From Demequina sp. NBRC 110055 (GTDB taxonomy: Bacteria > Actinomycetota > Actinomycetes > Actinomycetales > Demequinaceae): DNA of 64,000 nt. Position numbers and translations under genes: made by a program. The stretch spans positions 62,001-126,000 of the forward strand of contig NZ_BBRL01000011.1 in assembly GCF_002090135.1 (NCBI RefSeq). Reading direction: 5' to 3'. Numbering within the stretch: the first letter of the stretch is position 1; each line of letters starts with the position of its first letter. The notes beneath the pieces are model-generated. The model searched no databases. It was not told the origin of the DNA and worked only from the letters and a program-made list of their open reading frames with translations. Below, piece after piece: positions 1-64,000 of this stretch.

Positions 1-525
1 ACGCCCCCCACCGGGTGTGGCTGACCGACATCACCGTGTCTCTGGACCGGCGACGGCAAGCTCTACCTGTGTGCCATCAAGGACGTGTTCTCGAACCGCA
101 TCGTGGGCTACGCGATCGACAGCCGGATGAAGTCCTCGCTGGCGGCCGCCGCCCTTGAGCAAGCCGTTGCCCGACGGACACTCGTGGGTGCTGATCTGAG
201 CGATCTGACGTGCCATTCGGACAGAGGAAGCCAGTTCCGCTCCAGGCGCTTCGTCGGGGCCCTGAACGCCCATGGCATCCGCGGCTCGATGGGCCGCGTC
301 GGTGCTGCTGGCGACAATGCCGCGATGGAGTCGTTCTTCTCGCTGCTGCAAAAGAACATTCTCAACCGCAAGCGGTGGGAGTCCCGCGAGGAGCCCCGTC
401 TGGCGATCATCACGTGGATCGAGAAGACTTACGATCGACGCCGCCGGCAAGCACGCCTGGGCCGGATGACGCCCATAGAGTTTGAGACCGTTTACGCTAC
501 CCAACAGGTCGCTCTCGTGGCCTGA
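1..525 (+). pseudogene. IS3-family transposase, C-terminal part, frameshifted
   Basis: Catalytic core (integrase-type DDE fold) of an IS3-family OrfB, cut by the window edge. The first catalytic Asp is in WLTDIT (bases 18-35, read in frame 3). The rest, from TGDGKLYLC (about base 46) to the stop, is in frame 1, so one extra base within 36-42 breaks the gene. The second Asp is in CHSDRGSQF and the Glu in AAMESFFSLL, both intact. The ATG at 85 is internal to the domain and not a real start. The right end of the element probably lies within about 30 bases after the stop, but I could not define the inverted repeat without the left end. Dead as read, unless the shift is a sequencing error. Confidence 0.85.
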
Positions 526-612
526 CCACCCCGGTCAACCGATCTTGGGGCAGACCCGGCCGCTACGCAACGCACCCGCGAATCGTCCCGAGAAGCCATA
601 CCTCTAAACAAA

Positions 613-1083
613 CTACAGAGCATCGAGCACGTAGATGTCGCTGGCCGTGCGCTGGAGAAACCACTCGTGGTCTGACATGCGCGGCCGAAAGCTGCTGAGC
701 GGCTGGGAGGGGTCGGCGGTTGTCGCGCTCCAGTAGTACTGGTGTCGCGAGCCGCGGCGGATGAGGGTGTGGGAGTAGTCACCGTCGCGGCCTTGCCCTA
801 AGCCGTCGACGTCCGTCTCCGGCGGGTATGAGATGACACCCCGAAGAGGGAGCCACTGGTTGTCGTAGGGCGAGTGATGGGTGGGGCCAACGCCGCGTGC
901 GCGCATCATGCGTGGGCCTTCTCCGCGTGAGTCGATGTAGTACTTCGTGCTGGATTCGGTGACGACGACGATGAGAAGTTTGTCGACACTGAGGTCGACC
1001 GAGGGGACGGACTCACCCAGGAGCGGGTGGTCATCACCGATGCCGCTGGTTGCGCCAGGGTTTGACTCACGGGGTGCGCTCAC
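613..1083 (-). CDS. Hypothetical protein (156 aa)
   Basis: Open frame starting at a GTG (1083). I do not recognise the family. It is polar, with no membrane segment or signal peptide, rich in Tyr/Trp/His in its second half (motifs HQYYWSATT and DHEWFLQR), and has a short beta-like stretch LLIVVVTESSTKYYID near residues 36-51. The composition looks like a real protein rather than an antisense shadow, but there is no family evidence. It lies in the accessory block between the IS3 remnant and a HAD-like gene on the same strand. The start is uncertain; no clear ribosome binding site was seen. Confidence 0.45.
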   Translation of the reverse strand: MSAPRESNPGATSGIGDDHPLLGESVPSVDLSVDKLLIVVVTESSTKYYIDSRGEGPRMMRARGVGPTHHSPYDNQWLPLRGVISYPPETDVDGLGQGRDGDYSHTLIRRGSRHQYYWSATTADPSQPLSSFRPRMSDHEWFLQRTASDIYVLDAL

Positions 1084-1288
1084 GACAGTGCGCTCTTCGA
1101 TGGGTTACCAAGGTCGGCGATGCCGTAGCGGAGGCGCCCTCGGATCGCAGACTTCGGCCCGGGCACGGCGCCAGCCGGCGCGAGTTGGCCGCGGACCGCG
1201 TATGCATCAGTCCGTTCGTTGGCGAGGACACTCGGCGGTCGCCGATTCTCGATCCACGACCCGGGACGGGGGGCGGCGCATCTCATCA

Positions 1289-1846
1289 TCACGCGCCCTC
1301 CAAGAACTGCTCGATGTGTTGAATGTGGTCGCTCGTGATGCCACGGCGACGATCGGGGCACACTGCGAGTACAGATTCGTGCAGCCACCCCAGTTCGTGG
1401 TCGCGCTGCTGCAAAGCAACTTCGCGCCGCCATGTGTCGATGTCGTCGTCGATCCACACCGCACGCACGCCACGAGCCGCGACGGCGCGGTTGACGTTCT
1501 GGGCTTTCCACCAGGAAAAGCTGGTCGGGGTGTTCTTCACCACCCATGGAGCGACCGGCCAGTCGTGCCCGAGACCGACAATGGGAGCCAGGAGGTCGAC
1601 CGCATGGTCGCCCCACGTCGTGCACCAGCGCATCTGCACGCCGGGCATGGCCCCCATGACACGCAGAGCGTCGACGGCGGCGAGATTCCAGGTGAGAGTC
1701 CCTGCGCCCATCGGCGCTCCGAAGTCCACGTAGCGGCTTCGCCACGTGTCGGCGGGCCAGTGCTCCAGGTCGTCAGGCCCGTCGGGCTGCGCGTTGATCA
1801 CGCCGTCGATATCGACGAACACCTCTGCGCCGGCGCTACGCGTCAT
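1289..1846 (-). CDS. HAD-like hydrolase (Swiss-army-knife RNA-repair-type HAD domain)
   Basis: About 185 aa from the ATG at 1846, chosen because it falls just before the HAD motif I, VFVDIDGVIN. The frame stays open for 33 more codons upstream, but that extension is Cys/Arg-rich and unlike the domain. The Asp-x-Asp of motif I, a following WCTTWGDHAVDLL segment (motif II region) and VRAVWIDDDID (acidic motif IV) fit the small HAD phosphatases often found alone or in RNA-repair and phage-related contexts. The substrate cannot be read from sequence. It sits in the accessory block; phosphatase activity is inferred from the motifs only. Confidence 0.7.
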   Translation of the reverse strand: MTRSAGAEVFVDIDGVINAQPDGPDDLEHWPADTWRSRYVDFGAPMGAGTLTWNLAAVDALRVMGAMPGVQMRWCTTWGDHAVDLLAPIVGLGHDWPVAPWVVKNTPTSFSWWKAQNVNRAVAARGVRAVWIDDDIDTWRREVALQQRDHELGWLHESVLAVCPDRRRGITSDHIQHIEQFLEGA

Positions 1847-2372
1847 CGTGATTGCCGAAAACGTCGAGGCGTAGCAAGCATTCGAGCTGGGGTTCCGCGC
1901 GACGCGCACGCCAGGGCCGCAGCCAGCTTCCGCGTAGCACCGCATCTTGCGCCGTCGCGACTGCGACAGGAATCACATCAAGAATCACAATTCACCCCAT
2001 TGACTAGACACCGTGAACCACGCCTTCACGACCACAGCAATCCTGCCACTGGATGCCATGATCTGCCAGAGTAGCCTGGTAGACCACCACATCTCATGAC
2101 GAATGAAGGCATGGAATTCGCCCTGCTAACTCCCTTTAATGTTCACGGAAAATATTCTTCCTGGTCCGCGAGGCTGCCACCGACAGACGAACATTAGTCG
2201 CGCAGTTCGGAGCGTCACGGGGAACACTGGGGCGCGAGGGAATAGCGCTGCACACACGTCGGCCACCGATCACGCGCACGCGCATCCGGTGCCATGCGAG
2301 CGGTCGGCGCACATGCGCAAGCGCCGCCTCGCGACCTGCGCCGCATCTCATCTGCTGACGTAATCTGGCCAG
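1847..2372. other. Non-coding stretch in accessory block
   Basis: No gene that I can support. The part around 1960-2160 is clearly AT-richer than its surroundings and probably carries promoters for the flanking divergent genes. A TAATCT hexamer (2361-2366) lies 6 bases before the ATG at 2373 and could be a -10 element for a leaderless message, but no matching -35 is evident. Short open frames here look random. Confidence 0.5.
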
Positions 2373-2951
2373 ATGCCATTCGAATTGCGCATCCCCGAGG
2401 AGCTGGTCGCTCCCGCGGAACGCAAGACATTCGAGAGCGCCCTCATCGACGCTCTGCGCCGCCACCCACGCCATTCGATCGCTTCGCACTCGGCTGTCAC
2501 GACGCTCCTCGACATCTCAGGGCTCGACGATGAGAATGCGTCACGCGCTCGGAGCGCCATCGAGAACTACAGCCCAGACTTCACACCCGCCATTGACGCG
2601 GCGATACACGTCACGGACACCACAGCGGGTGCACTGACGACCACACAAGTCGCGGCGCACCTCCAGGTTGCACCGAGCACAGTGCGCCGCCGAGTGGATC
2701 GCGGCGAACTCCTCGCACACCGCGGGACGCGCGTGTTCCGTCTGCCGCATTGGCAGTTCACCCCCACGGGCACATTGCCCCAGTGGCGGCTGATAGCAAC
2801 GCACCTCCAGCACGTCGACCTCAGAGCAACAGAGGCGTTTGTGCACGAGCCCCGAGAGGACCTCGAAGGAATGAGCGTCCGGGCCTGGCTGCTCGACGGT
2901 CGAGACCCCGAGAAGGTCGAGCGCTTGGCGCAAAGCCTGTCACGCTGGTAA
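2373..2951 (+). CDS. HTH DNA-binding protein with antitoxin-like C-terminal region
   Basis: 192 aa. Residues about 85-125 (ALTTTQVAAHLQVAPSTVRRR onward, then HRGTRVFRLPHWQF) form an excisionase/MerR-type helix-turn-helix, the kind that reads DNA in recombination directionality factors and some antitoxins. The C-terminus (EDLEGMSVRAWLLDGRDPEK) resembles the toxin-binding tail of MbcA/ParS/Xre antitoxins (DUF2384). No RES-domain or other toxin gene is next to it: the next gene is on the opposite strand and unrelated by eye. It may be an orphan antitoxin, an element-encoded regulator or a directionality factor. The HTH call is firm; the antitoxin link is inference. Confidence 0.65.
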   Translation: MPFELRIPEELVAPAERKTFESALIDALRRHPRHSIASHSAVTTLLDISGLDDENASRARSAIENYSPDFTPAIDAAIHVTDTTAGALTTTQVAAHLQVAPSTVRRRVDRGELLAHRGTRVFRLPHWQFTPTGTLPQWRLIATHLQHVDLRATEAFVHEPREDLEGMSVRAWLLDGRDPEKVERLAQSLSRW

Positions 2952-3045
2952 GGCGCGTGCAGGCGGCGCACTCAAAGGTGGACTCGGAGAACCAGCACGC
3001 CAACAACCCGCCCGCTCGACGTGCGGTACGCGCGCGGGGAGAGCC

Positions 3046-3642
3046 CTACCAGTGGACGACCGGGGCGCCTTGGACCGAAAGATCCGTCAGCCTGGCGTGG
3101 GGACTAAACGGCATCGAGGCACCCACCCCGGCGCGCGCCGACTCGGGCAGCTCGGTGGGCGCCTTCGACGTCTGACGGCGGGGCGCTTGACGTCTCATCG
3201 CCTCATGCGCTGCGAGAAGGTCGATGCGCTGGGCATTCTTCAGGGCCGTCTCGCCCTTAAACACCTTCTTGAGCTGATCTGGCGTGCCCATCACCGTAAA
3301 CCACCACAGCAAGACGTCCGTCTTGACGCGCACGTCCTGCTCGAGATCGAGGAATCGGCGGGCGCGCTTGTGGTCATTTTTCTCAGAGGTCACCTCGGCT
3401 TCGCGCTCGCTCAGTTCGTAGTGGAACTCGATCGCCACCCGTCGAAGCTCACTAACGATGAGGTGCTGCTCCTGTGCGGCGAGGACGTTGACCTGCTCCT
3501 CGGCGGACGTGGGTTCGACCCAGCCGTGCTCGTCGAAGCTCGCCAACGGCGAGCCAAACTCGTCTCGCTTCGCTTCGTCGATGATCCAGTCACGAGGTTC
3601 TCGGGTTTTTCCTGCCACGAGGCCACAGATTAGCCGCTCCAT
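3046..3642 (-). CDS. Hypothetical protein (198 aa)
   Basis: I do not recognise this. It is a charged, mostly helical protein: residues about 45-110 (SAEEQVNVLAAQEQHL through HKRARRFLDLEQ) look like long helices or a coiled coil, followed by a Trp-containing segment DVLLWWFTVMGTPDQL and a basic stretch. The last 40 residues are low complexity. A plus-strand frame of 193 aa covers the same bases; I prefer the minus frame for its balanced charge and helix pattern. It is in the accessory block and likely mobile-element cargo. No function is proposed. Confidence 0.5.
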   Translation of the reverse strand: MERLICGLVAGKTREPRDWIIDEAKRDEFGSPLASFDEHGWVEPTSAEEQVNVLAAQEQHLIVSELRRVAIEFHYELSEREAEVTSEKNDHKRARRFLDLEQDVRVKTDVLLWWFTVMGTPDQLKKVFKGETALKNAQRIDLLAAHEAMRRQAPRRQTSKAPTELPESARAGVGASMPFSPHARLTDLSVQGAPVVHW

Positions 3643-4114
3643 CTCGCACTAGGGATCACCCTCTACGCGCATAGTGCGGCGTGACCGCCCACGCGAGGGA
3701 CTCTCTCACGAGCAACGTGCCACCCACACCGATCACACGCCCACGCCGACCACCGGATCGCAGCCGGACCAAAGTCCCTGGTAGATGGACTGCGCGAGAT
3801 TTTCTCGGGATCGCGGAGACCGTGGTCTTCAATGGCGCCCTATGCGAAACATGGACGACAAGCCAGCGATGCCAGGCGTATCTGCGGCAAGAGTTAGCAG
3901 CTCATCCGCCCGGCGAGGCGACAGTGCCGAGCGCCGTCGTACACGTGCCGGAAACGCGGATCGCAGCAGCTCGATCCGACTGGTGTCGAGTACCCCCGTC
4001 GTCGACGAGAGCGGCGAGAGTGCCAAAAGTGGGGTAGCCCCTGAACGCGACATCGCGACTACCCAAGCGCACGATTTTGAGTTCCAACGATCTCTTGATC
4101 CTCAAGGAGACGCC
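3643..4114 (+). other. Stretch without a supported gene before the recombinase-like gene
   Basis: A plus-strand frame from GTG 3681 to a stop at 4037 (118 aa) has a plausible middle part but no family resemblance, and its ends are low complexity, so I do not call it a gene. The frame of the following recombinase-like gene is also open through 3785-4114, but the strong ribosome binding site at 4104-4109 argues that this part is untranslated leader. It may contain the left end of the two-gene transposon-like unit. Confidence 0.35.
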
Positions 4115-5053
4115 GTGACTCAATACATCACAAGCTATGGCTCCACAATGCCTGAAGAGCATTGGGCTGCGATCGAGCCATTCGTCAAGGACGTCATCCG
4201 CGCAAGCATGCCCGCCGACGTCAACGCAGCGCGCAACGATTTCGCCGCCGTCACGAGCCTCACGCGCTGGGCGTGGCTGCGCGGCATGGAACTCGATGCG
4301 CAGGTCCTACTCCGACGAGACGTGATCGAACAATGGGCGAGTTCACCCGAAGTCGACCTCAAGCAGGCAACGCGGACCACCTACCGCGGGAGGCTGTTCC
4401 GCATCGAGCAATGCCTCCTCGAAGGCCCCCGTCGCGCAGTACCCATGAGGACCTTCAAGCGAGACGACAACGCCTCGCGCCCCTACTCGGACGCAGAGGT
4501 CGCGGCGTTCCGAGTATGGGCACGAAGCCAGCCTTCTCAGCACCGGCGTGAACAAGCGACCATCCTGCTCTCGCTGGGCTTCGGTGCCGGCCTTACGACG
4601 TCCGAGATCATCGCCCTCACGCATCACGACATCAAGGTTGACGATTACGGTGTCCTGCTCAACGTGGAGGGCAGGCGCGCACGCCAGGTGCAGGTCTCCG
4701 CAGGATGGGAGCAGCGCCTACGGGACACAGCTGCGACCGCCAGCCTGCGCAACGACTTCGTGTTTTGCCCCGGTCGGCGCACCCGCGCCAACCCTCGCAT
4801 GGTCGCAGCCTTCGTCGAGGACTGCACAAAGGACGTCGCGCTGCTCAACACGCAGCGCATGAGAGCCACATGGCTTGCCGCGCACCTGACTGCCGGCGTG
4901 CCACCCAAAGTGGTCATCGCCGCGGCAGGAATCAGCACCATCGGGGGCCTGGAGCGCATCTCCAAGTTCGTTGCGCAACCCGACGAGCTGACAGTGCGCC
5001 TGTGGATGCGCAATGCCCAAACCTCACCCACCACACCTCCCCAGGCGCACTGA
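4115..5053 (+). CDS. Tyrosine-recombinase-fold protein lacking catalytic residues
   Basis: About 312 aa from GTG 4115, chosen because AAGGAG lies 5 bases upstream. The N-terminal part (EHWAAIEPFVKDVIRASM onward) resembles the SAM-like core-binding domain of phage integrases; the C-terminal half follows the catalytic-domain layout. In the box I position GAGLTTSEIIALTHHDI, the catalytic Arg is Thr. In box II, LNTQRMRATWLAAHL, the His is Gln while the following Arg is kept. The LGH-type motif is AAGIST, and no Tyr is present in the terminal segment. It therefore cannot act as a normal recombinase. Its stop is directly followed by, or overlaps, the transposase gene, suggesting a helper or targeting role. 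Fold assignment is by motif alignment by eye. Confidence 0.7.
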   Translation: MTQYITSYGSTMPEEHWAAIEPFVKDVIRASMPADVNAARNDFAAVTSLTRWAWLRGMELDAQVLLRRDVIEQWASSPEVDLKQATRTTYRGRLFRIEQCLLEGPRRAVPMRTFKRDDNASRPYSDAEVAAFRVWARSQPSQHRREQATILLSLGFGAGLTTSEIIALTHHDIKVDDYGVLLNVEGRRARQVQVSAGWEQRLRDTAATASLRNDFVFCPGRRTRANPRMVAAFVEDCTKDVALLNTQRMRATWLAAHLTAGVPPKVVIAAAGISTIGGLERISKFVAQPDELTVRLWMRNAQTSPTTPPQAH

Positions 5054-5112
5054 TCAAACGCCCCCTCCGCCCCGAGTCGCCCGCTGCACCCACACAGACG
5101 GGCAATTCAGCC

Positions 5113-7002
5113 GTGCTCGAACGCGTGTGGCAAGCGCTAGCGTCCAATCAGAGCCCGCCTGGCACGGGCGCAACGCACGTCACCCTTCCCGACGTCGCCC
5201 CGATCTGGATCCGACTCGCGGCCGACTACGTGGACGTGACCGGCGTCGACACAATGATCGAGCAATGGTTCGAGGACGACCGTGTCAGTCAGGAAAAGCG
5301 CAAGGCCGGCCGACACGGCAAAGTCAGCGTGCGCGAATACTTGGTCGCATCTATCGCGTGCGCCATTAACAGGATTCCCGCTTCGCTCGATCAGATCGTG
5401 CACGTCATCAACCAGCACAAGTCAAAGAAGGTCCGCGCCCGCTTCGAGCCCAATGACCCGATTCGGCTCGAGCAGATCCGCCGAGCGAGGCAGATCACGA
5501 GCAAGCGCATCGACGACTCATCGGTCCAGCGCCTGGCTGCCAAGATCAACGAAGCGATCAGCCCCAAGATCTACCCCGCTGACCGCCACTACTCCCACGC
5601 AGAGCTGGAAGAGTACGACCGGCAGCGTAGCCAATGGGATCGAGACATGATCCCCGTACGCCAGAAGCGCATGGATGACGTGACAAGTGCCATGCTCCTG
5701 CCATCATGGCTCCTTGTTCCCGAGGAGCACCGCCGAGAGTGGCGAGGCGACGTCACCTCGGACGCCACCGTGGTCCCGATCTGGGGCCGTGGACACAAGC
5801 GCTGCAAGTGCAAGAAGAATGGCGAGTGCGGCCACTGGACCTCAGAGGCAATCGACGCGAATGCAGGATGGCACGCCAAGCAGGAAGACAACCGGCCCTA
5901 CGCCGAGCGAGACGGCAATGACGCCGACACCGAGTACACCCACGGCTACGACTACCACTACAACCTGACGACCGGCCCCGGGGTAGGCACGCTGTTCCCC
6001 GCCATCATCTTGTCAGGCAGAGTCGACCGACCCGCGCACGCCCCCGGAAAGAACCTCGCAGACTCGCTCGCCTGCATCAAGCTCGCAGGACTTCCCCTTG
6101 GCCACGTCACCACCGACCTCGGCTACAGCCAGCAGTCCCCAGAGTCCTACGCAGGCCTGGTCAAAGGCATGGGCTACGACCTCGTCATGATGTACAAGGG
6201 CAACCAGCTCGGAGTCCAGCACACGTACAAGGGCTGCAAACTCGTCGAAGGTACCTGGTACGGCCCGTGCCTCCCCCAGAAACTTGTCGACGCTAACAGC
6301 GACTACGACAACGGCAAGATCGACTACCAAACCTGGCGCACACGCATCAAGGCACGCGAGGCATACGCGCTACGCCCTAAGAGCGACACACAAAATGAAA
6401 CCTCGTACGTTTTCCGATGCCCTGGCCACGGAGACGGCGCAACGGCCACGTGCGACTACCGCAAAGTCACACGCAACGACGCCGCGCTCGTTGAAGCCGG
6501 CAGGAAGACGCTCGCTGTCGTCGTTAACCACCCAGACAAGGATCTGCCCTCCTGCAGCAACAAGGCGTCGATCTCGATCCCGAAGAGCGAGGGCGCACGC
6601 TGGCTCCAGAAACTTTCCTACAAGAGCGACAAGTGGATCGCGGTGTACGGCCCCGAGCGCAACCAGATCGAGGGCAAGAACGGCGAAGCAAAGAACAGTC
6701 TCTTGGGCAGCCTCGCCCAAGCCGGCGACCGACGCCATGTCGGCATGGGCAAGCAGGTCATCGCCATCCTCGCGCGCACCATCGCCACCAACGTCCACTC
6801 GCTGCTGCGATTCCTCAAGAAGGCAGACGCGCCCGTCAGCGACCCAGGCTTCACTCCCCTGTCCCCCTTCGGGCACGCATGGCGACGCTCCGACGATAAG
6901 GACCACACGCCACACCGTGTGACTGGACGAACGGTGGCAGAACCGATCAACGAGCCACCTCCACCGCCGTCGATCGTGCCCGACATCCCCGAAGTCGCCT
7001 AG
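5113..7002 (+). CDS. Large DDE-type transposase with Cys/His insert
   Basis: About 629 aa from GTG 5113; a GTG at 5002 (overlapping the previous gene by 52 bases) is equally possible. The candidate catalytic triad is Asp in VTSDATVVPIW (base 5761), Asp in VTTDLGYSQQ (6115) and Glu in RNQIEGKNGEAKN (6670). Just after the first Asp is a likely zinc site, KRCKCKKNGECGHW. N-terminal residues about 50-130 hold helix-rich, probably DNA-binding sequence. The C-terminal 50 residues are Pro-rich. The general layout is that of IS4/IS1182-like transposases, but I cannot place it in a named IS family. It forms a unit with the degenerate recombinase upstream. Confidence 0.7.
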   Translation: MLERVWQALASNQSPPGTGATHVTLPDVAPIWIRLAADYVDVTGVDTMIEQWFEDDRVSQEKRKAGRHGKVSVREYLVASIACAINRIPASLDQIVHVINQHKSKKVRARFEPNDPIRLEQIRRARQITSKRIDDSSVQRLAAKINEAISPKIYPADRHYSHAELEEYDRQRSQWDRDMIPVRQKRMDDVTSAMLLPSWLLVPEEHRREWRGDVTSDATVVPIWGRGHKRCKCKKNGECGHWTSEAIDANAGWHAKQEDNRPYAERDGNDADTEYTHGYDYHYNLTTGPGVGTLFPAIILSGRVDRPAHAPGKNLADSLACIKLAGLPLGHVTTDLGYSQQSPESYAGLVKGMGYDLVMMYKGNQLGVQHTYKGCKLVEGTWYGPCLPQKLVDANSDYDNGKIDYQTWRTRIKAREAYALRPKSDTQNETSYVFRCPGHGDGATATCDYRKVTRNDAALVEAGRKTLAVVVNHPDKDLPSCSNKASISIPKSEGARWLQKLSYKSDKWIAVYGPERNQIEGKNGEAKNSLLGSLAQAGDRRHVGMGKQVIAILARTIATNVHSLLRFLKKADAPVSDPGFTPLSPFGHAWRRSDDKDHTPHRVTGRTVAEPINEPPPPPSIVPDIPEVA

Positions 7003-7009
7003 CCCCGCA

Positions 7010-7026
7010 GCCGACCCCGAGTCGGC
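7010..7026 (+). terminator. Short hairpin after the transposase gene
   Basis: Six-base arms GCCGAC / GTCGGC with a 5-base loop, 8 bases after the stop at 7002. There is no T-run behind it, as is common in high-GC genomes. It probably ends the two-gene transposon transcript. Confidence 0.45.
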
Positions 7027-7228
7027 CGCGAAGCATGCCCTACACACCAAAAACGAGGGCATCCAGCGCGGTTCAGGACCCCCACCGCTTCCGCTCACGC
7101 TGCCGGCACCCCGTGTAGGCGCAAAGAACACGCCCACGCGCCTGGCCCGACGCCCAAAAACCGCGATCTGCGGCTTCTCGCGCAATACCGAGTGCATGAA
7201 CCCGCCAAAAGCGAGTGCACCCCAAAGG

Positions 7229-7302
7229 TGGGCCAGGTGGGGCTTGAACCCACGACCGACGGATTATGAGTCCGCTGCTCTAACCGGCTGAGCTACTGGC
7301 CC
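7229..7302 (-). tRNA. tRNA with anticodon CAU (tRNA-Ile2 or elongator tRNA-Met)
   Basis: Full cloverleaf on the minus strand: acceptor GGGCCAG pairs with CTGGCCC, discriminator A at 7229, D-arm AGCTCAGCCGGTTAGAGC, anticodon loop CTCATAA, T-arm GTGGG-TTCAAGC-CCCAC. The CCA end is not encoded (CCT follows). The paired first base rules out the initiator. CAU can be read as elongator Met or, with lysidine, as Ile2; the acceptor stem leans to Ile2 but I cannot decide. Its 3' end faces the accessory block. Confidence 0.93.
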
Positions 7303-7419
7303 GTGGCCGCCCCACCGCGCCACGCGGGACCCGAGGACGAGCGACCGCCGATCAGTCTAGTCAGCACCTTCCGGCGTCATCACCACCCCGGATTGTCCTG
7401 TAGTATTTCTGACTGCTGA

Positions 7420-7492
7420 TCCTCCATAGCTCAATTGGCAGAGCAGCCGACTGTTAATCGGCAGGTTGTTGGTTCGAGTCCAACTGGAGGAG
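7420..7492 (+). tRNA. tRNA-Asn (GTT)
   Basis: Cloverleaf with acceptor TCCTCCA / TGGAGGA, discriminator G, D-arm AGCTCAATTGGCAGAGC, anticodon loop CTGTTAA (GTT) and T-loop TTCGAGT. No encoded CCA. It is divergent from the tRNA(CAU) gene, with about 120 bases between them that should hold both promoters. Confidence 0.97.
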
Positions 7493-7501
7493 CGCACAGA
7501 G

Positions 7502-7530
7502 AGCCGGTCCCACGGGGCCGGCTTTCGTAT
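7502..7530 (+). terminator. Terminator after tRNA-Asn
   Basis: Stem AGCCGG / CCGGCT with a 10-base loop, followed by TTCGTATTTT, beginning 10 bases after the tRNA-Asn gene. The T-rich tail makes it a standard intrinsic terminator. Confidence 0.75.
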
Positions 7531-7561
7531 TTTCCGGGCTCGACCAGGGCCGATGCCCCAC

Positions 7562-8008
7562 TCAACCCTCGGGAAGATCATCCGGTATCCGCGTGGCGCC
7601 ATCCTCCGCCGTCACCCAGAACGGGTTCACCGCGAGCTCCCACACGTGGCCGTCGGGATCCGCGATGTAGCCGCTGTACCCGCCCCATCCCACCGCTACC
7701 GGCTTCTTCAGGTCGGTCGCACCCGCGGCAAGCGCCGCCTGGTAGCGCTCGTCGACCTCGGCCTCCGATACGTAATTCTGCGCCAGGGCGGAGCCTCCTA
7801 CGCCCAAGCCGGCCACGGCATCGGCCCTCCCCTGGTCCTCGGCGAAGGCAGACAACGGAAAGAGCGCCAACACGAGCGTGCCGAGTTGATAGAACACGAT
7901 CTCCTCGGTGGCTTGGCGAGCGGTCCAGCCCCACGCCTCGTAGAAGGCGCGCGAGCGCTCGAGGTCGGCGACGCCGAGGGTCACCATGGACACACGTTGC
8001 ACGGTCAT
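7562..8008 (-). CDS. VOC-family (glyoxalase/dioxygenase fold) protein
   Basis: 148 aa, one vicinal-oxygen-chelate module made of two beta-alpha-beta-beta-beta units: VSMVTLGVADLERSRAFYEAWGW at the start and GYSGYIADPDGHVWELAVNP near residue 115-135. The DPDGHVWEL segment carries the Glu usual for metal binding; these folds also include metal-free resistance proteins. Substrate unknown. It lies downstream of the first phosphonate-type importer on the same strand with a 59-base gap, so co-transcription is possible but not required. Confidence 0.85.
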   Translation of the reverse strand: MTVQRVSMVTLGVADLERSRAFYEAWGWTARQATEEIVFYQLGTLVLALFPLSAFAEDQGRADAVAGLGVGGSALAQNYVSEAEVDERYQAALAAGATDLKKPVAVGWGGYSGYIADPDGHVWELAVNPFWVTAEDGATRIPDDLPEG

Positions 8009-8067
8009 GAAACGAGGCTAGCCCCGGGCGCCGACACGCGCCCGGGGCGAGCAACAGCGGACAGGAC

Positions 8068-8958
8068 CTAGAGGCTGGCCTCGGCCTTCTCCTTCGATGA
8101 CACGTGCTGGCCGGAGCCCGCGATGATGCGGTGGCGGATCGCTCCGGAGATGGCATCCACGATCAGGGTCACCACGATGACGACGGCGAGCGTGATGCCG
8201 ATCTGCTCCCATTCGCGCTGGCCGAACAGCTGGCCGAGCAGCTGTCCCACACCACCGGCGCCGATGATGCCCAGCACCGCCGAGGCGCGGATGTTGACCT
8301 CGAAGCGGTACAGCCAGAACGCGACCACCTCGGGCAGCACCTGCGACCAGTACGCCCAGCGGAGCACCGGCAGGCCCTTGGCGCCGGATGCCCTGGCAGC
8401 CTCGACGGGGCCAGGGTCGATGCCCTCGAGCGCCTCGGCCGTGAGCTTGCCGAGCGTGCCGACCGCGCCCACGCCGAGCGCCACGGTGCCCGCGACGGGA
8501 CCGAAGCCGAACACCGGCAGCATGATGATGATCGCAAAGACCAGTTCGGGGATGGCGCGGATGAGGTTGAGGAACGCGCGCGTGATCTGCACCGTCACGG
8601 GGCGCGCGACGTTGCGTGCGGCGAGGAACCCGAACGGGATCGAGATCACGGCACCGATCATGGTGCCGACCCACGCCATGTAGACCGACTCCATCATGCG
8701 CTCGAAGGCGAGCGTCCAGTAGCCCGACCACGGCTCGGTGAACGGGTTCTGAAACAGCCCCTCGCCCATCAGGCCCAGGTAGCGCCAGCCCTCGGTGAAG
8801 ACGTCGGTGATCTCGCTCCACTTGGCGTTGGACAGCCATGCCGCGCCGCCGAAGATGACGACGAGCGCGATCCACGTGAGCGTCGCCTTGGCCTTCGAGG
8901 GCTCGGCGGGGCGGGTGGGGGCGGCCGATGCCGCGGCCGGCTTGGTCACGGCGCTCAC
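8068..8958 (-). CDS. phnE: Phosphonate-type ABC transporter permease (second permease of cassette 1)
   Basis: 296 aa inner-membrane subunit. An N-terminal Ala/Pro-rich cytoplasmic tail is followed by about six membrane segments. The EAA loop that contacts the ATPase reads EAARASGAKGLPVLRW, and AVLGIIGAGGVGQLL is the usual PhnE signature. Its start overlaps the stop of the other permease by 4 bases, the common mark of translational coupling. Two different permeases imply a heterodimeric channel. The family carries phosphonate, phosphite or organophosphates; which one cannot be told here, as no catabolic phn gene is near. Confidence 0.92.
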   Translation of the reverse strand: MSAVTKPAAASAAPTRPAEPSKAKATLTWIALVVIFGGAAWLSNAKWSEITDVFTEGWRYLGLMGEGLFQNPFTEPWSGYWTLAFERMMESVYMAWVGTMIGAVISIPFGFLAARNVARPVTVQITRAFLNLIRAIPELVFAIIIMLPVFGFGPVAGTVALGVGAVGTLGKLTAEALEGIDPGPVEAARASGAKGLPVLRWAYWSQVLPEVVAFWLYRFEVNIRASAVLGIIGAGGVGQLLGQLFGQREWEQIGITLAVVIVVTLIVDAISGAIRHRIIAGSGQHVSSKEKAEASL

Positions 8959-9763
8959 ACGAACCTCCGGCGCAGGTACTGGCTCAGCTGGTCGATCAGC
9001 AGCACCACCACGAACAGCGCGACCACGATCGCGGACACGTTCTCGTATGCAAAGCGCGAGAACTGCACGTTGATGACCTGGCCGATACCGCCACCGCCCG
9101 CAATACCAATCACGACGGACGAGCGGATGTTGAGCTCAAAGACATAAAGAAAATAGGACAGGTAGTTGGGCAGGATCTGCGGCAACACCGCCCACCGGGC
9201 ACGCGACCAGGTGCCGGAGCCCGCGGCGTCGACCGCCTCGAGCGGGCCGCGGTCGATCGCGTCGATGGTCTCGCTGGTGAGCTTGGCCGCGATGCCGATG
9301 TTGAACAGGATCAGCGCCAGGATTCCGGCGAGCGAGCCGACTCCCACGAGCGCGACGAAGATCAGCACGTACGCGATGTCGGGCAGCGAACGCAGCACCG
9401 ACAGGAACCAGCGGGTGGCGCGGTACAGCCAGCCGGAGCGGTTCGTGACGCGCGAGGCCATGAACGAGAACAGCAGGCCCAGCCCGGCGCCGATGAACGT
9501 GGCGACGATCGCGATCGCGATGGTCTCGACCCATGCGTCCCACACGCGCCAGATGAAGGGCCAGTTCGGGCTGAGGAACTGTTCGATGACCACCCAGCCG
9601 TTGGACCAGTTCTCGATGAGGGGGCGCAGCGAGAAGCCCATCGAGTGCCCGGCCCACCACGTGAAGACCGCGGCCAGCACGAGGCCCACGATCACGGGGA
9701 TCGAGGGGGCCGGCTTCTTGGGCCGCGGCGTGACGGGGGCCGATGCCGTGGTGACTTGGGAGG

Positions 9764-9767
<4 letters not shown>
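8955..9767 (-). CDS. phnE: Phosphonate-type ABC transporter permease (first permease of cassette 1)
   Basis: 270 aa. Membrane segments begin at IPVIVGLVLAAVFTWW. The EAA-like loop is LEAVDAAGSGTWSRARW, and the conserved SSVVIGIAGGGGIGQVI segment lies near the C-terminus. It overlaps the ATPase gene upstream and the second permease downstream by 4 bases each. It should pair with the other PhnE to form the channel for the substrate delivered by the PhnD lipoprotein encoded at the head of the operon. Confidence 0.92.
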
Positions 9768-10534
<767 letters not shown>

Positions 10535-10591
10535 GAAGTCACTATCTCGTTGGAATGCCGACGCGGTGGCCGCGCCCCGCCGAGCGGGACG

Positions 10592-10610
10592 CGACCACCG
10601 CGTGTGGTCG
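10592..10610 (-). other. Stem-loop between phnD and phnC
   Basis: Seven-base arms CGACCAC / GTGGTCG with a 5-base loop, placed 7 bases past the phnD stop codon in the direction of transcription. Such structures after binding-protein genes commonly protect the upstream message and lower downstream expression, giving excess binding protein. That role is inferred from position only. Confidence 0.55.
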
Positions 10611-10616
10611 GGCTGT

Positions 10617-11678
10617 TTAGCTCTCGCCGAAGTTGGCGGCGACCTGACGGGCCTCGTCGAGCGCGGCCACGTCGGCGGGCTCGAGGCCCTCGATGTTGTA
10701 GACCGCGTCGAGGGCGGCGAGGCCCTCCTCGGTCTCGGCCAGCGCCATCAGGGCGTCGGTGATCTGGGTCTGAGCGTCCTCGGACAGGTCGGAGGAGAGC
10801 ACCACGCCGTCGTTGGGGATGTTCGACGAGTACGCGAACACGACGACCTTCTCGCCGACGTCCGGGAGTTCCTCGGCCAGCTCGGAGCGGGCGTCGTTGA
10901 ACGACGTGCCCACGACGGCGTCACCGTCGTAGACCGACTGCACGGCCTGCGGGTGGCCGCCGGCGAAGAACGATGCCGGCAGGTCGGTCAGCGGGTCGAT
11001 GCCCAGGATGTTCTGGAGCTGCGTGGCCGGGTAGTAGTAGCCCGAGGCCGACGACTCGTCCACGAAGGCGATGTCGGCACCCGGGTCGAGCAGCGCGAGA
11101 GCGTCCTCACCCTGGGGGCCGTCGTAGCCGGTCGCACCGTTGCAGTACGAGTAGTTGACGCCCTCGTCGTCGGCCTCCGTGGTGACCTCGTCCAAGCAGA
11201 ACGTGTCGGGGTCGTTGGTCATCCACTGGGTGACGTAGCTCGACGAGCCGTAGCGCACCGACTGGAGGACCGGCACGGCGCCGGCCTCGTCGACGGCCTG
11301 GACCATGGCGATGGGGCCGAGGAAGCCAATGTCGGCCTGGTCGGTCTGCAGCGCGACGACCACGGCGGCGTACGAGTCGGGGATGAAGGTCGTGACCTCG
11401 ACACCCAGCTCCTCGCCCAGCAGCGCAGCGAGCGTGTCGCCGTCGGTGACGAGCTGGTCAACCTCGTCGGAGGGCACCAGGCCCAAGATGAGCTCCTCGG
11501 GCAAGCCCTCGGACTCCATCGCGTCGTCGGTCGCCTCGGCGGTTGCCTCTGTCGTGGCCCCGGTGGTGGCGCCCGTGGTCGCCTCCTCGTCGGTGCCATC
11601 GCTCGAGCAGCCCGCCACGGTCAGCGCGAGCGCGCCCGTGAGCGCGGCCGCCGCCATGGGGTTGAACTTGATCTTCAC
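10617..11678 (-). CDS. phnD: Phosphonate-type substrate-binding lipoprotein
   Basis: About 353 aa from GTG 11678, chosen because it gives a clean lipoprotein signal (KIKF, hydrophobic core, lipobox TVAGC) and has GGAAGG upstream; the frame stays open for 24 more codons without a signal-like start. After the lipidated Cys comes a Thr/Ala/Glu linker, then a PhnD-type periplasmic-binding fold (LILGLVPSDEVDQL, IGFLGPIAMVQA, ASGYYYPATQL). Two Cys (DTFCLDEV and YSYCNGATG) probably form a disulfide and are shared with the second PhnD of the window. It captures the substrate outside the membrane and heads the operon. Confidence 0.92.
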   Translation of the reverse strand: MKIKFNPMAAAALTGALALTVAGCSSDGTDEEATTGATTGATTEATAEATDDAMESEGLPEELILGLVPSDEVDQLVTDGDTLAALLGEELGVEVTTFIPDSYAAVVVALQTDQADIGFLGPIAMVQAVDEAGAVPVLQSVRYGSSSYVTQWMTNDPDTFCLDEVTTEADDEGVNYSYCNGATGYDGPQGEDALALLDPGADIAFVDESSASGYYYPATQLQNILGIDPLTDLPASFFAGGHPQAVQSVYDGDAVVGTSFNDARSELAEELPDVGEKVVVFAYSSNIPNDGVVLSSDLSEDAQTQITDALMALAETEEGLAALDAVYNIEGLEPADVAALDEARQVAANFGES

Positions 11679-11926
11679 AGTCTCGTCTACCTTCCGGTCG
11701 GTATAGCCAGCCGCCCCCTGCCGGCGGCGCTGGTCGCGTCGCCGCATCAACGCGGCTTCCTAGGACCGTACCCGCCCGCGCGGGCGCGTGGCGCGGGAAC
11801 GAGGAGATTTATCGTGCCTGTAACAGGGATTTCACTCAGACGTTCCCTGGACGAGACGTTCTTGTGACCTTTGAACGCTGGACAATCCGTTCACGGCGTG
11901 CCTCCGGCTTAGACCCCTACCTCGGG

Positions 11927-13864
11927 TCAGGACTCGCGCAGCTCGCGCCGGCGCGTCTCGAGTCGGATCATCTCCGCGAAGGCCTCCTGCGCCTCGGGAG
12001 TCCCCGTGCCCGCGCGCTGCATGCGCCCGCGCAGCGCCGCAACCTGGCGAGTGAGGCTCAGGTCGAGCACCCGCGCCAACACCGTCCCCGCGTAGTGCCC
12101 CAAGGTCTCCGGCTTGTCGTGTGGCAGGGGCGACACGGCGAGCTCGGAGATGGTCGCCACGAGGGTCTCACCGGCCTGTTCGGCGACATCGTTAGCCCAG
12201 TCGGGGCCCGCGTTGCCCGGACCGCCCGCGGCGAGGATCGCCTCGTAGACCGCGCGGTACTGCGGCACCGTGTAGGACTCAGGGGTCAGTTCCTTCACGA
12301 TGGCGGCGGCAACCGGGTCGTGCGAGATCTCTGTGGGCGCCTGCAGGAGCGTCCCCAAGGAAAGCGCCTCGGCGCGCACCACGGGATCGCGCCGGTCGGG
12401 GCGCGCAGGCCCGGCCGCGGATCTGACCCCGTCCCCACCGGCGCCGCCCACGGGCCCTCCCCACGCATCGGCCGCCTGACCCGAGCCCCCTCGAGAGTCG
12501 CGGCCGCCCGCGCGGCCACGTGACGCATCGGACACCTGTCGGCGCACCACGTCCATCTCCATGCCCAGCCAGCCGGCGAGCAGCCTGGTGTATTCGGGCT
12601 GGATGGCGCGGTCGCGGATGCCCGCGACGACCGGCGCGGCGGCGCGCAGGGCCCCGGCGCGGCCCTCGGGAGTATCGAGGTCGAACTGAGCCAAGGAGGC
12701 GCGGATCACGAACTCGAACAGCGGCTGGCGGTGCTCCAGGAGCGCCTGCACGGCCGCGTCTCCCCCGCCCATGCGCAGGTCGCACGGGTCCTTGCCCTCG
12801 GGGTCCACGGCGACGAAGGTCTGCGCGAGGAACTGCTGGTCCAGCTGGAAAGACTTGAGAGCGGCGTTCTGGCCGGCCTCATCGCCGTCGAAGGTGAAGA
12901 TGACCTTGGCGCCGGTGGAGCCGATCTTCAGTTGGGAGCCGCCGGTGTCGCCCATGAGGCGGCGCACCACCTTGACGTGCTCCTCACCGAAGGCCGTGCC
13001 GCAGGTCGCGACGGCGTTCGTGATGCCCGCGAGGTGGCAGGCCATCACATCCGTGTAGCCCTCGACCACGACGGTGGTGCGCTCGGAGCGGATGGCGCCC
13101 TTGGCGAGGTCGATGCCGTACAGGACCTGGTTCTTCTTGTACAGCGGCGTTTCGGGGGTGTTGAGGTACTTCGGGCCTTGGTCGTCCTCGTGCAGGCGGC
13201 GCGCGCCGAAGCCGATCACCTCGCCCGTCACGTCGCGGATGGGCCACAACAGCCGTCCGCGGAAGCGGTCGTAGATGCCGCGCGCACCCTCGGACACCAG
13301 GCCCGAGGCGCGCAGTTCCTCCTGCGTGAAGCCTTTGGACTGCAGGTGGTCGGTGAGGTGGTTCCAGCCCTGCGGCGCGTAGCCCACGCCAAAGTGGTCG
13401 GCCGCGGCGCGGTCGAAACCGCGGTCGCGCAGGAAGTCGCGCCCGATGCGCGCCTCGGGGGTGTTCAGTTGCTCGCGGAAGTACTCCTGCGCGACCCGGT
13501 GAGCCTCGAGTAACCTCTTGCGCTGGCCGGCGGTGCCCTCGCGGCGCGGCCCGCCTCCGGCCTCGTAGCGCAAGGTCACGCCGGCGCGTTCGGCCAGGTA
13601 TTCGACCGCCTCCGCGAACGGCAGCCCGTCCATGCGCATCACGAACTCGATGACGTCGCCGCCCTCGCCGCAGCCAAAGCAGTGCCAGCGCCCGGCGCCC
13701 GGGCGGACGTGGAACGACGGGGTGCGCTCGTCGTGGAAGGGGCACAGGCCCTTGACGGAGCCCACGCCGGCGGGCTTCAAGGCGACGTGCTGGCCGATGA
13801 TGTCCTCGATGGGCGCGCGCTCGCGCACCTGCGCGATGTCGTCCCTATTGATCGTCCCAGCCAC
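11927..13864 (-). CDS. dnaG: DNA primase
   Basis: 645 aa. It makes RNA primers for chromosomal replication. The CHC2 zinc finger spans residues 41-65 (CPFH, then HCFGC), the helical linker and TOPRIM domain follow (VVVEGYTDVMACHLAGI; FTFDGDEAGQNAALKS; acidic DPEGKDPCDL), and the C-terminal region after about residue 450 is a Gly/Ala/Arg-rich linker plus a DnaB-helicase-binding domain. Length is usual for actinobacteria. It is close to dgt, as in relatives, though separated from it here by four plus-strand genes. Start ATG gives the family N-terminus. Confidence 0.97.
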   Translation of the reverse strand: MAGTINRDDIAQVRERAPIEDIIGQHVALKPAGVGSVKGLCPFHDERTPSFHVRPGAGRWHCFGCGEGGDVIEFVMRMDGLPFAEAVEYLAERAGVTLRYEAGGGPRREGTAGQRKRLLEAHRVAQEYFREQLNTPEARIGRDFLRDRGFDRAAADHFGVGYAPQGWNHLTDHLQSKGFTQEELRASGLVSEGARGIYDRFRGRLLWPIRDVTGEVIGFGARRLHEDDQGPKYLNTPETPLYKKNQVLYGIDLAKGAIRSERTTVVVEGYTDVMACHLAGITNAVATCGTAFGEEHVKVVRRLMGDTGGSQLKIGSTGAKVIFTFDGDEAGQNAALKSFQLDQQFLAQTFVAVDPEGKDPCDLRMGGGDAAVQALLEHRQPLFEFVIRASLAQFDLDTPEGRAGALRAAAPVVAGIRDRAIQPEYTRLLAGWLGMEMDVVRRQVSDASRGRAGGRDSRGGSGQAADAWGGPVGGAGGDGVRSAAGPARPDRRDPVVRAEALSLGTLLQAPTEISHDPVAAAIVKELTPESYTVPQYRAVYEAILAAGGPGNAGPDWANDVAEQAGETLVATISELAVSPLPHDKPETLGHYAGTVLARVLDLSLTRQVAALRGRMQRAGTGTPEAQEAFAEMIRLETRRRELRES

Positions 13865-13894
13865 GGCTGCATGCTACTCGCGGCTCCCCTCCCC

Positions 13895-13924
13895 CGTGGC
13901 GCAGATGTCCTCATTTGCGCCACG
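13895..13924. repeat. Intergenic hairpin, family A
   Basis: Arms CGTGGCGCAGATG and CATTTGCGCCACG (13 bases, one G-T pair) around a 4-base loop, between divergent dnaG and the next gene. A further half-arm (TTGCGCCACG) follows about 15 bases on. The arms resemble those at 18557 and 39780. Confidence 0.7.
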
Positions 13925-14006
13925 ACGGGTGGGGTTGCGCCACGAGCGGAACGCGCGTCGGTCACGGGTACCCTGGTTCGAGTTGCCTTCCATGAAAGGA
14001 ATATCA

Positions 14007-14462
14007 GTGAGAATCGACGCCTTCCTCGCCGACTCGGCCGAGGTTGTCCAGGGCAAGATCTACGCGCTTGGCGCCGGCTGGAACACGATCTACGTGCGCC
14101 AGTTCCCCGCCGCACACCGTCGCCTCGCCGTCGCGGCCACGGTCCACGTGCCCTTCACCGCGACCAACATGTCGCACCAGCTCGAGCTCAAGCTGCTGAC
14201 CGAGGACGGTAAGGAGTACCCCATCGGCATCCGTGCCGATGCCGAGGGCAAGGCCCAGCCCGTGCGCGGCATGGGCGGCGAGTTCACGCTGGGCCGTCCC
14301 GCCCACCTCGTGGACGGCGACGAGCAGGTCGCCTGCTTCGCCTTCACCATCGACGGCATCCGCTTTGTGCAGGCCGGCATGTTCTCCTGGGTCGTCTCGG
14401 TCGACGGCGAAGAGCTCGCGCGCCTTCCCATGCGCGTGCAGCAGTCGCAGCAGCAGAACTAA
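14007..14462 (+). CDS. DUF6941-like protein
   Basis: 151 aa soluble protein from GTG 14007, chosen over the ATG at 13992 because AAAGGA sits 6 bases before it. The N-terminus (VRIDAFLADSAEVVQGKIYALGAGW) and the later two-sheet pattern with HQLELKLLTEDGKE and FAFTIDGIRFVQAGMFSW match the small beta-sandwich family I know as DUF6941, of unknown role. There is no signal peptide or membrane segment. It is the first of four plus-strand genes ending in the polyprenyl-phosphate transporter, 9 bases before the next gene. Family name from memory; function unknown. Confidence 0.8.
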   Translation: MRIDAFLADSAEVVQGKIYALGAGWNTIYVRQFPAAHRRLAVAATVHVPFTATNMSHQLELKLLTEDGKEYPIGIRADAEGKAQPVRGMGGEFTLGRPAHLVDGDEQVACFAFTIDGIRFVQAGMFSWVVSVDGEELARLPMRVQQSQQQN

Positions 14463-14471
14463 CCCCCACGC

Positions 14472-14888
14472 ATGGGTCTGTACGAAGGGCTGGTCCTGCC
14501 GGCCTATCTGGCCGTGTGCGCGTTGCTGGTCATCGGCGGCATCGTCACCATGATCTGGGTGCCGGTGCACCGCGTGCTCAAGTGGATCGTCACCGCCATG
14601 TGGATTGTCACCGCCGTGCACCTCCTCACAGTGCTGGCGATCCTCATCGGCGGTCACAGCGCCCCCATCGTGCTGACCCTGGGCTACCTCTTGGCCTCGG
14701 TCATCCTGGTGCCGCTGCTCGGCATCGGCCGCCTCGGCGAGCCCGATGCCGCCGCCGCGGACCCCGACCCCAACCGCCCCGTCCTCGCGCCCGACCAGAT
14801 CGCGCGCGTCGACGGCGGCGCGGCCGTCATCATCGGCATCGCGGGCGCCGTGCTCGCGTGGCGCGTCGTCATTCTGCTGGGAGGCTGA
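14472..14888 (+). CDS. Hypothetical membrane protein (138 aa)
   Basis: Four predicted membrane helices: YEGLVLPAYLAVCALLVIGG, a Trp-rich segment WIVTAMWIVTAVHLLTVLAI, APIVLTLGYLLASVILVPLL and a C-terminal GAAVIIGIAGAVLAWRVVILL, with an acidic/Pro linker (DPDPNRPVLAPDQIARVDGG) before the last. I do not recognise the family. Its stop is followed at once by the start of the next membrane gene, so the two are probably translated together. A membrane partner of its neighbours is possible, but nothing shows it. Confidence 0.8.
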   Translation: MGLYEGLVLPAYLAVCALLVIGGIVTMIWVPVHRVLKWIVTAMWIVTAVHLLTVLAILIGGHSAPIVLTLGYLLASVILVPLLGIGRLGEPDAAAADPDPNRPVLAPDQIARVDGGAAVIIGIAGAVLAWRVVILLGG

Positions 14889-15305
14889 GTGAACCCCGTC
14901 GGACGCATCGTCCTCATCGCCGCGTATGCCGTGCTCGGCCTCGCGGCGGTGGGCCGGTCCTCGTACCAAATCTCGACCAAGCTGGCCGAGGCACCCCTGC
15001 CCTACCTCATCTCCGGCGTCTCCGCCGTGCTCTACGTGGTCATCGCGATCGCGTTGTGGCGCGGCTGGCGACGCGTGGCGCTGTGGGGCACGTCGCTCGA
15101 GCTCGCCGGCGTCCTGATCGTCGGAACGCTCGGCTACATCGAGTCCGACTGGTGGGCCGACGAGACCGTGTGGACCGGCTACGGCTCCGCCTACGGCTGG
15201 GTGCCGCTCATCCTCCCGCTGGCGGCACTGTGGGTGTTGTTGCGTCGCCGTTCGTCAACGTCGGCCGATGCCGTGGCCGGTTCCCCTGACGAGGTCGCCT
15301 CATGA
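14889..15305 (+). CDS. Hypothetical membrane protein (138 aa)
   Basis: GTG start directly after the previous stop codon. Four hydrophobic segments (IVLIAAYAVLGLAAVG; LISGVSAVLYVVIAIALW; LWGTSLELAGVLIVGTLGY; WVPLILPLAALWVLLRR) and a short polar tail. Family not recognised. Its last codons overlap the ATG of the transporter gene by 4 bases. The tight spacing of four genes here suggests a single transcript. Confidence 0.8.
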   Translation: MNPVGRIVLIAAYAVLGLAAVGRSSYQISTKLAEAPLPYLISGVSAVLYVVIAIALWRGWRRVALWGTSLELAGVLIVGTLGYIESDWWADETVWTGYGSAYGWVPLILPLAALWVLLRRRSSTSADAVAGSPDEVAS

Positions 15306-16264
15306 AGGTTGACGCCGGGCGCACGGCCCTGAATGCCGTGCGTGGCGCACTGATCGGCGCCGCCGAATCCGTGCCCGGGGTCTCCGGCGGCACCATCGCC
15401 CTGATGACGGGCGTCTACGAGACGCTGCTGACCTCCGCAGGTCACTTCATTACGGGCGCGCGCATCGCCGTCGTCGACGTGGTGCGCGGGCGTGGCGTGG
15501 CGCGGGCGCGCGAGGACTACTCGCGCGTGTCGTGGCGCGTCATCATTCCCCTGGGAATCGGCATGGTCGTCGCGCTACTCGCCATGGCGTCGGTCATGGA
15601 GACGCTCGTAGAAGAGCACCCCGAGACCATGCGCGCCCTGTTTTTTGGGCTGGTCCTTGCGTCGCTCTCGGTGCCGTTCAGGCTTGCCGCCCACGCTCCG
15701 ATGCGGGGCCGGCCCGACGGCCGCTGGGGCGGCAAGGACTGGGCGCTCGCGCTGGCCGGCACGGTTGCCGCGGCCGTCATCGTGTCGTTGCCGGGCGGCC
15801 ACCTCGAGCCCTCTCCCCTCGTCCTCGTGCCTGCAGGAGCCATCGCCGTGTCCGCCCTGGCACTTCCCGGGCTGTCGGGATCGTTCCTCCTGCTCACCAT
15901 GGGCCTCTACGAGCCGACACTCGCCGCCGTCAACGACCGCGACCTGGGATACCTGGTCTGGTTCGCACTCGGCTGCGTGATCGGCCTGGTGTCCGTCGTC
16001 AAGGCGCTGCAATTCCTCCTGGAGCACCACCGCCGCAATACGCTCGTGGTCCTGACCGGCGTCATGGCCGGCTCGCTTGTCGCCCTATGGCCCTGGCAGG
16101 CGGAGGACGGAACGAAGCTCGCACCCTACGGAGACCTGATCGCGCCGCTCGTCGCGTTCGTCGCCGGCTTCGTCGTGGTGATCGTCCTGCTCGCGGTCGA
16201 GTCGCGCATTCTCGCGGGTCAGCAGGCCCAGATCGACGCCGACGAGAACACCACCGTCGACTAG
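15302..16264 (+). CDS. popT: DUF368 polyprenyl-phosphate transporter
   Basis: 320 aa polytopic membrane protein of the DUF368 family. The N-terminal signature ALIGAAESVPGVSGGTIALMTGVYE and the second half-repeat LALPGLSGSFLLLTMGLYEP show the inverted-repeat design of the family. DUF368 proteins (PopT) were shown in other bacteria to return undecaprenyl phosphate across the membrane for reuse in cell-wall synthesis; assigning that here is by homology. The symbol is provisional. It is the last gene of the set beginning at 14007. The window also carries a DedA-family gene, the other proposed carrier for the same lipid, and uppS, which makes its precursor. Confidence 0.88.
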   Translation: MKVDAGRTALNAVRGALIGAAESVPGVSGGTIALMTGVYETLLTSAGHFITGARIAVVDVVRGRGVARAREDYSRVSWRVIIPLGIGMVVALLAMASVMETLVEEHPETMRALFFGLVLASLSVPFRLAAHAPMRGRPDGRWGGKDWALALAGTVAAAVIVSLPGGHLEPSPLVLVPAGAIAVSALALPGLSGSFLLLTMGLYEPTLAAVNDRDLGYLVWFALGCVIGLVSVVKALQFLLEHHRRNTLVVLTGVMAGSLVALWPWQAEDGTKLAPYGDLIAPLVAFVAGFVVVIVLLAVESRILAGQQAQIDADENTTVD

Positions 16265-16291
16265 GCCGGACCTGGGCCCACGCCATGGTCC

Positions 16292-16344
16292 TGGCGGGAC
16301 ATGGGGGTCGGAATCGGGCGTGTTTCGACCCTCATGTCCCGCCA
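16292..16344. repeat. Long inverted repeat between convergent popT and dgt
   Basis: Arms of 19 bases (16292-16310 and 16326-16344, beginning TGGCGGGACATG) with one mismatch and a 15-base loop. It lies between the stops of two convergent genes and can serve as a two-way terminator; the long arms also suggest a mobile intergenic repeat. Confidence 0.75.
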
Positions 16345-16370
16345 CGGACGCGGGGTCGCCTGGGCCGCCC

Positions 16371-17633
16371 CTACACCTGGACGCAGTACTTGTGGTGCCA
16401 GTTGTAGGCGGAAGTATCGGTAAGCGACGCGACCTGATCCACGGCCACACGCAGGCGCGCGGCGTCGTCTGACGCCTCGCGGTAATCGGCGGCGAACTGC
16501 GCCTCCATCGCATCGGGACCACGATCCGCGAGGGCGATCACGAGTTCCTTGAGTACTCGTCTCTGCTTCGCGTAGGTGGGGCTGGTCTCGCGCGGGGCCA
16601 TCAGGAAGTGCACGGCGATGCCCTTGAGGATGAGGATCTCGTCGAGGGTGTCCTGCGGCACGACAATGCTGGCGCGGTGGCGAGTCAGTGGCGCGTCGCC
16701 GTGCTCGGCCTGGGTGGCCGAGATGATCGCCTGGGCGAAGCGGCCGATGATCTGGCTCGTCATGTCCTTTAGCGCCGCCAGCGAGGCACGCGTGCCGTCG
16801 TAGCGCTCGGACCACCACGGGAAGGCCTGCAGGCGGCCGAGCGCGGCACTCAGCGCCTCCTCATCTCCACCGCCGTACCACTGGCGCGTGTGTTCGATGA
16901 CGGCTGCGACCTGGCCCGGGTCGCGCAGGGTCGACAGTTGCACGGCCCTGTAGACGATGGAGTCCTCGACGTCGTGGACCGAGTACGCGATGTCGTCGGC
17001 GACGTCCATCACCTGGGCCTCGAGTGACTGCTGAGTGCCGGGCGCGCCCTGGCGCAGCCAGTCGAACACCGGAAGATCGTCCTCGTAGACCCCGAACTTG
17101 CGCGTGGGTGTGCCGTCCGGACGCATGGGGGCGGCGGGTTCGCGCCACGGGTATTTCACGGCGGCGTCGAGGCTTGCGCGCGTGAGGTTCAGGCCCACGC
17201 TGCGGCCGGTCGCGGGGTCGAAGGTCTTGGGCTCGAGGCGGGTCAGCAGGCGCAGCGTCTGCGCGTTGCCCTCAAAGCCGCCAATGTCTCGCGCCACCTT
17301 GTCCAGTGCCCGTTCGCCGTTGTGGCCAAAGGGCGGGTGGCCCAGGTCGTGAGCGAGGCACGCGGCGTCCACGATGTCGGGCGAGCAGCCCAGCGCCTTG
17401 CCGAGCTCACGGCCCACCTGCGCGACCTCGAGTGAGTGGGTGAGGCGCGTGCGGACAAAGTCGCCGCTGCCGAGGCCCAACACCTGGGTCTTGGCGCCGA
17501 GCCTGCGGAGCGCACTCGAGTGCAGGATGCGCGCTCGATCGCGCTCGAAGGGTGAGCGGTGAGCGGCCTTCGCGGGCTCGGAAATAAAGCGTTCGACGTC
17601 GGCCTCGGTGTAGCCGTGCGAGTTCGCGTTCAC
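16371..17633 (-). CDS. dgt: Deoxyguanosinetriphosphate triphosphohydrolase-like HD hydrolase
   Basis: 420 aa. It cleaves dNTPs to nucleoside and triphosphate, a role in nucleotide-pool control. HD-domain metal ligands are visible: His in RLTHSLEVAQVG, the HD pair and following His in ACLAHDLGHPPFGHNGE, and Asp in VMDVADDIAYSVHDVED. The N-terminal SPFERDRARILHSSALRRLGAKTQV is the family signature. Length is that of the shorter dGTPase-like class. It points toward popT, the two transcripts meeting at the inverted repeat. Confidence 0.93.
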   Translation of the reverse strand: MNANSHGYTEADVERFISEPAKAAHRSPFERDRARILHSSALRRLGAKTQVLGLGSGDFVRTRLTHSLEVAQVGRELGKALGCSPDIVDAACLAHDLGHPPFGHNGERALDKVARDIGGFEGNAQTLRLLTRLEPKTFDPATGRSVGLNLTRASLDAAVKYPWREPAAPMRPDGTPTRKFGVYEDDLPVFDWLRQGAPGTQQSLEAQVMDVADDIAYSVHDVEDSIVYRAVQLSTLRDPGQVAAVIEHTRQWYGGGDEEALSAALGRLQAFPWWSERYDGTRASLAALKDMTSQIIGRFAQAIISATQAEHGDAPLTRHRASIVVPQDTLDEILILKGIAVHFLMAPRETSPTYAKQRRVLKELVIALADRGPDAMEAQFAADYREASDDAARLRVAVDQVASLTDTSAYNWHHKYCVQV

Positions 17634-17709
17634 AGGTCCAACTTAGTCATGCCTGGTGAACGCGCGTTGCAGGCGGGCCGCAGGGTGGGCTCCCCACGCC
17701 CGCGCGTGA

Positions 17710-17788
17710 CGATGTGACGGTGATCCTGAACGGGTCCCGGCGTGTCGCCCACATGCCCCAGCGTGTCGGTCAGATCACCGTCACATCG
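17710..17788. repeat. Inverted repeat, family B
   Basis: Perfect 16-base arms CGATGTGACGGTGATC (17710-17725) and its complement (17773-17788), with 47 bases between that contain GCGTGTCG twice. It lies in the divergent dgt/reductase gap. A related, less perfect copy occurs at 32981-33057. Confidence 0.75.
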
Positions 17789-17839
17789 CAACGGGCGCTC
17801 GGCAGGGCAGCGCGGCCCCGTCGGACGTACCGTGGAGTC

Positions 17840-18502
17840 ATGCCACGAGTACTCGTCTATTGCGCCGTGTCCATCGACGGATTCATCGCCGGGCCGGGCG
17901 ACGACATCGCCTGGCTCGAGGCGCCGCGGCCGTCATGGGCACCCACCGCAAGTGGACCGTGGGCAGAGGCTGGCGTGTCGGAGGGCGTCGAGTACGACGA
18001 CTTCTTCGCGGGCATCGGCGCCATGCTGATGGGCCGGCGCACCTTCGATGTCGTGCACGGAATGGGCGAGTGGTTCTACGGCGACACTCCCGTGATCGTC
18101 GCAACCGGAAGGCCCCTTCCTCCCGACCCTGGCGTGCCCGCGAGCGTGACCACCGCTTCGGCCCCCATCGCGAACCTGGTTGCCGAAGCTCTTGATGCGG
18201 CAGGCGAGCGTGACGTGTATCTCGACGGCGGCTCATTGATCCGGCAGGCGCTCGACGCCGATCTCATCGACGAGATGATCGTGACCATCCACCCCACCAT
18301 CCTGGGCGCGGGACACCCGCTTTTCGCAGGCGCGGAACAACGTCACATGATCACCGTCAGTGAGGTGCGTAACTTCGGCGACGGGCTGGTGCAGCTCGTC
18401 ATGCACCCCGCACGCAAGCCCGTCGACCACTCACGGGTGCCGACCGACGGAGGCCCGGCGGGGGCCGATGCGACGGACGCCGCCGCGCTCGGCCACGCCT
18501 AA
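17840..18502 (+). CDS. DHFR-fold (RibD C-terminal type) reductase family protein
   Basis: About 220 aa from ATG 17840. The start MPRVLVYCAVSIDGFIAGPGDDIAWLE, the MLMGRRTFDVVHG motif and the end block DVYLDGGSLIRQALDADLIDEMIVTIHPTILG are typical of the dihydrofolate-reductase-like family related to the C-terminal domain of RibD. An NAD(P)H-dependent reductase is expected, substrate unknown; these are usually not true DHFRs. The C-terminal 30 residues are an Asp/Ala/Pro-rich tail. Single gene, convergent with dusB. Confidence 0.85.
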   Translation: MPRVLVYCAVSIDGFIAGPGDDIAWLEAPRPSWAPTASGPWAEAGVSEGVEYDDFFAGIGAMLMGRRTFDVVHGMGEWFYGDTPVIVATGRPLPPDPGVPASVTTASAPIANLVAEALDAAGERDVYLDGGSLIRQALDADLIDEMIVTIHPTILGAGHPLFAGAEQRHMITVSEVRNFGDGLVQLVMHPARKPVDHSRVPTDGGPAGADATDAAALGHA

Positions 18503-18556
18503 CGCTCGCCGGGTCGCTCCTGGTGGCCTGTCGTGCGGCGTGTCGCGGCTTGAAGT

Positions 18557-18609
18557 GCCGCAAATGCGGCCATTTGCGGCCCGAGGAGGGGTGCGGCCCG
18601 AGGAGGGGT
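18557..18609. repeat. Hairpin family A plus a 17-base tandem duplication
   Basis: Perfect 10-base arms GCCGCAAATG / CATTTGCGGC with loop CGGC (18557-18580), the same arms as at 39780-39803. The word GCGGCCCGAGGAGGGGT is then repeated exactly at 18576-18592 and 18593-18609. Located between convergent genes. Confidence 0.75.
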
Positions 18610-18630
18610 GGGCCAGAAGAGGGGCGAAAG

Positions 18631-19806
18631 TTAGCCGCCCGAGACGCTCAGTTCAGCCTCGCGTAGGCGCAGCTCGAGGTCGGGCGTGATGTCCTGGGTG
18701 TCGAGCCAACCCTCGGGGCACGACGGCGACTTGGGGGTGCCCTGGCGCCCGCGCGGGCCCTCGGCATCGGCGCCCGGGTACGGCTGGTCGAGCGGCAGTC
18801 CATCGAGCAGTGCCCGCAGATCCGCGAGAGTCTCCACGAGCCCGAGGTTCTTGCGCACCTCTCCCCCGACGGGATAACCCTTGAGATACCAGGCGACATG
18901 CTTGCGAATCTCGCGCATTGCCTTGAGCTCGTCGTCGCCGAAGAATGGGATCATCAGCTCGCCGTGGCGGTAGATGGTGTCCGCTACGACGCGCAGGCCA
19001 GGGCGCACGCGGTCCGCGCGCCCCTCAAACGCGGCCTGGAGGTCGGCGAACAGCCACGGGCGCCCCTGGCATCCGCGACCCACGACCACGCCGTCGACAC
19101 CCGTGCGAGCAACCATGTCCAGCGCGTCCTCGGCCGACCAGATGTCCCCGTTGCCGAGCACCGGGATCGATGTCACCGCCTCCTTGAGCCGCGCGATCGC
19201 CTCCCAGTCGGCCGTTCCCGAGTAGTAGTCGGCGGCCGTGCGCCCGTGCAACGCGACGGCGGCGGCTCCCTCGGCCTCCGCCATGCGCCCGGCGTCGAGG
19301 TAGGTGAGGTGGTCGTCGTCGACGCCCTTGCGCATCTTCACCGTGACGGGGATGTCGTAGGGCGAGGCCTCGCGCACCGCCGCGCGCACGATGTCGCGGA
19401 ACAGGTCCTTCTTCCACGGCAGCACCGCGCCGCCGCCCTTCTTGGTGACCTTGGGCACCGGGCAGCCGAAGTTCATATCGATGTGGTCGGCGCGATCCTC
19501 CTCGACCAGCATCTTCACGGCCGCGCCAATCGTCGACGGGTCCACGCCGTAGAGCTGCACCGAGCGCGGCGTCTCGTCGGGGTCGTGGTGAATGATCCGC
19601 ATGGACTCCTTGGTGCGCTCCACCAGGGCCCGCGACGTCACCATCTCGGCGACGTAGATCCCGCCACCGTGCTCGCGGCACAGGCGCCTGAAGGCGGCAT
19701 TGGTGATGCCGGCCATGGGGGCCAGCACCACGGGAGTGTCGACGGTGAGGGGGCCGATCTGCAGGGGCGGCAAGACACGGGTAGCGGCCGATGCGGTGGT
19801 GGTCAT
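18631..19806 (-). CDS. dusB: tRNA-dihydrouridine synthase B
   Basis: 391 aa flavoenzyme that reduces uridines of the tRNA D-loop. A TIM barrel begins with PVVLAPMAGITNAAFRRLCR (FMN binding). The catalytic Cys lies in IDMNFGCPVPKVTKKGGGAVL, and VTVKMRKG and VVGRGCQGRPWLF are FMN-site loops. The C-terminal helical domain follows from about residue 270. The start overlaps the stop of the YibE/F gene by 4 bases, so both are probably co-transcribed with it upstream. Confidence 0.95.
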   Translation of the reverse strand: MTTTASAATRVLPPLQIGPLTVDTPVVLAPMAGITNAAFRRLCREHGGGIYVAEMVTSRALVERTKESMRIIHHDPDETPRSVQLYGVDPSTIGAAVKMLVEEDRADHIDMNFGCPVPKVTKKGGGAVLPWKKDLFRDIVRAAVREASPYDIPVTVKMRKGVDDDHLTYLDAGRMAEAEGAAAVALHGRTAADYYSGTADWEAIARLKEAVTSIPVLGNGDIWSAEDALDMVARTGVDGVVVGRGCQGRPWLFADLQAAFEGRADRVRPGLRVVADTIYRHGELMIPFFGDDELKAMREIRKHVAWYLKGYPVGGEVRKNLGLVETLADLRALLDGLPLDQPYPGADAEGPRGRQGTPKSPSCPEGWLDTQDITPDLELRLREAELSVSGG

Positions 19807-21050
19807 TCCTCCATTGTCGCCGATGCGCCGGGCTGGCTTGGCGACGCGGGGTCGCTGTCCGCAGCTGGCACGGGGTCCGCATCGGGAGCGGCGACGGCCT
19901 CATCATCGGCGATCGCGCCGTCGTACCCCACCACGAGCGCGGCGATGCCGGTGGTCAGCGGCACCGCCAGCACGAGGCCGATCGACGTCACGAGGGTGCG
20001 CACCACCTCCTCGGCGATCTCGGCGCTGGTGAGTGTGGTGGCGAGAGAGTTGTCGTAGAGCGTGACGAGCATGAGCGTGGGAAGCGCGGCGCCCACGTAG
20101 GCGAAGGCGATCGTGTAGACGGTCGAGGCGATGTGGTCGCGGCCGATGCGCATGCCGCGCGCGAACAGCGACCAGCGCGAGATGTCGGGCCGCGCGGCAC
20201 GCAGTTCCCACACGGCCGACGACTGCGTCACCGTCACGTCATTGAGCACACCCAGGCCCGCGATGATGATGCCGCACAAGACCAAGCCTTGGAGGTCGAC
20301 GGCGCGGCCGGCCAGCTCCAGGTGAGTACCGTCTTCGGACCAGATCCCCGTCAGCCTGGAGGCGCCCACGGCCCACCACGCGAGCAGTGCGGTGATCAGC
20401 AGCCCGGCGAGCGTGCCCAGGTAGGCCGTCGTGGTGCGCGCGTTCACTCCGTGCGCCAGATACAGCAGCACGAACAGCGCCCCGGCGCCCGTCACGAGCG
20501 CCACGACCAGCGGGTTGGCGCCGTCGAACAGCGCCGGCACCGTGAAGAAGATCACGACGCCGAACGCGGCGAGCAACCCCAGCAACGCACCCAGGCCCCG
20601 CCAGCGCGCGATCGCGACGACCAGGAGGACGTAGACGACGAGCAGCAGCAACATCGGCGACCCACGCTCGAAGTCGCCGAACACCACCTCGCCGGTGTCG
20701 AGCTGCAGGGCGCGCACCTCGTCGCCCACCTGGTACTCAAAGGTCGTCAAACCAGGATCGGCGAGTTCGAGCTCGTCACCATCAAGAGAGACGGTCGCGG
20801 ACCCCGACTCGGCGTCGACGGACTCGACCGTCACCGTCACCCACGACGCCCCCTCGTAGGACGTCGGCACCGACCGCATGAACGACCAGTCCGACGGCCA
20901 CACCGCGACCGCGCCGGCGACGGCCAGGAACACCACGACGCCCACCAGGACGGTGAGCACCGTGGTGGTGCGTTCGGACGCGCGCGGGGCCTGCTCGAGC
21001 GCGCCGTCGGCGCCGCCCAAGCCCAGCCCGTGCGAGTGACCGGCGCCCAT
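19803..21050 (-). CDS. YibE/F family membrane protein
   Basis: 415 aa. A cytoplasmic Gly/His-rich N-terminus, one membrane segment (VLTVLVGVVVFLAVAGAVAVW), an extracytoplasmic beta domain of about 100 residues (VTVTVESVDAESGSATVSLDG), then seven or so helices including FVLLYLAHGVNARTT and QGLVLCGIIIAGLGVLNDVTVTQSSAVWEL, the YibE/F signature. The tail is acidic and Ala/Pro-rich. Biochemical role unknown. It sits directly upstream of dusB (4-base overlap), about 40 bases after glyS on the same strand. Confidence 0.88.
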   Translation of the reverse strand: MGAGHSHGLGLGGADGALEQAPRASERTTTVLTVLVGVVVFLAVAGAVAVWPSDWSFMRSVPTSYEGASWVTVTVESVDAESGSATVSLDGDELELADPGLTTFEYQVGDEVRALQLDTGEVVFGDFERGSPMLLLLVVYVLLVVAIARWRGLGALLGLLAAFGVVIFFTVPALFDGANPLVVALVTGAGALFVLLYLAHGVNARTTTAYLGTLAGLLITALLAWWAVGASRLTGIWSEDGTHLELAGRAVDLQGLVLCGIIIAGLGVLNDVTVTQSSAVWELRAARPDISRWSLFARGMRIGRDHIASTVYTIAFAYVGAALPTLMLVTLYDNSLATTLTSAEIAEEVVRTLVTSIGLVLAVPLTTGIAALVVGYDGAIADDEAVAAPDADPVPAADSDPASPSQPGASATMEE

Positions 21051-21090
21051 CAGCGAGAACCCAGCGCCGGCATCGGCCGCCCGAAAATCT

Positions 21091-22473
21091 TTACGCGCCG
21101 ATCAGGCGCGTGGCGAGGTAGGCCTGCACCTGCGACAGCGCCACCCGCTCCTGCTGCATGGTGTCGCGGTCGCGGATGGTGACGGCCTGGTCGTCCTTGG
21201 TGTCGAAGTCGACCGTGATGCAGTACGGGGTGCCGATCTCGTCCTGACGGCGGTAGCGCTTGCCGATGGCCTGAGTGACGTCGAGGTCCACGTTCCAGGC
21301 GCCGCGCAGCTCCTTGGCGAGCGCCTCGGCGGTGGGCAGCAGCTCTTCGGACTTGGACAGCGGCAGCACCGCGGCCTTCACGGGCGCGATGCGGTGGTCG
21401 AGGTGCAGCACGGTGCGCTTGTCGACGCCGCCCTTGGCGTTGGGGGCCTCGTCCTCGTCGTAGGCCTCCACCAGGAAGGCCATGAGCGAGCGGGTGAGGC
21501 CCGCCGCGGGCTCGATCACGTACGGCGTGTAGCGCTCGTTGGTCGCGGGGTCGAGGTACGACAGATCCTTGCCCGAGTGCTCGGAGTGCGTCGACAGGTC
21601 AAAGTCGGTGCGATTCGCGATGCCCTCGAGCTCGCCCCACTCCGAGCCAGTGAAGCCGAAGCGGTACTCAATGTCCGTGGTGCCCTTGGAGTAGTGCGAC
21701 AGCTTCTCCTGCGGGTGCGCGTACAGGCGCAGGTTGTCCTCGGAGATACCGAGGTCCTTGTACCAGGCCAGACGCGTGTCAATCCAGTACTGGTGCCACT
21801 CCTCGTCGCTGCCGGGCTTGACGAAGAACTCCATCTCCATCTGCTCGAACTCGCGCGTGCGGAAGATGAAGTTGCCGGGCGTGATCTCGTTGCGGAAGGA
21901 CTTGCCGATCTGGCCGATGCCGAACGGCACCTTCATGCGCGAGGTGCGCTGCACGTTCTCGAAGTTCACGAAGATGCCCTGCGCGGTCTCGGGGCGCAAA
22001 TAATGCAGGCCGGACTCGTCCTGGTTGACGCCGAGGTAGGTCTTGAGAAGGCCGTTGAACATCTTGGGCTCGGTCCACTGGCCGCGGGTGCCGCAGTTGG
22101 GACATGCAATGCCGGCCAGGCCGCCCTCGGGGGCACGGCCCTTCTCCTCGAACTCCTCGATGAGGTGATCCTCGCGGAAGCGCTTGTGGCAGCTGAGGCA
22201 CTCGACGAGCGGGTCGACGAAGGCCTTGAGGTGGCCCGAGGCCTCCCACACCTTGGGGGGAAGGATCACCGACGAGTCGAGACCCACGATGTCGTCGCGG
22301 CTCGACACCATTGCGCGCCACCACTGACGCTTGATGTTTTCCTTCAGCTCCACACCGAGCGGCCCGTAATCCCACGCGGAGCGCGTACCTCCGTAGATCT
22401 CTCCGCAGGGGAACACGAAGCCGCGTCGCTTGGCGAGCGAGATCACGTTGTCGAGGCGGGAGGGCTGGGCCAC
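21091..22473 (-). CDS. glyS: Glycyl-tRNA synthetase, single-chain type
   Basis: 460 aa class II synthetase that charges tRNA-Gly. The N-terminal [20 protein letters not shown] and [20 protein letters not shown] are family markers; [35 protein letters not shown] (motif 2) and [14 protein letters not shown] (motif 3 region) follow, with the anticodon-binding domain at the end. It has a CxxC pair ([18 protein letters not shown]) in the insertion, probably binding zinc. It is divergent from the zinc operon, about 140 bases away. Confidence 0.97.
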
Positions 22474-22574
22474 GGAGAACTCCTTGGGTGGGGTGAGACT
22501 TGACTGTCGGACAGTCTATCGGCGGCCGATGCCGCGGCGGGCCGGGCGGGCCGGCTCACCTCGCTCATCCCAGT

Positions 22575-22604
22575 TTGACAATGATTCTCATTTCGGCGTA
22601 CGGT
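22575..22604 (+). promoter_or_regulatory. Zur-controlled promoter of the zinc operon
   Basis: A -35 TTGACA (22575-22580) and -10 TACGGT (22599-22604), 18 bases apart. The ATG at 22612 lies 7 bases past the -10, so the message is probably leaderless. TGACAATGATTCTCA (22576-22590) overlaps the -35 and matches the actinobacterial Zur box TGANAATGATTNTCA at all fixed positions. Zinc-bound Zur, encoded in the same operon, should shut it off. Confidence 0.88.
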
Positions 22605-22611
22605 GGCGGCC

Positions 22612-23568
22612 ATGAGCTTCTCCCGCCCCCTGATCGTCGGCGGAGCGGTCGGCACCCTCCTTCTCGCCGGCTGCTCCGCCGATCCCTCCACCGACTCCAC
22701 CGACGACGCGCCGAGCGATGCCTCGCTGTCCGTCGGCGCCGCCTTCTATCCCGTGCAGTTCGTTGCGGAGCAGATCGGCGGCGACGACGTCGCGGTGACG
22801 CCGCTGATCGCCGGCGGCGTGGAGCCGCACGACGCCGAACTCTCCCCCGCCACCGTGCGCGAGATGCAGAACATGGACACGGTCCTGTATCTCTCGGACT
22901 TCTCGGCGGCCGTCGACGACGCCATCGACACCACCGGTGCCCGTGCCCTCGACGCCCACCACATCGTCGACGAGCACGGCGAGGACGTCGCCGCGCACGA
23001 GGCCGCAACCCACGACGGTGAGGAGCACGCGGCAGACGACGGCCACGATCACGGCGTCGCCGATCCCCATTTCTGGCTCGACCCCACCCTGCTCGCCGAA
23101 TACGCCGAGGACGTCGTCGCGGAGTTCTCGGAGCTCGACCCCGACCACGCGGAGGCCTACGAGGAGCGCGGTGCGGCGCTCGTCGCGAGCCTGAGCGCCC
23201 TCGACGAGGACTTCACCGAGGGCCTCGCGGTGTGCGAGCGACGCGAGATCTTCGTCAGCCACGAGGCCTACGGCTACCTGGGGCTGCGCTACGACCTCGA
23301 GCAGGAGGGCATGTCGGGGCTCGACCCCGAGGCCGAGCCGTCGCCGGCCCGCCTTCGCGAGATCCGCGATCTCATCGAGGACTCGGGCGCCACGACGATC
23401 TTCACGGAGTCGAAGGTGAGCGCGGCCGTCGCGGAGTCGCTCGCGAGCGACGCGGGGGTCACGACCGCCGTCCTCGACCCGGTCGAGACCGCCACGAACG
23501 GCGATGACTACATTGACATCATGACCCGCAACCTGGAAGCGCTGAGGACCGGCCTTGACTGCAGCTGA
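22612..23568 (+). CDS. znuA: Zinc ABC transporter substrate-binding lipoprotein
   Basis: 318 aa from ATG 22612. Lipoprotein signal with lipobox LLAGC. The cluster A-I metal-binding fold shows the first His in GGVEPHDAELSP, a His/Asp-rich mobile loop about residues 125-150 (HDGEEHAADDGHDHG), the second in DPHFWLDP, another His in FVSHEAYGYLGLRY, and an acidic ligand region near IFTESKVS. The His-rich loop points to zinc rather than manganese. First gene of the zinc operon, under the Zur box. Confidence 0.94.
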   Translation: MSFSRPLIVGGAVGTLLLAGCSADPSTDSTDDAPSDASLSVGAAFYPVQFVAEQIGGDDVAVTPLIAGGVEPHDAELSPATVREMQNMDTVLYLSDFSAAVDDAIDTTGARALDAHHIVDEHGEDVAAHEAATHDGEEHAADDGHDHGVADPHFWLDPTLLAEYAEDVVAEFSELDPDHAEAYEERGAALVASLSALDEDFTEGLAVCERREIFVSHEAYGYLGLRYDLEQEGMSGLDPEAEPSPARLREIRDLIEDSGATTIFTESKVSAAVAESLASDAGVTTAVLDPVETATNGDDYIDIMTRNLEALRTGLDCS

Positions 23569-24358
23569 CGCTGACTGCCTCACCCACGACACCCCGCCCG
23601 CCCTGACGGCGCGCGGGGTGCGCGTGCGCCTCGGGGGACACGAGATTCTTCACGGCGTCGACCTCGACTCGCACCCGGGCGAGGCCGTCGCCATCATGGG
23701 CGGCAACGGCTCGGGCAAGTCCACCCTGGTGCGCTCCCTCGTGGGCGCGATCCCGACGACGGCGGGCGACATCACCGTGTTCGGCGAGCCGCGCACGCGA
23801 CTGACCTCGCGGCGCATCGGCTACGTGCCCCAGCGCGCCTCGGCCGGCGGCGGCGTGTCCGCCACCGCGCGCGAGGTCGTGACGTCGGGGCTGCTCGGGG
23901 TGAACGCCCTACGCACCCCGCGCGACGCCAAGGCACGCGCGCTCGCGGCGCTCGACGACCTCGGTGTGGCCGACCTCGCCGACAGGGACGTGACGGCACT
24001 CTCGGGCGGCCAGCAACAGCGCGTGCTCATCGCGCGCGCGCTCGTGCGCGAACCCGACCTGCTCATCCTCGATGAGCCCATGGCCGGCGTCGACGTGCCC
24101 AGCCAGGAGGCCCTCGCGGCGGCGCTGACCAAGCGTCGCGATGCGGGAGCCGCCATCATCGTGGTCCTCCACGAGCTCGGCGCTCTCGCCCCGCTCGTCC
24201 ACCACGCCGTCGTGCTCGAGCAGGGCTGCGTCACCCACATCGGCGCTCCCCCGCGGGCGCTGGGCGTGCACGCCCTTCCCGGGCACGACCACGACCATGC
24301 CCACCCCGACGTGCCCGAGGCGGTCGCGTCGACCTTCGCCTGGGAGGTGCGCCAGTGA
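23555..24358 (+). CDS. znuC: Zinc ABC transporter ATP-binding protein
   Basis: 267 aa from TTG 23555, overlapping znuA by 14 bases. Walker A GGNGSGKST, Q-loop IGYVPQRASAGG, signature [16 protein letters not shown], Walker B LLILDEPMAGVD, switch His in VVLHELGAL. The C-terminus carries HALPGHDHDHAHPD, a His-rich tail that may sense or hold zinc. The start codon is uncertain; no better one lies between the end of znuA and the nucleotide-binding domain. Confidence 0.92.
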   Translation: MTAADADCLTHDTPPALTARGVRVRLGGHEILHGVDLDSHPGEAVAIMGGNGSGKSTLVRSLVGAIPTTAGDITVFGEPRTRLTSRRIGYVPQRASAGGGVSATAREVVTSGLLGVNALRTPRDAKARALAALDDLGVADLADRDVTALSGGQQQRVLIARALVREPDLLILDEPMAGVDVPSQEALAAALTKRRDAGAAIIVVLHELGALAPLVHHAVVLEQGCVTHIGAPPRALGVHALPGHDHDHAHPDVPEAVASTFAWEVRQ

Positions 24359-25275
24359 TCGACCTCCTCACCGACCCGCTCGTGCAGCGCATGCTGCTCG
24401 TGTCCGTCATGGTCGGCGCCACCGCACCCATCGTCGGCACCTACCTCGTCCACCGCCGCATGTCGCTGCTGGGCGACGGCATCGGACACGTGGCCCTCGC
24501 CGGCGTCGCCGCCGGCTGGCTCGCCGGCTCCGCCGCGGACCTCGCGCAGGTCGATGCGCTCGCCATCCCCGGCGCGATCGTGTTCGCCGTCGCCGGCGCC
24601 GTCGTCATCGAACGCATGCGAGCACGCGGCGTCGCGGCCGCCGACGTGATCATGGCGATCATGTTCTACGGCGGCATCGCCTCCGGCGTGCTGCTGATCT
24701 CCGCCGCGGGCGGCTCGAACGCGAACCTCATGGGCTACCTGTTCGGTTCCATCTCGACCGCTAGCTGGACCGATGTGTGGGTGACCGTGGGGCTCGCGGC
24801 GGTCATCCTGATCATCGGCCTCGGACTGCGTTCCGCGCTCTTCGCCGTCACCCACGACCAGGAATTCGCGTACTCCACCGGCCTGCCGGTGGCGGCACTC
24901 AACATGGTGGTCGCCGTCCTTGCGGCCATCACGGTCACCGCCGCCATGCGCGTGGTCGGGGTGCTGCTGGTCAGCGGGCTGATGATCTTGCCGGTCGCGA
25001 TCGCCCAGCTCATCACACGCTCGTTCACGCGCACCATGATGATCGCCATGGTCACCGGCGTGGTGCTGTGCCTCACCGGCGTCGGCATCACGCTGTTCTA
25101 CAACCTGCAGCCCGGCGCCCTGATCGTGGTGCTCGGCGTCATCGTCTACACGGTCGTCGCGTCGGGGGCGGGGCTACGTAAGCGCCGCCGTCGCCTCCGG
25201 GACGAGGCGGGCCACGGCGGCCACGACGACGCCCACCGCGAACACGAGCACCCCACGCTAGGAGCACCCGCATGA
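24355..25275 (+). CDS. znuB: Zinc ABC transporter permease
   Basis: 306 aa, GTG start overlapping znuC by 4 bases. Eight or so membrane helices typical of the metal-type ABC-3 permeases; markers are IVGTYLVHRRMSLLGDGIGHVALAGVA, GGSNANLMGYLFGSI and MRVVGVLLVSGLMILPVAIA. The tail after residue 270 is Arg-rich, then His/Asp-rich (GHGGHDDAHREHEH), a third His-rich element in the same transporter. It forms the channel for zinc delivered by ZnuA. Confidence 0.93.
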   Translation: MIDLLTDPLVQRMLLVSVMVGATAPIVGTYLVHRRMSLLGDGIGHVALAGVAAGWLAGSAADLAQVDALAIPGAIVFAVAGAVVIERMRARGVAAADVIMAIMFYGGIASGVLLISAAGGSNANLMGYLFGSISTASWTDVWVTVGLAAVILIIGLGLRSALFAVTHDQEFAYSTGLPVAALNMVVAVLAAITVTAAMRVVGVLLVSGLMILPVAIAQLITRSFTRTMMIAMVTGVVLCLTGVGITLFYNLQPGALIVVLGVIVYTVVASGAGLRKRRRRLRDEAGHGGHDDAHREHEHPTLGAPA

Positions 25276-25691
25276 GCCCGACGAGTGGGGCATCGGCCCC
25301 CCGCATGACCAAGCAGCGCGCGGCCGTCCTGGACGCATTGTCCGGCACCGACGAGTTCCGCTCGGCCCAGTCGTGGCACGACACCCTGCGTCACGACGGG
25401 TCCTCCGTGGGCCTCGCGACGGTGTATCGCTCGCTGCAGGCGCTTGCCGAGGCCGGCGAGGTCGATGCCGTGGTCACCGAGTCCGGCGAGACGCTGTACC
25501 GGCGCTGCGGCGCGGTCGACGAGCACCACCATCACTTGCGCTGCCGCGTGTGCGGCACTGCGGAGGACATCGAGGTGCCGCAGTTCGAGGAGTGGGCCGA
25601 GCGCATCGCGTCCGAGCACGGGTTCGCGCGCATGGACCACACGGTGGAGATCACCGGCGTGTGCGCCGCCTGCACGGCGAAGGGTCACTGA
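25272..25691 (+). CDS. zur: Zinc uptake regulator, Fur family
   Basis: 139 aa. The winged helix (MTKQRAAVLDALSG, then SSVGLATVYRSLQAL as recognition helix) is followed by the Fur dimer domain. Metal sites: HHHHLRCRVCG (sensory His cluster and first Cys pair) and a second Cys pair CAACTAKGH at the C-terminus for structural zinc. It overlaps znuB by 4 bases. Together with the Zur box in front of znuA this makes an autoregulated zinc-uptake operon. Confidence 0.93.
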   Translation: MSPTSGASAPRMTKQRAAVLDALSGTDEFRSAQSWHDTLRHDGSSVGLATVYRSLQALAEAGEVDAVVTESGETLYRRCGAVDEHHHHLRCRVCGTAEDIEVPQFEEWAERIASEHGFARMDHTVEITGVCAACTAKGH

Positions 25692-26221
25692 TGCCGGGAG
25701 TGCCCGAGGCCGTGATCGACCTCGGCTGGTGGGCCCTCGCGCTGTTCCTGTTCGGCGTCGTCTTCACCCGGTCCCAGGCGACGTACTGGATGGGCCGCTG
25801 GGTCCGCACCGGCGCCCGCCGCCTCGCCGACAGCCCGAGCGAACGCTTCCTCGCGCGCGTCTCACGCCGCCTGGACGGCCCCATGATGGCGCGCGGCCAG
25901 GCGATCCTCGACCGCTGGGGCTACGTCGCCATCCCGTTGTCGTTCCTCACCATCGGCGTGAAGACCGTGGTGAACGCGACGGCCGGCTATGTGCGCATGT
26001 CGTGGCCGCTGTACACGCTCGTCATGCTGCCCGGCTGTGTGTTGTGGACCGTGACCTACACCGTGGTGGGCGCATCCATCGTGCATCTGTGGCGCCACTC
26101 CCCCACGCTCGCCATCGGCACGATCCTGGGCGTGGTCATCGTCGCGTGGATCGCGACGCGCGTGGTGCGCGAGGTCAGGCGGCGCCGAAGCGTCGATTCC
26201 GTCGCGCGTATTCCTCAATAG
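25691..26221 (+). CDS. DedA/VTT-like membrane protein
   Basis: 176 aa; ATG shares its A with the zur stop codon (TGATG). The core [49 protein letters not shown] and [18 protein letters not shown] matches the DedA/SNARE-associated (VTT) membrane domain with its re-entrant loops, followed by a last helix and a basic tail. Some DedA proteins (UptA) recycle undecaprenyl phosphate; others act in membrane homeostasis. It is the last gene of the zinc operon, and its 3' end overlaps uppS by 47 bases on the other strand. Family assignment fairly sure; role by analogy. Confidence 0.8.
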
Positions 26222-26933
26222 CCGCCCACAGGTGCGTGCGGTCCACGTCGGGCCACAGCGTGTTCGAGAACACGTACTCCGCGTAGGCCGCCTGCCAGGG
26301 CAGGAAGTTGCTCGAGCGCTGCTCGCCGCTGGAGCGCCAAAAAAGATCGACGTCGGGCATGTCGGGCTCGTCGAGGTGCGCCGCGAGGGTCTTCTCTGTC
26401 ACCTTGGACGGATGCAACTCGCCCGCCGCCACCTTGCGCGCGATCTCGCGCGCGGCATCGGCGATCTCCGCACGCCCGCCGTAGTTGACGCACATCGTCA
26501 GCGTGAGGCCGGTGTTGTGCTGCGTGAGCTCCTCGGCCTTCTCGAGCTCCTTGATGACCGACGTCCACAGCTTGGGGCGCCGCCCTGCCCAGCGCACGCG
26601 CACGCCCCAGTCGTGCATCTCGTCGCGCCGGCGGCGGATCACGTCGCGGTTGAAGCCCATCAGGAAGCGCACCTCCTCGGGGCTGCGCTTCCAGTTCTCG
26701 GTGCTGAAGGCGTAGGCGCTGAGATGCGTCACACCGATCTCGACGGCGCCGGCCACCACGTCGAGCAGCGACGCCTCGCCGCGCTCGTGGCCCGCGGTGC
26801 GCGGCAGACCCCTGTCCTTGGCCCAGCGGCCGTTGCCGTCCATAACGACGGCCACGTGGGCGGGGATCGCCTCGGGGGGCAGATCGGGCGGCGTGGCGCC
26901 GCCGGGGTGCGCAAAGGGGCGAGCGTAGGTCAC
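26175..26933 (-). CDS. uppS: Isoprenyl (undecaprenyl) diphosphate synthase
   Basis: 252 aa cis-prenyltransferase that builds the C50/C55 lipid carrier for cell-wall precursors. Signature [26 protein letters not shown] holds the catalytic Asp and diphosphate-binding Arg/His; [18 protein letters not shown] and [25 protein letters not shown] complete the site (the latter usually DLxIRTSGExRxSNF). Actinobacteria often have two cis-prenyltransferases; this is the Z,Z-type by length and position near recO. It converges on, and overlaps, the DedA gene. Confidence 0.95.
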
Positions 26934-26986
26934 CGGCTCAGCCTATCGGCGGCCGATGCGATGGCCGGGCTGCGCACCCCACTTCC

Positions 26987-27643
26987 CTAGGGGTGGGTCG
27001 CCGCCCACTCCTCGATCTCGCCGTACAGGTCGACGATCGACGCACCGGCCATCGTGACCGGTCCGGGAGGCGCAGAGGCGGTAGCCCCCACGAGCGCGGT
27101 GTCCGCGCCGAGCGCCGCGGCGGGCGCCAGGTCGTTGACGTACATGTCGCCCACGGACAGCACCGCCCCGCGGGTCAGCGCCTCGCGCACCGTCGCCTCG
27201 ATGCCCACGGGCTTGCGCGCGGAGTGGACCACGTCGGCGAAGACGTCGCCGACGCCGAGGAAGTCCAGCGCCTCCGCCAGGCGGGTGTCGGGGGCGTTCG
27301 TCACGAGCACGAGGGTGGCCACGGACGCCAGCCGGTCCATGAAGTCCCCTAGGCCGGGAACGGGATCGATGGGGCCGCGGTCGGTCGCGAGCAGCGTGCG
27401 TGACAGCCGGTAGCCGCGACCCAGGGTGTCCTCGTCGAGGCCCAGCAAGTCCGCTGCGACGCGCACCGCGTGATACTCGTCGCGGATGGCCGGGTCGCCG
27501 TCGGCGAACCGGGCGCGGGAGGCGGCCACGGCATCGGACACACCGTCGATACCGGCGACCTCCGCCAGGCTGGCCGCATACGCGTCGATGGGGCCGGAGC
27601 CCAACGCGAGGGTTCCGTCGAAGTCGAAAATGACGGTGGGCAT
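26987..27643 (-). CDS. HAD-family hydrolase (paralogue 1 of the phosphonate-type module)
   Basis: 218 aa from ATG 27643, just before the HAD motif; the longer frame lacks homology. Motif I VIFDFDGTLALG (nucleophile Asp and general acid Asp), motif II LVLVTNAPD, motif III Lys in HSARKPVGIE, motif IV SVGDMYVNDLAPA. A small alpha-helical cap follows motif I. It resembles the gene at 32088 closely (same motifs, VNDLAPAAALGADTALVG versus YDLAPAVALGAATALVG). Last gene of the unit hadA-phnDCEE-rpiR-hadB; a phosphatase for the imported compound is likely, substrate unknown. Confidence 0.88.
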   Translation of the reverse strand: MPTVIFDFDGTLALGSGPIDAYAASLAEVAGIDGVSDAVAASRARFADGDPAIRDEYHAVRVAADLLGLDEDTLGRGYRLSRTLLATDRGPIDPVPGLGDFMDRLASVATLVLVTNAPDTRLAEALDFLGVGDVFADVVHSARKPVGIEATVREALTRGAVLSVGDMYVNDLAPAAALGADTALVGATASAPPGPVTMAGASIVDLYGEIEEWAATHP

Positions 27644-27644
27644 G

Positions 27645-28502
27645 TCACTCCCCCAGGGATCGAGACAGGACGGACAGGGCGGCGGCGCGGGCCTCACGTG
27701 CCGACGTGCCGCGGCGGGCGGCCAGCGCCTCGACGAGCGCCTCGATCACGAGCGTGAGTGCCACGCGCGAGGTCAACAGCAGCTCGTCCTGGAAGGACTC
27801 GCTCACGGGCGGCACGACGAGCGTATGAGTCGCGCGGTCCACGAGGGCGGAGCGGGTGAAGCTCGTGACGGCCAACACCGACGCTCCCGTGCCGAGTGCC
27901 GCGTCCACCACGTCGAGCGTGGACTGGTTCGCGCCCGATCCGGACAGCACCAACAGCACCGCATCGGCCGGCATCTGAGCGGCGAGGATGCGTTGGCCCA
28001 GGGTGTCGGGAATGAACTCGGCGGGTCGGCCGATGCTCGACAGCCTCAGCGCCGCGTCATACCCGAGCGGGGCGGACAGGCCGTTGGCGGCGATAAGGAC
28101 GCGCGGGGCACCGTCGAGCGCGGCGAGAAACGGCTCGAGGCCCTCCTCGGTGATCGCGGCCGCCGCATGCGGCAGCGCCCGGCCGAAGCGCTCCATGGCC
28201 GCGCGCACGATGCCAAGCGCACCCGGTGCATCGGCCACCGCCGGACCCGCAAAGGCGCGCTCTCGCGCGAGCGCGACCCTGAGCTGCGGGTAGCCGTCGT
28301 AGCCGAGCGTCTGGGCGGTGCGCACCACGGAGGCGCGGCCCACGCCGACGGTCTCGGCGATCTGCTGCGCCGTCATGTCGACGGCGGCGGCAACGTCGGC
28401 CGCGATGGCCTCCGCGACGCGCCGCTCGCTGGGCTGCAGTGACGGCGCGAGGGCCGCGATACGCACCGTGGGAGGCGCGTCAGTGGATCCGTTCCACGCC
28501 AC
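27645..28502 (-). CDS. RpiR-family transcription regulator
   Basis: 285 aa. An N-terminal HTH_6 domain (residues about 20-80: LQPSERRVAEAIAAD, MTAQQIAETVGVGRASVVRTAQTLGYDGYPQLR) is joined to a SIS sugar-phosphate-binding domain (PRVLIAANGLSAPLGYDAAL; VLLVLSGSGANQSTLDVVDAA; VLAVTSFTRSALVDRATHTL). RpiR proteins sense phosphorylated sugars, so the regulator points to a phosphorylated ligand. It overlaps the permease upstream by 23 bases and is 1 base from the HAD gene, clearly inside the operon. Confidence 0.92.
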   Translation of the reverse strand: MAWNGSTDAPPTVRIAALAPSLQPSERRVAEAIAADVAAAVDMTAQQIAETVGVGRASVVRTAQTLGYDGYPQLRVALARERAFAGPAVADAPGALGIVRAAMERFGRALPHAAAAITEEGLEPFLAALDGAPRVLIAANGLSAPLGYDAALRLSSIGRPAEFIPDTLGQRILAAQMPADAVLLVLSGSGANQSTLDVVDAALGTGASVLAVTSFTRSALVDRATHTLVVPPVSESFQDELLLTSRVALTLVIEALVEALAARRGTSAREARAAALSVLSRSLGE

Positions 28503-29337
28503 GAACCTTGGCCCCTTCCATGATCCGCCGCCGGATGGCCCCGGAGATGGCGTCGATGATCATCGTGACCACGATCACGACGATGATGAGGACGCCCACG
28601 GTATCCCACTGGCGGAACTGCGTGTAGTTGGTCAGCATCGCGCCGATGCCGCCCACGCCGATGAGGCCCAGGATCGCGGAGGTGCGCACGTTGATCTCGA
28701 AGCGGTACAGGGCCAGGCTCATGAGTTCGGGCGCCGCGACGGGCCACAGCCCCCACCGGATGACCTCGGTGAGCGAGCCGCCAGAGGCGCGCACGGCCTC
28801 CGCAGTACCAGGGGGAACGGCCTCGATGGTCTCGTAGGTCCACTTCGCGTGGGTGCCGATGCCGCCGATCGCCAGTGCGAGGGCGCCCGTGAAAGGGGTG
28901 AGGCCCGTGACGGTGAGGATGATGATCGCGATCAGCACCTCGGGCATGGCGCGGATGACCGCGAAGATCCACCTCAGCGGCAGGCGCACCCACACGGGGC
29001 CCACGCCCTGCGCGGCGGGGATGCCCAGCAGGGTCGACAGCACCACGCCCAGGATCGCGCCGATCCACGCCATGGACACCGAGCGCCACGTCTGCAAAGC
29101 GGCCTCGCCGAGCATGGACCAGTCGGGGTCGGAGAACATCAGGGCGCCGTAGTGCACCAGGTCGGTCGGCAGCTGGGCGACCTTGTCCCACTCGATGTCG
29201 ATGTCCCAAAAGGCGAGGACGATGACGAGCGAGACCACGAGGCCCGCCGCGCGGGTGGCCAGGCGCCGCGGTCGCGGCGGAATGGTGAGGGCCGATGCCG
29301 GGGTCGGCTGGGTGGGCTGGGTGGCGGTGGCGGTCAT
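28480..29337 (-). CDS. phnE: Phosphonate-type ABC transporter permease (second permease of cassette 2)
   Basis: 285 aa from ATG 29337. Thr/Pro-rich cytoplasmic tail, then six membrane segments. EAA-like loop EAVRASGGSLTEVIRW and SAILGLIGVGGIGAMLTNY near the end. It overlaps the first permease by 4 bases and the regulator gene by 23. Similar in layout to the permease at 8068 but clearly diverged. It is part of a heterodimeric channel. Confidence 0.92.
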   Translation of the reverse strand: MTATATQPTQPTPASALTIPPRPRRLATRAAGLVVSLVIVLAFWDIDIEWDKVAQLPTDLVHYGALMFSDPDWSMLGEAALQTWRSVSMAWIGAILGVVLSTLLGIPAAQGVGPVWVRLPLRWIFAVIRAMPEVLIAIIILTVTGLTPFTGALALAIGGIGTHAKWTYETIEAVPPGTAEAVRASGGSLTEVIRWGLWPVAAPELMSLALYRFEINVRTSAILGLIGVGGIGAMLTNYTQFRQWDTVGVLIIVVIVVTMIIDAISGAIRRRIMEGAKVRGVERIH

Positions 29338-30161
29338 CGCAGCCTCTTTCGCAGCAGGTTGGACGCGATCTCGATCGCAATGACGACCACGAGGATCTCG
29401 AGCACGATGGTGCCGAGCGCGTCGTAGCGGTAGAAGCCACGCATCTCGTCGATGAGGCGGCCGATGCCTCCCGCGCCGACGAGTCCGAGGATCGCGGAGA
29501 TGCGCACGTTGAGCTCGAGCGAGTACAGCACCTGGCTCGCGATGGCGGGCCAGGACTGAGGCAGCGCGGTGGCGCGGTTGATCTGGGTTTGGGTGCCGCC
29601 CGCGGCACGGCCGGCCTCCATGTAGTGCGCATCCGCAGAGTCGATGGCCTCGCTCACGAGCTTCACGACGATGCCGATGTCGAACAACACGAGCGTGATG
29701 ATGCCGGGCAACGTGCCGACGCCGACCATCGCGACGAGGACGGTCGCGTACACGAGGTCGGGCACGGCGCGCACGACGTTGAGCACGAAGCGCACCGCGC
29801 GCCGCGTCACACCGTTGGGGTTCGTGGGGCGCGCGGCCCACAGCGACAGCGGCACGGCCAGCACGGCCGAGATGGCCGCACCCACGAGCGCCATCTCGAG
29901 CGTCTCGAGCAGCGGCTGCCAGGTCCGCGGCAGGATCGACCAGTCCGGCGTGAGCATCTGCACGATGCGGTCGGCACCGTTGGTCCAGTTGCGCGCGATG
30001 GACGCGAAGTCCAGTTCGACACCGCCGATGGCGGGGATCGTCGTGAGGATCGTGAAGGCCGCGAGGGCGGCAGCGATGCCTGCCACGCGCGGCCACGTGC
30101 GTGGCCGCGGCGGAATGGCGAGATCCGGGCGGCGGCCAGCCACGGCATCGGCCGTCGTCAC
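29334..30161 (-). CDS. phnE: Phosphonate-type ABC transporter permease (first permease of cassette 2)
   Basis: 275 aa from GTG 30161. Membrane segments begin at [20 protein letters not shown]. The EAA-like loop is [18 protein letters not shown], and [16 protein letters not shown] is the family C-terminal motif. The start overlaps the ATPase stop by 4 bases. Paired with the next permease. Confidence 0.92.
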
Positions 30162-30994
30162 TGCTCACCCAGCCTGTCGCGCGACTGTACGGGCCGGCCA
30201 TAGATCTGTTCGAAGTCGGCGTCGGTGGCCGACCCCGCGGGGCCGTCGTAGACCACCTCGCCGGCGCGCAGGCCGATCATGCGGGTCGTGTACTGGCGCG
30301 CAAGGTCCATGAGGTGGAGGTTCACGAGCACCGTGAGGCCGCGGTCGGCGTTGATGTCCGCAAGGTCGGCCATGACCGAGTGCGCGGTGGGCGGGTCGAG
30401 GCTCGCGACGGGCTCGTCGGCGAGCATGACCGCAGGCTGCTGCGCGAGGGCGCGGGCGATCGCGACGCGCTGCTTCTGGCCGCCCGACAGCGCCCCGGCG
30501 CGGCCCCAGACCTTCTCGAGCATGCCCACCGAGTCGAGGGCTCGCATGACGATGTCGCGGTCCTGGGCGGTGTGGATGCCCAGCAGGGTGCGCCACGTGG
30601 GAGTGTGCGAGAAGCGGCCCACCATGGCGTTGCGGTACACGCTCGTGCGGTCGGCGAGGTTGAACGACTGGAAGATCATGCCGATGTCGCCGCGCGCGTG
30701 GCGCAGGGCGGCGCCCTTCAGCCGGGTGATGTCGTGGGGGCCGACCGTCACGGTGCCCGACGAGGGCTTCACCAGGCCGTTGATGGTGCGAATCATGGTC
30801 GACTTGCCCGAGCCGGACAGGCCGACGACGGCCACCATCTCGCCCGCGGCGATCTCGAGGCTGACATTCTTCATCGCGACCACCCCGTTGGGATAGCGCA
30901 CGGTGACGTCGTCGAGGGTGATGGGCCACGGCCCGGAGGCCGGGGACGCGTGGTCCCCGGCCTCCGGTCGCTGCGCAGCAGCGGTGTTGTCCAC
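30158..30994 (-). CDS. phnC: Phosphonate-type ABC transporter ATP-binding protein
   Basis: 278 aa from GTG 30994, the first start after the phnD stop 5 bases away; an apparent upstream extension merely reads through phnD in another frame. Walker [11 protein letters not shown]-loop [11 protein letters not shown], signature [16 protein letters not shown], Walker [14 protein letters not shown], switch His in [13 protein letters not shown]. The first 30 residues are a polar extension absent from the other PhnC of the window. Confidence 0.94.
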
Positions 30995-30998
30995 GTGC

Positions 30999-32048
30999 TT
31001 ACTGTCCCGAGAAGCGGGCGTTGACCTCGCGGGCCAGGTCGATCGCGGCGGCGTCAGCGGGGACCCAGTCGGTCTGGTCGAAGATCTCCTGCAGCGTCTC
31101 CGGGTCGACCTCGGAGAAGTCGTCCATGAGGGTCGTGATCTCGGTGCGCAGGTCCTCGGGCAGCTCGTCCGAGAGGACCACGCCGCCGTTGGGGTACATC
31201 TCCGACAGGCCGAAAACAACAGCCTTCTCGCCCAAGTCGGGGACCTCGGTGGCGTCGATCGACGAACGGGCGTCCCAGTAGGCGAAGCCGACCTCGGCGT
31301 CGCCGTTGTACACGGCCATGAGGAGGGTGTCGTTACCGGTGACGGGCACCTGCTGGAGGTCGTCGATGGTGACGCCCTGCTCCTCGAGAGCGAGGACGGG
31401 CAGCTGGTAGCCGGCGGGCGACGTGGTGTTGCCGAAGGCGACGGTGGTGCCGGGCTCGATCTTGGACAGCGCGTCCACGGCCACGGGGCCCACACCGGAG
31501 TTGTCCTCACCGCTGGCGGTGCCGTTGCAGTACAGGAACTCCTGGCCGGTGGCACCGTAGGTGGCGGGCACGGGCTCGTCGTCGCAGTACTTGTCGGGGT
31601 TGTTGGTGAAGAACATCGACGCGTACTGCGAGGCGCCGAAGCGGACATCCTGGAGCACCGCGTGGGCGCCGTACATGTCCTCGGCAGCGGCGAGCGAGCC
31701 GGCGTCAGCAATGGCGATCTGGGCCTGGCCGGAGCCGATGGCCTCGACGGCGGCCTGGTAGTCCTGCGTCACGACACCCTCGACGGTGATGCCGAGCTCG
31801 TCGGACAGGTAGCTGGTCAGCGGCTCGACGGTGGTGACGAGGTCGGTGACGTTCTCGTTGGGGATCAGCGCGAGGGTGATCTCCTCGGGCCAGTCGGCGC
31901 CGGCCGCGGCGCCAGCGTCCGCCGATGCCTCGGTGGTCGCGCCGGCGGTGGACTCGTCAGTGGCGTCCGCGTCGGAGTCGGCGCTGCAGCCCGCGAGTGC
32001 GATCAGGGCCGTGGCGGCGACACCGGCGGCGGTGAGCGTGGTGCGCAT
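30999..32048 (-). CDS. phnD: Phosphonate-type substrate-binding lipoprotein
   Basis: 349 aa. Lipoprotein signal with lipobox ALAGC, a Thr/Ala/Asp linker, then a PhnD fold ([54 protein letters not shown]). The Cys pair DKYCDDEP / FLYCNGTAS matches that of the first PhnD, so both belong to one actinobacterial subgroup with a probable disulfide. Binding-site residues differ between the two, so distinct ligands are likely. It follows the HAD gene and precedes phnC by 4 bases. Confidence 0.93.
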
Positions 32049-32087
32049 GGGGTGGGACCTTTCGTGTCTTGTCTCGGTGCCGGGCGG

Positions 32088-32756
32088 CTAGCCGAGGAGG
32101 ACGGACTGTGCCGCCCACGTCTGAATGGCCGGATACAGCTCCGGCAGGGTGGCGGCGGCCATGGTGACGTCGGCCGGGGGCGCGCTGGCGGCGGGACCCA
32201 CGAGCGCCGTGGCGGCTCCGAGCGCGACCGCGGGAGCCAGGTCGTACTCGTGGATGTCGCCGATCGACAGCACAGGGCCGCGGGAGAGGGCGTCGGTGAC
32301 GATGGCCTCGATGCCGGCGGGCTTCTTCGCGGAGGTGACGACGGCGTCGATGCGGCCTGCGGCGCCGAGCGTGTCGAGCGCCTCGGTAATGCGGATGTTC
32401 GGAGAGTTGGTCACGACCATGCGGTCGGCGTGTTCGCCGAGCGCATCGAGGAAGTCCGCGAGGCCCGCGGGCGCCTCGATGGGCGCGCCCCCGGTCGCGA
32501 GCAAGGAGCGGCTTTCCAAGTAGGCGGCGTCGAGGACCTCCTGCTCCACGCCGCGCGTAAGCGCGGCCGCCGCCACCGCGTGGTACCCGTCGCGGAAGGG
32601 GGAGCCGCCGGCCGCGAGCCGGGCAAACGCATCTTCGGCGTCGTCGACGATGCGGCTGTCCCCCGCCTCCCGCGCCACGCACGCGGCGTACGCGCGGACG
32701 GGGCCGTCACCCAGGGCAAGCGTGCCGTCGAAGTCGAAGATGACGGTGGGCCGCAT
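32088..32756 (-). CDS. HAD-family hydrolase (paralogue 2 of the phosphonate-type module)
   Basis: 222 aa. Motif I VIFDFDGTLALGDG, motif II MVVTNSPNI, motif III Lys in TSAKKPAGIE, motif IV SIGDIHEYDLAPA. Closely related over its whole length to the HAD protein at 26987, so the two arose by duplication. It heads the operon, 39 bases before phnD. Possible roles are removal of phosphate from the imported solute or from its first breakdown product, with the two copies acting on different intermediates. That is inference from gene order. Confidence 0.88.
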   Translation of the reverse strand: MRPTVIFDFDGTLALGDGPVRAYAACVAREAGDSRIVDDAEDAFARLAAGGSPFRDGYHAVAAAALTRGVEQEVLDAAYLESRSLLATGGAPIEAPAGLADFLDALGEHADRMVVTNSPNIRITEALDTLGAAGRIDAVVTSAKKPAGIEAIVTDALSRGPVLSIGDIHEYDLAPAVALGAATALVGPAASAPPADVTMAAATLPELYPAIQTWAAQSVLLG

Positions 32757-33137
32757 GGTGCTCCTCGTGGTGCCTGGGGGCGCGCTGTCCGCGCGACTCC
32801 CCTCCGGTGGACGTTGCGTCCACGCTAGCGGCTCAATGTGGACGGATTGGCCACGATTCGGTTACGAGTGTGTGAAATCTTCACGGCGCCAGCCGCGTAC
32901 GCGCCCACCCCTCCCGGCCAGTCCCGTTCCGACCTCTCCCGGCCCGCCCCGTTCCGACCTCTCCCGGCCCAGCCCGTTCCGAAGTGACGGCGATCGTGCA
33001 CGACACCCGGAGAACGCGCCCGATCCCACGGCGTGTCGTCTGGATCACCCTCACTTCGTGACACCGCGGGTCGGGGAGGCGCGAGGTGAGGACTGCGCGA
33101 GGCGGGACGTGCGAAGCGTGGGACGCGCGGGGCGCGG
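32757..33137. other. Intergenic region with operator-like palindrome, tandem repeats and family B inverted repeat
   Basis: No gene seen. From left to right: the promoter area for the minus-strand HAD/phn/rpiR operon, including the palindrome GTGAA-ATC-TTCAC (32872-32884), a candidate operator for the operon's own RpiR regulator; three copies of a 25-base unit starting CTCCCGGCC and ending CCGTTCCGACCT (32911-32982, third copy 22 bases); and an imperfect inverted repeat (32981-33057) whose arms contain GTGACGGCGATC and its near complement, related to the repeat at 17710. The rest up to recO has nothing I can name. Confidence 0.65.
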
Positions 33138-33875
33138 TCAGGCGCCGGTGCGGTCCACGTGGGACAGCGAGCGCACCTTGCGCTCGAGGTGGAACTGCGC
33201 GTACGCGGCAATGAGCCCGGCCGCGTCCTTGCGGGGGCGGTCGGCGGAAGCATCGGCAGCCGTCCAGTTGCCAGCCAGCAATGCCTCGAGCAACGAGAAG
33301 GTCTCGGGCGCGGGAGCCGCGGCGCCTGGCGGTCGGCACGTCTCGCAGACCGCCCCTCCCCCCGCGACCGCGAAGGCCCGGTGCGGACCAGGGCGTCCGC
33401 AGGACGCGCAGTCGTCAAAGCTGGGCTCGTAGCCCGCGAGCGCGAGTGAGCGCAGCAGGAAGGAGTCGAGCACCAGGCCCGGGTCGTGCGCGCGTCGGCT
33501 AAGCGCACCGAGCCCGCCGTGGAGCAACCGGTAGTGCTCGTAGGACGGCTCCTTCTCGTGGTCGACCAACTTGTCGGCGGTCTCGACCATGGCCGTGGCG
33601 GCGGTGTAGAGCGCGTAGTCCTCGGCGATGCGGCGCGCGTAGGGCTCCTTGGTCTCGACCTGGCTCACGATGTCGAGGCTGCGCCCCTCGTAGAGCTGCA
33701 CGTCGACGAGCATGAAGGGCTCCATGCGCGAGCCGATGCGGCTCGTCGTGCGGCGCACTCCCTTGGCGACGGCGCGCACCTTTCCGTAGCGGCGCGTGAG
33801 CATCGTGACGATGCGGTCCGCCTCACCCAGCTTGTGGGTGCGCAGGATGATGGCGTCGTCTCGGTACAGGGGCAC
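33138..33875 (-). CDS. recO: DNA repair protein RecO
   Basis: 245 aa. It helps load RecA on SSB-coated single strands in recombination repair. The N-terminal OB fold starts [26 protein letters not shown], followed by [23 protein letters not shown]; the C-terminal half carries a zinc-finger pair, CASCG and CETCR. Usually next to uppS in related genomes; here the phosphonate-type operon lies between them. Confidence 0.94.
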
Positions 33876-33922
33876 GCCCTATTGTCTCCCGTCGGGCGCA
33901 TCGCGTCGGGAGGCGGCCCCGA

Positions 33923-34573
33923 TCAGGCGACAGCCGCGGCCAGACCGTCGAGGATCATGTCGAGCCCGACGTCGAAGGATGCCCCGAACGAGTATCCGGG
34001 TTGGACCACATGCTCCATCGCCAGGCGCGTCATATGGGGGTAAAGCCCCGACGTGAAGACCTCCGCCATCTGCTCGGCGACATCGGCTAGGCCCTCACCC
34101 CCCTGGTCCGGCAGGTTGGCTTCCTCGATCGCAAACCCATAGACGTAGCTATCCAGGATCGCGTAGCCGTGTGCCATCAGCGACAACGGCAGTCCGCCCC
34201 GGTCGAGAGTGGCGAGCATCGCCTCATGGTGCCGGAGCAGTTGGGGCCCCGGCGACCTCCTCGACTCGAGCAACGGCACCGCCCACGAGTGGCGCACCAG
34301 CACGGTGCGGGCCGAGCGACAACGCGTGCGAATGGCGTCGCGCCACTCGAGTTCCTCGGGCGGCAGGTCCATCTCACCGAACACACGCTCCACCATGAGG
34401 TCGAGCAGGTCTTCCTTACCGGCGACGTGCGTGTACAGCGTCATGGGCTTGGTGTCGAGCTCCGCGGCGAGAGCACGCATGGTGAGCGACTCCACACCAT
34501 CGCGATCCGCGAGCGTCATGGCCGCGTCGACGATGCGATCCTGCGACAGCTTGGCGCGCGGTGCGGTGGGCAT
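33923..34573 (-). CDS. TetR-family transcription regulator
   Basis: 216 aa from ATG 34573 (AAAGGA 8 bases upstream); a longer frame starts 45 bases earlier without a binding site. HTH: SQDRIVDAAMTLADRDGVESLTMRALAAELDTKPMTLYTHV in residues about 8-48. The C-terminal helical domain (AHGYAILDSYVYGFAIEEANLP) is of the TetR_C type with a large hydrophobic ligand pocket. It lies downstream of a small membrane gene, and its likely operators are the four palindromes at 34872-35009, which also cover the promoter of the divergent oxidoreductase. Confidence 0.9.
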   Translation of the reverse strand: MPTAPRAKLSQDRIVDAAMTLADRDGVESLTMRALAAELDTKPMTLYTHVAGKEDLLDLMVERVFGEMDLPPEELEWRDAIRTRCRSARTVLVRHSWAVPLLESRRSPGPQLLRHHEAMLATLDRGGLPLSLMAHGYAILDSYVYGFAIEEANLPDQGGEGLADVAEQMAEVFTSGLYPHMTRLAMEHVVQPGYSFGASFDVGLDMILDGLAAAVA

Positions 34574-34686
34574 GTGCAATGTCCTTTGTCGAGGCGAATG
34601 AGCTGTGGGGCTGATCAAGTGTCACAGATGCGGGTACGCCCACGGCCCATCCGGGACCGCGCGTGTCTCCCCTCCCCCAACAACCG

Positions 34687-34851
34687 TCAGTACGTTGCCG
34701 AGGACATCTGGGCGATGCCGTACCCCAGGAGCGCCACCATGGCGCCGGAACTCAGCATGAACATGCACAGGATCGCGGGGATGGCGTACCAGGGGTACTC
34801 CTTCTTTTGGGACTGCGGGGCGGTCGTGACGTCCTGTTCGTTGCGGGACAT
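34687..34851 (-). CDS. Small single-pass membrane protein (54 aa)
   Basis: A short frame from ATG 34851 to TGA at 34687. Strong binding site: GAGGAGAAGCTC directly precedes the ATG. The polar N-terminus MSRNEQDVTTAPQSQKKEYP is followed by one hydrophobic stretch (WYAIPAILCMFMLSSGAMVALLG) and a short tail. It has its own -10 TATAAT (34893-34898) under a TetR-type operator, so it is expressed together with, or ahead of, tetR. Function unknown; a small membrane partner of the regulated response is possible. Confidence 0.72.
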   Translation of the reverse strand: MSRNEQDVTTAPQSQKKEYPWYAIPAILCMFMLSSGAMVALLGYGIAQMSSATY

Positions 34852-34871
34852 GAGCTTCTCCTCGGTAGGTT

Positions 34872-35009
34872 CGTACTTAGTACGCCTACGACATTATACC
34901 GTACTTAGTACGTCGCCAACAGCGCAGGTAAATATGTCTTTCTTCCCTTTGCGGTTGCACGTCGTACAAAGTACGCCTAACGTTCTCGGTAGCAAGCGTA
35001 CTAAGTACG
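34872..35009. promoter_or_regulatory. Four 13-bp palindromic operators of a TetR-type regulator
   Basis: CGTACTTAGTACG at 34872-34884 and 34900-34912, CGTACAAAGTACG at 34963-34975, CGTACTAAGTACG at 34997-35009. Each is an inverted repeat CGTAC-N3-GTACG. The second abuts the minus-strand -10 (TATAAT, 34893-34898, with a possible -35 TTGGCG at 34914-34919); the third fills the spacer of the plus-strand promoter. Occupation would block both promoters. Confidence 0.9.
34955..34983 (+). promoter_or_regulatory. Promoter of the oxidoreductase gene
   Basis: -35 TTGCAC (34955-34960), 17-base spacer, -10 TAACGT (34978-34983). The spacer contains one of the 13-bp palindromes, the classic arrangement for repression. 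The 5' leader of about 47 bases holds another palindrome and GGGGAGGGAACC before the ATG. Confidence 0.72.
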
Positions 35010-35036
35010 AACCGCGAAATCCCCGGGGAGGGAACC

Positions 35037-36071
35037 ATGAACACCAGCACCACCGCAACGTCCACGCAACACGACACCGCCACCATGACTGCCGCAATCC
35101 AGCGCCATTACTCCGGACCGGAAGAGATCCACGTCGACACCATGGCCGTGCCGCAACCGGGCACGGGCGAGGTGCTGCTCGAGGTGCACGCCGCCGGCGT
35201 CGACCGCGGTGTCTGGCACCTCGCCACCGGACACCCCTTCGTCATGCGCTTCATCGGGTTTGGCCTGCGCCACCCCAAGCAGCCCATCATGGGCACGGAT
35301 GTCGCGGGTGTCGTCACCGCGATCGGTGCCGGCGTCACGCGCCTTGCCGTGGGCGACGAGGTCTTCGGCACAGCCGACGGGTCATTCGCCTCGTTCGCCC
35401 TTGCCAAGGAGGACCGCCTCGCCTCGAAGCCCGCTGAGGTCTCGATGGCCGATGCCGGGGCCATGCCCGTTTCCGCCGTCGCCGCCCTCCAGGCGGTGGA
35501 AGACGCCGCCAACGTCCGCGCCGGTCAGCGCGTCCTCGTCTTGGGCGCCTCCGGTGGCGTCGGATCCTTCGCCGTCCAGATCGCCGTGGCCGCCGGTGCG
35601 CACGTCACCGGCGTCGCGAGCGCGGCGAAGGCCACCCTGGTCACCAAGATGGGCGCGGAGCGCGTCATCGACTACCGCACCACCGACGTCACGGCGCTCG
35701 GCGAGACCTTTGATGTCATCATCGACGCGGGAAGCCTCACTCCCCTACGCCGCCTGCGCCGGATCCTCTCCCCCACCGGCACGCTGGTCATCGTGGGCGG
35801 AGAGGGTGGGGGCTTCCTCATCGGCGGCGCGGGCCGCGCGCTGGTAGCACCTCTCGTGTCGCTGTTCACGAAGCAGCGCCTGCGCGGACTGATGTCCGCC
35901 ACCAGCGCGGCTCGCCTGCGCCGCGTCGCTGCGTTGGTCGAATCCGGCGCCGTCCGCGCCGCCATCAGCCACCGCTATCCGCTCGATCAGGCGAGCGAGG
36001 CCGTCACCGACCTCGCCCAGGGCCGCATCGCCGGCAAGGCCGTCGTCACCGTCCGCGCCCGCGTGTCCTGA
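35037..36071 (+). CDS. MDR-family NAD(P)-dependent oxidoreductase (quinone-reductase-like)
   Basis: 344 aa medium-chain dehydrogenase/reductase. GroES-like N-domain (GEVLLEVHAAGVDRGVWH; GTDVAGVVTAIGAGVTRLAVGDEVFG), Rossmann fold with GASGGVGSFAVQIAVAAGA, and AERVIDYRTTDV where cofactor choice is set. Catalytic-zinc ligands of alcohol dehydrogenases are missing, so a zinc-free quinone or enone reductase is likely. First 17 residues are a Thr-rich extension; the Met in ATMTAAIQRH is an alternative start, but GGAGGG precedes the ATG at 35037. Controlled by the palindromes upstream. Confidence 0.88.
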   Translation: MNTSTTATSTQHDTATMTAAIQRHYSGPEEIHVDTMAVPQPGTGEVLLEVHAAGVDRGVWHLATGHPFVMRFIGFGLRHPKQPIMGTDVAGVVTAIGAGVTRLAVGDEVFGTADGSFASFALAKEDRLASKPAEVSMADAGAMPVSAVAALQAVEDAANVRAGQRVLVLGASGGVGSFAVQIAVAAGAHVTGVASAAKATLVTKMGAERVIDYRTTDVTALGETFDVIIDAGSLTPLRRLRRILSPTGTLVIVGGEGGGFLIGGAGRALVAPLVSLFTKQRLRGLMSATSAARLRRVAALVESGAVRAAISHRYPLDQASEAVTDLAQGRIAGKAVVTVRARVS

Positions 36072-36108
36072 CCCGACCCCACTACACACCAGACGAAAAG
36101 AGACGGCC

Positions 36109-36867
36109 ATGACCCTCCGCACTGAACTGTCGGTGCCCAGCGCTGCGCGCATCGCCGGCATCGGCTACATCGCCATCGTGATACTCGCGATGGGCGCGAA
36201 CTTCCTGGTCCGCAACGCACTCGTCGTGGTCGACGACCCTGCGGCCACTATGCACAATATCGCCGAGCACGAGACCACGTTCCGCCTGGGAATCGCGGGC
36301 TTCGCCGCCATCGCCATGATCGACATCGCCATCGCGTGGGCGCTCCACGTCCTGCTGCACGCCACCGGTGAGCGCCGCTCGCTCCTCGCGGCGTGGCTCC
36401 GCCTCGCCTACACCGTGGCGTTCATCCCCGCTATCACCTTCATGTTCGTCGCCCTCGAGCTGTCCGCAGGCGGCGAGCTCGTCGCAGGCCTCGACGACGG
36501 CCAGCGCGCCGCCCTGACGGGCCTGGCCATGGAGGCGTTCGACGTCACCTGGCTGCTCGCGTTGGTGGCCTTTGGCCTGCACCTCATGGTTCTGGGCCGC
36601 ATCATCGTGGCGACACGGATCGCGCCGCGCACGTTGGGCATCGGCCTGGCCATCGCGGGGCTCGCGTACGTCGCCGATACGTTCGCTCATCTGCTGCTGG
36701 CCAACTACGCCAATGTCGCGGGTGTGTTCCTCGCGGTGGTCGCCACCGCGTCGATCGTCACCGAGGTGTGGTTCACCGTCTGGCTGCTCGTGCGTGCGCC
36801 CCGAGCGGTGCGAGCCCTCCCCGGCGCCGAGCGGCCAGTGACAGCATCCCCGGCTACTCGCCGATGA
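36109..36867 (+). CDS. DUF4386 membrane protein
   Basis: 252 aa, seven or so membrane helices. ARIAGIGYIAIVILAMGANFLVRN and the later RLAYTVAFIPAITFMFVALEL and HLMVLGRIIVATRIAPRTLGIGLAIAGLAYVADTF are family markers. Function unknown. It follows the oxidoreductase by 37 bases with AAAGAGA before the ATG, so it is likely the second gene of the TetR-controlled plus-strand unit. Its 3' end overlaps the convergent acetyltransferase by 14 bases. Confidence 0.86.
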   Translation: MTLRTELSVPSAARIAGIGYIAIVILAMGANFLVRNALVVVDDPAATMHNIAEHETTFRLGIAGFAAIAMIDIAIAWALHVLLHATGERRSLLAAWLRLAYTVAFIPAITFMFVALELSAGGELVAGLDDGQRAALTGLAMEAFDVTWLLALVAFGLHLMVLGRIIVATRIAPRTLGIGLAIAGLAYVADTFAHLLLANYANVAGVFLAVVATASIVTEVWFTVWLLVRAPRAVRALPGAERPVTASPATRR

Positions 36868-37276
36868 CGCGCCCCAGGTTGAAGGCGTCAAATTCCTCGA
36901 AGCCCACGGCGTCATAGACCGCGAGGACGGCCTCGTTCGAGCGACGCACCTGCAGGTTGACCTTGACGCACCCGAGAATCTCCAGCTCTGCCACGGCACG
37001 CTCGACGAGCATTCGTGCGATGCCCTCACGGCGCCGGCCGGGGTCGACCGCGAGGTGATACAGCCACCCGCGGTACCCGTCGTAGCCGCCCAGGAGTGCG
37101 CCGACCACCGCGTCGCCATCCGTCGCCACCCAGAACAGGTCGGGGTCACGCGCCAGCTTGCGCTGGATCACTCCGCGCGGCTCGTTGCGCGCGGGGTCGT
37201 CGGGAAAGCACGTCTCCCACAACGCGACCACCGCATCGGTGTCGCGGGGAGCGAAGCGTCTCACGCGGGCGGGCAT
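36854..37276 (-). CDS. GNAT-family N-acetyltransferase
   Basis: 140 aa single GNAT domain. RRFAPRDTDAVVALWETCFPDDPARNEP at the start; acetyl-CoA loop region LAVDPGRRREGIARMLVERAVAEL (the R/Q-x-x-G-x-A pattern); VNLQVRRSNEAVLAVYDAVGFEEFDAF at the end. It resembles YpeA-type enzymes; the substrate could be an amino acid, an antibiotic or a protein N-terminus. It is the last gene after leuA and a lipoprotein gene, 2 bases from the latter. Confidence 0.9.
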   Translation of the reverse strand: MPARVRRFAPRDTDAVVALWETCFPDDPARNEPRGVIQRKLARDPDLFWVATDGDAVVGALLGGYDGYRGWLYHLAVDPGRRREGIARMLVERAVAELEILGCVKVNLQVRRSNEAVLAVYDAVGFEEFDAFNLGRVIGE

Positions 37277-37277
37277 G

Positions 37278-37819
37278 CTACTCCTCCGGGGTCTTCTCGG
37301 TCTGGACGACGACCTCGACGGGCTGGCCTGCGGCGGCTTGCTCGATCTCGTCGTCGGTGGGGTCCTCGGAGAGCTGGTCCATCACGGCGGCCGGGTCCGG
37401 CAGCGATGCCACGACGCGGTACATCACCTCGTCGTCGTAGGCCGCGCGGCACGCGAAGGCCACCTCGTCGATGATGACGTCGTCGGGGCAGATAAAGGCG
37501 GTGACGTCCTCGGCGTCGGTGGCGGCCGTGATCGAGCCGATCACGTCATTGGCCACCGCATCGAACGCCGCATCCGGCGAACCGGTCCAGCATTCGCGCA
37601 CGTACGGGTCCTCGATGTCTGCGAGGGCGTCCTGCTGGAGTGCGTCGCACCCCACCGCCGTGAACCCGTCCGCACTCAGGTCCGGAAGCTGATCGGCGGC
37701 GCGCTCGGCCTGCGACGGCCCGGAGCAGCCTGCCGTGACGACCACAGCCGTGGCGAGAGCCACGGCCAGGCGACCACGGCATCGGCCACCAGCCATCGCA
37801 CGGCCGAGCACGCCAGCCA

Positions 37820-37820
<1 letters not shown>
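37278..37820 (-). CDS. Putative lipoprotein (180 aa)
   Basis: ATG 37820 overlaps the leuA stop (ATGA); a Met 8 codons later is an alternative. Signal peptide with basic start (RCRGR), hydrophobic core LAVALATAVVVTAGC and lipobox VTAGC. The exported part is acidic with three further Cys (VGCDALQQ, RECWTGS, FICPDDV, plus FACRAAYDD makes four), suggesting disulfides. No family recognised. Co-transcribed with leuA by position, though a functional link is not evident. Confidence 0.8.
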
Positions 37821-39598
<1,778 letters not shown>

Positions 39599-39617
39599 TC
39601 AGCCGGCGCACGAAACT

Positions 39618-39657
39618 CCGCGACGAGGATCCGGCCTGGGTCTAGGCCTCGTCGCGG
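39618..39657 (-). promoter_or_regulatory. leuA attenuator hairpin
   Basis: Perfect 11-base arms CCGCGACGAGG and its complement (39647-39657 and 39618-39628), 18 bases apart. The first arm overlaps the last codons of the leader peptide, about 5 bases after the leucine codons. An alternative smaller stem (GGCCT/AGGCC type, 39633-39648) excludes the large one. There is no T-run, so termination may be weak or Rho-assisted, or the structure may act otherwise. Confidence 0.65.
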
Positions 39658-39686
39658 CGGCGAAGGAGCAGCGAGCGTGCACGCAT
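39642..39686 (-). CDS. leuL: leuA leader peptide
   Basis: A 14-codon frame, MRARSLLLRRRDEA, with three leucine codons in a row (CTG CTC CTT). On the minus strand a -10-like TATGGT lies 6 bases before the ATG and a GTGACC 18 bases further up, so it is probably the very start of a leaderless message. A ribosome held at the leucine codons would cover the first arm of the downstream hairpin and favour leuA expression. Too short for normal gene calling. Confidence 0.65.
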   Translation of the reverse strand: MRARSLLLRRRDEA

Positions 39687-39738
39687 AGATTCACCATAGC
39701 GGAAGGCCGATGCGTCGGTCACCACCGCCGTACGTCCC

Positions 39739-39803
39739 GCCGCAGATGGGGACAATTGCGGCGCGTCCTCGCGCGACACGCCGCAAATGGGGCCATTTGC
39801 GGC
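39739..39803. repeat. Hairpin family A, two units
   Basis: The second unit has perfect 10-base arms GCCGCAAATG / CATTTGCGGC (39780-39789, 39794-39803) with a 4-base loop GGGC, arms identical to those at 18557. The first unit (39739-39762) is a decayed version with GCCGCAGATG and AATTGCGGC. Between leuA and era. Confidence 0.75.
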
Positions 39804-39823
39804 ATACGCGGGGAGGAGCGCGG

Positions 39824-40732
39824 CTAGAACCCCAGGCGGCCCAGTTGCTTGGGGTCGCGCTGCCAGTCCTTCGCGACCTTGACGTGGAGGTCGAGGTAGA
39901 CCCGTCGACCCAGCAGACGCTCGATGCCCGCGCGTGCGGTCGCTCCGACCTCCTTGAGGCGCGAGCCCCCGCGGCCGATGATGATGCCCTTTTGGGACTC
40001 GCGCTCGACGAAGAGGTGCGCGCGAATCTCGAGCACGTCGCGGTGCGCGTCCTCCGAGTCGGGCTCCACGAGCTCCTCGATCACCACCGCGATCGAGTGA
40101 GGCAGCTCGTCGCGCACACCCTCGAGGGCGGCCTCACGAATGAGCTCCGCGATGCGCACGTCCTCGGGCTCGTCCGTGACGTGACCCGCGGGATACAGCG
40201 CCGGCCCGGCCGGCAGGTGCTGCACGAGCACGTCCACGAGAGTGTCGACCTGGATGTCCTTGACCGAGGAGACGGGCACGATGTCCGCCCACTCCCCCAG
40301 CTGAGACACGGCAAGCAGGTGCTCCGCAACGCGCTCGCGCGACACCGCGTCGACCTTGGTGACGATCGCGACGACGGGAGCCTTGGCATCGGCCAGCTCG
40401 CGGGCGATCCACTTGTCGCCCGGTCCCACCTTCTCGTCCGCGGGCAGGCAAAAGCCGATCACGTCGACTTCCGCGAAGGTCTCGCGCACCAGGTCGTTGA
40501 GGCGCTCACCCAAGAGGGTGCGGGGGCGGTGAAGCCCGGGCGTGTCGACCACGACCAGCTGCGCATCCTCGCGGGTGAGCACGCCACGAATCGCGCGACG
40601 CGTGGTCTGGGGGCGCGACGACATGATCGCCACCTTCTCTCCCACCAAGGCGTTCATGAGCGTCGACTTGCCCACATTGGGTCGGCCCACAAAGCACGCA
40701 AACCCGCTGCGGTGCGCCTGGCTGTCAGTCAT
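39824..40732 (-). CDS. era: GTPase Era
   Basis: 302 aa. Essential GTPase of 30S ribosome maturation that binds 16S rRNA near its 3' end. G1 VGRPNVGKSTL, switch II DTPGLHRPR, G4 TKVD, and a C-terminal KH RNA-binding domain with QKGIIIGRGGSRLKEVG. The start overlaps the end of the hemolysin-family gene by 8 bases. It is part of the long minus-strand run from hrcA to era devoted to RNA and protein quality. Confidence 0.96.
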   Translation of the reverse strand: MTDSQAHRSGFACFVGRPNVGKSTLMNALVGEKVAIMSSRPQTTRRAIRGVLTREDAQLVVVDTPGLHRPRTLLGERLNDLVRETFAEVDVIGFCLPADEKVGPGDKWIARELADAKAPVVAIVTKVDAVSRERVAEHLLAVSQLGEWADIVPVSSVKDIQVDTLVDVLVQHLPAGPALYPAGHVTDEPEDVRIAELIREAALEGVRDELPHSIAVVIEELVEPDSEDAHRDVLEIRAHLFVERESQKGIIIGRGGSRLKEVGATARAGIERLLGRRVYLDLHVKVAKDWQRDPKQLGRLGF

Positions 40733-41981
40733 CCTCGTCCTCCTTTGGTGCGGCCTCGACGATCACCGACGTGAGCCGTCGCCGCCTGCCCTCGACCCTG
40801 TCGGCCGTGAGCGTCACTCCATGAATGGTGCCCCGTGCACCGCGAATCGGCACCTTGCCGATCGCCTTGGCCAGCAGTCCCGCGGCCGTCTCCACGTCAT
40901 CATCGTCAATCTCGAACTCAAACAGCTCTCCCAGCTCGTCGAGCGGAAAGCGGGCGGGAACGCGGTACTGGCCGCCTCCCAGGTCCTCGACGTCCGGTGC
41001 GAGCCGGTCGTGCTCGTCGACCACCTCGCCCACGATCTCCTCGAGTGCGTCCTCGATGGTGACGAGGCCGGCGACGCCGCCGAACTCGTCGACCACGATC
41101 GCCATGTGGAATACCTCGGATTGCATGCGACGCAGCAGGTCGTCGACGGGCACGGACTCGGGCACGAACTCCGGCTCGCGCATGAAGTCGTCCACCGGCA
41201 CGTCGAGTCCGCGCGCGTCGTCCCAGGTGCGCTCCACGACGTCCTTGAGATAGATCACGCCCACGGTGTCGTCCACCCCGTCGCCGATGACGGGCACGCG
41301 CGAGAACCCCGAGCGCAGGAACAGCACCATCGCCTTGCGCGCAGGGGTGCCGGACGCGATGGTGATCATGTCGGTGCGCGGCACCATGACCTCGCGTGTG
41401 AGGGTGTCACCGAGCGACACCACGGAGCGCAGCAGCTCGGCGTCTTCCTCCTCGAGCGCGTCCTGGGCCTGTTCCACGAGGTCCTCGGGCTCGGCCAGCG
41501 GCGGCGCCTGCAGCGCCGGCACCACGTAACGGACGGGTGTGGTGAGGCGGATCGAGATCCAGGCAAGCGGCGCGAGCACGCGCACGGTGCCCAACGGCTG
41601 GCCGCGCCCGATCTGGCGCGGCACCGCACGCACCGCGACGAGCGACAGGAATGCTGCCACCGCCGCGGCCACGAGAGCAACCAGGTAGATCGACCAGTGC
41701 AGGGGTTCAACGAGGTCCGCGACGATCAGCGTGACGCACACGAGTCCGACGGCCTCGAACGTCGCGTAGGCCACGGAGGTCGCGGCGTCCGTTTGGGAGG
41801 CGGCGGCCGCGAGGCGGGCCGATGCCGTGGGCCGCCCGTCGGGGCGGCGCCCCTGGGCGAGCTCACGCTCCTGGGCGTGCGGCAACTGCTCGAACGCCGC
41901 GACGACGGCGTGCAACACCGCCGCACCCACGAGGCTCACCCCGGCTATCAGCGCCAATGTGAGCAGCTGTGTCCCGGACAC
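40725..41981 (-). CDS. Hemolysin-family (CNNM/CorC-type) CBS-domain membrane protein
   Basis: 418 aa. An N-terminal membrane domain of about 190 residues (LLTLALIAGVSLVGAAVLHAVVAAFEQLP; SIYLVALVAAAVAAFLSLVAVR) is followed by two CBS motifs (REVMVPRTDMITIASGT; FHMAIVVDEFGGVAGLVTIEDALEEIVGEVVDE) and a CorC_HlyC domain at the end (YRVPARFPLDELGELFE). Family members are linked to magnesium or other metal efflux. The name hemolysin is historical. Between ybeY and era, as in many actinobacteria. Confidence 0.92.
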   Translation of the reverse strand: MSGTQLLTLALIAGVSLVGAAVLHAVVAAFEQLPHAQERELAQGRRPDGRPTASARLAAAASQTDAATSVAYATFEAVGLVCVTLIVADLVEPLHWSIYLVALVAAAVAAFLSLVAVRAVPRQIGRGQPLGTVRVLAPLAWISIRLTTPVRYVVPALQAPPLAEPEDLVEQAQDALEEEDAELLRSVVSLGDTLTREVMVPRTDMITIASGTPARKAMVLFLRSGFSRVPVIGDGVDDTVGVIYLKDVVERTWDDARGLDVPVDDFMREPEFVPESVPVDDLLRRMQSEVFHMAIVVDEFGGVAGLVTIEDALEEIVGEVVDEHDRLAPDVEDLGGGQYRVPARFPLDELGELFEFEIDDDDVETAAGLLAKAIGKVPIRGARGTIHGVTLTADRVEGRRRRLTSVIVEAAPKEDEDD

Positions 41982-41988
41982 GAGCCCC

Positions 41989-42441
41989 CTATCCGCGGCC
42001 GGCGAGGAACGTCAGCAGGAGCTTGCGCTGCAGCGCGAACATCTCCTTCTCCTCTTCGGGCTCGGCGTGGTCGTATCCGAGCAGGTGGAGGATGCCGTGG
42101 GTCGTGAGGAGCAGCATCTCCTCCTCGGCGGTGTGGCCGGCGGTCTTGGCCTGGCGGGCCGCCACCGTGGGGCACACCACGATGTCTCCGAGCAGGCCCG
42201 CCGGCGTGGGTTCGTCGGCGGTGCCGGGGCGCAGCTCGTCCATGGGGAAGCTCAGCACGTCGGTCGGGCCGGGCTCGTCCATCCACTGGATGTGCAGCTG
42301 CTCCATGGCGGGCTCGTCGACGAAGATGATCGACAGTTCGGCGCCGTCGGCGACGTGCATCTCGCGCAACACGTAGGTGGCGAGCTCGGAGAACTCGATC
42401 TCGTCGACGTCGATGTCGGTCTCGTTGTTGACGTCGATCAT
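41989..42441 (-). CDS. ybeY: Endoribonuclease YbeY
   Basis: 150 aa metal-dependent RNase needed for 16S rRNA 3'-end maturation and ribosome quality control. The zinc motif HGILHLLGYDH (three His) is intact near residue 114, and the family Arg/Ser segment shows as TDVLSFPMDELRP. The acidic N-terminus is normal for actinobacteria. Its start overlaps phoH by 4 bases. Confidence 0.95.
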   Translation of the reverse strand: MIDVNNETDIDVDEIEFSELATYVLREMHVADGAELSIIFVDEPAMEQLHIQWMDEPGPTDVLSFPMDELRPGTADEPTPAGLLGDIVVCPTVAARQAKTAGHTAEEEMLLLTTHGILHLLGYDHAEPEEEKEMFALQRKLLLTFLAGRG

Positions 42442-43499
42442 GAGCGCTCCTCCTTGAAGCGGCGCTGCTGGCCGCCGCCGCGCGGTCCGCGCGACTCGTC
42501 GGCCTTGGCGTAGGCGGTGATGATGTCGGACACCAGGCGGTGGCGCACCACGTCCTGGGCGGACAGCTCGCAGATGGCGATGTCATCGATCCCGTCGAGG
42601 ATCTCGCGAGAGGCTCTGAGGCCCGAGCGGGTGCCGCCCGGGAGGTCCACCTGTGTCACGTCGCCGGTGACAACCATGGTGGAGCCGAATCCCAGACGCG
42701 TGAGGAACATCTTCATCTGTTCCTGGGTGGTGTTCTGCGCCTCGTCGAGGATGATGAACGCGTCATTGAGGGTGCGGCCGCGCATGTACGCGAGCGGCGC
42801 CACCTCGATGGTGCCGGCCTCCATGAGGCGCGGGATCGACTCGGGGTCCACCATGTCGTGCAGCGCGTCGTACAGCGGACGCAGGTACGGGTCGATCTTC
42901 TCGTTGAGTCCGCCGGGAAGGAAGCCGAGCCGCTCGCCCGCCTCGACCGCGGGGCGGGTGAGCACGATGCGGTTGACCTTCTTGGCTTGCAGGGCGGCGA
43001 CGGCCTGCGCCATCGCGAGATAGGTCTTGCCGGTTCCCGCGGGGCCGATGCCGAAGGTGATCGTGTGGCTTTCGATCGCCTGTACGTAGGCGGCCTGGCC
43101 CTCGGTCTTAGGCCGAATGGTGCGGCCTCGTGTAGACAGGATCGAGCGGCTCAGGACGGAGACGGGTCGGGCGGCCGATGCATCGGCCGGCTCCCCGCCC
43201 GCGGCGCCTGCCGCTGCGGTCACCACACCGCGGGCGCCGGCAAGCATCCGCACGCTCTCGCGGGCCACCTGAGGGGTCAGCGGCACCCCGGCCGCCATCA
43301 CCGAGCGCAGCTCATCCACCGCTCCCGAAGCCGCGGCCACCTGTGCCTCGTCACCGGTGAACGTGATCTCGTTGCCGCGCACGAGGATCTGGACGGCGGG
43401 GAACGCGCGTTCGATCTCGCGCATGACGGCGTCCCCGGAACCCATGAGCTCCTGCATTCGATCGGCGTCCTCGACGATCACCACCTGTCGTGTGCTCAC
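42438..43499 (-). CDS. phoH: PhoH-family ATPase
   Basis: 353 aa from GTG 43499, which overlaps the HIT gene stop by 4 bases; the longer frame upstream is unsupported. An N-terminal KH-like part (VQILVRGNEITFTGDEAQVAAAS) is followed by the ATPase: Walker A GIGPAGTGKTYLAM, Walker B FIILDEAQNTT, and VVTGDVTQVDLPGGTRSGL. PhoH proteins couple with YbeY in RNA processing in many bacteria and sit next to it here. Confidence 0.94.
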   Translation of the reverse strand: MSTRQVVIVEDADRMQELMGSGDAVMREIERAFPAVQILVRGNEITFTGDEAQVAAASGAVDELRSVMAAGVPLTPQVARESVRMLAGARGVVTAAAGAAGGEPADASAARPVSVLSRSILSTRGRTIRPKTEGQAAYVQAIESHTITFGIGPAGTGKTYLAMAQAVAALQAKKVNRIVLTRPAVEAGERLGFLPGGLNEKIDPYLRPLYDALHDMVDPESIPRLMEAGTIEVAPLAYMRGRTLNDAFIILDEAQNTTQEQMKMFLTRLGFGSTMVVTGDVTQVDLPGGTRSGLRASREILDGIDDIAICELSAQDVVRHRLVSDIITAYAKADESRGPRGGGQQRRFKEERS

Positions 43500-43837
43500 G
43501 CAGGCTCCCATCCGAGTTCGCCGCCACCGAGGACGTGACCGTGCACGTGGAACACGCTCTGCCCAGCCTTGGCACCCGTGTTGAAGATCCACCGGAACTC
43601 ACCGTCGCATTCGGTGTCCGCGATCTGCTGCGCGGCGGCGGCCATGTGCGCGAGCAGCGTCGCGTCGGTCGCGGCGAGTTCGGCGACGTTCGGCACGTGC
43701 AGGCGCGGCACCACGAGGACGTGCGTGGGCGCCTTGGGGGCGATGTCGCGAAAGGCGATCAGGTGGTCGTTCTCGAGGACCTTGTCGGCGGGGATGTCGC
43801 CCGCGACGATCCGGCAGAACAGGCAGTCGTCACTCAT
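43496..43837 (-). CDS. HIT-family nucleotide hydrolase
   Basis: 113 aa from ATG 43837. A Cys pair CLFCRI near the N-terminus, RDIAPKAPTHVLVVPRLHV in the middle, and the His triad HVHGHVLGG at the C-terminus. It acts on purine nucleoside phosphoramidates or dinucleotides (Hint type). Its stop overlaps the phoH start, so both are translated from one message with rsmE upstream (4-base gap). Confidence 0.93.
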   Translation of the reverse strand: MSDDCLFCRIVAGDIPADKVLENDHLIAFRDIAPKAPTHVLVVPRLHVPNVAELAATDATLLAHMAAAAQQIADTECDGEFRWIFNTGAKAGQSVFHVHGHVLGGGELGWEPA

Positions 43838-43841
43838 ACGG

Positions 43842-44618
43842 CTAGCGTAGGCCCCCGCGCAAGGAGGCATCGGCCCAGGTGCCACGGGAGGCCGCGAGCG
43901 CGGCGATCGCCGCCGGCCCCGCGCTCGAGGCACGCAACACATGCGGGCCGAGCAGCACGGGCTCCGCGCCCGCGCCCGTGAGGAGACCGATCTCTTCGTC
44001 GGCGATGCCGCCCTCGGGACCCACGATGAGCCACACCGGCTGGTCCGGGGCGTCCCAGGTGAGTGCTGTCAGCGGCGTCGAGGCGTCCTCGTGAAGGATG
44101 AGCACGCGGGTGCCGGCGGCGACGGCACGGTGCACCTGCCAGGTGAGTTCTTTGGTCGTGACGACGCCCTCGACGTCGGGTACGCGGGCGCGCCGCGACT
44201 GCTTGGTCGCGGCCAGCACCAGGTCCACCCACTTCTGACGCGCCTTGTCGGCCTTGGGGCCGCGCCACTGCACGATGGCGCGCTGTGAGGCCCACGGCGT
44301 CACGCCGGTGATGCCGAGCTCCACCGCGGCCTCGACCGCCTGCTCGTCGCGGCCACCCTTGGCGAGCGCCTGGACCAGCATGATCTCGGGGTCCTCGTCG
44401 CGCCCGACGGCACCGATGCGCACCGTCATCGCTGCCGGCGCGGCCGCCACGATCTCGCCGCGCGCCCTCCGGCCCGCACCGTCGACGAGGTCGACGACCT
44501 CGCCCACCGCGCGGCGTTGCACCGTCACCGCGTGGCGAGCCTCTGCCCCGGTGACCGTGACGGAGTCGCCCACGGCGGCATCGGCCACCTGGGGATCGAC
44601 GAACACGGGGGCGCTCAC
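43842..44618 (-). CDS. rsmE: 16S rRNA m3U1498 methyltransferase
   Basis: 258 aa from GTG 44618. An N-terminal PUA-like domain (GAEARHAVTVQRRAVGEVVDLVDGAG) is followed by a SPOUT knot: IMLVQALAKGGRDEQAVEAAVELGI, KWVDLVLAATKQSRRARVPDV, WLIVGPEGGIADEEIGLL (SAM loop) and LLGPHVLRASSAGPAAIAAL. Methylates U1498 of 16S rRNA. 4 bases after dnaJ, an order common in actinobacteria and firmicutes. Confidence 0.94.
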   Translation of the reverse strand: MSAPVFVDPQVADAAVGDSVTVTGAEARHAVTVQRRAVGEVVDLVDGAGRRARGEIVAAAPAAMTVRIGAVGRDEDPEIMLVQALAKGGRDEQAVEAAVELGITGVTPWASQRAIVQWRGPKADKARQKWVDLVLAATKQSRRARVPDVEGVVTTKELTWQVHRAVAAGTRVLILHEDASTPLTALTWDAPDQPVWLIVGPEGGIADEEIGLLTGAGAEPVLLGPHVLRASSAGPAAIAALAASRGTWADASLRGGLR

Positions 44619-44622
44619 CGAC

Positions 44623-45762
44623 TCAGCGTCCCTTGAAGGCGTCGCGCAGGCGGTGGAACACGCCGCCACCCACCGGCGCGAGGTTGGCCTCGGGCAGTTC
44701 CTCGCCGCGCAGTGCCGCGAGCTGACGCATCAGGTCGGCCTGCTCGTCGGTGAGATCGGTGGGCGTGTGGACGTCGAGTTGCACGATGAGGTCGCCGCGT
44801 CCCGCGCGCTGCAGGCGTCCCACGCCCAAGCCCTTGAGCTTAACGGACGAGCCCGCGTGGGTGCCCGGGCGGACCTCGACGGGCTGCTCGCCGTCGAACG
44901 TGTCGACCATCATCGTGGCGCCCAGCGCGGCCGCGGTCATCGGCACCTCGAGGGTGCAGTGCAGGTCGTCGCCGCGACGCTCGAACACCTCGTCGCGCTT
45001 CTCGCGGATCTCGACGTAGAGGTCGCCCTTCTGGCCGCCCGCGACTCCGGCGTCACCGCGGCCGGCGAGGCGGATGCGGGTCCCGGTCTCGACACCGGCG
45101 GGGATGTCCACCTTGACCGTGTGGCGCGAGTGGGTCCGGCCCTGGCCCGAGCAGTCGCCGCACGGGGAGGGGATGGTGGTGCCGTAACCGCCGCAGGCGG
45201 GGCACGGTGAGGTGGTCATGACGTTGCCTAGCAGCGAGCGAGCCATGCGCTGCACCACGCCCTGGCCGTTGCACTGGCGGCACTGCTGAGGCTCGGTGCC
45301 CGGTGCGCAGCACGAGCCGTGACACGTGGTGCACACGTCCGCCAGGTCTACCTGCACCTCACGGCTGACGCCGAACACGGCCTCCTTGAGGCTGATGGTG
45401 GCTTGGACCAGGGTGTCGCCGCCGCGCTGAGTGCGCGAGGCCGGGCCACGCTGCTGCTGACCGCCGAACGGGCTGCCCCCGCCGCCGAAGAACTGCTCGA
45501 AGATGTCCTCGAAGCCGAAGCCCTGCGGGCCGCCCTGGGCTCCGGCGTGGCCGCCGCGCGGGTCCACGCCGCGGTCGTACTGGGCGCGCTTGTCGGCGTT
45601 GCCGAGCACCTCGTACGCGGCAGCGACTTCCTTGAAACGCTCCTCGTTACCGGTCTCGGCGACGTCGGGGTGCAGCTCACGGGCGAGCTTGCGGTAGGCC
45701 TTCTTGATGTCCGCCTCGGAGGCGTCCCTGGTGAGCCCCAGGGTGGCGTAGTAATCGTTCAC
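44623..45762 (-). CDS. dnaJ: Chaperone DnaJ (DnaJ2 type)
   Basis: 379 aa Hsp40 co-chaperone of DnaK. J domain with the HPD motif (ARELHPDVAETG), Gly/Phe-rich region (residues about 70-110), then four zinc motifs: CTTCHGSC, CRQCNGQG, CPACGGYG, CGDCSGQG. The first ends in Cys where Gly is usual. Two beta-barrel client domains follow. The start overlaps the hrcA stop by 4 bases, the usual hrcA-dnaJ2 operon under CIRCE control. Confidence 0.96.
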   Translation of the reverse strand: MNDYYATLGLTRDASEADIKKAYRKLARELHPDVAETGNEERFKEVAAAYEVLGNADKRAQYDRGVDPRGGHAGAQGGPQGFGFEDIFEQFFGGGGSPFGGQQQRGPASRTQRGGDTLVQATISLKEAVFGVSREVQVDLADVCTTCHGSCCAPGTEPQQCRQCNGQGVVQRMARSLLGNVMTTSPCPACGGYGTTIPSPCGDCSGQGRTHSRHTVKVDIPAGVETGTRIRLAGRGDAGVAGGQKGDLYVEIREKRDEVFERRGDDLHCTLEVPMTAAALGATMMVDTFDGEQPVEVRPGTHAGSSVKLKGLGVGRLQRAGRGDLIVQLDVHTPTDLTDEQADLMRQLAALRGEELPEANLAPVGGGVFHRLRDAFKGR

Positions 45763-46775
45763 TCGTTCTCCACGACTCTCGACAAGTAACGGGCGACGGC
45801 ACGCACGGCGGCCATCGTCCCTGGATAATCCATACGGGTGGGACCGAGGGCGCCCAGCAGTGACGACGTCTCCCCGGTCGGGCCGTAGCCCGCCGCGACG
45901 ATCGACGTGCGCGCGAGCGCCTCGGAGTTGGTCTCGGCGCCGATGCGTACGGCCACGTCCTGGCCCGCACCGGTCATCTCGTGCAACAGTCTCAGCAGCA
46001 CGACTTGTTCCTCGAGCGCGTCGAGGATCGAGCCGATCGCGTCGGACTCGAAGTCGGCGCCGGCCCGCGCCAGGTTGGATGTGCCGGCGAACACGACCCT
46101 ACGGACGGTGCCGCCCTTCGCGGCGGCCACCACTGCATCGGCCACCGCCGCCGCCCAGATGGGCTGGCCCGGTCGGGCCACCCATCGCGCGAGCGACTCG
46201 ATCAGCGGCGCGGGAGTGAGACCCACGGCCGCCTCATTGAGGTCGCGCGCGACGATCTCGAACTCGTCGTCGCCCGGCTCCATCCCGAGCGCGACGGTGG
46301 ACTGCTCCACCCGGGCATCGGCCGACACCACCACGACGAGCGCGCGGTCGGTGCCGATGCGCACCAGCTCGACGCGGCGCACGGCAGACTCGCGCAGGCT
46401 CGGGTACTGGACGACGGCGACCTGACGCGTGAGCTGGCTGAGCAGGCGCACGGAGCGCTCCACCACGTCATTGAGGTCGACGGCGTCCGACAGGAAGGTA
46501 CGAATCGCGCGCCGGTGCGGATCCTGGAGCGCCTGGCCCGCGACGTGGTCCACGAAGGAGCGGTAGCCGGCGTCCGTGGGAATGCGACCGGCCGAGGTGT
46601 GGGGCTGCGCAATGAGCCCCTCCTCCTCGAGAATCGCCATGTCATTGCGAATCGTGGCGGGGCTGACTCCTAGGTGGCTTGCATCGGCAAGCGCCCTCGA
46701 GCCCACCGGCTCCGAGGTGGACACGTAGCCCTCCACGATCGCGTGCAGGACGGCGCGGCGACGGTCCTCGCTCAT
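45759..46775 (-). CDS. hrcA: Heat-inducible transcription repressor HrcA
   Basis: 338 aa from ATG 46775 (GGGAGG 6 bases upstream). The winged helix (RRRAVLHAIVEGYVSTSEPVGSRAL; LGVSPATIRNDMAILEEEGLIAQPHTSAGRIPTDAGYR) is followed by a GAF-like dimer domain. It represses chaperone genes by binding CIRCE and is inactivated on heat shock. A CIRCE copy lies just ahead of it, so it controls itself and dnaJ. Confidence 0.95.
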   Translation of the reverse strand: MSEDRRRAVLHAIVEGYVSTSEPVGSRALADASHLGVSPATIRNDMAILEEEGLIAQPHTSAGRIPTDAGYRSFVDHVAGQALQDPHRRAIRTFLSDAVDLNDVVERSVRLLSQLTRQVAVVQYPSLRESAVRRVELVRIGTDRALVVVVSADARVEQSTVALGMEPGDDEFEIVARDLNEAAVGLTPAPLIESLARWVARPGQPIWAAAVADAVVAAAKGGTVRRVVFAGTSNLARAGADFESDAIGSILDALEEQVVLLRLLHEMTGAGQDVAVRIGAETNSEALARTSIVAAGYGPTGETSSLLGALGPTRMDYPGTMAAVRAVARYLSRVVENE

Positions 46776-46796
46776 GCAATCCCTCCCGTAGGTCTT

Positions 46797-46823
46797 CTGG
46801 CACTCGCAGGGTTCGAGTGCTAA
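46797..46823 (-). promoter_or_regulatory. CIRCE operator before hrcA-dnaJ
   Basis: On the minus strand TTAGCACTC-N9-GAGTGCCAG, one arm perfect and the other with two changes from GAGTGCTAA. It lies 22 bases before the hrcA start. A -10-like TAGGAT (46823-46828) touches its upstream edge, so bound HrcA would block transcription. Confidence 0.92.
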
Positions 46824-46870
46824 TCCTAACGCGCGGGTGCGACAGGTAGCGTGAGCACGGGAGGTGGGGC

Positions 46871-47224
46871 ATGAGTGAGGGGACACGACGCAGCGAGATG
46901 GCTGCCGCCGCGTGGGCGCAGCTCGGAGCGGCGATCGGGCCGGTGGTGCCGTGGGCGATCTGGCTGTCGCAACGGCGCCGGTCGGTCTGGGCCGCGCGTC
47001 AGGCGGCCGCGGCGACCAACTTCGGCATGCTCGTCCTCGTCGTATTCGTTGCGGCGAGTCTTGTCAGAGTTTTCGTGCCGCTGGTCGGGTTTGTCGGTAC
47101 ATTGGCACAGTTGGCGGTCGTCGTGGTGTCGCTTTCGCTGGGGATCCAGGGCTTTCGAGCGGTACGCGGGGGTTTGCCGGCGACGTATCCCTACGACATC
47201 AAGGTTGTGAGACGCCATGACTGA
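46871..47224 (+). CDS. DUF4870-like small membrane protein 1
   Basis: 117 aa. Two to three hydrophobic segments (AAWAQLGAAIGPVVPWAIWL; FGMLVLVVFVAASLVRVFVPLVGFVGTLAQLAVVVVSLSLG), with the family-style WAARQAAAATNFGM and YPYDIKVVRR ending. The first of four related genes in a row; the most diverged and the most basic. Its last codons overlap the next start by 8 bases. Function of DUF4870 (Tic20-like fold) unknown. Confidence 0.8.
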   Translation: MSEGTRRSEMAAAAWAQLGAAIGPVVPWAIWLSQRRRSVWAARQAAAATNFGMLVLVVFVAASLVRVFVPLVGFVGTLAQLAVVVVSLSLGIQGFRAVRGGLPATYPYDIKVVRRHD

Positions 47225-47603
47225 CAGCACCACACCTCCCCCGCCGCCAAGCCAACCCGCAGGGGGCGCATCCGGGGGCTCGAATGCCAACCTGATGCCC
47301 GCCCTCGCCCACCTCACCACGCCGCTGGGCTTCCTGTTGCCGCTGATCTTCTGGCTCGTGGGCAAGGACCAATCCTCGTTTGCCGATTCCGAGGGCAAGG
47401 CCGCGCTGAACTTCGGCATCGTTGTCACCATCGGCTACGTGATCTCGGCCGTGATCGGCTTCATCCCGATCATCGGGCTGCTGTCCCTGCTGATCAACCT
47501 CGCGATCTTCGTGGTCGCGCTCATCTTCGGCCTCCAGGGCTTCCAGGCGGCGCAGAAGGGCCAGTCGTACCGCTACCCCTTCACGCTTGACCTCGTGAAG
47601 TAG
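47217..47603 (+). CDS. DUF4870 membrane protein 2
   Basis: 128 aa. A Pro/Gly-rich cytoplasmic N-terminus (TTPPPPPSQPAGG) is followed by LMPALAHLTTPLGFLLPLIFWLVGKDQSSFADSEGKAALNFGI, two more helices and YRYPFTLDLVK, all DUF4870 hallmarks. Very similar to the next copy. A strong hairpin follows its stop. Confidence 0.9.
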   Translation: MTDSTTPPPPPSQPAGGASGGSNANLMPALAHLTTPLGFLLPLIFWLVGKDQSSFADSEGKAALNFGIVVTIGYVISAVIGFIPIIGLLSLLINLAIFVVALIFGLQGFQAAQKGQSYRYPFTLDLVK

Positions 47604-47613
47604 GCCACCGCTA

Positions 47614-47655
47614 GCACGTGGCCCCTCGCCTCACTCGAGGCGAGGGGCCACGTGC
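47614..47655. terminator. 18-bp perfect hairpin between DUF4870 genes
   Basis: Arms of 18 bases starting GCACGTGGCCCCTCGCCT, loop CACTCG, 11 bases after the stop at 47603. No T-run. It ends the first two-gene transcript or separates it from the next gene. Confidence 0.75.
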
Positions 47656-47674
47656 ATATGCCAGGCTTATCGCT

Positions 47675-48016
47675 ATGACCGACAACGCCTCCGGCAACCA
47701 GAACCTCATGGCGGTGCTCGCACACGCCACCGTCTTCACGGGCTTCCTCTTTCCCCTGATCTTCTGGCTCATCGGCAAGGACCAGTCATCCTTCGCGGAC
47801 GCCGAGGGTAAGAAGGCGGTGAACTTCGGCATTCTCGTCACCCTCGGATACGTCGCCGCGAGCGTGCTGGGCGCCATCCCGTTCATCGGATGGCTGTCGG
47901 GCATCGTGTCCGCCGCGGTGTTCGTCATCGCGGTGATCTTCGGCGTTCAGGGCGCGGTCACCGCGAACCGCGGCGCCGCGTACCGCTACCCCGTCACGAT
48001 CGACCTCATCAAGTAG
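47675..48016 (+). CDS. DUF4870 membrane protein 3
   Basis: 113 aa from ATG 47675. LMAVLAHATVFTGFLFPLIFWLIGKDQSSFADAEGKKAVNFGI, then IPFIGWLSGIVSAAVFVIAVIFGVQGAV and YRYPVTIDLIK. Closest to copy 2, with near-identical blocks IFWL(V/I)GKDQSSFAD and YRYP, so a recent tandem duplication. Followed by its own hairpin. Confidence 0.9.
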   Translation: MTDNASGNQNLMAVLAHATVFTGFLFPLIFWLIGKDQSSFADAEGKKAVNFGILVTLGYVAASVLGAIPFIGWLSGIVSAAVFVIAVIFGVQGAVTANRGAAYRYPVTIDLIK

Positions 48017-48027
48017 CCCCGGAGCAC

Positions 48028-48059
48028 TCCCTGACTCCTCACCCTGAGGGTGTCAGGGA
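48028..48059. terminator. Hairpin after the third DUF4870 gene
   Basis: Outer arms TCCCTGAC / GTCAGGGA with an inner CACCC-TGA-GGGTG stem, 12 bases after the stop at 48016. Likely terminator. Confidence 0.7.
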
Positions 48060-48116
48060 CACCAATCGATCAGGGGGCCGATGCGCCGGCGGCCCCGCGC
48101 GTGCCAGGCTTGCCTC

Positions 48117-48530
48117 ATGAGCGACAACAGTGTTCCTTCCTACGGCCAGCCCGCGGTCGAGCCGATGCTCGAGTCCGAGGCTCGCCAGTATTCGTTGCTG
48201 ATCCATCTCATCGCCGCCATCGCGGTGGTGCTCTCGGCCGGGTTCCTCGGCTTTGTTGCGCCGCTGGTGATCTGGCTGATGTTCCGTCAGCGCAGCGCGC
48301 TGGTCGACTTCCACGGCAAGCAGCAGCTCAACCTGCAGATCACGGTGTTGCTCGGCGGGCTCGCGGCGATGCTCGTCGGACTCGCGCTGTTCGGCGTGGG
48401 GATCTTCGTCACCCTGCCGCTGTACTTCGCGTACTGGGTCTACTCGATCGTGATCTCGTTCATCGCGGCAAGCAAGGCCAATAGCGGCCTGTACTACCCG
48501 ATCCGCTTCGCGATCCCGTTCCTCAAGTAA
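48117..48530 (+). CDS. DUF4870 membrane protein 4
   Basis: 137 aa from ATG 48117. SEARQYSLLIHLIAAIAVVLSAGFLGFVAPLVIWLMFRQRSALVDFHGKQQLNLQITVLL is the family core, with a third helix and YYPIRFAIPFLK at the end. More distant from copies 2 and 3. Its end overlaps hemW (opposite strand) by 8 bases. Confidence 0.88.
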   Translation: MSDNSVPSYGQPAVEPMLESEARQYSLLIHLIAAIAVVLSAGFLGFVAPLVIWLMFRQRSALVDFHGKQQLNLQITVLLGGLAAMLVGLALFGVGIFVTLPLYFAYWVYSIVISFIAASKANSGLYYPIRFAIPFLK

Positions 48531-49722
48531 GCAGCCGCACCGCAGCATCGGCCAGCAGGCGGCCGCGCAGCGTGAGACGGAGGACCCCGGCGATCGCGGC
48601 GCGGCCGTCGAGCACGCCGTCGGCCACGAGCGAGGCGATCTGGCCGGGCCGCGGTTCCGGGAGGTCCGCGACCGGCATCCCGTCCACTAGGCGCAGGCGC
48701 AGCATCACGGACTCGAGCGCGAGGTCGGAAGCGGTCAGCGGTTCACGCTCCGCGGCCGGGTCCTCTCCGGCCGCCAGCCTGGCGGCGTAGGCACGAGGAA
48801 GCTTCACGTTCCACCACCGCTCGGCGCCGTGCTCCGTGCCGTCGGCGTCGGTGCGCGGCCCGAGGTAGCTGTGCGCGCCCGGGCCGACCCCCCACCAGTC
48901 CTGGCTCGTCCAGTACGCGACGTTGTGGCGGCAGCGCTGGCCGGGCTCGCGCGCCCAGTTCGACACCTCGTACCAGGCGAAACCGGCGGCGGCCAGGCGC
49001 TCGTCGGCGGCCTCGTACATGTCCGCCTGCGTGTCGAGGTCGACGGCCTCGATCTCTCCGCGCTTCAGTTGACGTCCCATACGTGTGCCGGGCTCGATGA
49101 CGAGCGCGTAGGCGCTGATGTGGTCGGGCTCGAGCGCGATGGCGGCGTCGAGGCTCGCATGCCAATCCGCGAGAGACTCCCCCGGCGTGCCGTAGATGAG
49201 GTCAAGGCTGACCGCGAGGCCCGCCTCGCGCGCCCACGTCACAGCGCGGCCCACGTTCTCGGGCCGGTGCGTGCGTTCGAGGGTGGCGAGCACGTGAGGG
49301 ACCGCCGACTGCATCCCGAATGACACCCTGGTGAAGCCGGCCTGCGCGAGCATGGTGAGCGACTCGCGCGTCACGGAGTCGGGGTTGGCCTCGGTGGTGA
49401 CTTCGGCATCGGCCGTCAGCCCCCACGTGTCACGGACGCCGTCGAGCATGGCGACCAGGGCCGCGGGGTCTAGCATGGTGGGCGTGCCGCCGCCGAAGAA
49501 CACGGTGCGGGCCGGACGCGGGTCGCCCGCCATCGCCCGACGGGCCGTCCCCATCTCCGCGAGGGCGGCCCCCACGTAGTCGTCGCGCGAGGAGAACTCT
49601 CCCTCGCCCGGCGCATACGTGTTGAAGTCGCAGTAGCCGCAGCGCACGGCGCAGAACGGCACGTGGATGTAGACGCCGAAGTCACGCTCTGGCGCTGCCA
49701 CGGGGTGCGCCGCGTCCGCCAC
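48523..49722 (-). CDS. hemW: Radical SAM heme chaperone HemW
   Basis: 399 aa. Radical SAM cluster motif CAVRCGYCDF (C-x3-C-x2-C) after GVYIHVPF; TVFFGGGTPTMLDP is the SAM-binding GGGTP; a HemN-type C-terminal domain follows. Sequences of this kind are often labelled coproporphyrinogen oxidase, but the short form with CxxxCxxC-F is HemW, which inserts heme into respiratory enzymes. Two bases separate its start from the lepA stop, the usual lepA-hemW pair. Confidence 0.92.
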   Translation of the reverse strand: MADAAHPVAAPERDFGVYIHVPFCAVRCGYCDFNTYAPGEGEFSSRDDYVGAALAEMGTARRAMAGDPRPARTVFFGGGTPTMLDPAALVAMLDGVRDTWGLTADAEVTTEANPDSVTRESLTMLAQAGFTRVSFGMQSAVPHVLATLERTHRPENVGRAVTWAREAGLAVSLDLIYGTPGESLADWHASLDAAIALEPDHISAYALVIEPGTRMGRQLKRGEIEAVDLDTQADMYEAADERLAAAGFAWYEVSNWAREPGQRCRHNVAYWTSQDWWGVGPGAHSYLGPRTDADGTEHGAERWWNVKLPRAYAARLAAGEDPAAEREPLTASDLALESVMLRLRLVDGMPVADLPEPRPGQIASLVADGVLDGRAAIAGVLRLTLRGRLLADAAVRLLT

Positions 49723-49724
49723 CG

Positions 49725-51590
49725 TTACTTCTTCTTACCCTTGTCCGAGCCGTCGTCGGAGGTGCTGAGAGCGGCGATGAACGCCTCGGGCGGCACCTCG
49801 ACCGAACCGATGTTCTTCATGCGCTTCTTACCGGCCTTCTGCTTCTCGAGCAGCTTGCGCTTACGCGAGATGTCGCCGCCGTAGCACTTGGCGAGGACGT
49901 CCTTGCGGATGGCACGGATGGTCTCGCGCGCGATGATCCTGGCGCCGATGGCGGCCTGGACCGGAATCTCGAACTGCTGACGATCAATCAGATCCTTGAG
50001 CTTGCCGACCATACCGACGCCGTACTTGTAGGCGGCGTCCTTGTGGACGACCGCAGAGAACGCGTCGACGGTCTCTCCCTGGAGCAGGATGTCGACCTTC
50101 ACGAGGTCAGCGGCCTGGTCGCCATCGGGCTCGTAGTCGAGCGAGCCGTAGCCGCGGGTGCGGGACTTGAGCTGGTCGAAGAAGTCGAAGACGACCTCGG
50201 CGAGAGGCAGCGTGTAGTGCATCTCCACGCGCGTCTCGGACAGGTAGTTCATGGTGCCCATCACGCCGCGGCGCTCCTGGCACAGCTCCATCACGGTGCC
50301 GATGAACTCGCTGGGTACCAGGATCGATGCCTTCACCACCGGCTCGCGCACCTCGGCGATCTTGCCGCCGGGGAACTCCGAGGGGTTGGTGACGGTGTGG
50401 ATCTTGCCGTCCTCCATCTGGACCTCGTAGACCACGTTCGGGGCGGTCGAGATGAGGTCGAGGCCGAACTCGCGCTCGAGGCGATCGCGGACGATCTCGA
50501 GGTGCAATAGGCCCAAGTAGCCGCAGCGGAAACCGAAGCCGAGCGCCACCGAGCTTTCGGGCTCGTACACGAGCGCGGCATCGTTCAGCTGCAACTTGTC
50601 GAGCGCGTCGCGCAGCACCGGGAAGTCCGCGCCGTCGAGCGGGAACAGGCCCGAGTAGACCATCGGCTTCGGGTCGCGGTAGCCGCCGAGCGACTGCTCA
50701 GCGCGGCGCGCCGCGGTCGTGACGGTGTCACCCACCTTCGACAGGCGCACGTCCTTCACGCCCGTGATGAGGTAGCCCACCTCGCCCACGCCCAGGCCCT
50801 TCGTGGGCGTCGGTTCGGGGCTGATCACGCCAATCTCGAGCAGGTCGTGGGTCGCGAGCGTCGACATCATGGCGATCTTCTCGCGCGGCTTCAGCGCTCC
50901 GTCGACCACGCGCACGTAGGTCACGACTCCGCGATACGTGTCGTAGACGGAGTCGAAGATCATGGCCCGCGTGGGGGCGGCGGCGTCGCCCACGGGCGCG
51001 GGAATGTCGCGCACCACGCGGTCGAGCAGTTCGGGCACGCCTACGCCGGTCTTGCCCGAGACCCGCAGCACGTCCTCGGGCTCGCAACCGATGAGCTGGG
51101 CGAGCTCCGCCGCGTAACGCTCGGGGTCGGCGGAGGGCAGGTCGATCTTGTTGAGCACCGGGATGATGGTGAGGTCGTTCTCCATCGCGAGGTACAGATT
51201 CGCAAGCGTCTGCGCCTCGATGCCCTGGGCGGCGTCGACGAGGAGGATCGCGCCCTCGCACGCCGCGAGCGAGCGCGACACCTCGTAGGTGAAGTCGACG
51301 TGGCCGGGGGTGTCGATCATGTTGAGCGCGTGAGGCGTGCCGTCGACCTCCCACGGCATACGCACCGCCTGCGACTTGATGGTGATGCCGCGCTCACGTT
51401 CGATGTCCATGCGGTCCAGATACTGGGCCTTCTGCAGGCGCTCCTCAAGCACTCCGGTGATGCCCAGCATGCGGTCGGCCAGTGTCGACTTGCCGTGGTC
51501 GATGTGAGCGATGATGCAGAAGTTGCGGATCAGCTCGGGGGCGGTCGCCGCAGGCTCGATGCGGGTCGCGGATGACGCAGCTGGTGACAC
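49725..51590 (-). CDS. lepA: Elongation factor 4 (LepA)
   Basis: About 621 aa from GTG 51590, which suits the family N-terminus; a frame 13 codons longer (51629) is less likely. GTPase with [17 protein letters not shown] (G1), DTPGHVDF (G3) and NKIDLP (G4), then EF-G-like domains and a Lys-rich LepA C-terminus ([24 protein letters not shown]). It back-translocates stalled ribosomes and assists initiation. Followed by hemW. Confidence 0.96.
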
Positions 51591-51740
51591 GGTGAAGAGT
51601 GTTCCTCGTCTGGGGGAAGGGCAGGACACGCCATTGTCCCACGAGTGACGCGATTCTCATGCGTGGGATAAACGTGCCGATAGACCCCGTGGAGGCAGGG
51701 ACACGTCAGGGCCCCGCCCACAACCTGGGGAGATGCGATC

Positions 51741-53498
51741 GTGAACCACGACGCCGAGGTGTTTGCGGGAACGTTCCGCGACTCACCCCTCGCCATGGCA
51801 GTGCTGGATGCCGATGGACGCCTGCGCGACGCCAATCCCGCCCTGTCGACCCTCCTGGGCCGCCCCCTTGGCTTTCTCGTCGGCACTGCGCTCGGCGCTC
51901 TCGCCCACCCCGACGACCGCGACCAGCACCGACAGATCGTCGCGCACGTCTCGCGGGGCACCGACGAGCGCATCCAGGCGCAGGTGCGCTGCCTCCACGC
52001 GTCCGGTGACACCCTGTGGACGCGCATGACGGTGGCACGCCTGGGCGATGCGACGGGCTCCCTCATCACCTACGTCGAGGATCTCACCGAGGTGCGCCGC
52101 GCCCGCGAACTCGTCGAGCATCACTCCAATTACGACCTGCTCACTGGACTGGCCAACCGCACGCTGCTGCTCGACCGCCTCAGCGTCGCCCTCCAGCGCT
52201 CGGCCGCATCCACGGCCTGTATCTTCCTCGACCTCGACCACTTCAAGATCATCAACGACTCGCTCGGCCATGAGGCGGGCGACCTGCTGCTCGTGGAGAT
52301 CGCGACGCGCCTCCAGGCGGCGGTCCGCCCCGGCGACATCGTCGCGCGACTCGGCGGCGACGAATTCGTGGTGGTCCTCGAGGACATGGACGAAGAAAGC
52401 GCGACGAGCACCATGCGCGCCCTCGTCGCGGCGGTGCGCGAGCCCGTCATGATCGCGACCCACGAGGTCGTGCCCACCGTGTCGGCAGGGGTCTCCGTCG
52501 GCACGCCGCGCACCACCGCCGAAACCCTCGTGCGTGATGCCGACATCGCGATGTCGCGCGCGAAGGCCGCGGGGCGCGATCGCGTCGAGGTGTTCTCGGA
52601 GGAATACCGGGACGACGCATTCGTGCGCCTCTCGATCGAGTCGGAACTGCGCGTGGCGCTGCGGGAAGGTCAGCTCGAGGTCCACTACCAACCGGTCGTC
52701 GACATGGACTCGCGTCAACCGGTCGCCTACGAGGCCCTCGTGCGCTGGCGCCACCCTCAACGCGGCCTGCTCCTGCCGGACTCGTTCATCGAGGTCGGCG
52801 AGGAGGCCAATCTCATCATCCCGTTGGGCGAGTTCGTGCTCGATGAGGCCTGCCACTTCATCGCCTCGCGCCCGTCATTCTCGGGCAAGGTCCTCGTCAA
52901 TGTGTCCACCCGCCAAATCGGCGTCCCCGACCTCACCGGCACCGTCACACGAGCGCTCGCACGCCACGGTGTCGCGCCCTCACGCCTCGCGCTAGAAATC
53001 ACCGAGTCGGGAATGCTCGTGGCGACCCAGGCGGCACTGACCGACCTACGCGGCATCGCGGACCTCGGGGTGGAACTCCTGCTCGACGACTTCGGTACCG
53101 GCTATTCGGCCCTCTCGAGCGTGCTGCGGTCCCCCGTGACGGGCCTGAAGCTCGCGCGCGAATTCACGCTGCGTTTGGGCGACCGGTCCACGGGCGATCG
53201 GATTTCCACGGCCGTCGCGAGCCTCGTCGACAGCCTCGGCATGCACGGCATCATTGAGGGCGTCGAGACCGAGTCTCAGTATCGTCAGGCCCGCGCGCAA
53301 GGCTGGAAGCTTGCCCAAGGCTTCCTCTTCGGCCGGCCGACGCCCGCCGAGCTCATCCCCGGTGCGCTCACGGCGCCGAGGGGGGCCGATGCCGTGGCCA
53401 CCCCCAGCACCGCCGACGCCTTGGGCGGAGCGCTACCCGCGCCACGCTCCGCGGTCGACATCGACCACGACGACGCCCTGCAGGCCACCGCGTGGTGA
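51741..53498 (+). CDS. PAS-GGDEF-EAL protein (cyclic-di-GMP turnover)
   Basis: 585 aa, no membrane segment. PAS domain (residues about 10-120: DSPLAMAVLDADGRLRDANPALSTLLG), GGDEF domain with intact RLGGDEF at 205-209, and EAL domain with EAL at 331-333, Asn in VLVNVSTRQI, Glu in LALEITESG, DDFGTGYSALSS, Lys in TGLKLAREF, and EGVETESQ. Both halves keep their catalytic residues, so the protein may make and break cyclic di-GMP, switched by the PAS sensor. The tail of 50 residues is Ala/Pro/Asp-rich. Monocistronic or with the next gene (27-base gap). Confidence 0.94.
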   Translation: MNHDAEVFAGTFRDSPLAMAVLDADGRLRDANPALSTLLGRPLGFLVGTALGALAHPDDRDQHRQIVAHVSRGTDERIQAQVRCLHASGDTLWTRMTVARLGDATGSLITYVEDLTEVRRARELVEHHSNYDLLTGLANRTLLLDRLSVALQRSAASTACIFLDLDHFKIINDSLGHEAGDLLLVEIATRLQAAVRPGDIVARLGGDEFVVVLEDMDEESATSTMRALVAAVREPVMIATHEVVPTVSAGVSVGTPRTTAETLVRDADIAMSRAKAAGRDRVEVFSEEYRDDAFVRLSIESELRVALREGQLEVHYQPVVDMDSRQPVAYEALVRWRHPQRGLLLPDSFIEVGEEANLIIPLGEFVLDEACHFIASRPSFSGKVLVNVSTRQIGVPDLTGTVTRALARHGVAPSRLALEITESGMLVATQAALTDLRGIADLGVELLLDDFGTGYSALSSVLRSPVTGLKLAREFTLRLGDRSTGDRISTAVASLVDSLGMHGIIEGVETESQYRQARAQGWKLAQGFLFGRPTPAELIPGALTAPRGADAVATPSTADALGGALPAPRSAVDIDHDDALQATAW

Positions 53499-53525
53499 GT
53501 GCGGTCCTCCGTTTAGCCTGAGCGC

Positions 53526-54035
53526 ATGGAAATCGTCTTCGGCGTTCTCGCGGTCATCGCCGTGGTGGTGGCGATTGCGACCAAGGGTCGTCGCGCCGCA
53601 CCCCCAGCCAGGCACCCTCGGCCCGGCGCGTATCCCGGTGACTTCGTGGGCACTCCCGCCATCTCGTACTCGCCGTCGCTCGACGGGGCGCCCGATCCTG
53701 GGGAGATCGTGTGGACGTGGGTGCCGTTCGAGGAGGATCACTCCCGCGGCAAGGACCGTCCGGTGCTGCTGATCGGCCGCGACGGCTCGTGGCTGCTGGG
53801 ACTCATGCTGTCGAGCAAGGACCACGATCACGACGCGTCCAGCCAGGCCCGCTGGGGGCGACAATGGATAGACATCGGCACCGGGCCCTGGGATCGCCAG
53901 CGACGCCCGAGCGAGGTCAGGCTCGACCGCGTGGTGCGGGTGAACCCGGCCGAGGTGCGTCGCGAGGGCGCTATTCTGGACCGACAGCGATTCGATGCCG
54001 TCGTCCGGGAGGCGAAAGCCCGCCAAGGCTGGTAG
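53526..54035 (+). CDS. Membrane-anchored PemK/MazF-fold protein
   Basis: 169 aa. A hydrophobic N-terminal helix (MEIVFGVLAVIAVVVAIATKG) and Pro/Arg linker precede a PemK/MazF-like domain: DPGEIVWTWVPFEEDHSRGKDRPVLLIGRDG at its start (the usual GDIxxxxxxP...K.RPxLV), LGLMLSSKDHDHD, and SEVRLDRVVRVNPAEV near the end. MazF toxins cut mRNA; this one is membrane-bound with no antitoxin gene beside it and sits stably next to rpsT, so a housekeeping role is possible. The fold is fairly sure, RNase activity not. Confidence 0.8.
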   Translation: MEIVFGVLAVIAVVVAIATKGRRAAPPARHPRPGAYPGDFVGTPAISYSPSLDGAPDPGEIVWTWVPFEEDHSRGKDRPVLLIGRDGSWLLGLMLSSKDHDHDASSQARWGRQWIDIGTGPWDRQRRPSEVRLDRVVRVNPAEVRREGAILDRQRFDAVVREAKARQGW

Positions 54036-54116
54036 CATAGTCGTTCGTGTGTGAGCGCGGCTCGCGCTCCAGCCCTCTAAGTTTTCCAGATTTCACCACC
54101 ATCGAGAAGGATCGCT

Positions 54117-54377
54117 GTGGCAAACATCAAGTCCAAGATCAAGCGCATCGGCACCAACGAGAAGGCCCGCCAGCGCAACGTCGCCGTCAAGTCCGAGCTG
54201 AAGACCAACGTGCGCAAGGTGCGCGAGGCCATCACCGCGGGCGACAAGGACAAGGCCGTGTCCGCCCTCAAGGTCGCCGAGGTCAAGCTCGACAAGGCCG
54301 TCTCCAAGGGCGTCATCCACAAGAACCAGGCCGCGAACCGCAAGTCGGCGCTGGCCAAGCAGGTCGCCGCGCTCTAA
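54117..54377 (+). CDS. rpsT: 30S ribosomal protein S20
   Basis: 86 aa, GTG start. [38 protein letters not shown] and the C-terminal [21 protein letters not shown] are typical of bS20. Normal length. An 80-base gap upstream should hold its promoter. It lies between lepA and holA as in most actinobacteria. Confidence 0.97.
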
Positions 54378-54400
54378 GCGCCTCGACGTCACACGTCACA

Positions 54401-54430
54401 CCCCGTCGCTCCCCTGGAGCGGCGGGGTTT
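54401..54430. terminator. Terminator between convergent rpsT and holA
   Basis: Arms about CCCCGTCGCTCC / GGAGCGGCGGGG (one bulged pair) with a short loop, then TTTCG. It can serve rpsT on the plus strand. Confidence 0.75.
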
Positions 54431-54471
54431 CGTGCGTCTGAAGGCGTGCGGCCCCCGGCAGCGGCGCGGGG

Positions 54472-55452
54472 CTATCGCTTGGCGAGTTCGGCGACGGTGC
54501 GTACGGAGCGCTCGAGTGCGAACTGAGGGGCGCGCGACGCCCCCTTGATCTCGGCGTCCGCACGCGCCACGGCCTCGATAGCGCTCGCGAGGGTCTCGCC
54601 GTTCCAGCGCTGCAGTTCGCGGCGTGCGCGGTCCGCCTGCCACGGGGAAATCCCCAGGTCCTTGGTGGGGTCGAGCCGACGCCCTCGCGCGGCCCCCACC
54701 TTGGCGAGGATGCGCAGCTTTGCCGCCATGGCGGCATTGAGCGGCACGGGGTCATTGCCCGTCGCGAGGGCGTGGCGCACCAGGCTCAGCGCCTTCGCCA
54801 CGTCGCCCTCCACGGCCGCATCGGCCACCGCGAAGGCCGTCGCGTTCACACGAGTGCCGTAGTAGCGCGTGACAGCGGCCTGGTCGATGGTGCCGTCCAC
54901 GTCGCTCATGAGCTGCTGACATGCCGCCGCCACCTCGGCGATGTCGGTCCCGACGGCGTCCACGAGGCTACGCACGACCGCGGCCTGGACGGGGCGCTTG
55001 CCGCGCTCGAACTCCCCGCGCGCGAAGTCGACGATCTCGGCGTCCTTCTTTACCGCCGGGCACGTGTATTCGGGAGCTCCGGCCTTGCGCACGGTGTCGA
55101 GCAGCTTCTTGCCCCGCACTCCCCCGCCATGGCGGATGACCACGACGACCTCGGGATCGGGCTGGGCGACGTACGCGAGGGCGTCGGCGAGGAACTCGTC
55201 GTTCATGGCCTCGGCACCCTCCACGACCACGATCCCCGCGTCGTCGAACAGCGACGGAGATGCGGCGGCGAGCAGCGCCCCGCGCGTATAGGCGCCGGCG
55301 TCGAGCCGCGTCACGGGCGCGCCATGGCGCGCGGCGACGATCCGCTCGATGGCCCGCTGACCCAACAATGCCTCGGGACCCGACACGAGCACGACGGGGG
55401 CGGGCGCGGCGCGATGCCAGGTGGGCTCGGCGGTACGGGTGCGGGCGGCCAT
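54472..55452 (-). CDS. holA: DNA polymerase III, delta subunit
   Basis: 326 aa from ATG 55452. The clamp-loader subunit that opens the sliding clamp. PVVLVSGPEALLGQRAIERIVAA, LDAGAYTRGALLAAASPSLFDDAGIVVVEGAEAMN, VRGKKLLDTVRKAGAPEYTCPAVKK and the C-terminal NAAMAAKLRILAKVGAARG domain. Four bases after comEC, matching the usual comEA-comEC-holA order on the minus strand. Confidence 0.93.
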   Translation of the reverse strand: MAARTRTAEPTWHRAAPAPVVLVSGPEALLGQRAIERIVAARHGAPVTRLDAGAYTRGALLAAASPSLFDDAGIVVVEGAEAMNDEFLADALAYVAQPDPEVVVVIRHGGGVRGKKLLDTVRKAGAPEYTCPAVKKDAEIVDFARGEFERGKRPVQAAVVRSLVDAVGTDIAEVAAACQQLMSDVDGTIDQAAVTRYYGTRVNATAFAVADAAVEGDVAKALSLVRHALATGNDPVPLNAAMAAKLRILAKVGAARGRRLDPTKDLGISPWQADRARRELQRWNGETLASAIEAVARADAEIKGASRAPQFALERSVRTVAELAKR

Positions 55453-55456
55453 GGCA

Positions 55457-57769
55457 CTAGGGTGCCATGCCCGTGCGACACCCCACACGCATCGCGGCGT
55501 CGGCGTTCGCTGTGGCCACCACGTCGCCGCATGTCGCCGTCACGGCCAGGGTGTCCACACGCGGCCCATAGAGGTCCAGCGCCGCGCGCGCGGGATGGCC
55601 ATAGTCGTTGTCGGCACCCGCGCCGATGAGCCCAAGGTCGGCGCGCAGCAGGCGCGCGAGCCCCGGATCCTGGGCCCCCGAACCGTGGTGGGCGATCTTG
55701 ACGACGTCTACCTGGAGCGGGCCGAGGCGTGCCGCTAGGCGCCGCTGCGCCTCCGGTTCCAGGTCCCCCAAGCCCAGCACGCTCACGCGCGGCGTCGTCA
55801 CGAGGGTGACGAGGGAGGCGTCATTGGGATTGCCGATGTCCGCGTCGAGGTGGTCCTCCGAGAGGATGTCGACGTGCGTGCCCTCGACTATCAGGCTCGC
55901 CGCGACCTCAGGTACCTCGGCCGCGATACCCCGCTCCGCGACGGCGCGGTACGCCCGCCCGTCGCGTCCGGCGGCGGACACCCAGACCCGCGTCACTCTC
56001 GTCTCCCTCACGACTGCCGCGACCGCGCCGTCGTGGTCGGCATGCGGATGGGTCAACACGAGCAGCGGCACGTCCGTGACGCCGTAGCGTCTCAGGCATG
56101 ACGACGCGCGGTCCTCGTCCTTCCCGGTATCGATCACGACGGCGGAGGACGGACCCGTGCGCACCAGCGTCATATCCCCCTGGCCCACGTCGCACATCAC
56201 CACGTCCCACTCGTCCGTCACCGGCTCGGGCAGCACCCCTGGCACCACGCCGGCCGCGACGGCGACCACCGTCGCTGCCGTTGCGAGCCATCGGACCCGC
56301 CGCAGCGACGCCATGGACGCGATCACCGCACCCACGACGACGCCGATCGCGAGAGAGATGCCCCCGGCCCCACCGGGCCACGCCAGCCGCGCCCCCGGCA
56401 GGGCGGCAACCGTCGCCGCGACCGCCGCGATGGGTTGCACGGCCAGGTCGGCCAGGACCACCAGGGCTTCGCCGACGCCGGGCAACGCCGGCCCCACAGC
56501 GGACGCCGCCACTCCCATCACCATCACGGGAACGAGGAACGGCACCACCGCGAGATTCGCCGGCACCGCGAAGGCGGATACCCCGGGTTGCAAGGTGAGG
56601 AGCAGCGGCGTGAGCGCGAGCTGGGCGGCAAGCGGCACGGACACCGCCCGTGCGGCGCGCGGCGCGAGCACACGGCCCAGACGGCGGGCCAGGACGGGCG
56701 CCCACAGCACAATCGCTGTCACGGCCACGACCGACATCACGAAGCCGATCTCGACGGTGAGCATCGGAGCGGTCGCCACGACCCCGAGGATCGCGCCGGC
56801 CAGGGCGGGCAGGCCCCGCGCCTTGCGTCCGAGTGCCACGGCGGCCGCGACCACGAGCGCCATGACGGTTGCTCGAGCCACGGACGGTGCGGGGCCGACA
56901 AAGGTGGAGAACACACCCGCCGCCGCGGCCACGGTCGCGGCGGTGACCCCGCGTGGCACCCGGGCCGCCCGCGTCACGGTGAGGACGAGCATCGTGACGA
57001 CGGCGAAGTGCGCACCCGAGACGGCGGTGAGGTGCGCCAGTCCGGATGTCCTCATGGCGTCGACCTGGTCCTGAGGCATGGCGGAGGTATCTCCCGTGAG
57101 CATGCCGCGAAGGAGCCCGCCACGGTCGTCTGGCAGCCGTGCCGTGACGTCGGCGAGCCAGCGGCGTGCGCGCGCCATATAGCCCGGCGCCTCCGCCCGG
57201 TCGACGAGCGTCGCCTCCCACATGACCGGGCCGTCGTCGCCGGCATCGAGCTCACCGACCACCTCGACCGCCTCGTCGCGGCGCACTGTCCCGGGCTGCA
57301 ACACGGCGGTGACGCGACCGGTGGTCGCCTGCCAGGCATCGGTGTCCGAGGGACGCCAAGCGTCAAGCGTGAGGTCGACCATCGCGACATCGGTGCCGCG
57401 CAGCGCCACGTCGCGCGGGGCGGCGTCCACGGTGCCGCGCACGTGCGTAGCCGCGGCTCCCATGGGCACCGAGGCGTCACTCGCCGTCTCCGCCAGGCTC
57501 GCCGATGCCGCACCCATCGCGCAGGCCACGGCCGCCAGCACCGCGGCGGCGGCGCCGCTCCGCGCGAGCGCTCCGGCCGACGGCGCCGCTCCCTCGCCGG
57601 GCGCGGGTTTTCCGGGCTGCGCGCACAGGTGGACGGTGGCGGCCACCACCGCGGCCGCGAGCACCACCGCAACAAGCATCTCCGTGGAGCCGGCGATCTG
57701 CGCCGCGACACAGCCGGCCCACGCTCCCGACGCGGCGGGAATCAGGCGCGCATCGTGGGCGGGCCTCAC
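55457..57769 (-). CDS. comEC: ComEC/Rec2 DNA-uptake channel
   Basis: 770 aa from GTG 57769 (4-base overlap with comEA). An N-terminal OB-like exported region, the competence membrane domain (HLTAVSGAHFAVVTMLVLTVTR, ATVMALVVAAAVALGRKARGLPALAGAIL) and a C-terminal metallo-beta-lactamase domain with CDVGQGDMTLVRTG and LTHPHADHDG and IAHHGSGAQDPGLARL. In transformable bacteria it carries single-stranded DNA across the membrane. No other com genes in view; many actinobacteria keep this pair without known competence. Confidence 0.94.
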   Translation of the reverse strand: MRPAHDARLIPAASGAWAGCVAAQIAGSTEMLVAVVLAAAVVAATVHLCAQPGKPAPGEGAAPSAGALARSGAAAAVLAAVACAMGAASASLAETASDASVPMGAAATHVRGTVDAAPRDVALRGTDVAMVDLTLDAWRPSDTDAWQATTGRVTAVLQPGTVRRDEAVEVVGELDAGDDGPVMWEATLVDRAEAPGYMARARRWLADVTARLPDDRGGLLRGMLTGDTSAMPQDQVDAMRTSGLAHLTAVSGAHFAVVTMLVLTVTRAARVPRGVTAATVAAAAGVFSTFVGPAPSVARATVMALVVAAAVALGRKARGLPALAGAILGVVATAPMLTVEIGFVMSVVAVTAIVLWAPVLARRLGRVLAPRAARAVSVPLAAQLALTPLLLTLQPGVSAFAVPANLAVVPFLVPVMVMGVAASAVGPALPGVGEALVVLADLAVQPIAAVAATVAALPGARLAWPGGAGGISLAIGVVVGAVIASMASLRRVRWLATAATVVAVAAGVVPGVLPEPVTDEWDVVMCDVGQGDMTLVRTGPSSAVVIDTGKDEDRASSCLRRYGVTDVPLLVLTHPHADHDGAVAAVVRETRVTRVWVSAAGRDGRAYRAVAERGIAAEVPEVAASLIVEGTHVDILSEDHLDADIGNPNDASLVTLVTTPRVSVLGLGDLEPEAQRRLAARLGPLQVDVVKIAHHGSGAQDPGLARLLRADLGLIGAGADNDYGHPARAALDLYGPRVDTLAVTATCGDVVATANADAAMRVGCRTGMAP

Positions 57770-58497
57770 ATCGTGACGAGACCGTCGAGCCGGGCGACAA
57801 GCGCGGGGCCAATGCCCGAGACCCGTTGCAGATCCTCCAGGCTCTCATACGGGCCGTTGGCCTCGCGGTCGCTCACAATATTCTGAGCGGTGACAGGCCC
57901 CACCCCAGGCAGGGTCTCGAGTTGGTCGAGCGAGGCCGAGTTGAGGCGGACCGGTCCGCCGTCGGCATCGGCCGCCTCGTCCCCCACTGCGGGCACGTCG
58001 ATCTGTTCACCGTCCTGCGGCACCCGGGCCAGGTTGACGGAGGCGAGATCGGCGTCCGGCAGGGCGCCGCCGGCCCGGTCGATGGCGTCCGCCACTCGCT
58101 CGCCGTCTCTCAGCTCGACGAGTCCCGGCGCGGCCACCTCTCCCGACACGTGTACGACCATCGCGTCGGCACCGACGGCGCCGGACGCTTCCCCGTCCGC
58201 GAGTTGTGCGACATCCGCGCTTGGGGTCGAGGACGATGCCGTGGTTGGGGACGGCACCGCCGCAAGCGATGGCGCGGAGGGCTGCCTTGTCACGGCCCAC
58301 CCGACGAGCAGGATCAGCGCGATGAGGCCCGCCGCGGTCAGGGCCACTCGCGGCGAGAGCGACCACCGCATGCCCCGCGACTCGTCATCGATCTCGCGCC
58401 CATGGGCTGTCTCGTAGGCGTGGCCTGCGGCCCTGACGGCGCTCTCCCGCCAGCGCGCAAGGGCGTCGTCATCGCGGGGGTCCTGGGGGACGGTCAT
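57766..58497 (-). CDS. comEA: ComEA-like DNA-binding protein
   Basis: 243 aa. Cytoplasmic N-terminus, one membrane helix (VALTAAGLIALILLVGWAV), a Ser/Thr/Pro linker, a SLBB-type domain (MVVHVSGEVAAPGLVELRDGERVADAIDRAGG), and a C-terminal helix-hairpin-helix pair (RLNSASLDQLETLPGVGPVTAQNIV; LEDLQRVSGIGPALVARLDGL) that binds double-stranded DNA outside the membrane. It hands DNA to ComEC, encoded next. Confidence 0.94.
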   Translation of the reverse strand: MTVPQDPRDDDALARWRESAVRAAGHAYETAHGREIDDESRGMRWSLSPRVALTAAGLIALILLVGWAVTRQPSAPSLAAVPSPTTASSSTPSADVAQLADGEASGAVGADAMVVHVSGEVAAPGLVELRDGERVADAIDRAGGALPDADLASVNLARVPQDGEQIDVPAVGDEAADADGGPVRLNSASLDQLETLPGVGPVTAQNIVSDREANGPYESLEDLQRVSGIGPALVARLDGLVTM

Positions 58498-58602
58498 GGC
58501 TCGACCGTAGGTGCGTGACGCCCCCGCGGGGTGGGCGACGGGGTCGCCGTGAGCGAGTGGGCCGGGAGGGTGGGCCTGGGGACGATGCCGGGGAGGCAGG
58601 CG

Positions 58603-59463
58603 CTACTCGAGTCCACCCAGCGACGGGGGGACATCGGCCGTGACGATCGCCAGCGCACCGGGGCCGGAGTGCACCGCGAGCACGGCTCCCACGTCGGCGC
58701 GCACCATCATCGCGGCGCCGTCGATGCGTGCGGCGATGTCGTCGAGGTAGTCACCCTTGCCCACGCCGAGGACGCCGACCGCGGGCACGTCGAGAGCGTC
58801 GAGAGCTGCCCGCGCACGCTCGAGCACCGCCTCGCGTGCGCGCGCGGTGGAGCGCACCTTGTCGGCGAGGGCGACCTCGCCGTCGACGATTTCCAGGATG
58901 GGACGCACCTGCAGCATGCGCCCGACCGCGGCAGCGGCGGACGATAGCCTGCCGCCTCGGCGCAGAAACTCGAGGGTATCCACCGTGAAGACGCAGCTGG
59001 CCGACGCGGCGACGCGAGCCGCCTCCGCCGCCACCTGGGCGACGCTCGCACCGGTGGCTGCTATCGCCGCCGCCCCGAGCGCGGCGAATCCGACGCCGAG
59101 GGCGACCTGACGGGAGTCGACGACCTCGACGGGGATGCCCACGGCATCGGCGGCTGAGACCGCCGCATCAACCGTGCCCGACAGACGCGAGGACAACAGC
59201 ACTGCCACGATGCCCGTCACCCCCCGGGCTTCCAGCGCGCGAAAGGCATCGGCGAAGGCGTCGACGGCGGGGCGCGACGTGGACACGGCACGCCCGGCGA
59301 CGAGTGCCGCGAGGACCTCGTCGGCGCCGACCTGAACGCCCTCGGCCCGCGCCTCGTCATCGACGATCACCTGGAGCGGGACCACCGTGATGTCCGCCCG
59401 GCGCACCCATGCGGCGGGCAACGCAGCGGACGAGTCCGTCACGACGGCGACGCGCTCGGTCAT
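58603..59463 (-). CDS. DegV-family fatty-acid-binding protein
   Basis: 286 aa. VAVVTDSSAALPAAWVRRADITVVPLQVIVDDE at the start and VSTSRPAVDAFADAFRAL (the STS/R loop that holds the lipid head group), GIVAVLLSSRLSGTVDAAVSAA, EVVDSRQVALGVGFAAL and FTVDTLEFLRRGGRLSSAAAAVGRMLQVRPIL are DegV markers. It binds a single fatty acid, in some species for an acyl kinase. Alone between comEA and leuS; no fakA gene in view. Confidence 0.93.
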   Translation of the reverse strand: MTERVAVVTDSSAALPAAWVRRADITVVPLQVIVDDEARAEGVQVGADEVLAALVAGRAVSTSRPAVDAFADAFRALEARGVTGIVAVLLSSRLSGTVDAAVSAADAVGIPVEVVDSRQVALGVGFAALGAAAIAATGASVAQVAAEAARVAASASCVFTVDTLEFLRRGGRLSSAAAAVGRMLQVRPILEIVDGEVALADKVRSTARAREAVLERARAALDALDVPAVGVLGVGKGDYLDDIAARIDGAAMMVRADVGAVLAVHSGPGALAIVTADVPPSLGGLE

Positions 59464-59480
59464 GGCTTCACGCTAGCGTC

Positions 59481-59514
59481 CCCTGGGCTGCGGGAGGCCT
59501 CCCGCGGCCCAGGG
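59481..59514 (-). terminator. Terminator after leuS
   Basis: Near-perfect 17-base palindrome (arms CCCTGGGC-T-GCGGGAGG and complement, one G-T pair), 8 bases beyond the leuS stop in its direction. No T-run. Confidence 0.75.
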
Positions 59515-59521
59515 TGCACGC

Positions 59522-62023
59522 TCATGCCGTGACGATGTTGACGAGCCGGGGCGCTCGCACGATGACCGTGCGGATGGCGGCGTCGCCGATCGCGCGGACG
59601 ACGCCGGGCGTGGCCAGCGCGAGCTCGCGCAGCGCGTCCTCGGAGATGTCGGGCGCGACCTCGAGGCGGTCGCGGACCTTGCCCTTGACCTGCACGACGC
59701 AGGTGACCGTCTCCTCGACGAGCAACGACTCGTCGACCTCGAGCCAGCCTCCGCGCGACACGTTCTCGTGGCCCAGGATCGACCACATGTCCTCGGCGAC
59801 GTACGGGGCGAACAGGCTCAGCAGGATGGCAACGGACTCGGTCGCCTCGCGCACCGCGGGGTCTGCGGGGCCGGCGCCGCTGTCGATGGCCTTGCGCGTC
59901 GCGTTGACCAGCTCCATGGTGCGGGCGACCACGACGTTGAAGCGGAAGCCCTCCACCAGCTGGGCGCTGTCGTGCATCGCCTTGTGTGTGACGGCGCGCA
60001 GGGCGGCGTCTCCGGTCGTCGGGTCCGCGCCGGGCTCGCTCGTGACGTCGCGTGCGAGGCGCCACGCACGCGCGAGGAAGCGCTGCGAGGCGCCGGGCGA
60101 GACATCCGCCCAGTCGATGTCGTCCTCGGGCGGGCCGGCGAACGACATGGTGAGCCGCACCGCGTCCACGCCGAACTCATCGAGCTGCTCGCTCAGCCGC
60201 ACGATGTTGCCGCGCGACTTCGACATCGCAGATCCCTCCATCTGCACCATGCCCTGGTTCAGCAGTGCGCGGAAGGGCTCCTCGAAGTCGATCATGCCCA
60301 TGTCGTGCAGCGCCTTGGTGAAGAAGCGCGCGTAGAGCAGGTGCAGGATCGCGTGGGTCACGCCGCCGACGTACTGGTCCACGGGCGCCCACTTCTTGGC
60401 CTCGTCGAGGTCGAAGGGACCGTCGGTCTTGCCGGGCGACAGGAAACGCAGGAAGTACCAGGACGAGTCCACGAAGGTGTCCATGGTGTCGGTGTCGCGC
60501 AGCGCCGGACCGCCGCAGTCGGGGCAGGTGATGTTGACCCAGTCGGTCGCGCCGCCGAGCGGAGAGGTGCCCTTGGGCTTCAGGTCGAGGCCCTCGGCCG
60601 GCGGCAGCTCGATGGGCAGCTGGTCGTCGGGCACGCGGACCTCACCACAGGCGTCACAGTGGACGATCGGGATCGGCGTGCCCCAGTAACGCTGACGCGA
60701 GATCAGCCAATCGCGCAGGCGATAGTTGGTGGAGGCGCCGCCCAGCCCCTTCGACTCCAGGTCCGCGACGATCGCCGCGATGGCGTCGGCCTTCGACTTG
60801 CCGTCCAGATCACCGGAGTTGATGAGGGTGCCGTCGCCTGCCGCGGCGATGCCCGACACCGCCGGGTCCTCCACGGGCTCACCGTCGTCGCCGCGCACGT
60901 CGAGCACGACCCGCACGGGCAGGTCCATGGCGCGCGCAAAATCGAGGTCGCGCTGGTCGTGCGCGGGAACCGCCATGATCGCGCCGTGGCCGTAGTCGGC
61001 GAGCACATAGTCGGAGACCCAGATGGGGAGCCGCTCACCGTTGACGGGGTTGATCGCGTAGCGGTGGAGGAACACGCCGGTCTTGGGCCGGTCCGTCGCG
61101 AGGCGGTCGATCTCGCTGGCGGCCTTCACCTCGTCGACGTACGCCTCGAACGCCTCGGTGACGGACGCATCGGCCCCCTGAACGAGCTCGGCGGCGAGGT
61201 CGGAATCCGCGGCGACCACCATGAAGGTCGCGCCGAACAGGGTGTCGGGGCGCGTGGTGTAGATGTCGATGGGCTCGTCGCGGCCCTCGATCGTGAACTT
61301 CACGTCGGCTCCCACGGACCGGCCGATCCAGTTGCGCTGCATGGCGATGACCTTCGACGGCCACGAGTCCTTGAGGGTGTCGAGGTCATCGAGCAGCCGG
61401 TCGGCGTAGTCCGTGACCTTGAAGTACCACTGGTTGAGCTTCTTCTTGGTGACGGGGGTATCGCAGCGCTCGCACAGGCCGCCGACCACCTGCTCGTTGG
61501 CAAGCACCGTCTGGTCCTTGGGGCACCAGTTGACGTTCGAGTGCTTGCGGTAGGCCAGGCCCCTCTCGTGCAGGCGAGTGAAGAACCACTGGTTCCAGTG
61601 GTAGTACTCGGGGCGGTGCGTCGCGAGCACGCGGTCCCAGTCGAACGAGCACGCGTAGCGCTCCATCGAGGAACGCTGCTGAGCGATGTTGTCCTCGGTC
61701 CAGCCGCGCGGGTCGAGTCCGCGGTTGATCGCCGCGTTCTCCGCGGGCAGGCCAAACGAGTCCCAGCCGATCGGGTGCATCACGTTGAAGCCGCGCTGGG
61801 TCCAGTAACGCGCAATGACGTCTCCCAGCGCATACGCCTCGGCGTGACCCATGTGGAGGTCGCCCGAGGGGTAGGGGAACATGTCGAGCACGTACTTGGT
61901 AGGACGCGTGTCGCTGGGGTCGCTGGACCTAAACGGCTGGGTCTCGCGCCACACGGGGAGCCAGCGCTCCTCGATGGCGCGGAAGTCGTACCTGGTCTCG
62001 TCGGTCTCGGGCGTCGAAGTCAC
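59522..62023 (-). CDS. leuS: Leucyl-tRNA synthetase
   Basis: 833 aa from GTG 62023 (another GTG lies 2 codons earlier); the frame stays open further upstream without homology. Class I: HIGH motif in [23 protein letters not shown] in [13 protein letters not shown], editing domain with [19 protein letters not shown], two zinc-type Cys pairs ([19 protein letters not shown] and CPDCGG). Charges tRNA-Leu. Length is normal for bacteria. Divergent from the secreted cell-wall protein. Confidence 0.97.
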
Positions 62024-62226
62024 GCGCACGATTCTATCGGGGGCGCACGGCGGCGAGGACGGTGGCAGTCCCCGAGGGATTTGCGGAGAGTGTCCGTTGT
62101 CACACAAGCCTTCACGGTCACGCCCCTTTCGCCGATAATCTCGGCAGGCGACGCTCGGTCGAGGGCGTCTCATGATCGTAGGGGTGCACCATTTCTTCTC
62201 TCTCCACCGTCGTCCGCCTGCGCGCG

Positions 62227-63921
62227 GTGCGCGTCGTCGCCGTGACAGCGTTGGCAGCCGGCCTAAGCGGGGGACTCGTGCCGAGCGCCGTCGCGCAGAC
62301 GGAGCCCGCAGACCCGACGCCGTCCGCCGCCACGACGTCGACGACCGCGCTCACCGCTACCCCGATCCCCTCGGTCTCGCCCGACCCCTCGGCCGCGCCC
62401 GACGCCACGGCCGCGCCGACGGCCTCACCCGAGCCGTCCGCAAGCGCCGAGCCATCCGCAAGCGCCGAGCCATCCGCGAGCCCGTCGCCGACACCAAGCA
62501 CGAGCACGTCACTCGCCCCCATGCCCTCCCCGTCCGGCGATGTCGACGAGGAGACCGACGACGTAGCACCGCCGCGCGCCACGGAATCGCGCGTCACCGA
62601 GCCGGCCGATCTCACCCCCGCGGATGCCATCGAGCCCCAGTCGGTCGGCGTCCTTGCCGCCACGGGCATCACCTTTACGGACGTGTCCTCGCGGGTGGGA
62701 AGCGCGTCGTATTCGAAGTTCGCCACCGAGATCACGTGGCTGGCACAGACGGGCATCACCCGCGGCTGGTCGCTCGCGAATGGCACGCGTGAGTACCGCC
62801 CGCTCGACACGATCGCGCGTGATGCGATGGCGGCGTTCCTGTACCGCTACGCGGGCGAACCCGCCCACTACGCCCCGACACGCTCACCATTCCTTGACGT
62901 GAAGCAGTCGACCGCGTTCTACCGAGAGATCACGTGGGCAGCCGACGCCCAGGTATCCACCGGGTGGAGGGTCTCCGGAGGAGCCGAGTTCCGCGCCACC
63001 GACGCGATCTCGCGTGAAGCCATGGCCGCGTTCCTGTACCGCTTCGCGGGTTCGCCGGGCGTCAACCTACCGAGCCGATCGCCGTTCGTGGATGTCAAGA
63101 CCACCGATCCGTTCTATCGGGCGATCGTGTGGCTGTCACAGACGGGCGCCACGACTGGATGGAAGACGTCAGCCGGCGCGGAGTACCGCCCTCGCGCGTC
63201 CATCACGCGCGATGCGATGGCCGCGTTCCTGTATCGCCTCGACCGCGCGGGGGTGCTGTACAACCCTGCCCATGGTGCGGGCACGGTGCTGCGCCACTCC
63301 ACGCTGTCTGTTTATGGCGCGACGAGCCTCGCATTACGCACCGCACCAGGCACCAGTTCTGCGCTCGTCGCGTACTACCCGCGCAGCACCACCGTGACAC
63401 CCACCGGCGACGTGTCTCCCGACGGGTGGATCGAAGTGATCATCGGTAGCGCACGGGGGTGGATGTCGGGCTACTACCTCAGGGGCTTTGACGGCGCCGC
63501 CGTGACCCGCGTCACCACGACGTACGCCAACGGCGCGCTGCCGAGAGACCGATTGTGTCCTTTGTCGTGGGACAGCAGTGAACTGTTGTTGTGCCAGGCC
63601 GCAGCGGACCTCGAGAGGCTCAATGCCGCGTTCACCGCACGCTTTGGACGCACCATCCCCGTCAACGACTCCTACCGCGATTACGACGAGCAGGTGCGTG
63701 CGCGCGCCCTGTACGGCACCATGGCCGCGATCCCTGGTACCTCGAACCATGGATGGGCGGCCGCGATCGACATTGCCGGAGCGTCTCTCCCTGGCGGCTA
63801 CCAGGGAGCCGCCTACCTGTGGTTGCGCCAACAGCTGACGGCCTACAACTGGGTCCTGCCCACCTGGGCCCGGCCCGAGGGAAGCAAGCCAGAGGCCTGG
63901 CACTTCGAATACACGGGCTAA
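62227..63921 (+). CDS. Secreted SLH-repeat protein with VanY-type carboxypeptidase domain
   Basis: 564 aa from GTG 62227; no binding site precedes it. An in-frame ATT at 62191 has AGGGG about 7 bases upstream and would add 12 residues to the signal peptide, so the start is open. Signal ([11 protein letters not shown] to SAVAQ), a Ser/Pro/Ala linker with SAEPSA repeats, three SLH-like repeats ([23 protein letters not shown] type endings), an SH3-like domain (about residues 355-415), and a D-Ala-D-Ala carboxypeptidase domain with [11 protein letters not shown] and EAWHFEY (zinc ligands His, Asp, His). It acts on peptidoglycan outside the membrane. Confidence 0.88.
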
Positions 63922-64000
63922 CGGCCCGGGGTTGCCCTCAGGGAAGTCCCAGCGAACGCCGATAGTAGGGGTGGCCGATGCTGCGGCGGGCTCTCGCTTT

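Follow-up and report, generated by a model that had tools for sequence, protein, structure and literature searches.

The window, i.e. the whole stretch of 64,000 nucleotides of Demequina sp. DNA analysed here, carries two genes on the forward strand, rec (4115-5053) and tnp (5053-7002), which run into one another without a gap. The first encodes a protein of tyrosine-recombinase fold without the catalytic residues, which we propose as a target selector, and the second a DDE transposase of Tn5-like fold with its acidic residues encoded at 5761 (D), 6115 (D) and 6670 (E). The start codon of tnp is not fixed: it may be GTG 5002 or GTG 5113, as the reading frame stays open through the end of rec. 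The distance from the tnp stop codon to the 3′ end of an intact tRNA-Met (CAT) gene on the opposite strand (7227-7302) is 225 bp. Open reading frames, coordinates and the tight spacing of the two genes agree with a preliminary description of this locus, which had considered the pair a two-gene transposon-like unit.

The rec and tnp proteins

The rec protein matches PF00589 (Phage_integrase) with an E-value of 1.7e-5, slightly under the Pfam cut-off. Its AlphaFold2 model (pLDDT 85) resembles XerA with Z 17.3 and Cre and Tn1549 Int with Z about 15, and Foldseek placed it within the recombinase fold at E 6e-7, so the tyrosine-recombinase layout proposed in the preliminary description was borne out by structure prediction. 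The alignment of the window protein with XerA puts T161 in place of the box I Arg, Q247 in place of the box II His, I273 in place of the box III His and I282 at the position of the Tyr nucleophile, exactly the Thr and Gln replacements and missing terminal Tyr that had been read from the sequence; only the box II Arg is retained (R250). The full catalytic set R-H-R-H/W-Y occurs in none of 62 rec sequences. The box I Arg is kept in two of them and the box II His in two, never alongside the remaining catalytic residues, and a Tyr occupies the nucleophile position in 36. The loss of the active site is thus directly seen: as a member of the active tyrosine recombinases, rec qualifies by its fold and fails by its catalytic residues.

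A dead recombinase fold could just as well belong to a repressor. The regulators SroF, MrpR and YopR, all of recombinase fold, match the rec model at Z 11-13, and rec lies directly upstream of tnp, as might be expected of a transcriptional repressor of tnp of the MrpR/YopR/SroF kind with no part in targeting. Many of the elements described below, however, have a separate HTH gene, and repression leaves their tRNA specificity unexplained; we consider this role improbable.

The model of tnp is of moderate confidence (mean pLDDT only 60, core 70-90). It has a helical N-terminal region and an RNase H-like order of elements, beta-beta-beta-alpha-beta-...-alpha(E), and its best structural match is Tn5 transposase (1mm8), with Z 15.3 over 302 residues, better than that to TnsB. 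The triad D237, D355 and E540, suspected beforehand at precisely the codons given above, is observed without exception in the 19 sequences aligned. Neither Pfam nor NCBIfam gave a relevant match for tnp alone or in the 19 members, and no PDB sequence matched tnp. The protein therefore meets the RNase H-like core and D-D-E signature of a DDE transposase and shows no sequence relationship to a curated transposase family. The preliminary description had also singled out a Cys/His insert: an insert is indeed present in the window protein as a lineage-specific feature, but its KRCKCKKNGECGHW cluster is absent from relatives, and we rejected it as a defining zinc site. The cysteines conserved in relatives are C456, C467 and C501/C502.

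Single-sequence searches with the window protein in genome contigs and phage recovered no relatives, and profile searches were needed; rec-tnp pairs were then found across Actinomycetota. A phage origin is unsupported, since viral contigs and phage records gave no relative. The pair is kept together, rec and tnp co-occurring in nearly all full-length cases, and their trees are broadly alike. Two rec genes are present in several Leu-type Demequina elements. There is one clear exception to the pairing, locus L176, where a full-length tnp stands at tRNA-Leu and rec is undetectable within 12 kb; tnp might thus locate its site alone, or rec may be used in trans. The usual place of rec in L176 is taken by a divergent gene of 872 aa (9453-12071, minus strand), HTH-like at its start and with an ATPase-like motif, GRNGAGKTS.

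Extent, ends and cargo of the elements

The rec-tnp pair is merely the right end of an element of 28,270 bp (window -21046 to 7223, G000:C11:40954-69223), and 4115-7002 is therefore not itself the mobile unit. What holds of the earlier proposal is a mobile rec-tnp transposon; what does not is a two-gene insertion sequence, as the elements of this family are in fact cargo-carrying and range from about 5 to 36 kb. The boundaries come from an empty site in a sister species and from a search for terminal inverted repeats (TIR) and target site duplications (TSD). Only 1-7223 of the element falls within the window; its left end, at G000:C11:40954, is located 21 kb upstream, which is why a repeat search limited to 2000-8000 gave no convincing ends. 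In the sister species (G026) 53 bp separate the tRNA-Met gene from a flank whose distance in the window genome is 28.4 kb. The right end (7177-7223, minus strand, terminating at C11:69223) has a terminal repeat CGAGTGCACCCC (7212-7223), with another iteron lying 23 bp inwards of it, and reads GGGGTGCACTCG...ATGCACTCGG towards the interior. It is followed by a 6 bp target duplication, AAAGGT (7224-7229; ACCTTT on the tRNA strand), with a second copy at the left end. A search of 124 kb with one mismatch allowed found just two occurrences of the terminal motif CACTCGGTATT, one at each element end and inverted relative to one another. The left-end match alone is modest (8 of 300 shuffles were as good), and the break in the empty site also supports it.

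The element has a GC content of 62.7%, compared with 69% in its flanks. Its scanned cargo, which left out one gene crossing the locus boundary, comprises a HamA/HamB (Hachiman) pair, IS3-type fragments and a metallophosphatase; neither a TnsC-type ATPase nor TniQ/TnsD was found in it. The HamA-/HamB-like anti-phage pair is situated near the left end (G000:C11:43127-46400, window -18873 to -15600; HamB E 5e-68, HamA only weak, E 2e-5), and rec-tnp elements may thus spread phage defence. An HTH/excisionase-like protein (2373-2951, plus strand; HTH_17 E 1.3e-5, 'excise' E 5.7e-4) recurs in the elements of G025 and G029 (tRNA-Leu) according to all-versus-all phmmer. A small protein of about 156 aa (613-1083, minus strand) without Pfam match belongs to a family with several paralogues in the cargo of the window and G025 elements.

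Common ends and target duplications, by which copies in other genomes were to be compared, were both found. Across the family, the ends are short inverted repeats beginning with GG, and a duplication of 6-8 bp starts at, or adjacent to, the tRNA discriminator base. The G015 element (5,402 bp) has perfect 11 bp repeats and an ACCAAC duplication, and is arranged in tandem with a second element of 1,384 bp that has the same ACCAAC in common. Elements of 35,570 bp (Glu, ACGACT) and 24,309 bp (Leu, ACGTGAA) were delimited in G029, one of 15,516 bp (duplication ACCACAGA) in G025 and one of 5,232 bp (ACAACA) in L129. The combination of repeats and duplication beat shuffled sequences in all five (0/300 for G015, both G029 elements and L129; 1/300 for G025). 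The G005 end is not significant alone, since 272 of 300 shuffles did as well; what supports it is its resemblance to the window left end. The left ends of L102, L105, L109 and L128 were missed by the automatic search; they rest on a shared left-end sequence and are not counted as strong. Those of G006, G002 and G009 were not resolved. Right ends of the Met and Lys types carry two repeats 22-23 bp apart. Remnant right ends without rec or tnp stand beside tRNA-Met in several genomes, which suggests repeated past insertions there.

Beyond rec and tnp, the smallest intact element with clear boundaries has small cargo only, and the genes scanned in it yielded no other recombinase or ATPase. No further recombinase was found among the scanned genes of the 5.4 kb G015 element, which combines the pair with small cargo, and no TnsC-type ATPase or TniQ/TnsD among those of the G015, L128 and L129 elements. 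A conserved coiled-coil-like gene of 134-195 aa is present upstream of rec in the L129, L102, L128 and L109 elements.

Insertion at tRNA and tmRNA genes

About 58 loci have the tnp end turned towards a tRNA or tmRNA gene at its 3′ end, usually 190-260 bp from the stop codon. Twelve loci in Demequina are at tRNA-Met, Lys, Leu and Glu, at distances of mostly 216-251 bp, and 16 further loci in order-level relatives are at Ser, Met, Leu, Gly, Lys, Pro and, once, tmRNA. tRNA-Ala(CGC) is the target in all 21 loci of Streptomycetaceae and Streptosporangiaceae (Streptomyces, Streptosporangium, Nonomuraea and related genera). In a held-out phylum-wide sample, for which the pattern had been stated beforehand, the target was tRNA-Leu, Met, Ser or tmRNA in nine of ten new loci. 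Insertion at tRNA 3′ ends is thus observed to be fixed in position and orientation, and the element is tRNA-gene-specific. The tRNA is absent at L173, L101 and L103, some loci stop at contig breaks, L155 appears to abut the end of another element, and a tRNA-Ser call in L127 was not counted because it overlaps tnp. Rfam searches of loci without tRNA returned tmRNA only; the tmRNA genes at L157 (925-1293) and L170 (776-1175) are insertion targets in a tRNA-like manner.

Tyrosine integrases usually have their attachment sites at the 3′ ends of tRNA genes, and the short direct repeats could be attachment cores, so that these loci might be ordinary integrase islands moved in trans by an active integrase, with rec and tnp as passengers. 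We consider this very improbable: rec and tnp stand at the tRNA-proximal end, at a near-constant distance; different protein clades have different terminal repeats; the 6-8 bp repeats are not alike from one element to another beyond the tRNA; and no active recombinase was found among the scanned genes of a complete element of 5.4 kb. Duplication, terminal repeats and D-D-E enzyme fit transposition by tnp, whose catalytic role is our inference.

Four copies on Streptomyces plasmids occupy non-tRNA sites, each with a T-arm-like AATCC 16-17 bp before the tip of the element, as in tRNA-Ala. A matrix trained on the tRNA-Ala targets ranked the plasmid sites 58th to 432nd of about 34,000 positions. 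In the tnp tree these copies branch from within the tRNA-Ala elements at more than one point, a pattern that suggests recent jumps made independently. The target of the L027 plasmid copy resembles the 3′ part of tRNA-Ala; this copy (about 9480-9560) stands beside type I-E-like CRISPR repeats, apparently in a spacer. Target identity is clustered on both the rec and tnp trees, none of 200 label shuffles being as low, and is partly confounded with host taxonomy.

Target selection and comparison with known systems

The reading we consider probable is a site- and orientation-specific family of DDE transposons of Actinomycetota, in which tnp is the transposase and the dead recombinase rec picks the tRNA site. 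The tnp protein would bind the iterated end repeats, and its D-D-E triad would perform cutting and strand transfer, giving an insertion staggered by 6-8 bp. As a tyrosine recombinase without the chemistry, rec may have been retained as a DNA-binding clamp that would recognise the T-arm/acceptor region of the tRNA or tmRNA gene and bring tnp to a fixed point 6-8 bp past base 72. Insertion at this fixed point would spare the tRNA and always turn the transposase end towards it. Among the points against this explanation, besides the rec-less L176, is the range of 6-8 bp in the duplications, which is unusual for a single DDE enzyme.

Phage integrases of the recombinase fold read tRNA genes at the same place, the 3′ end. 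We assign target reading to rec because of these integrases and of the dead-recombinase precedent of Tn6022. It is an inference that the target is read by rec rather than tnp, and likewise that rec and tnp are in contact; for a selector of the TnsF kind, binding the target and recruiting tnp, the evidence is indirect only, i.e. the pairing, the T-arm-like secondary sites and the co-clustering of targets. The preliminary description had supposed that a dead recombinase could bind ends or target DNA for the transposase; neither is proven, and the strict targeting of tRNA 3′ ends favours the target role.

Alternatively, tnp alone might both catalyse and find the tRNA site, rec being an end-binding architectural protein or an excision helper. 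The L176 tnp at tRNA-Leu without rec and the helical N-terminal region of the Tn5-like model, which could read DNA, speak for this, as do the eukaryotic Dada elements, which target tRNA genes with 6-7 bp duplications and for which the portion of the source available to us mentions no such partner (PMC8869645). Nevertheless, the near-universal pairing, the duplication of rec in several Leu-targeting elements and a fold shared with the integrases that read tRNA-gene sites make targeting by tnp alone unlikely, without ruling it out.

In the Tn7-like Tn6022, an inactivated recombinase, TnsF, serves a DDE transposon as target selector; this element requires TnsA/B/C and TniQ and targets comM, and TnsF combines zinc fingers at its N-terminus with a partial catalytic domain (PMC10293859). 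The rec-tnp family shares with it a DDE transposon and an inactivated protein of tyrosine-recombinase fold, whose selector role is inferred for rec, but it has a single Tn5-like transposase, its targets are tRNA/tmRNA genes, and the genes scanned in minimal elements yielded none resembling TniQ or TnsC. The Tn7-like hallmarks of a 5 bp duplication and 5′-TGT ends are not met (6-8 bp and ends starting with GG). Tn7-like and CAST elements at tRNA genes (TnsD/TniQ) are similar in their oriented DDE insertion adjoining a tRNA gene, and differ in that no AAA+ or TniQ was found in our minimal elements and that tnp is closer in structure to Tn5 than to TnsB. Tn5/IS4-type elements provide the best structural match of tnp, a similar order of elements and the D-D-E triad, but not a sequence match, site-specific insertion, cargo or a partner protein. 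Islands and actinomycete ICEs that integrate at tRNA genes share the tRNA 3′ end, short direct repeats and tandem accretion; they have an active tyrosine integrase, whereas in rec the active site is lost. We know of no recombinase partner of Dada. These DDE transposons target specifically the genes of tRNAs and other small RNAs and make duplications of 6-7 bp, but are eukaryotic and insert within the RNA gene (PMC8869645, PMC3706591). IS1202/ISAjo2 are strictly oriented DDE elements beside sites bound by tyrosine recombinases (dif), perhaps via host XerC; they differ by a TnsB-like transposase, 5 bp duplications, the dif target and, at most, a host protein as partner (PMC10132070).

A literature search found no description of the rec-tnp family, and a listing in ISfinder is not excluded. 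The tRNA-targeting DDE transposons and their dead-recombinase partner are best seen as a new family acting on a principle already known from TnsF/Tn6022, with machinery, target and family different from those of Tn6022. A broader claim, on which we are evenly divided, is that of a new superfamily whose Tn5-like DDE transposase is directed by a dead tyrosine recombinase itself, with no AAA+ adaptor in between, to place kilobases of cargo beside tRNA/tmRNA genes, the conversion of the recombinase to a selector being independent of TnsF. The rec protein would be the second recombinase turned address-finder, and the route by which transposons acquire target specificity could thus be tested; the rec-tnp pair would also offer, with two proteins, a compact natural means of inserting DNA precisely and in a set orientation at tRNA 3′ ends, which are conserved safe sites. 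The family accounts for a class of islands beside tRNA genes that have yielded no working integrase, and gives meaning to two protein families listed as hypothetical. In Streptomyces plasmids both rec and tnp are annotated as such, and a small HTH gene lies upstream of rec on the opposite strand.
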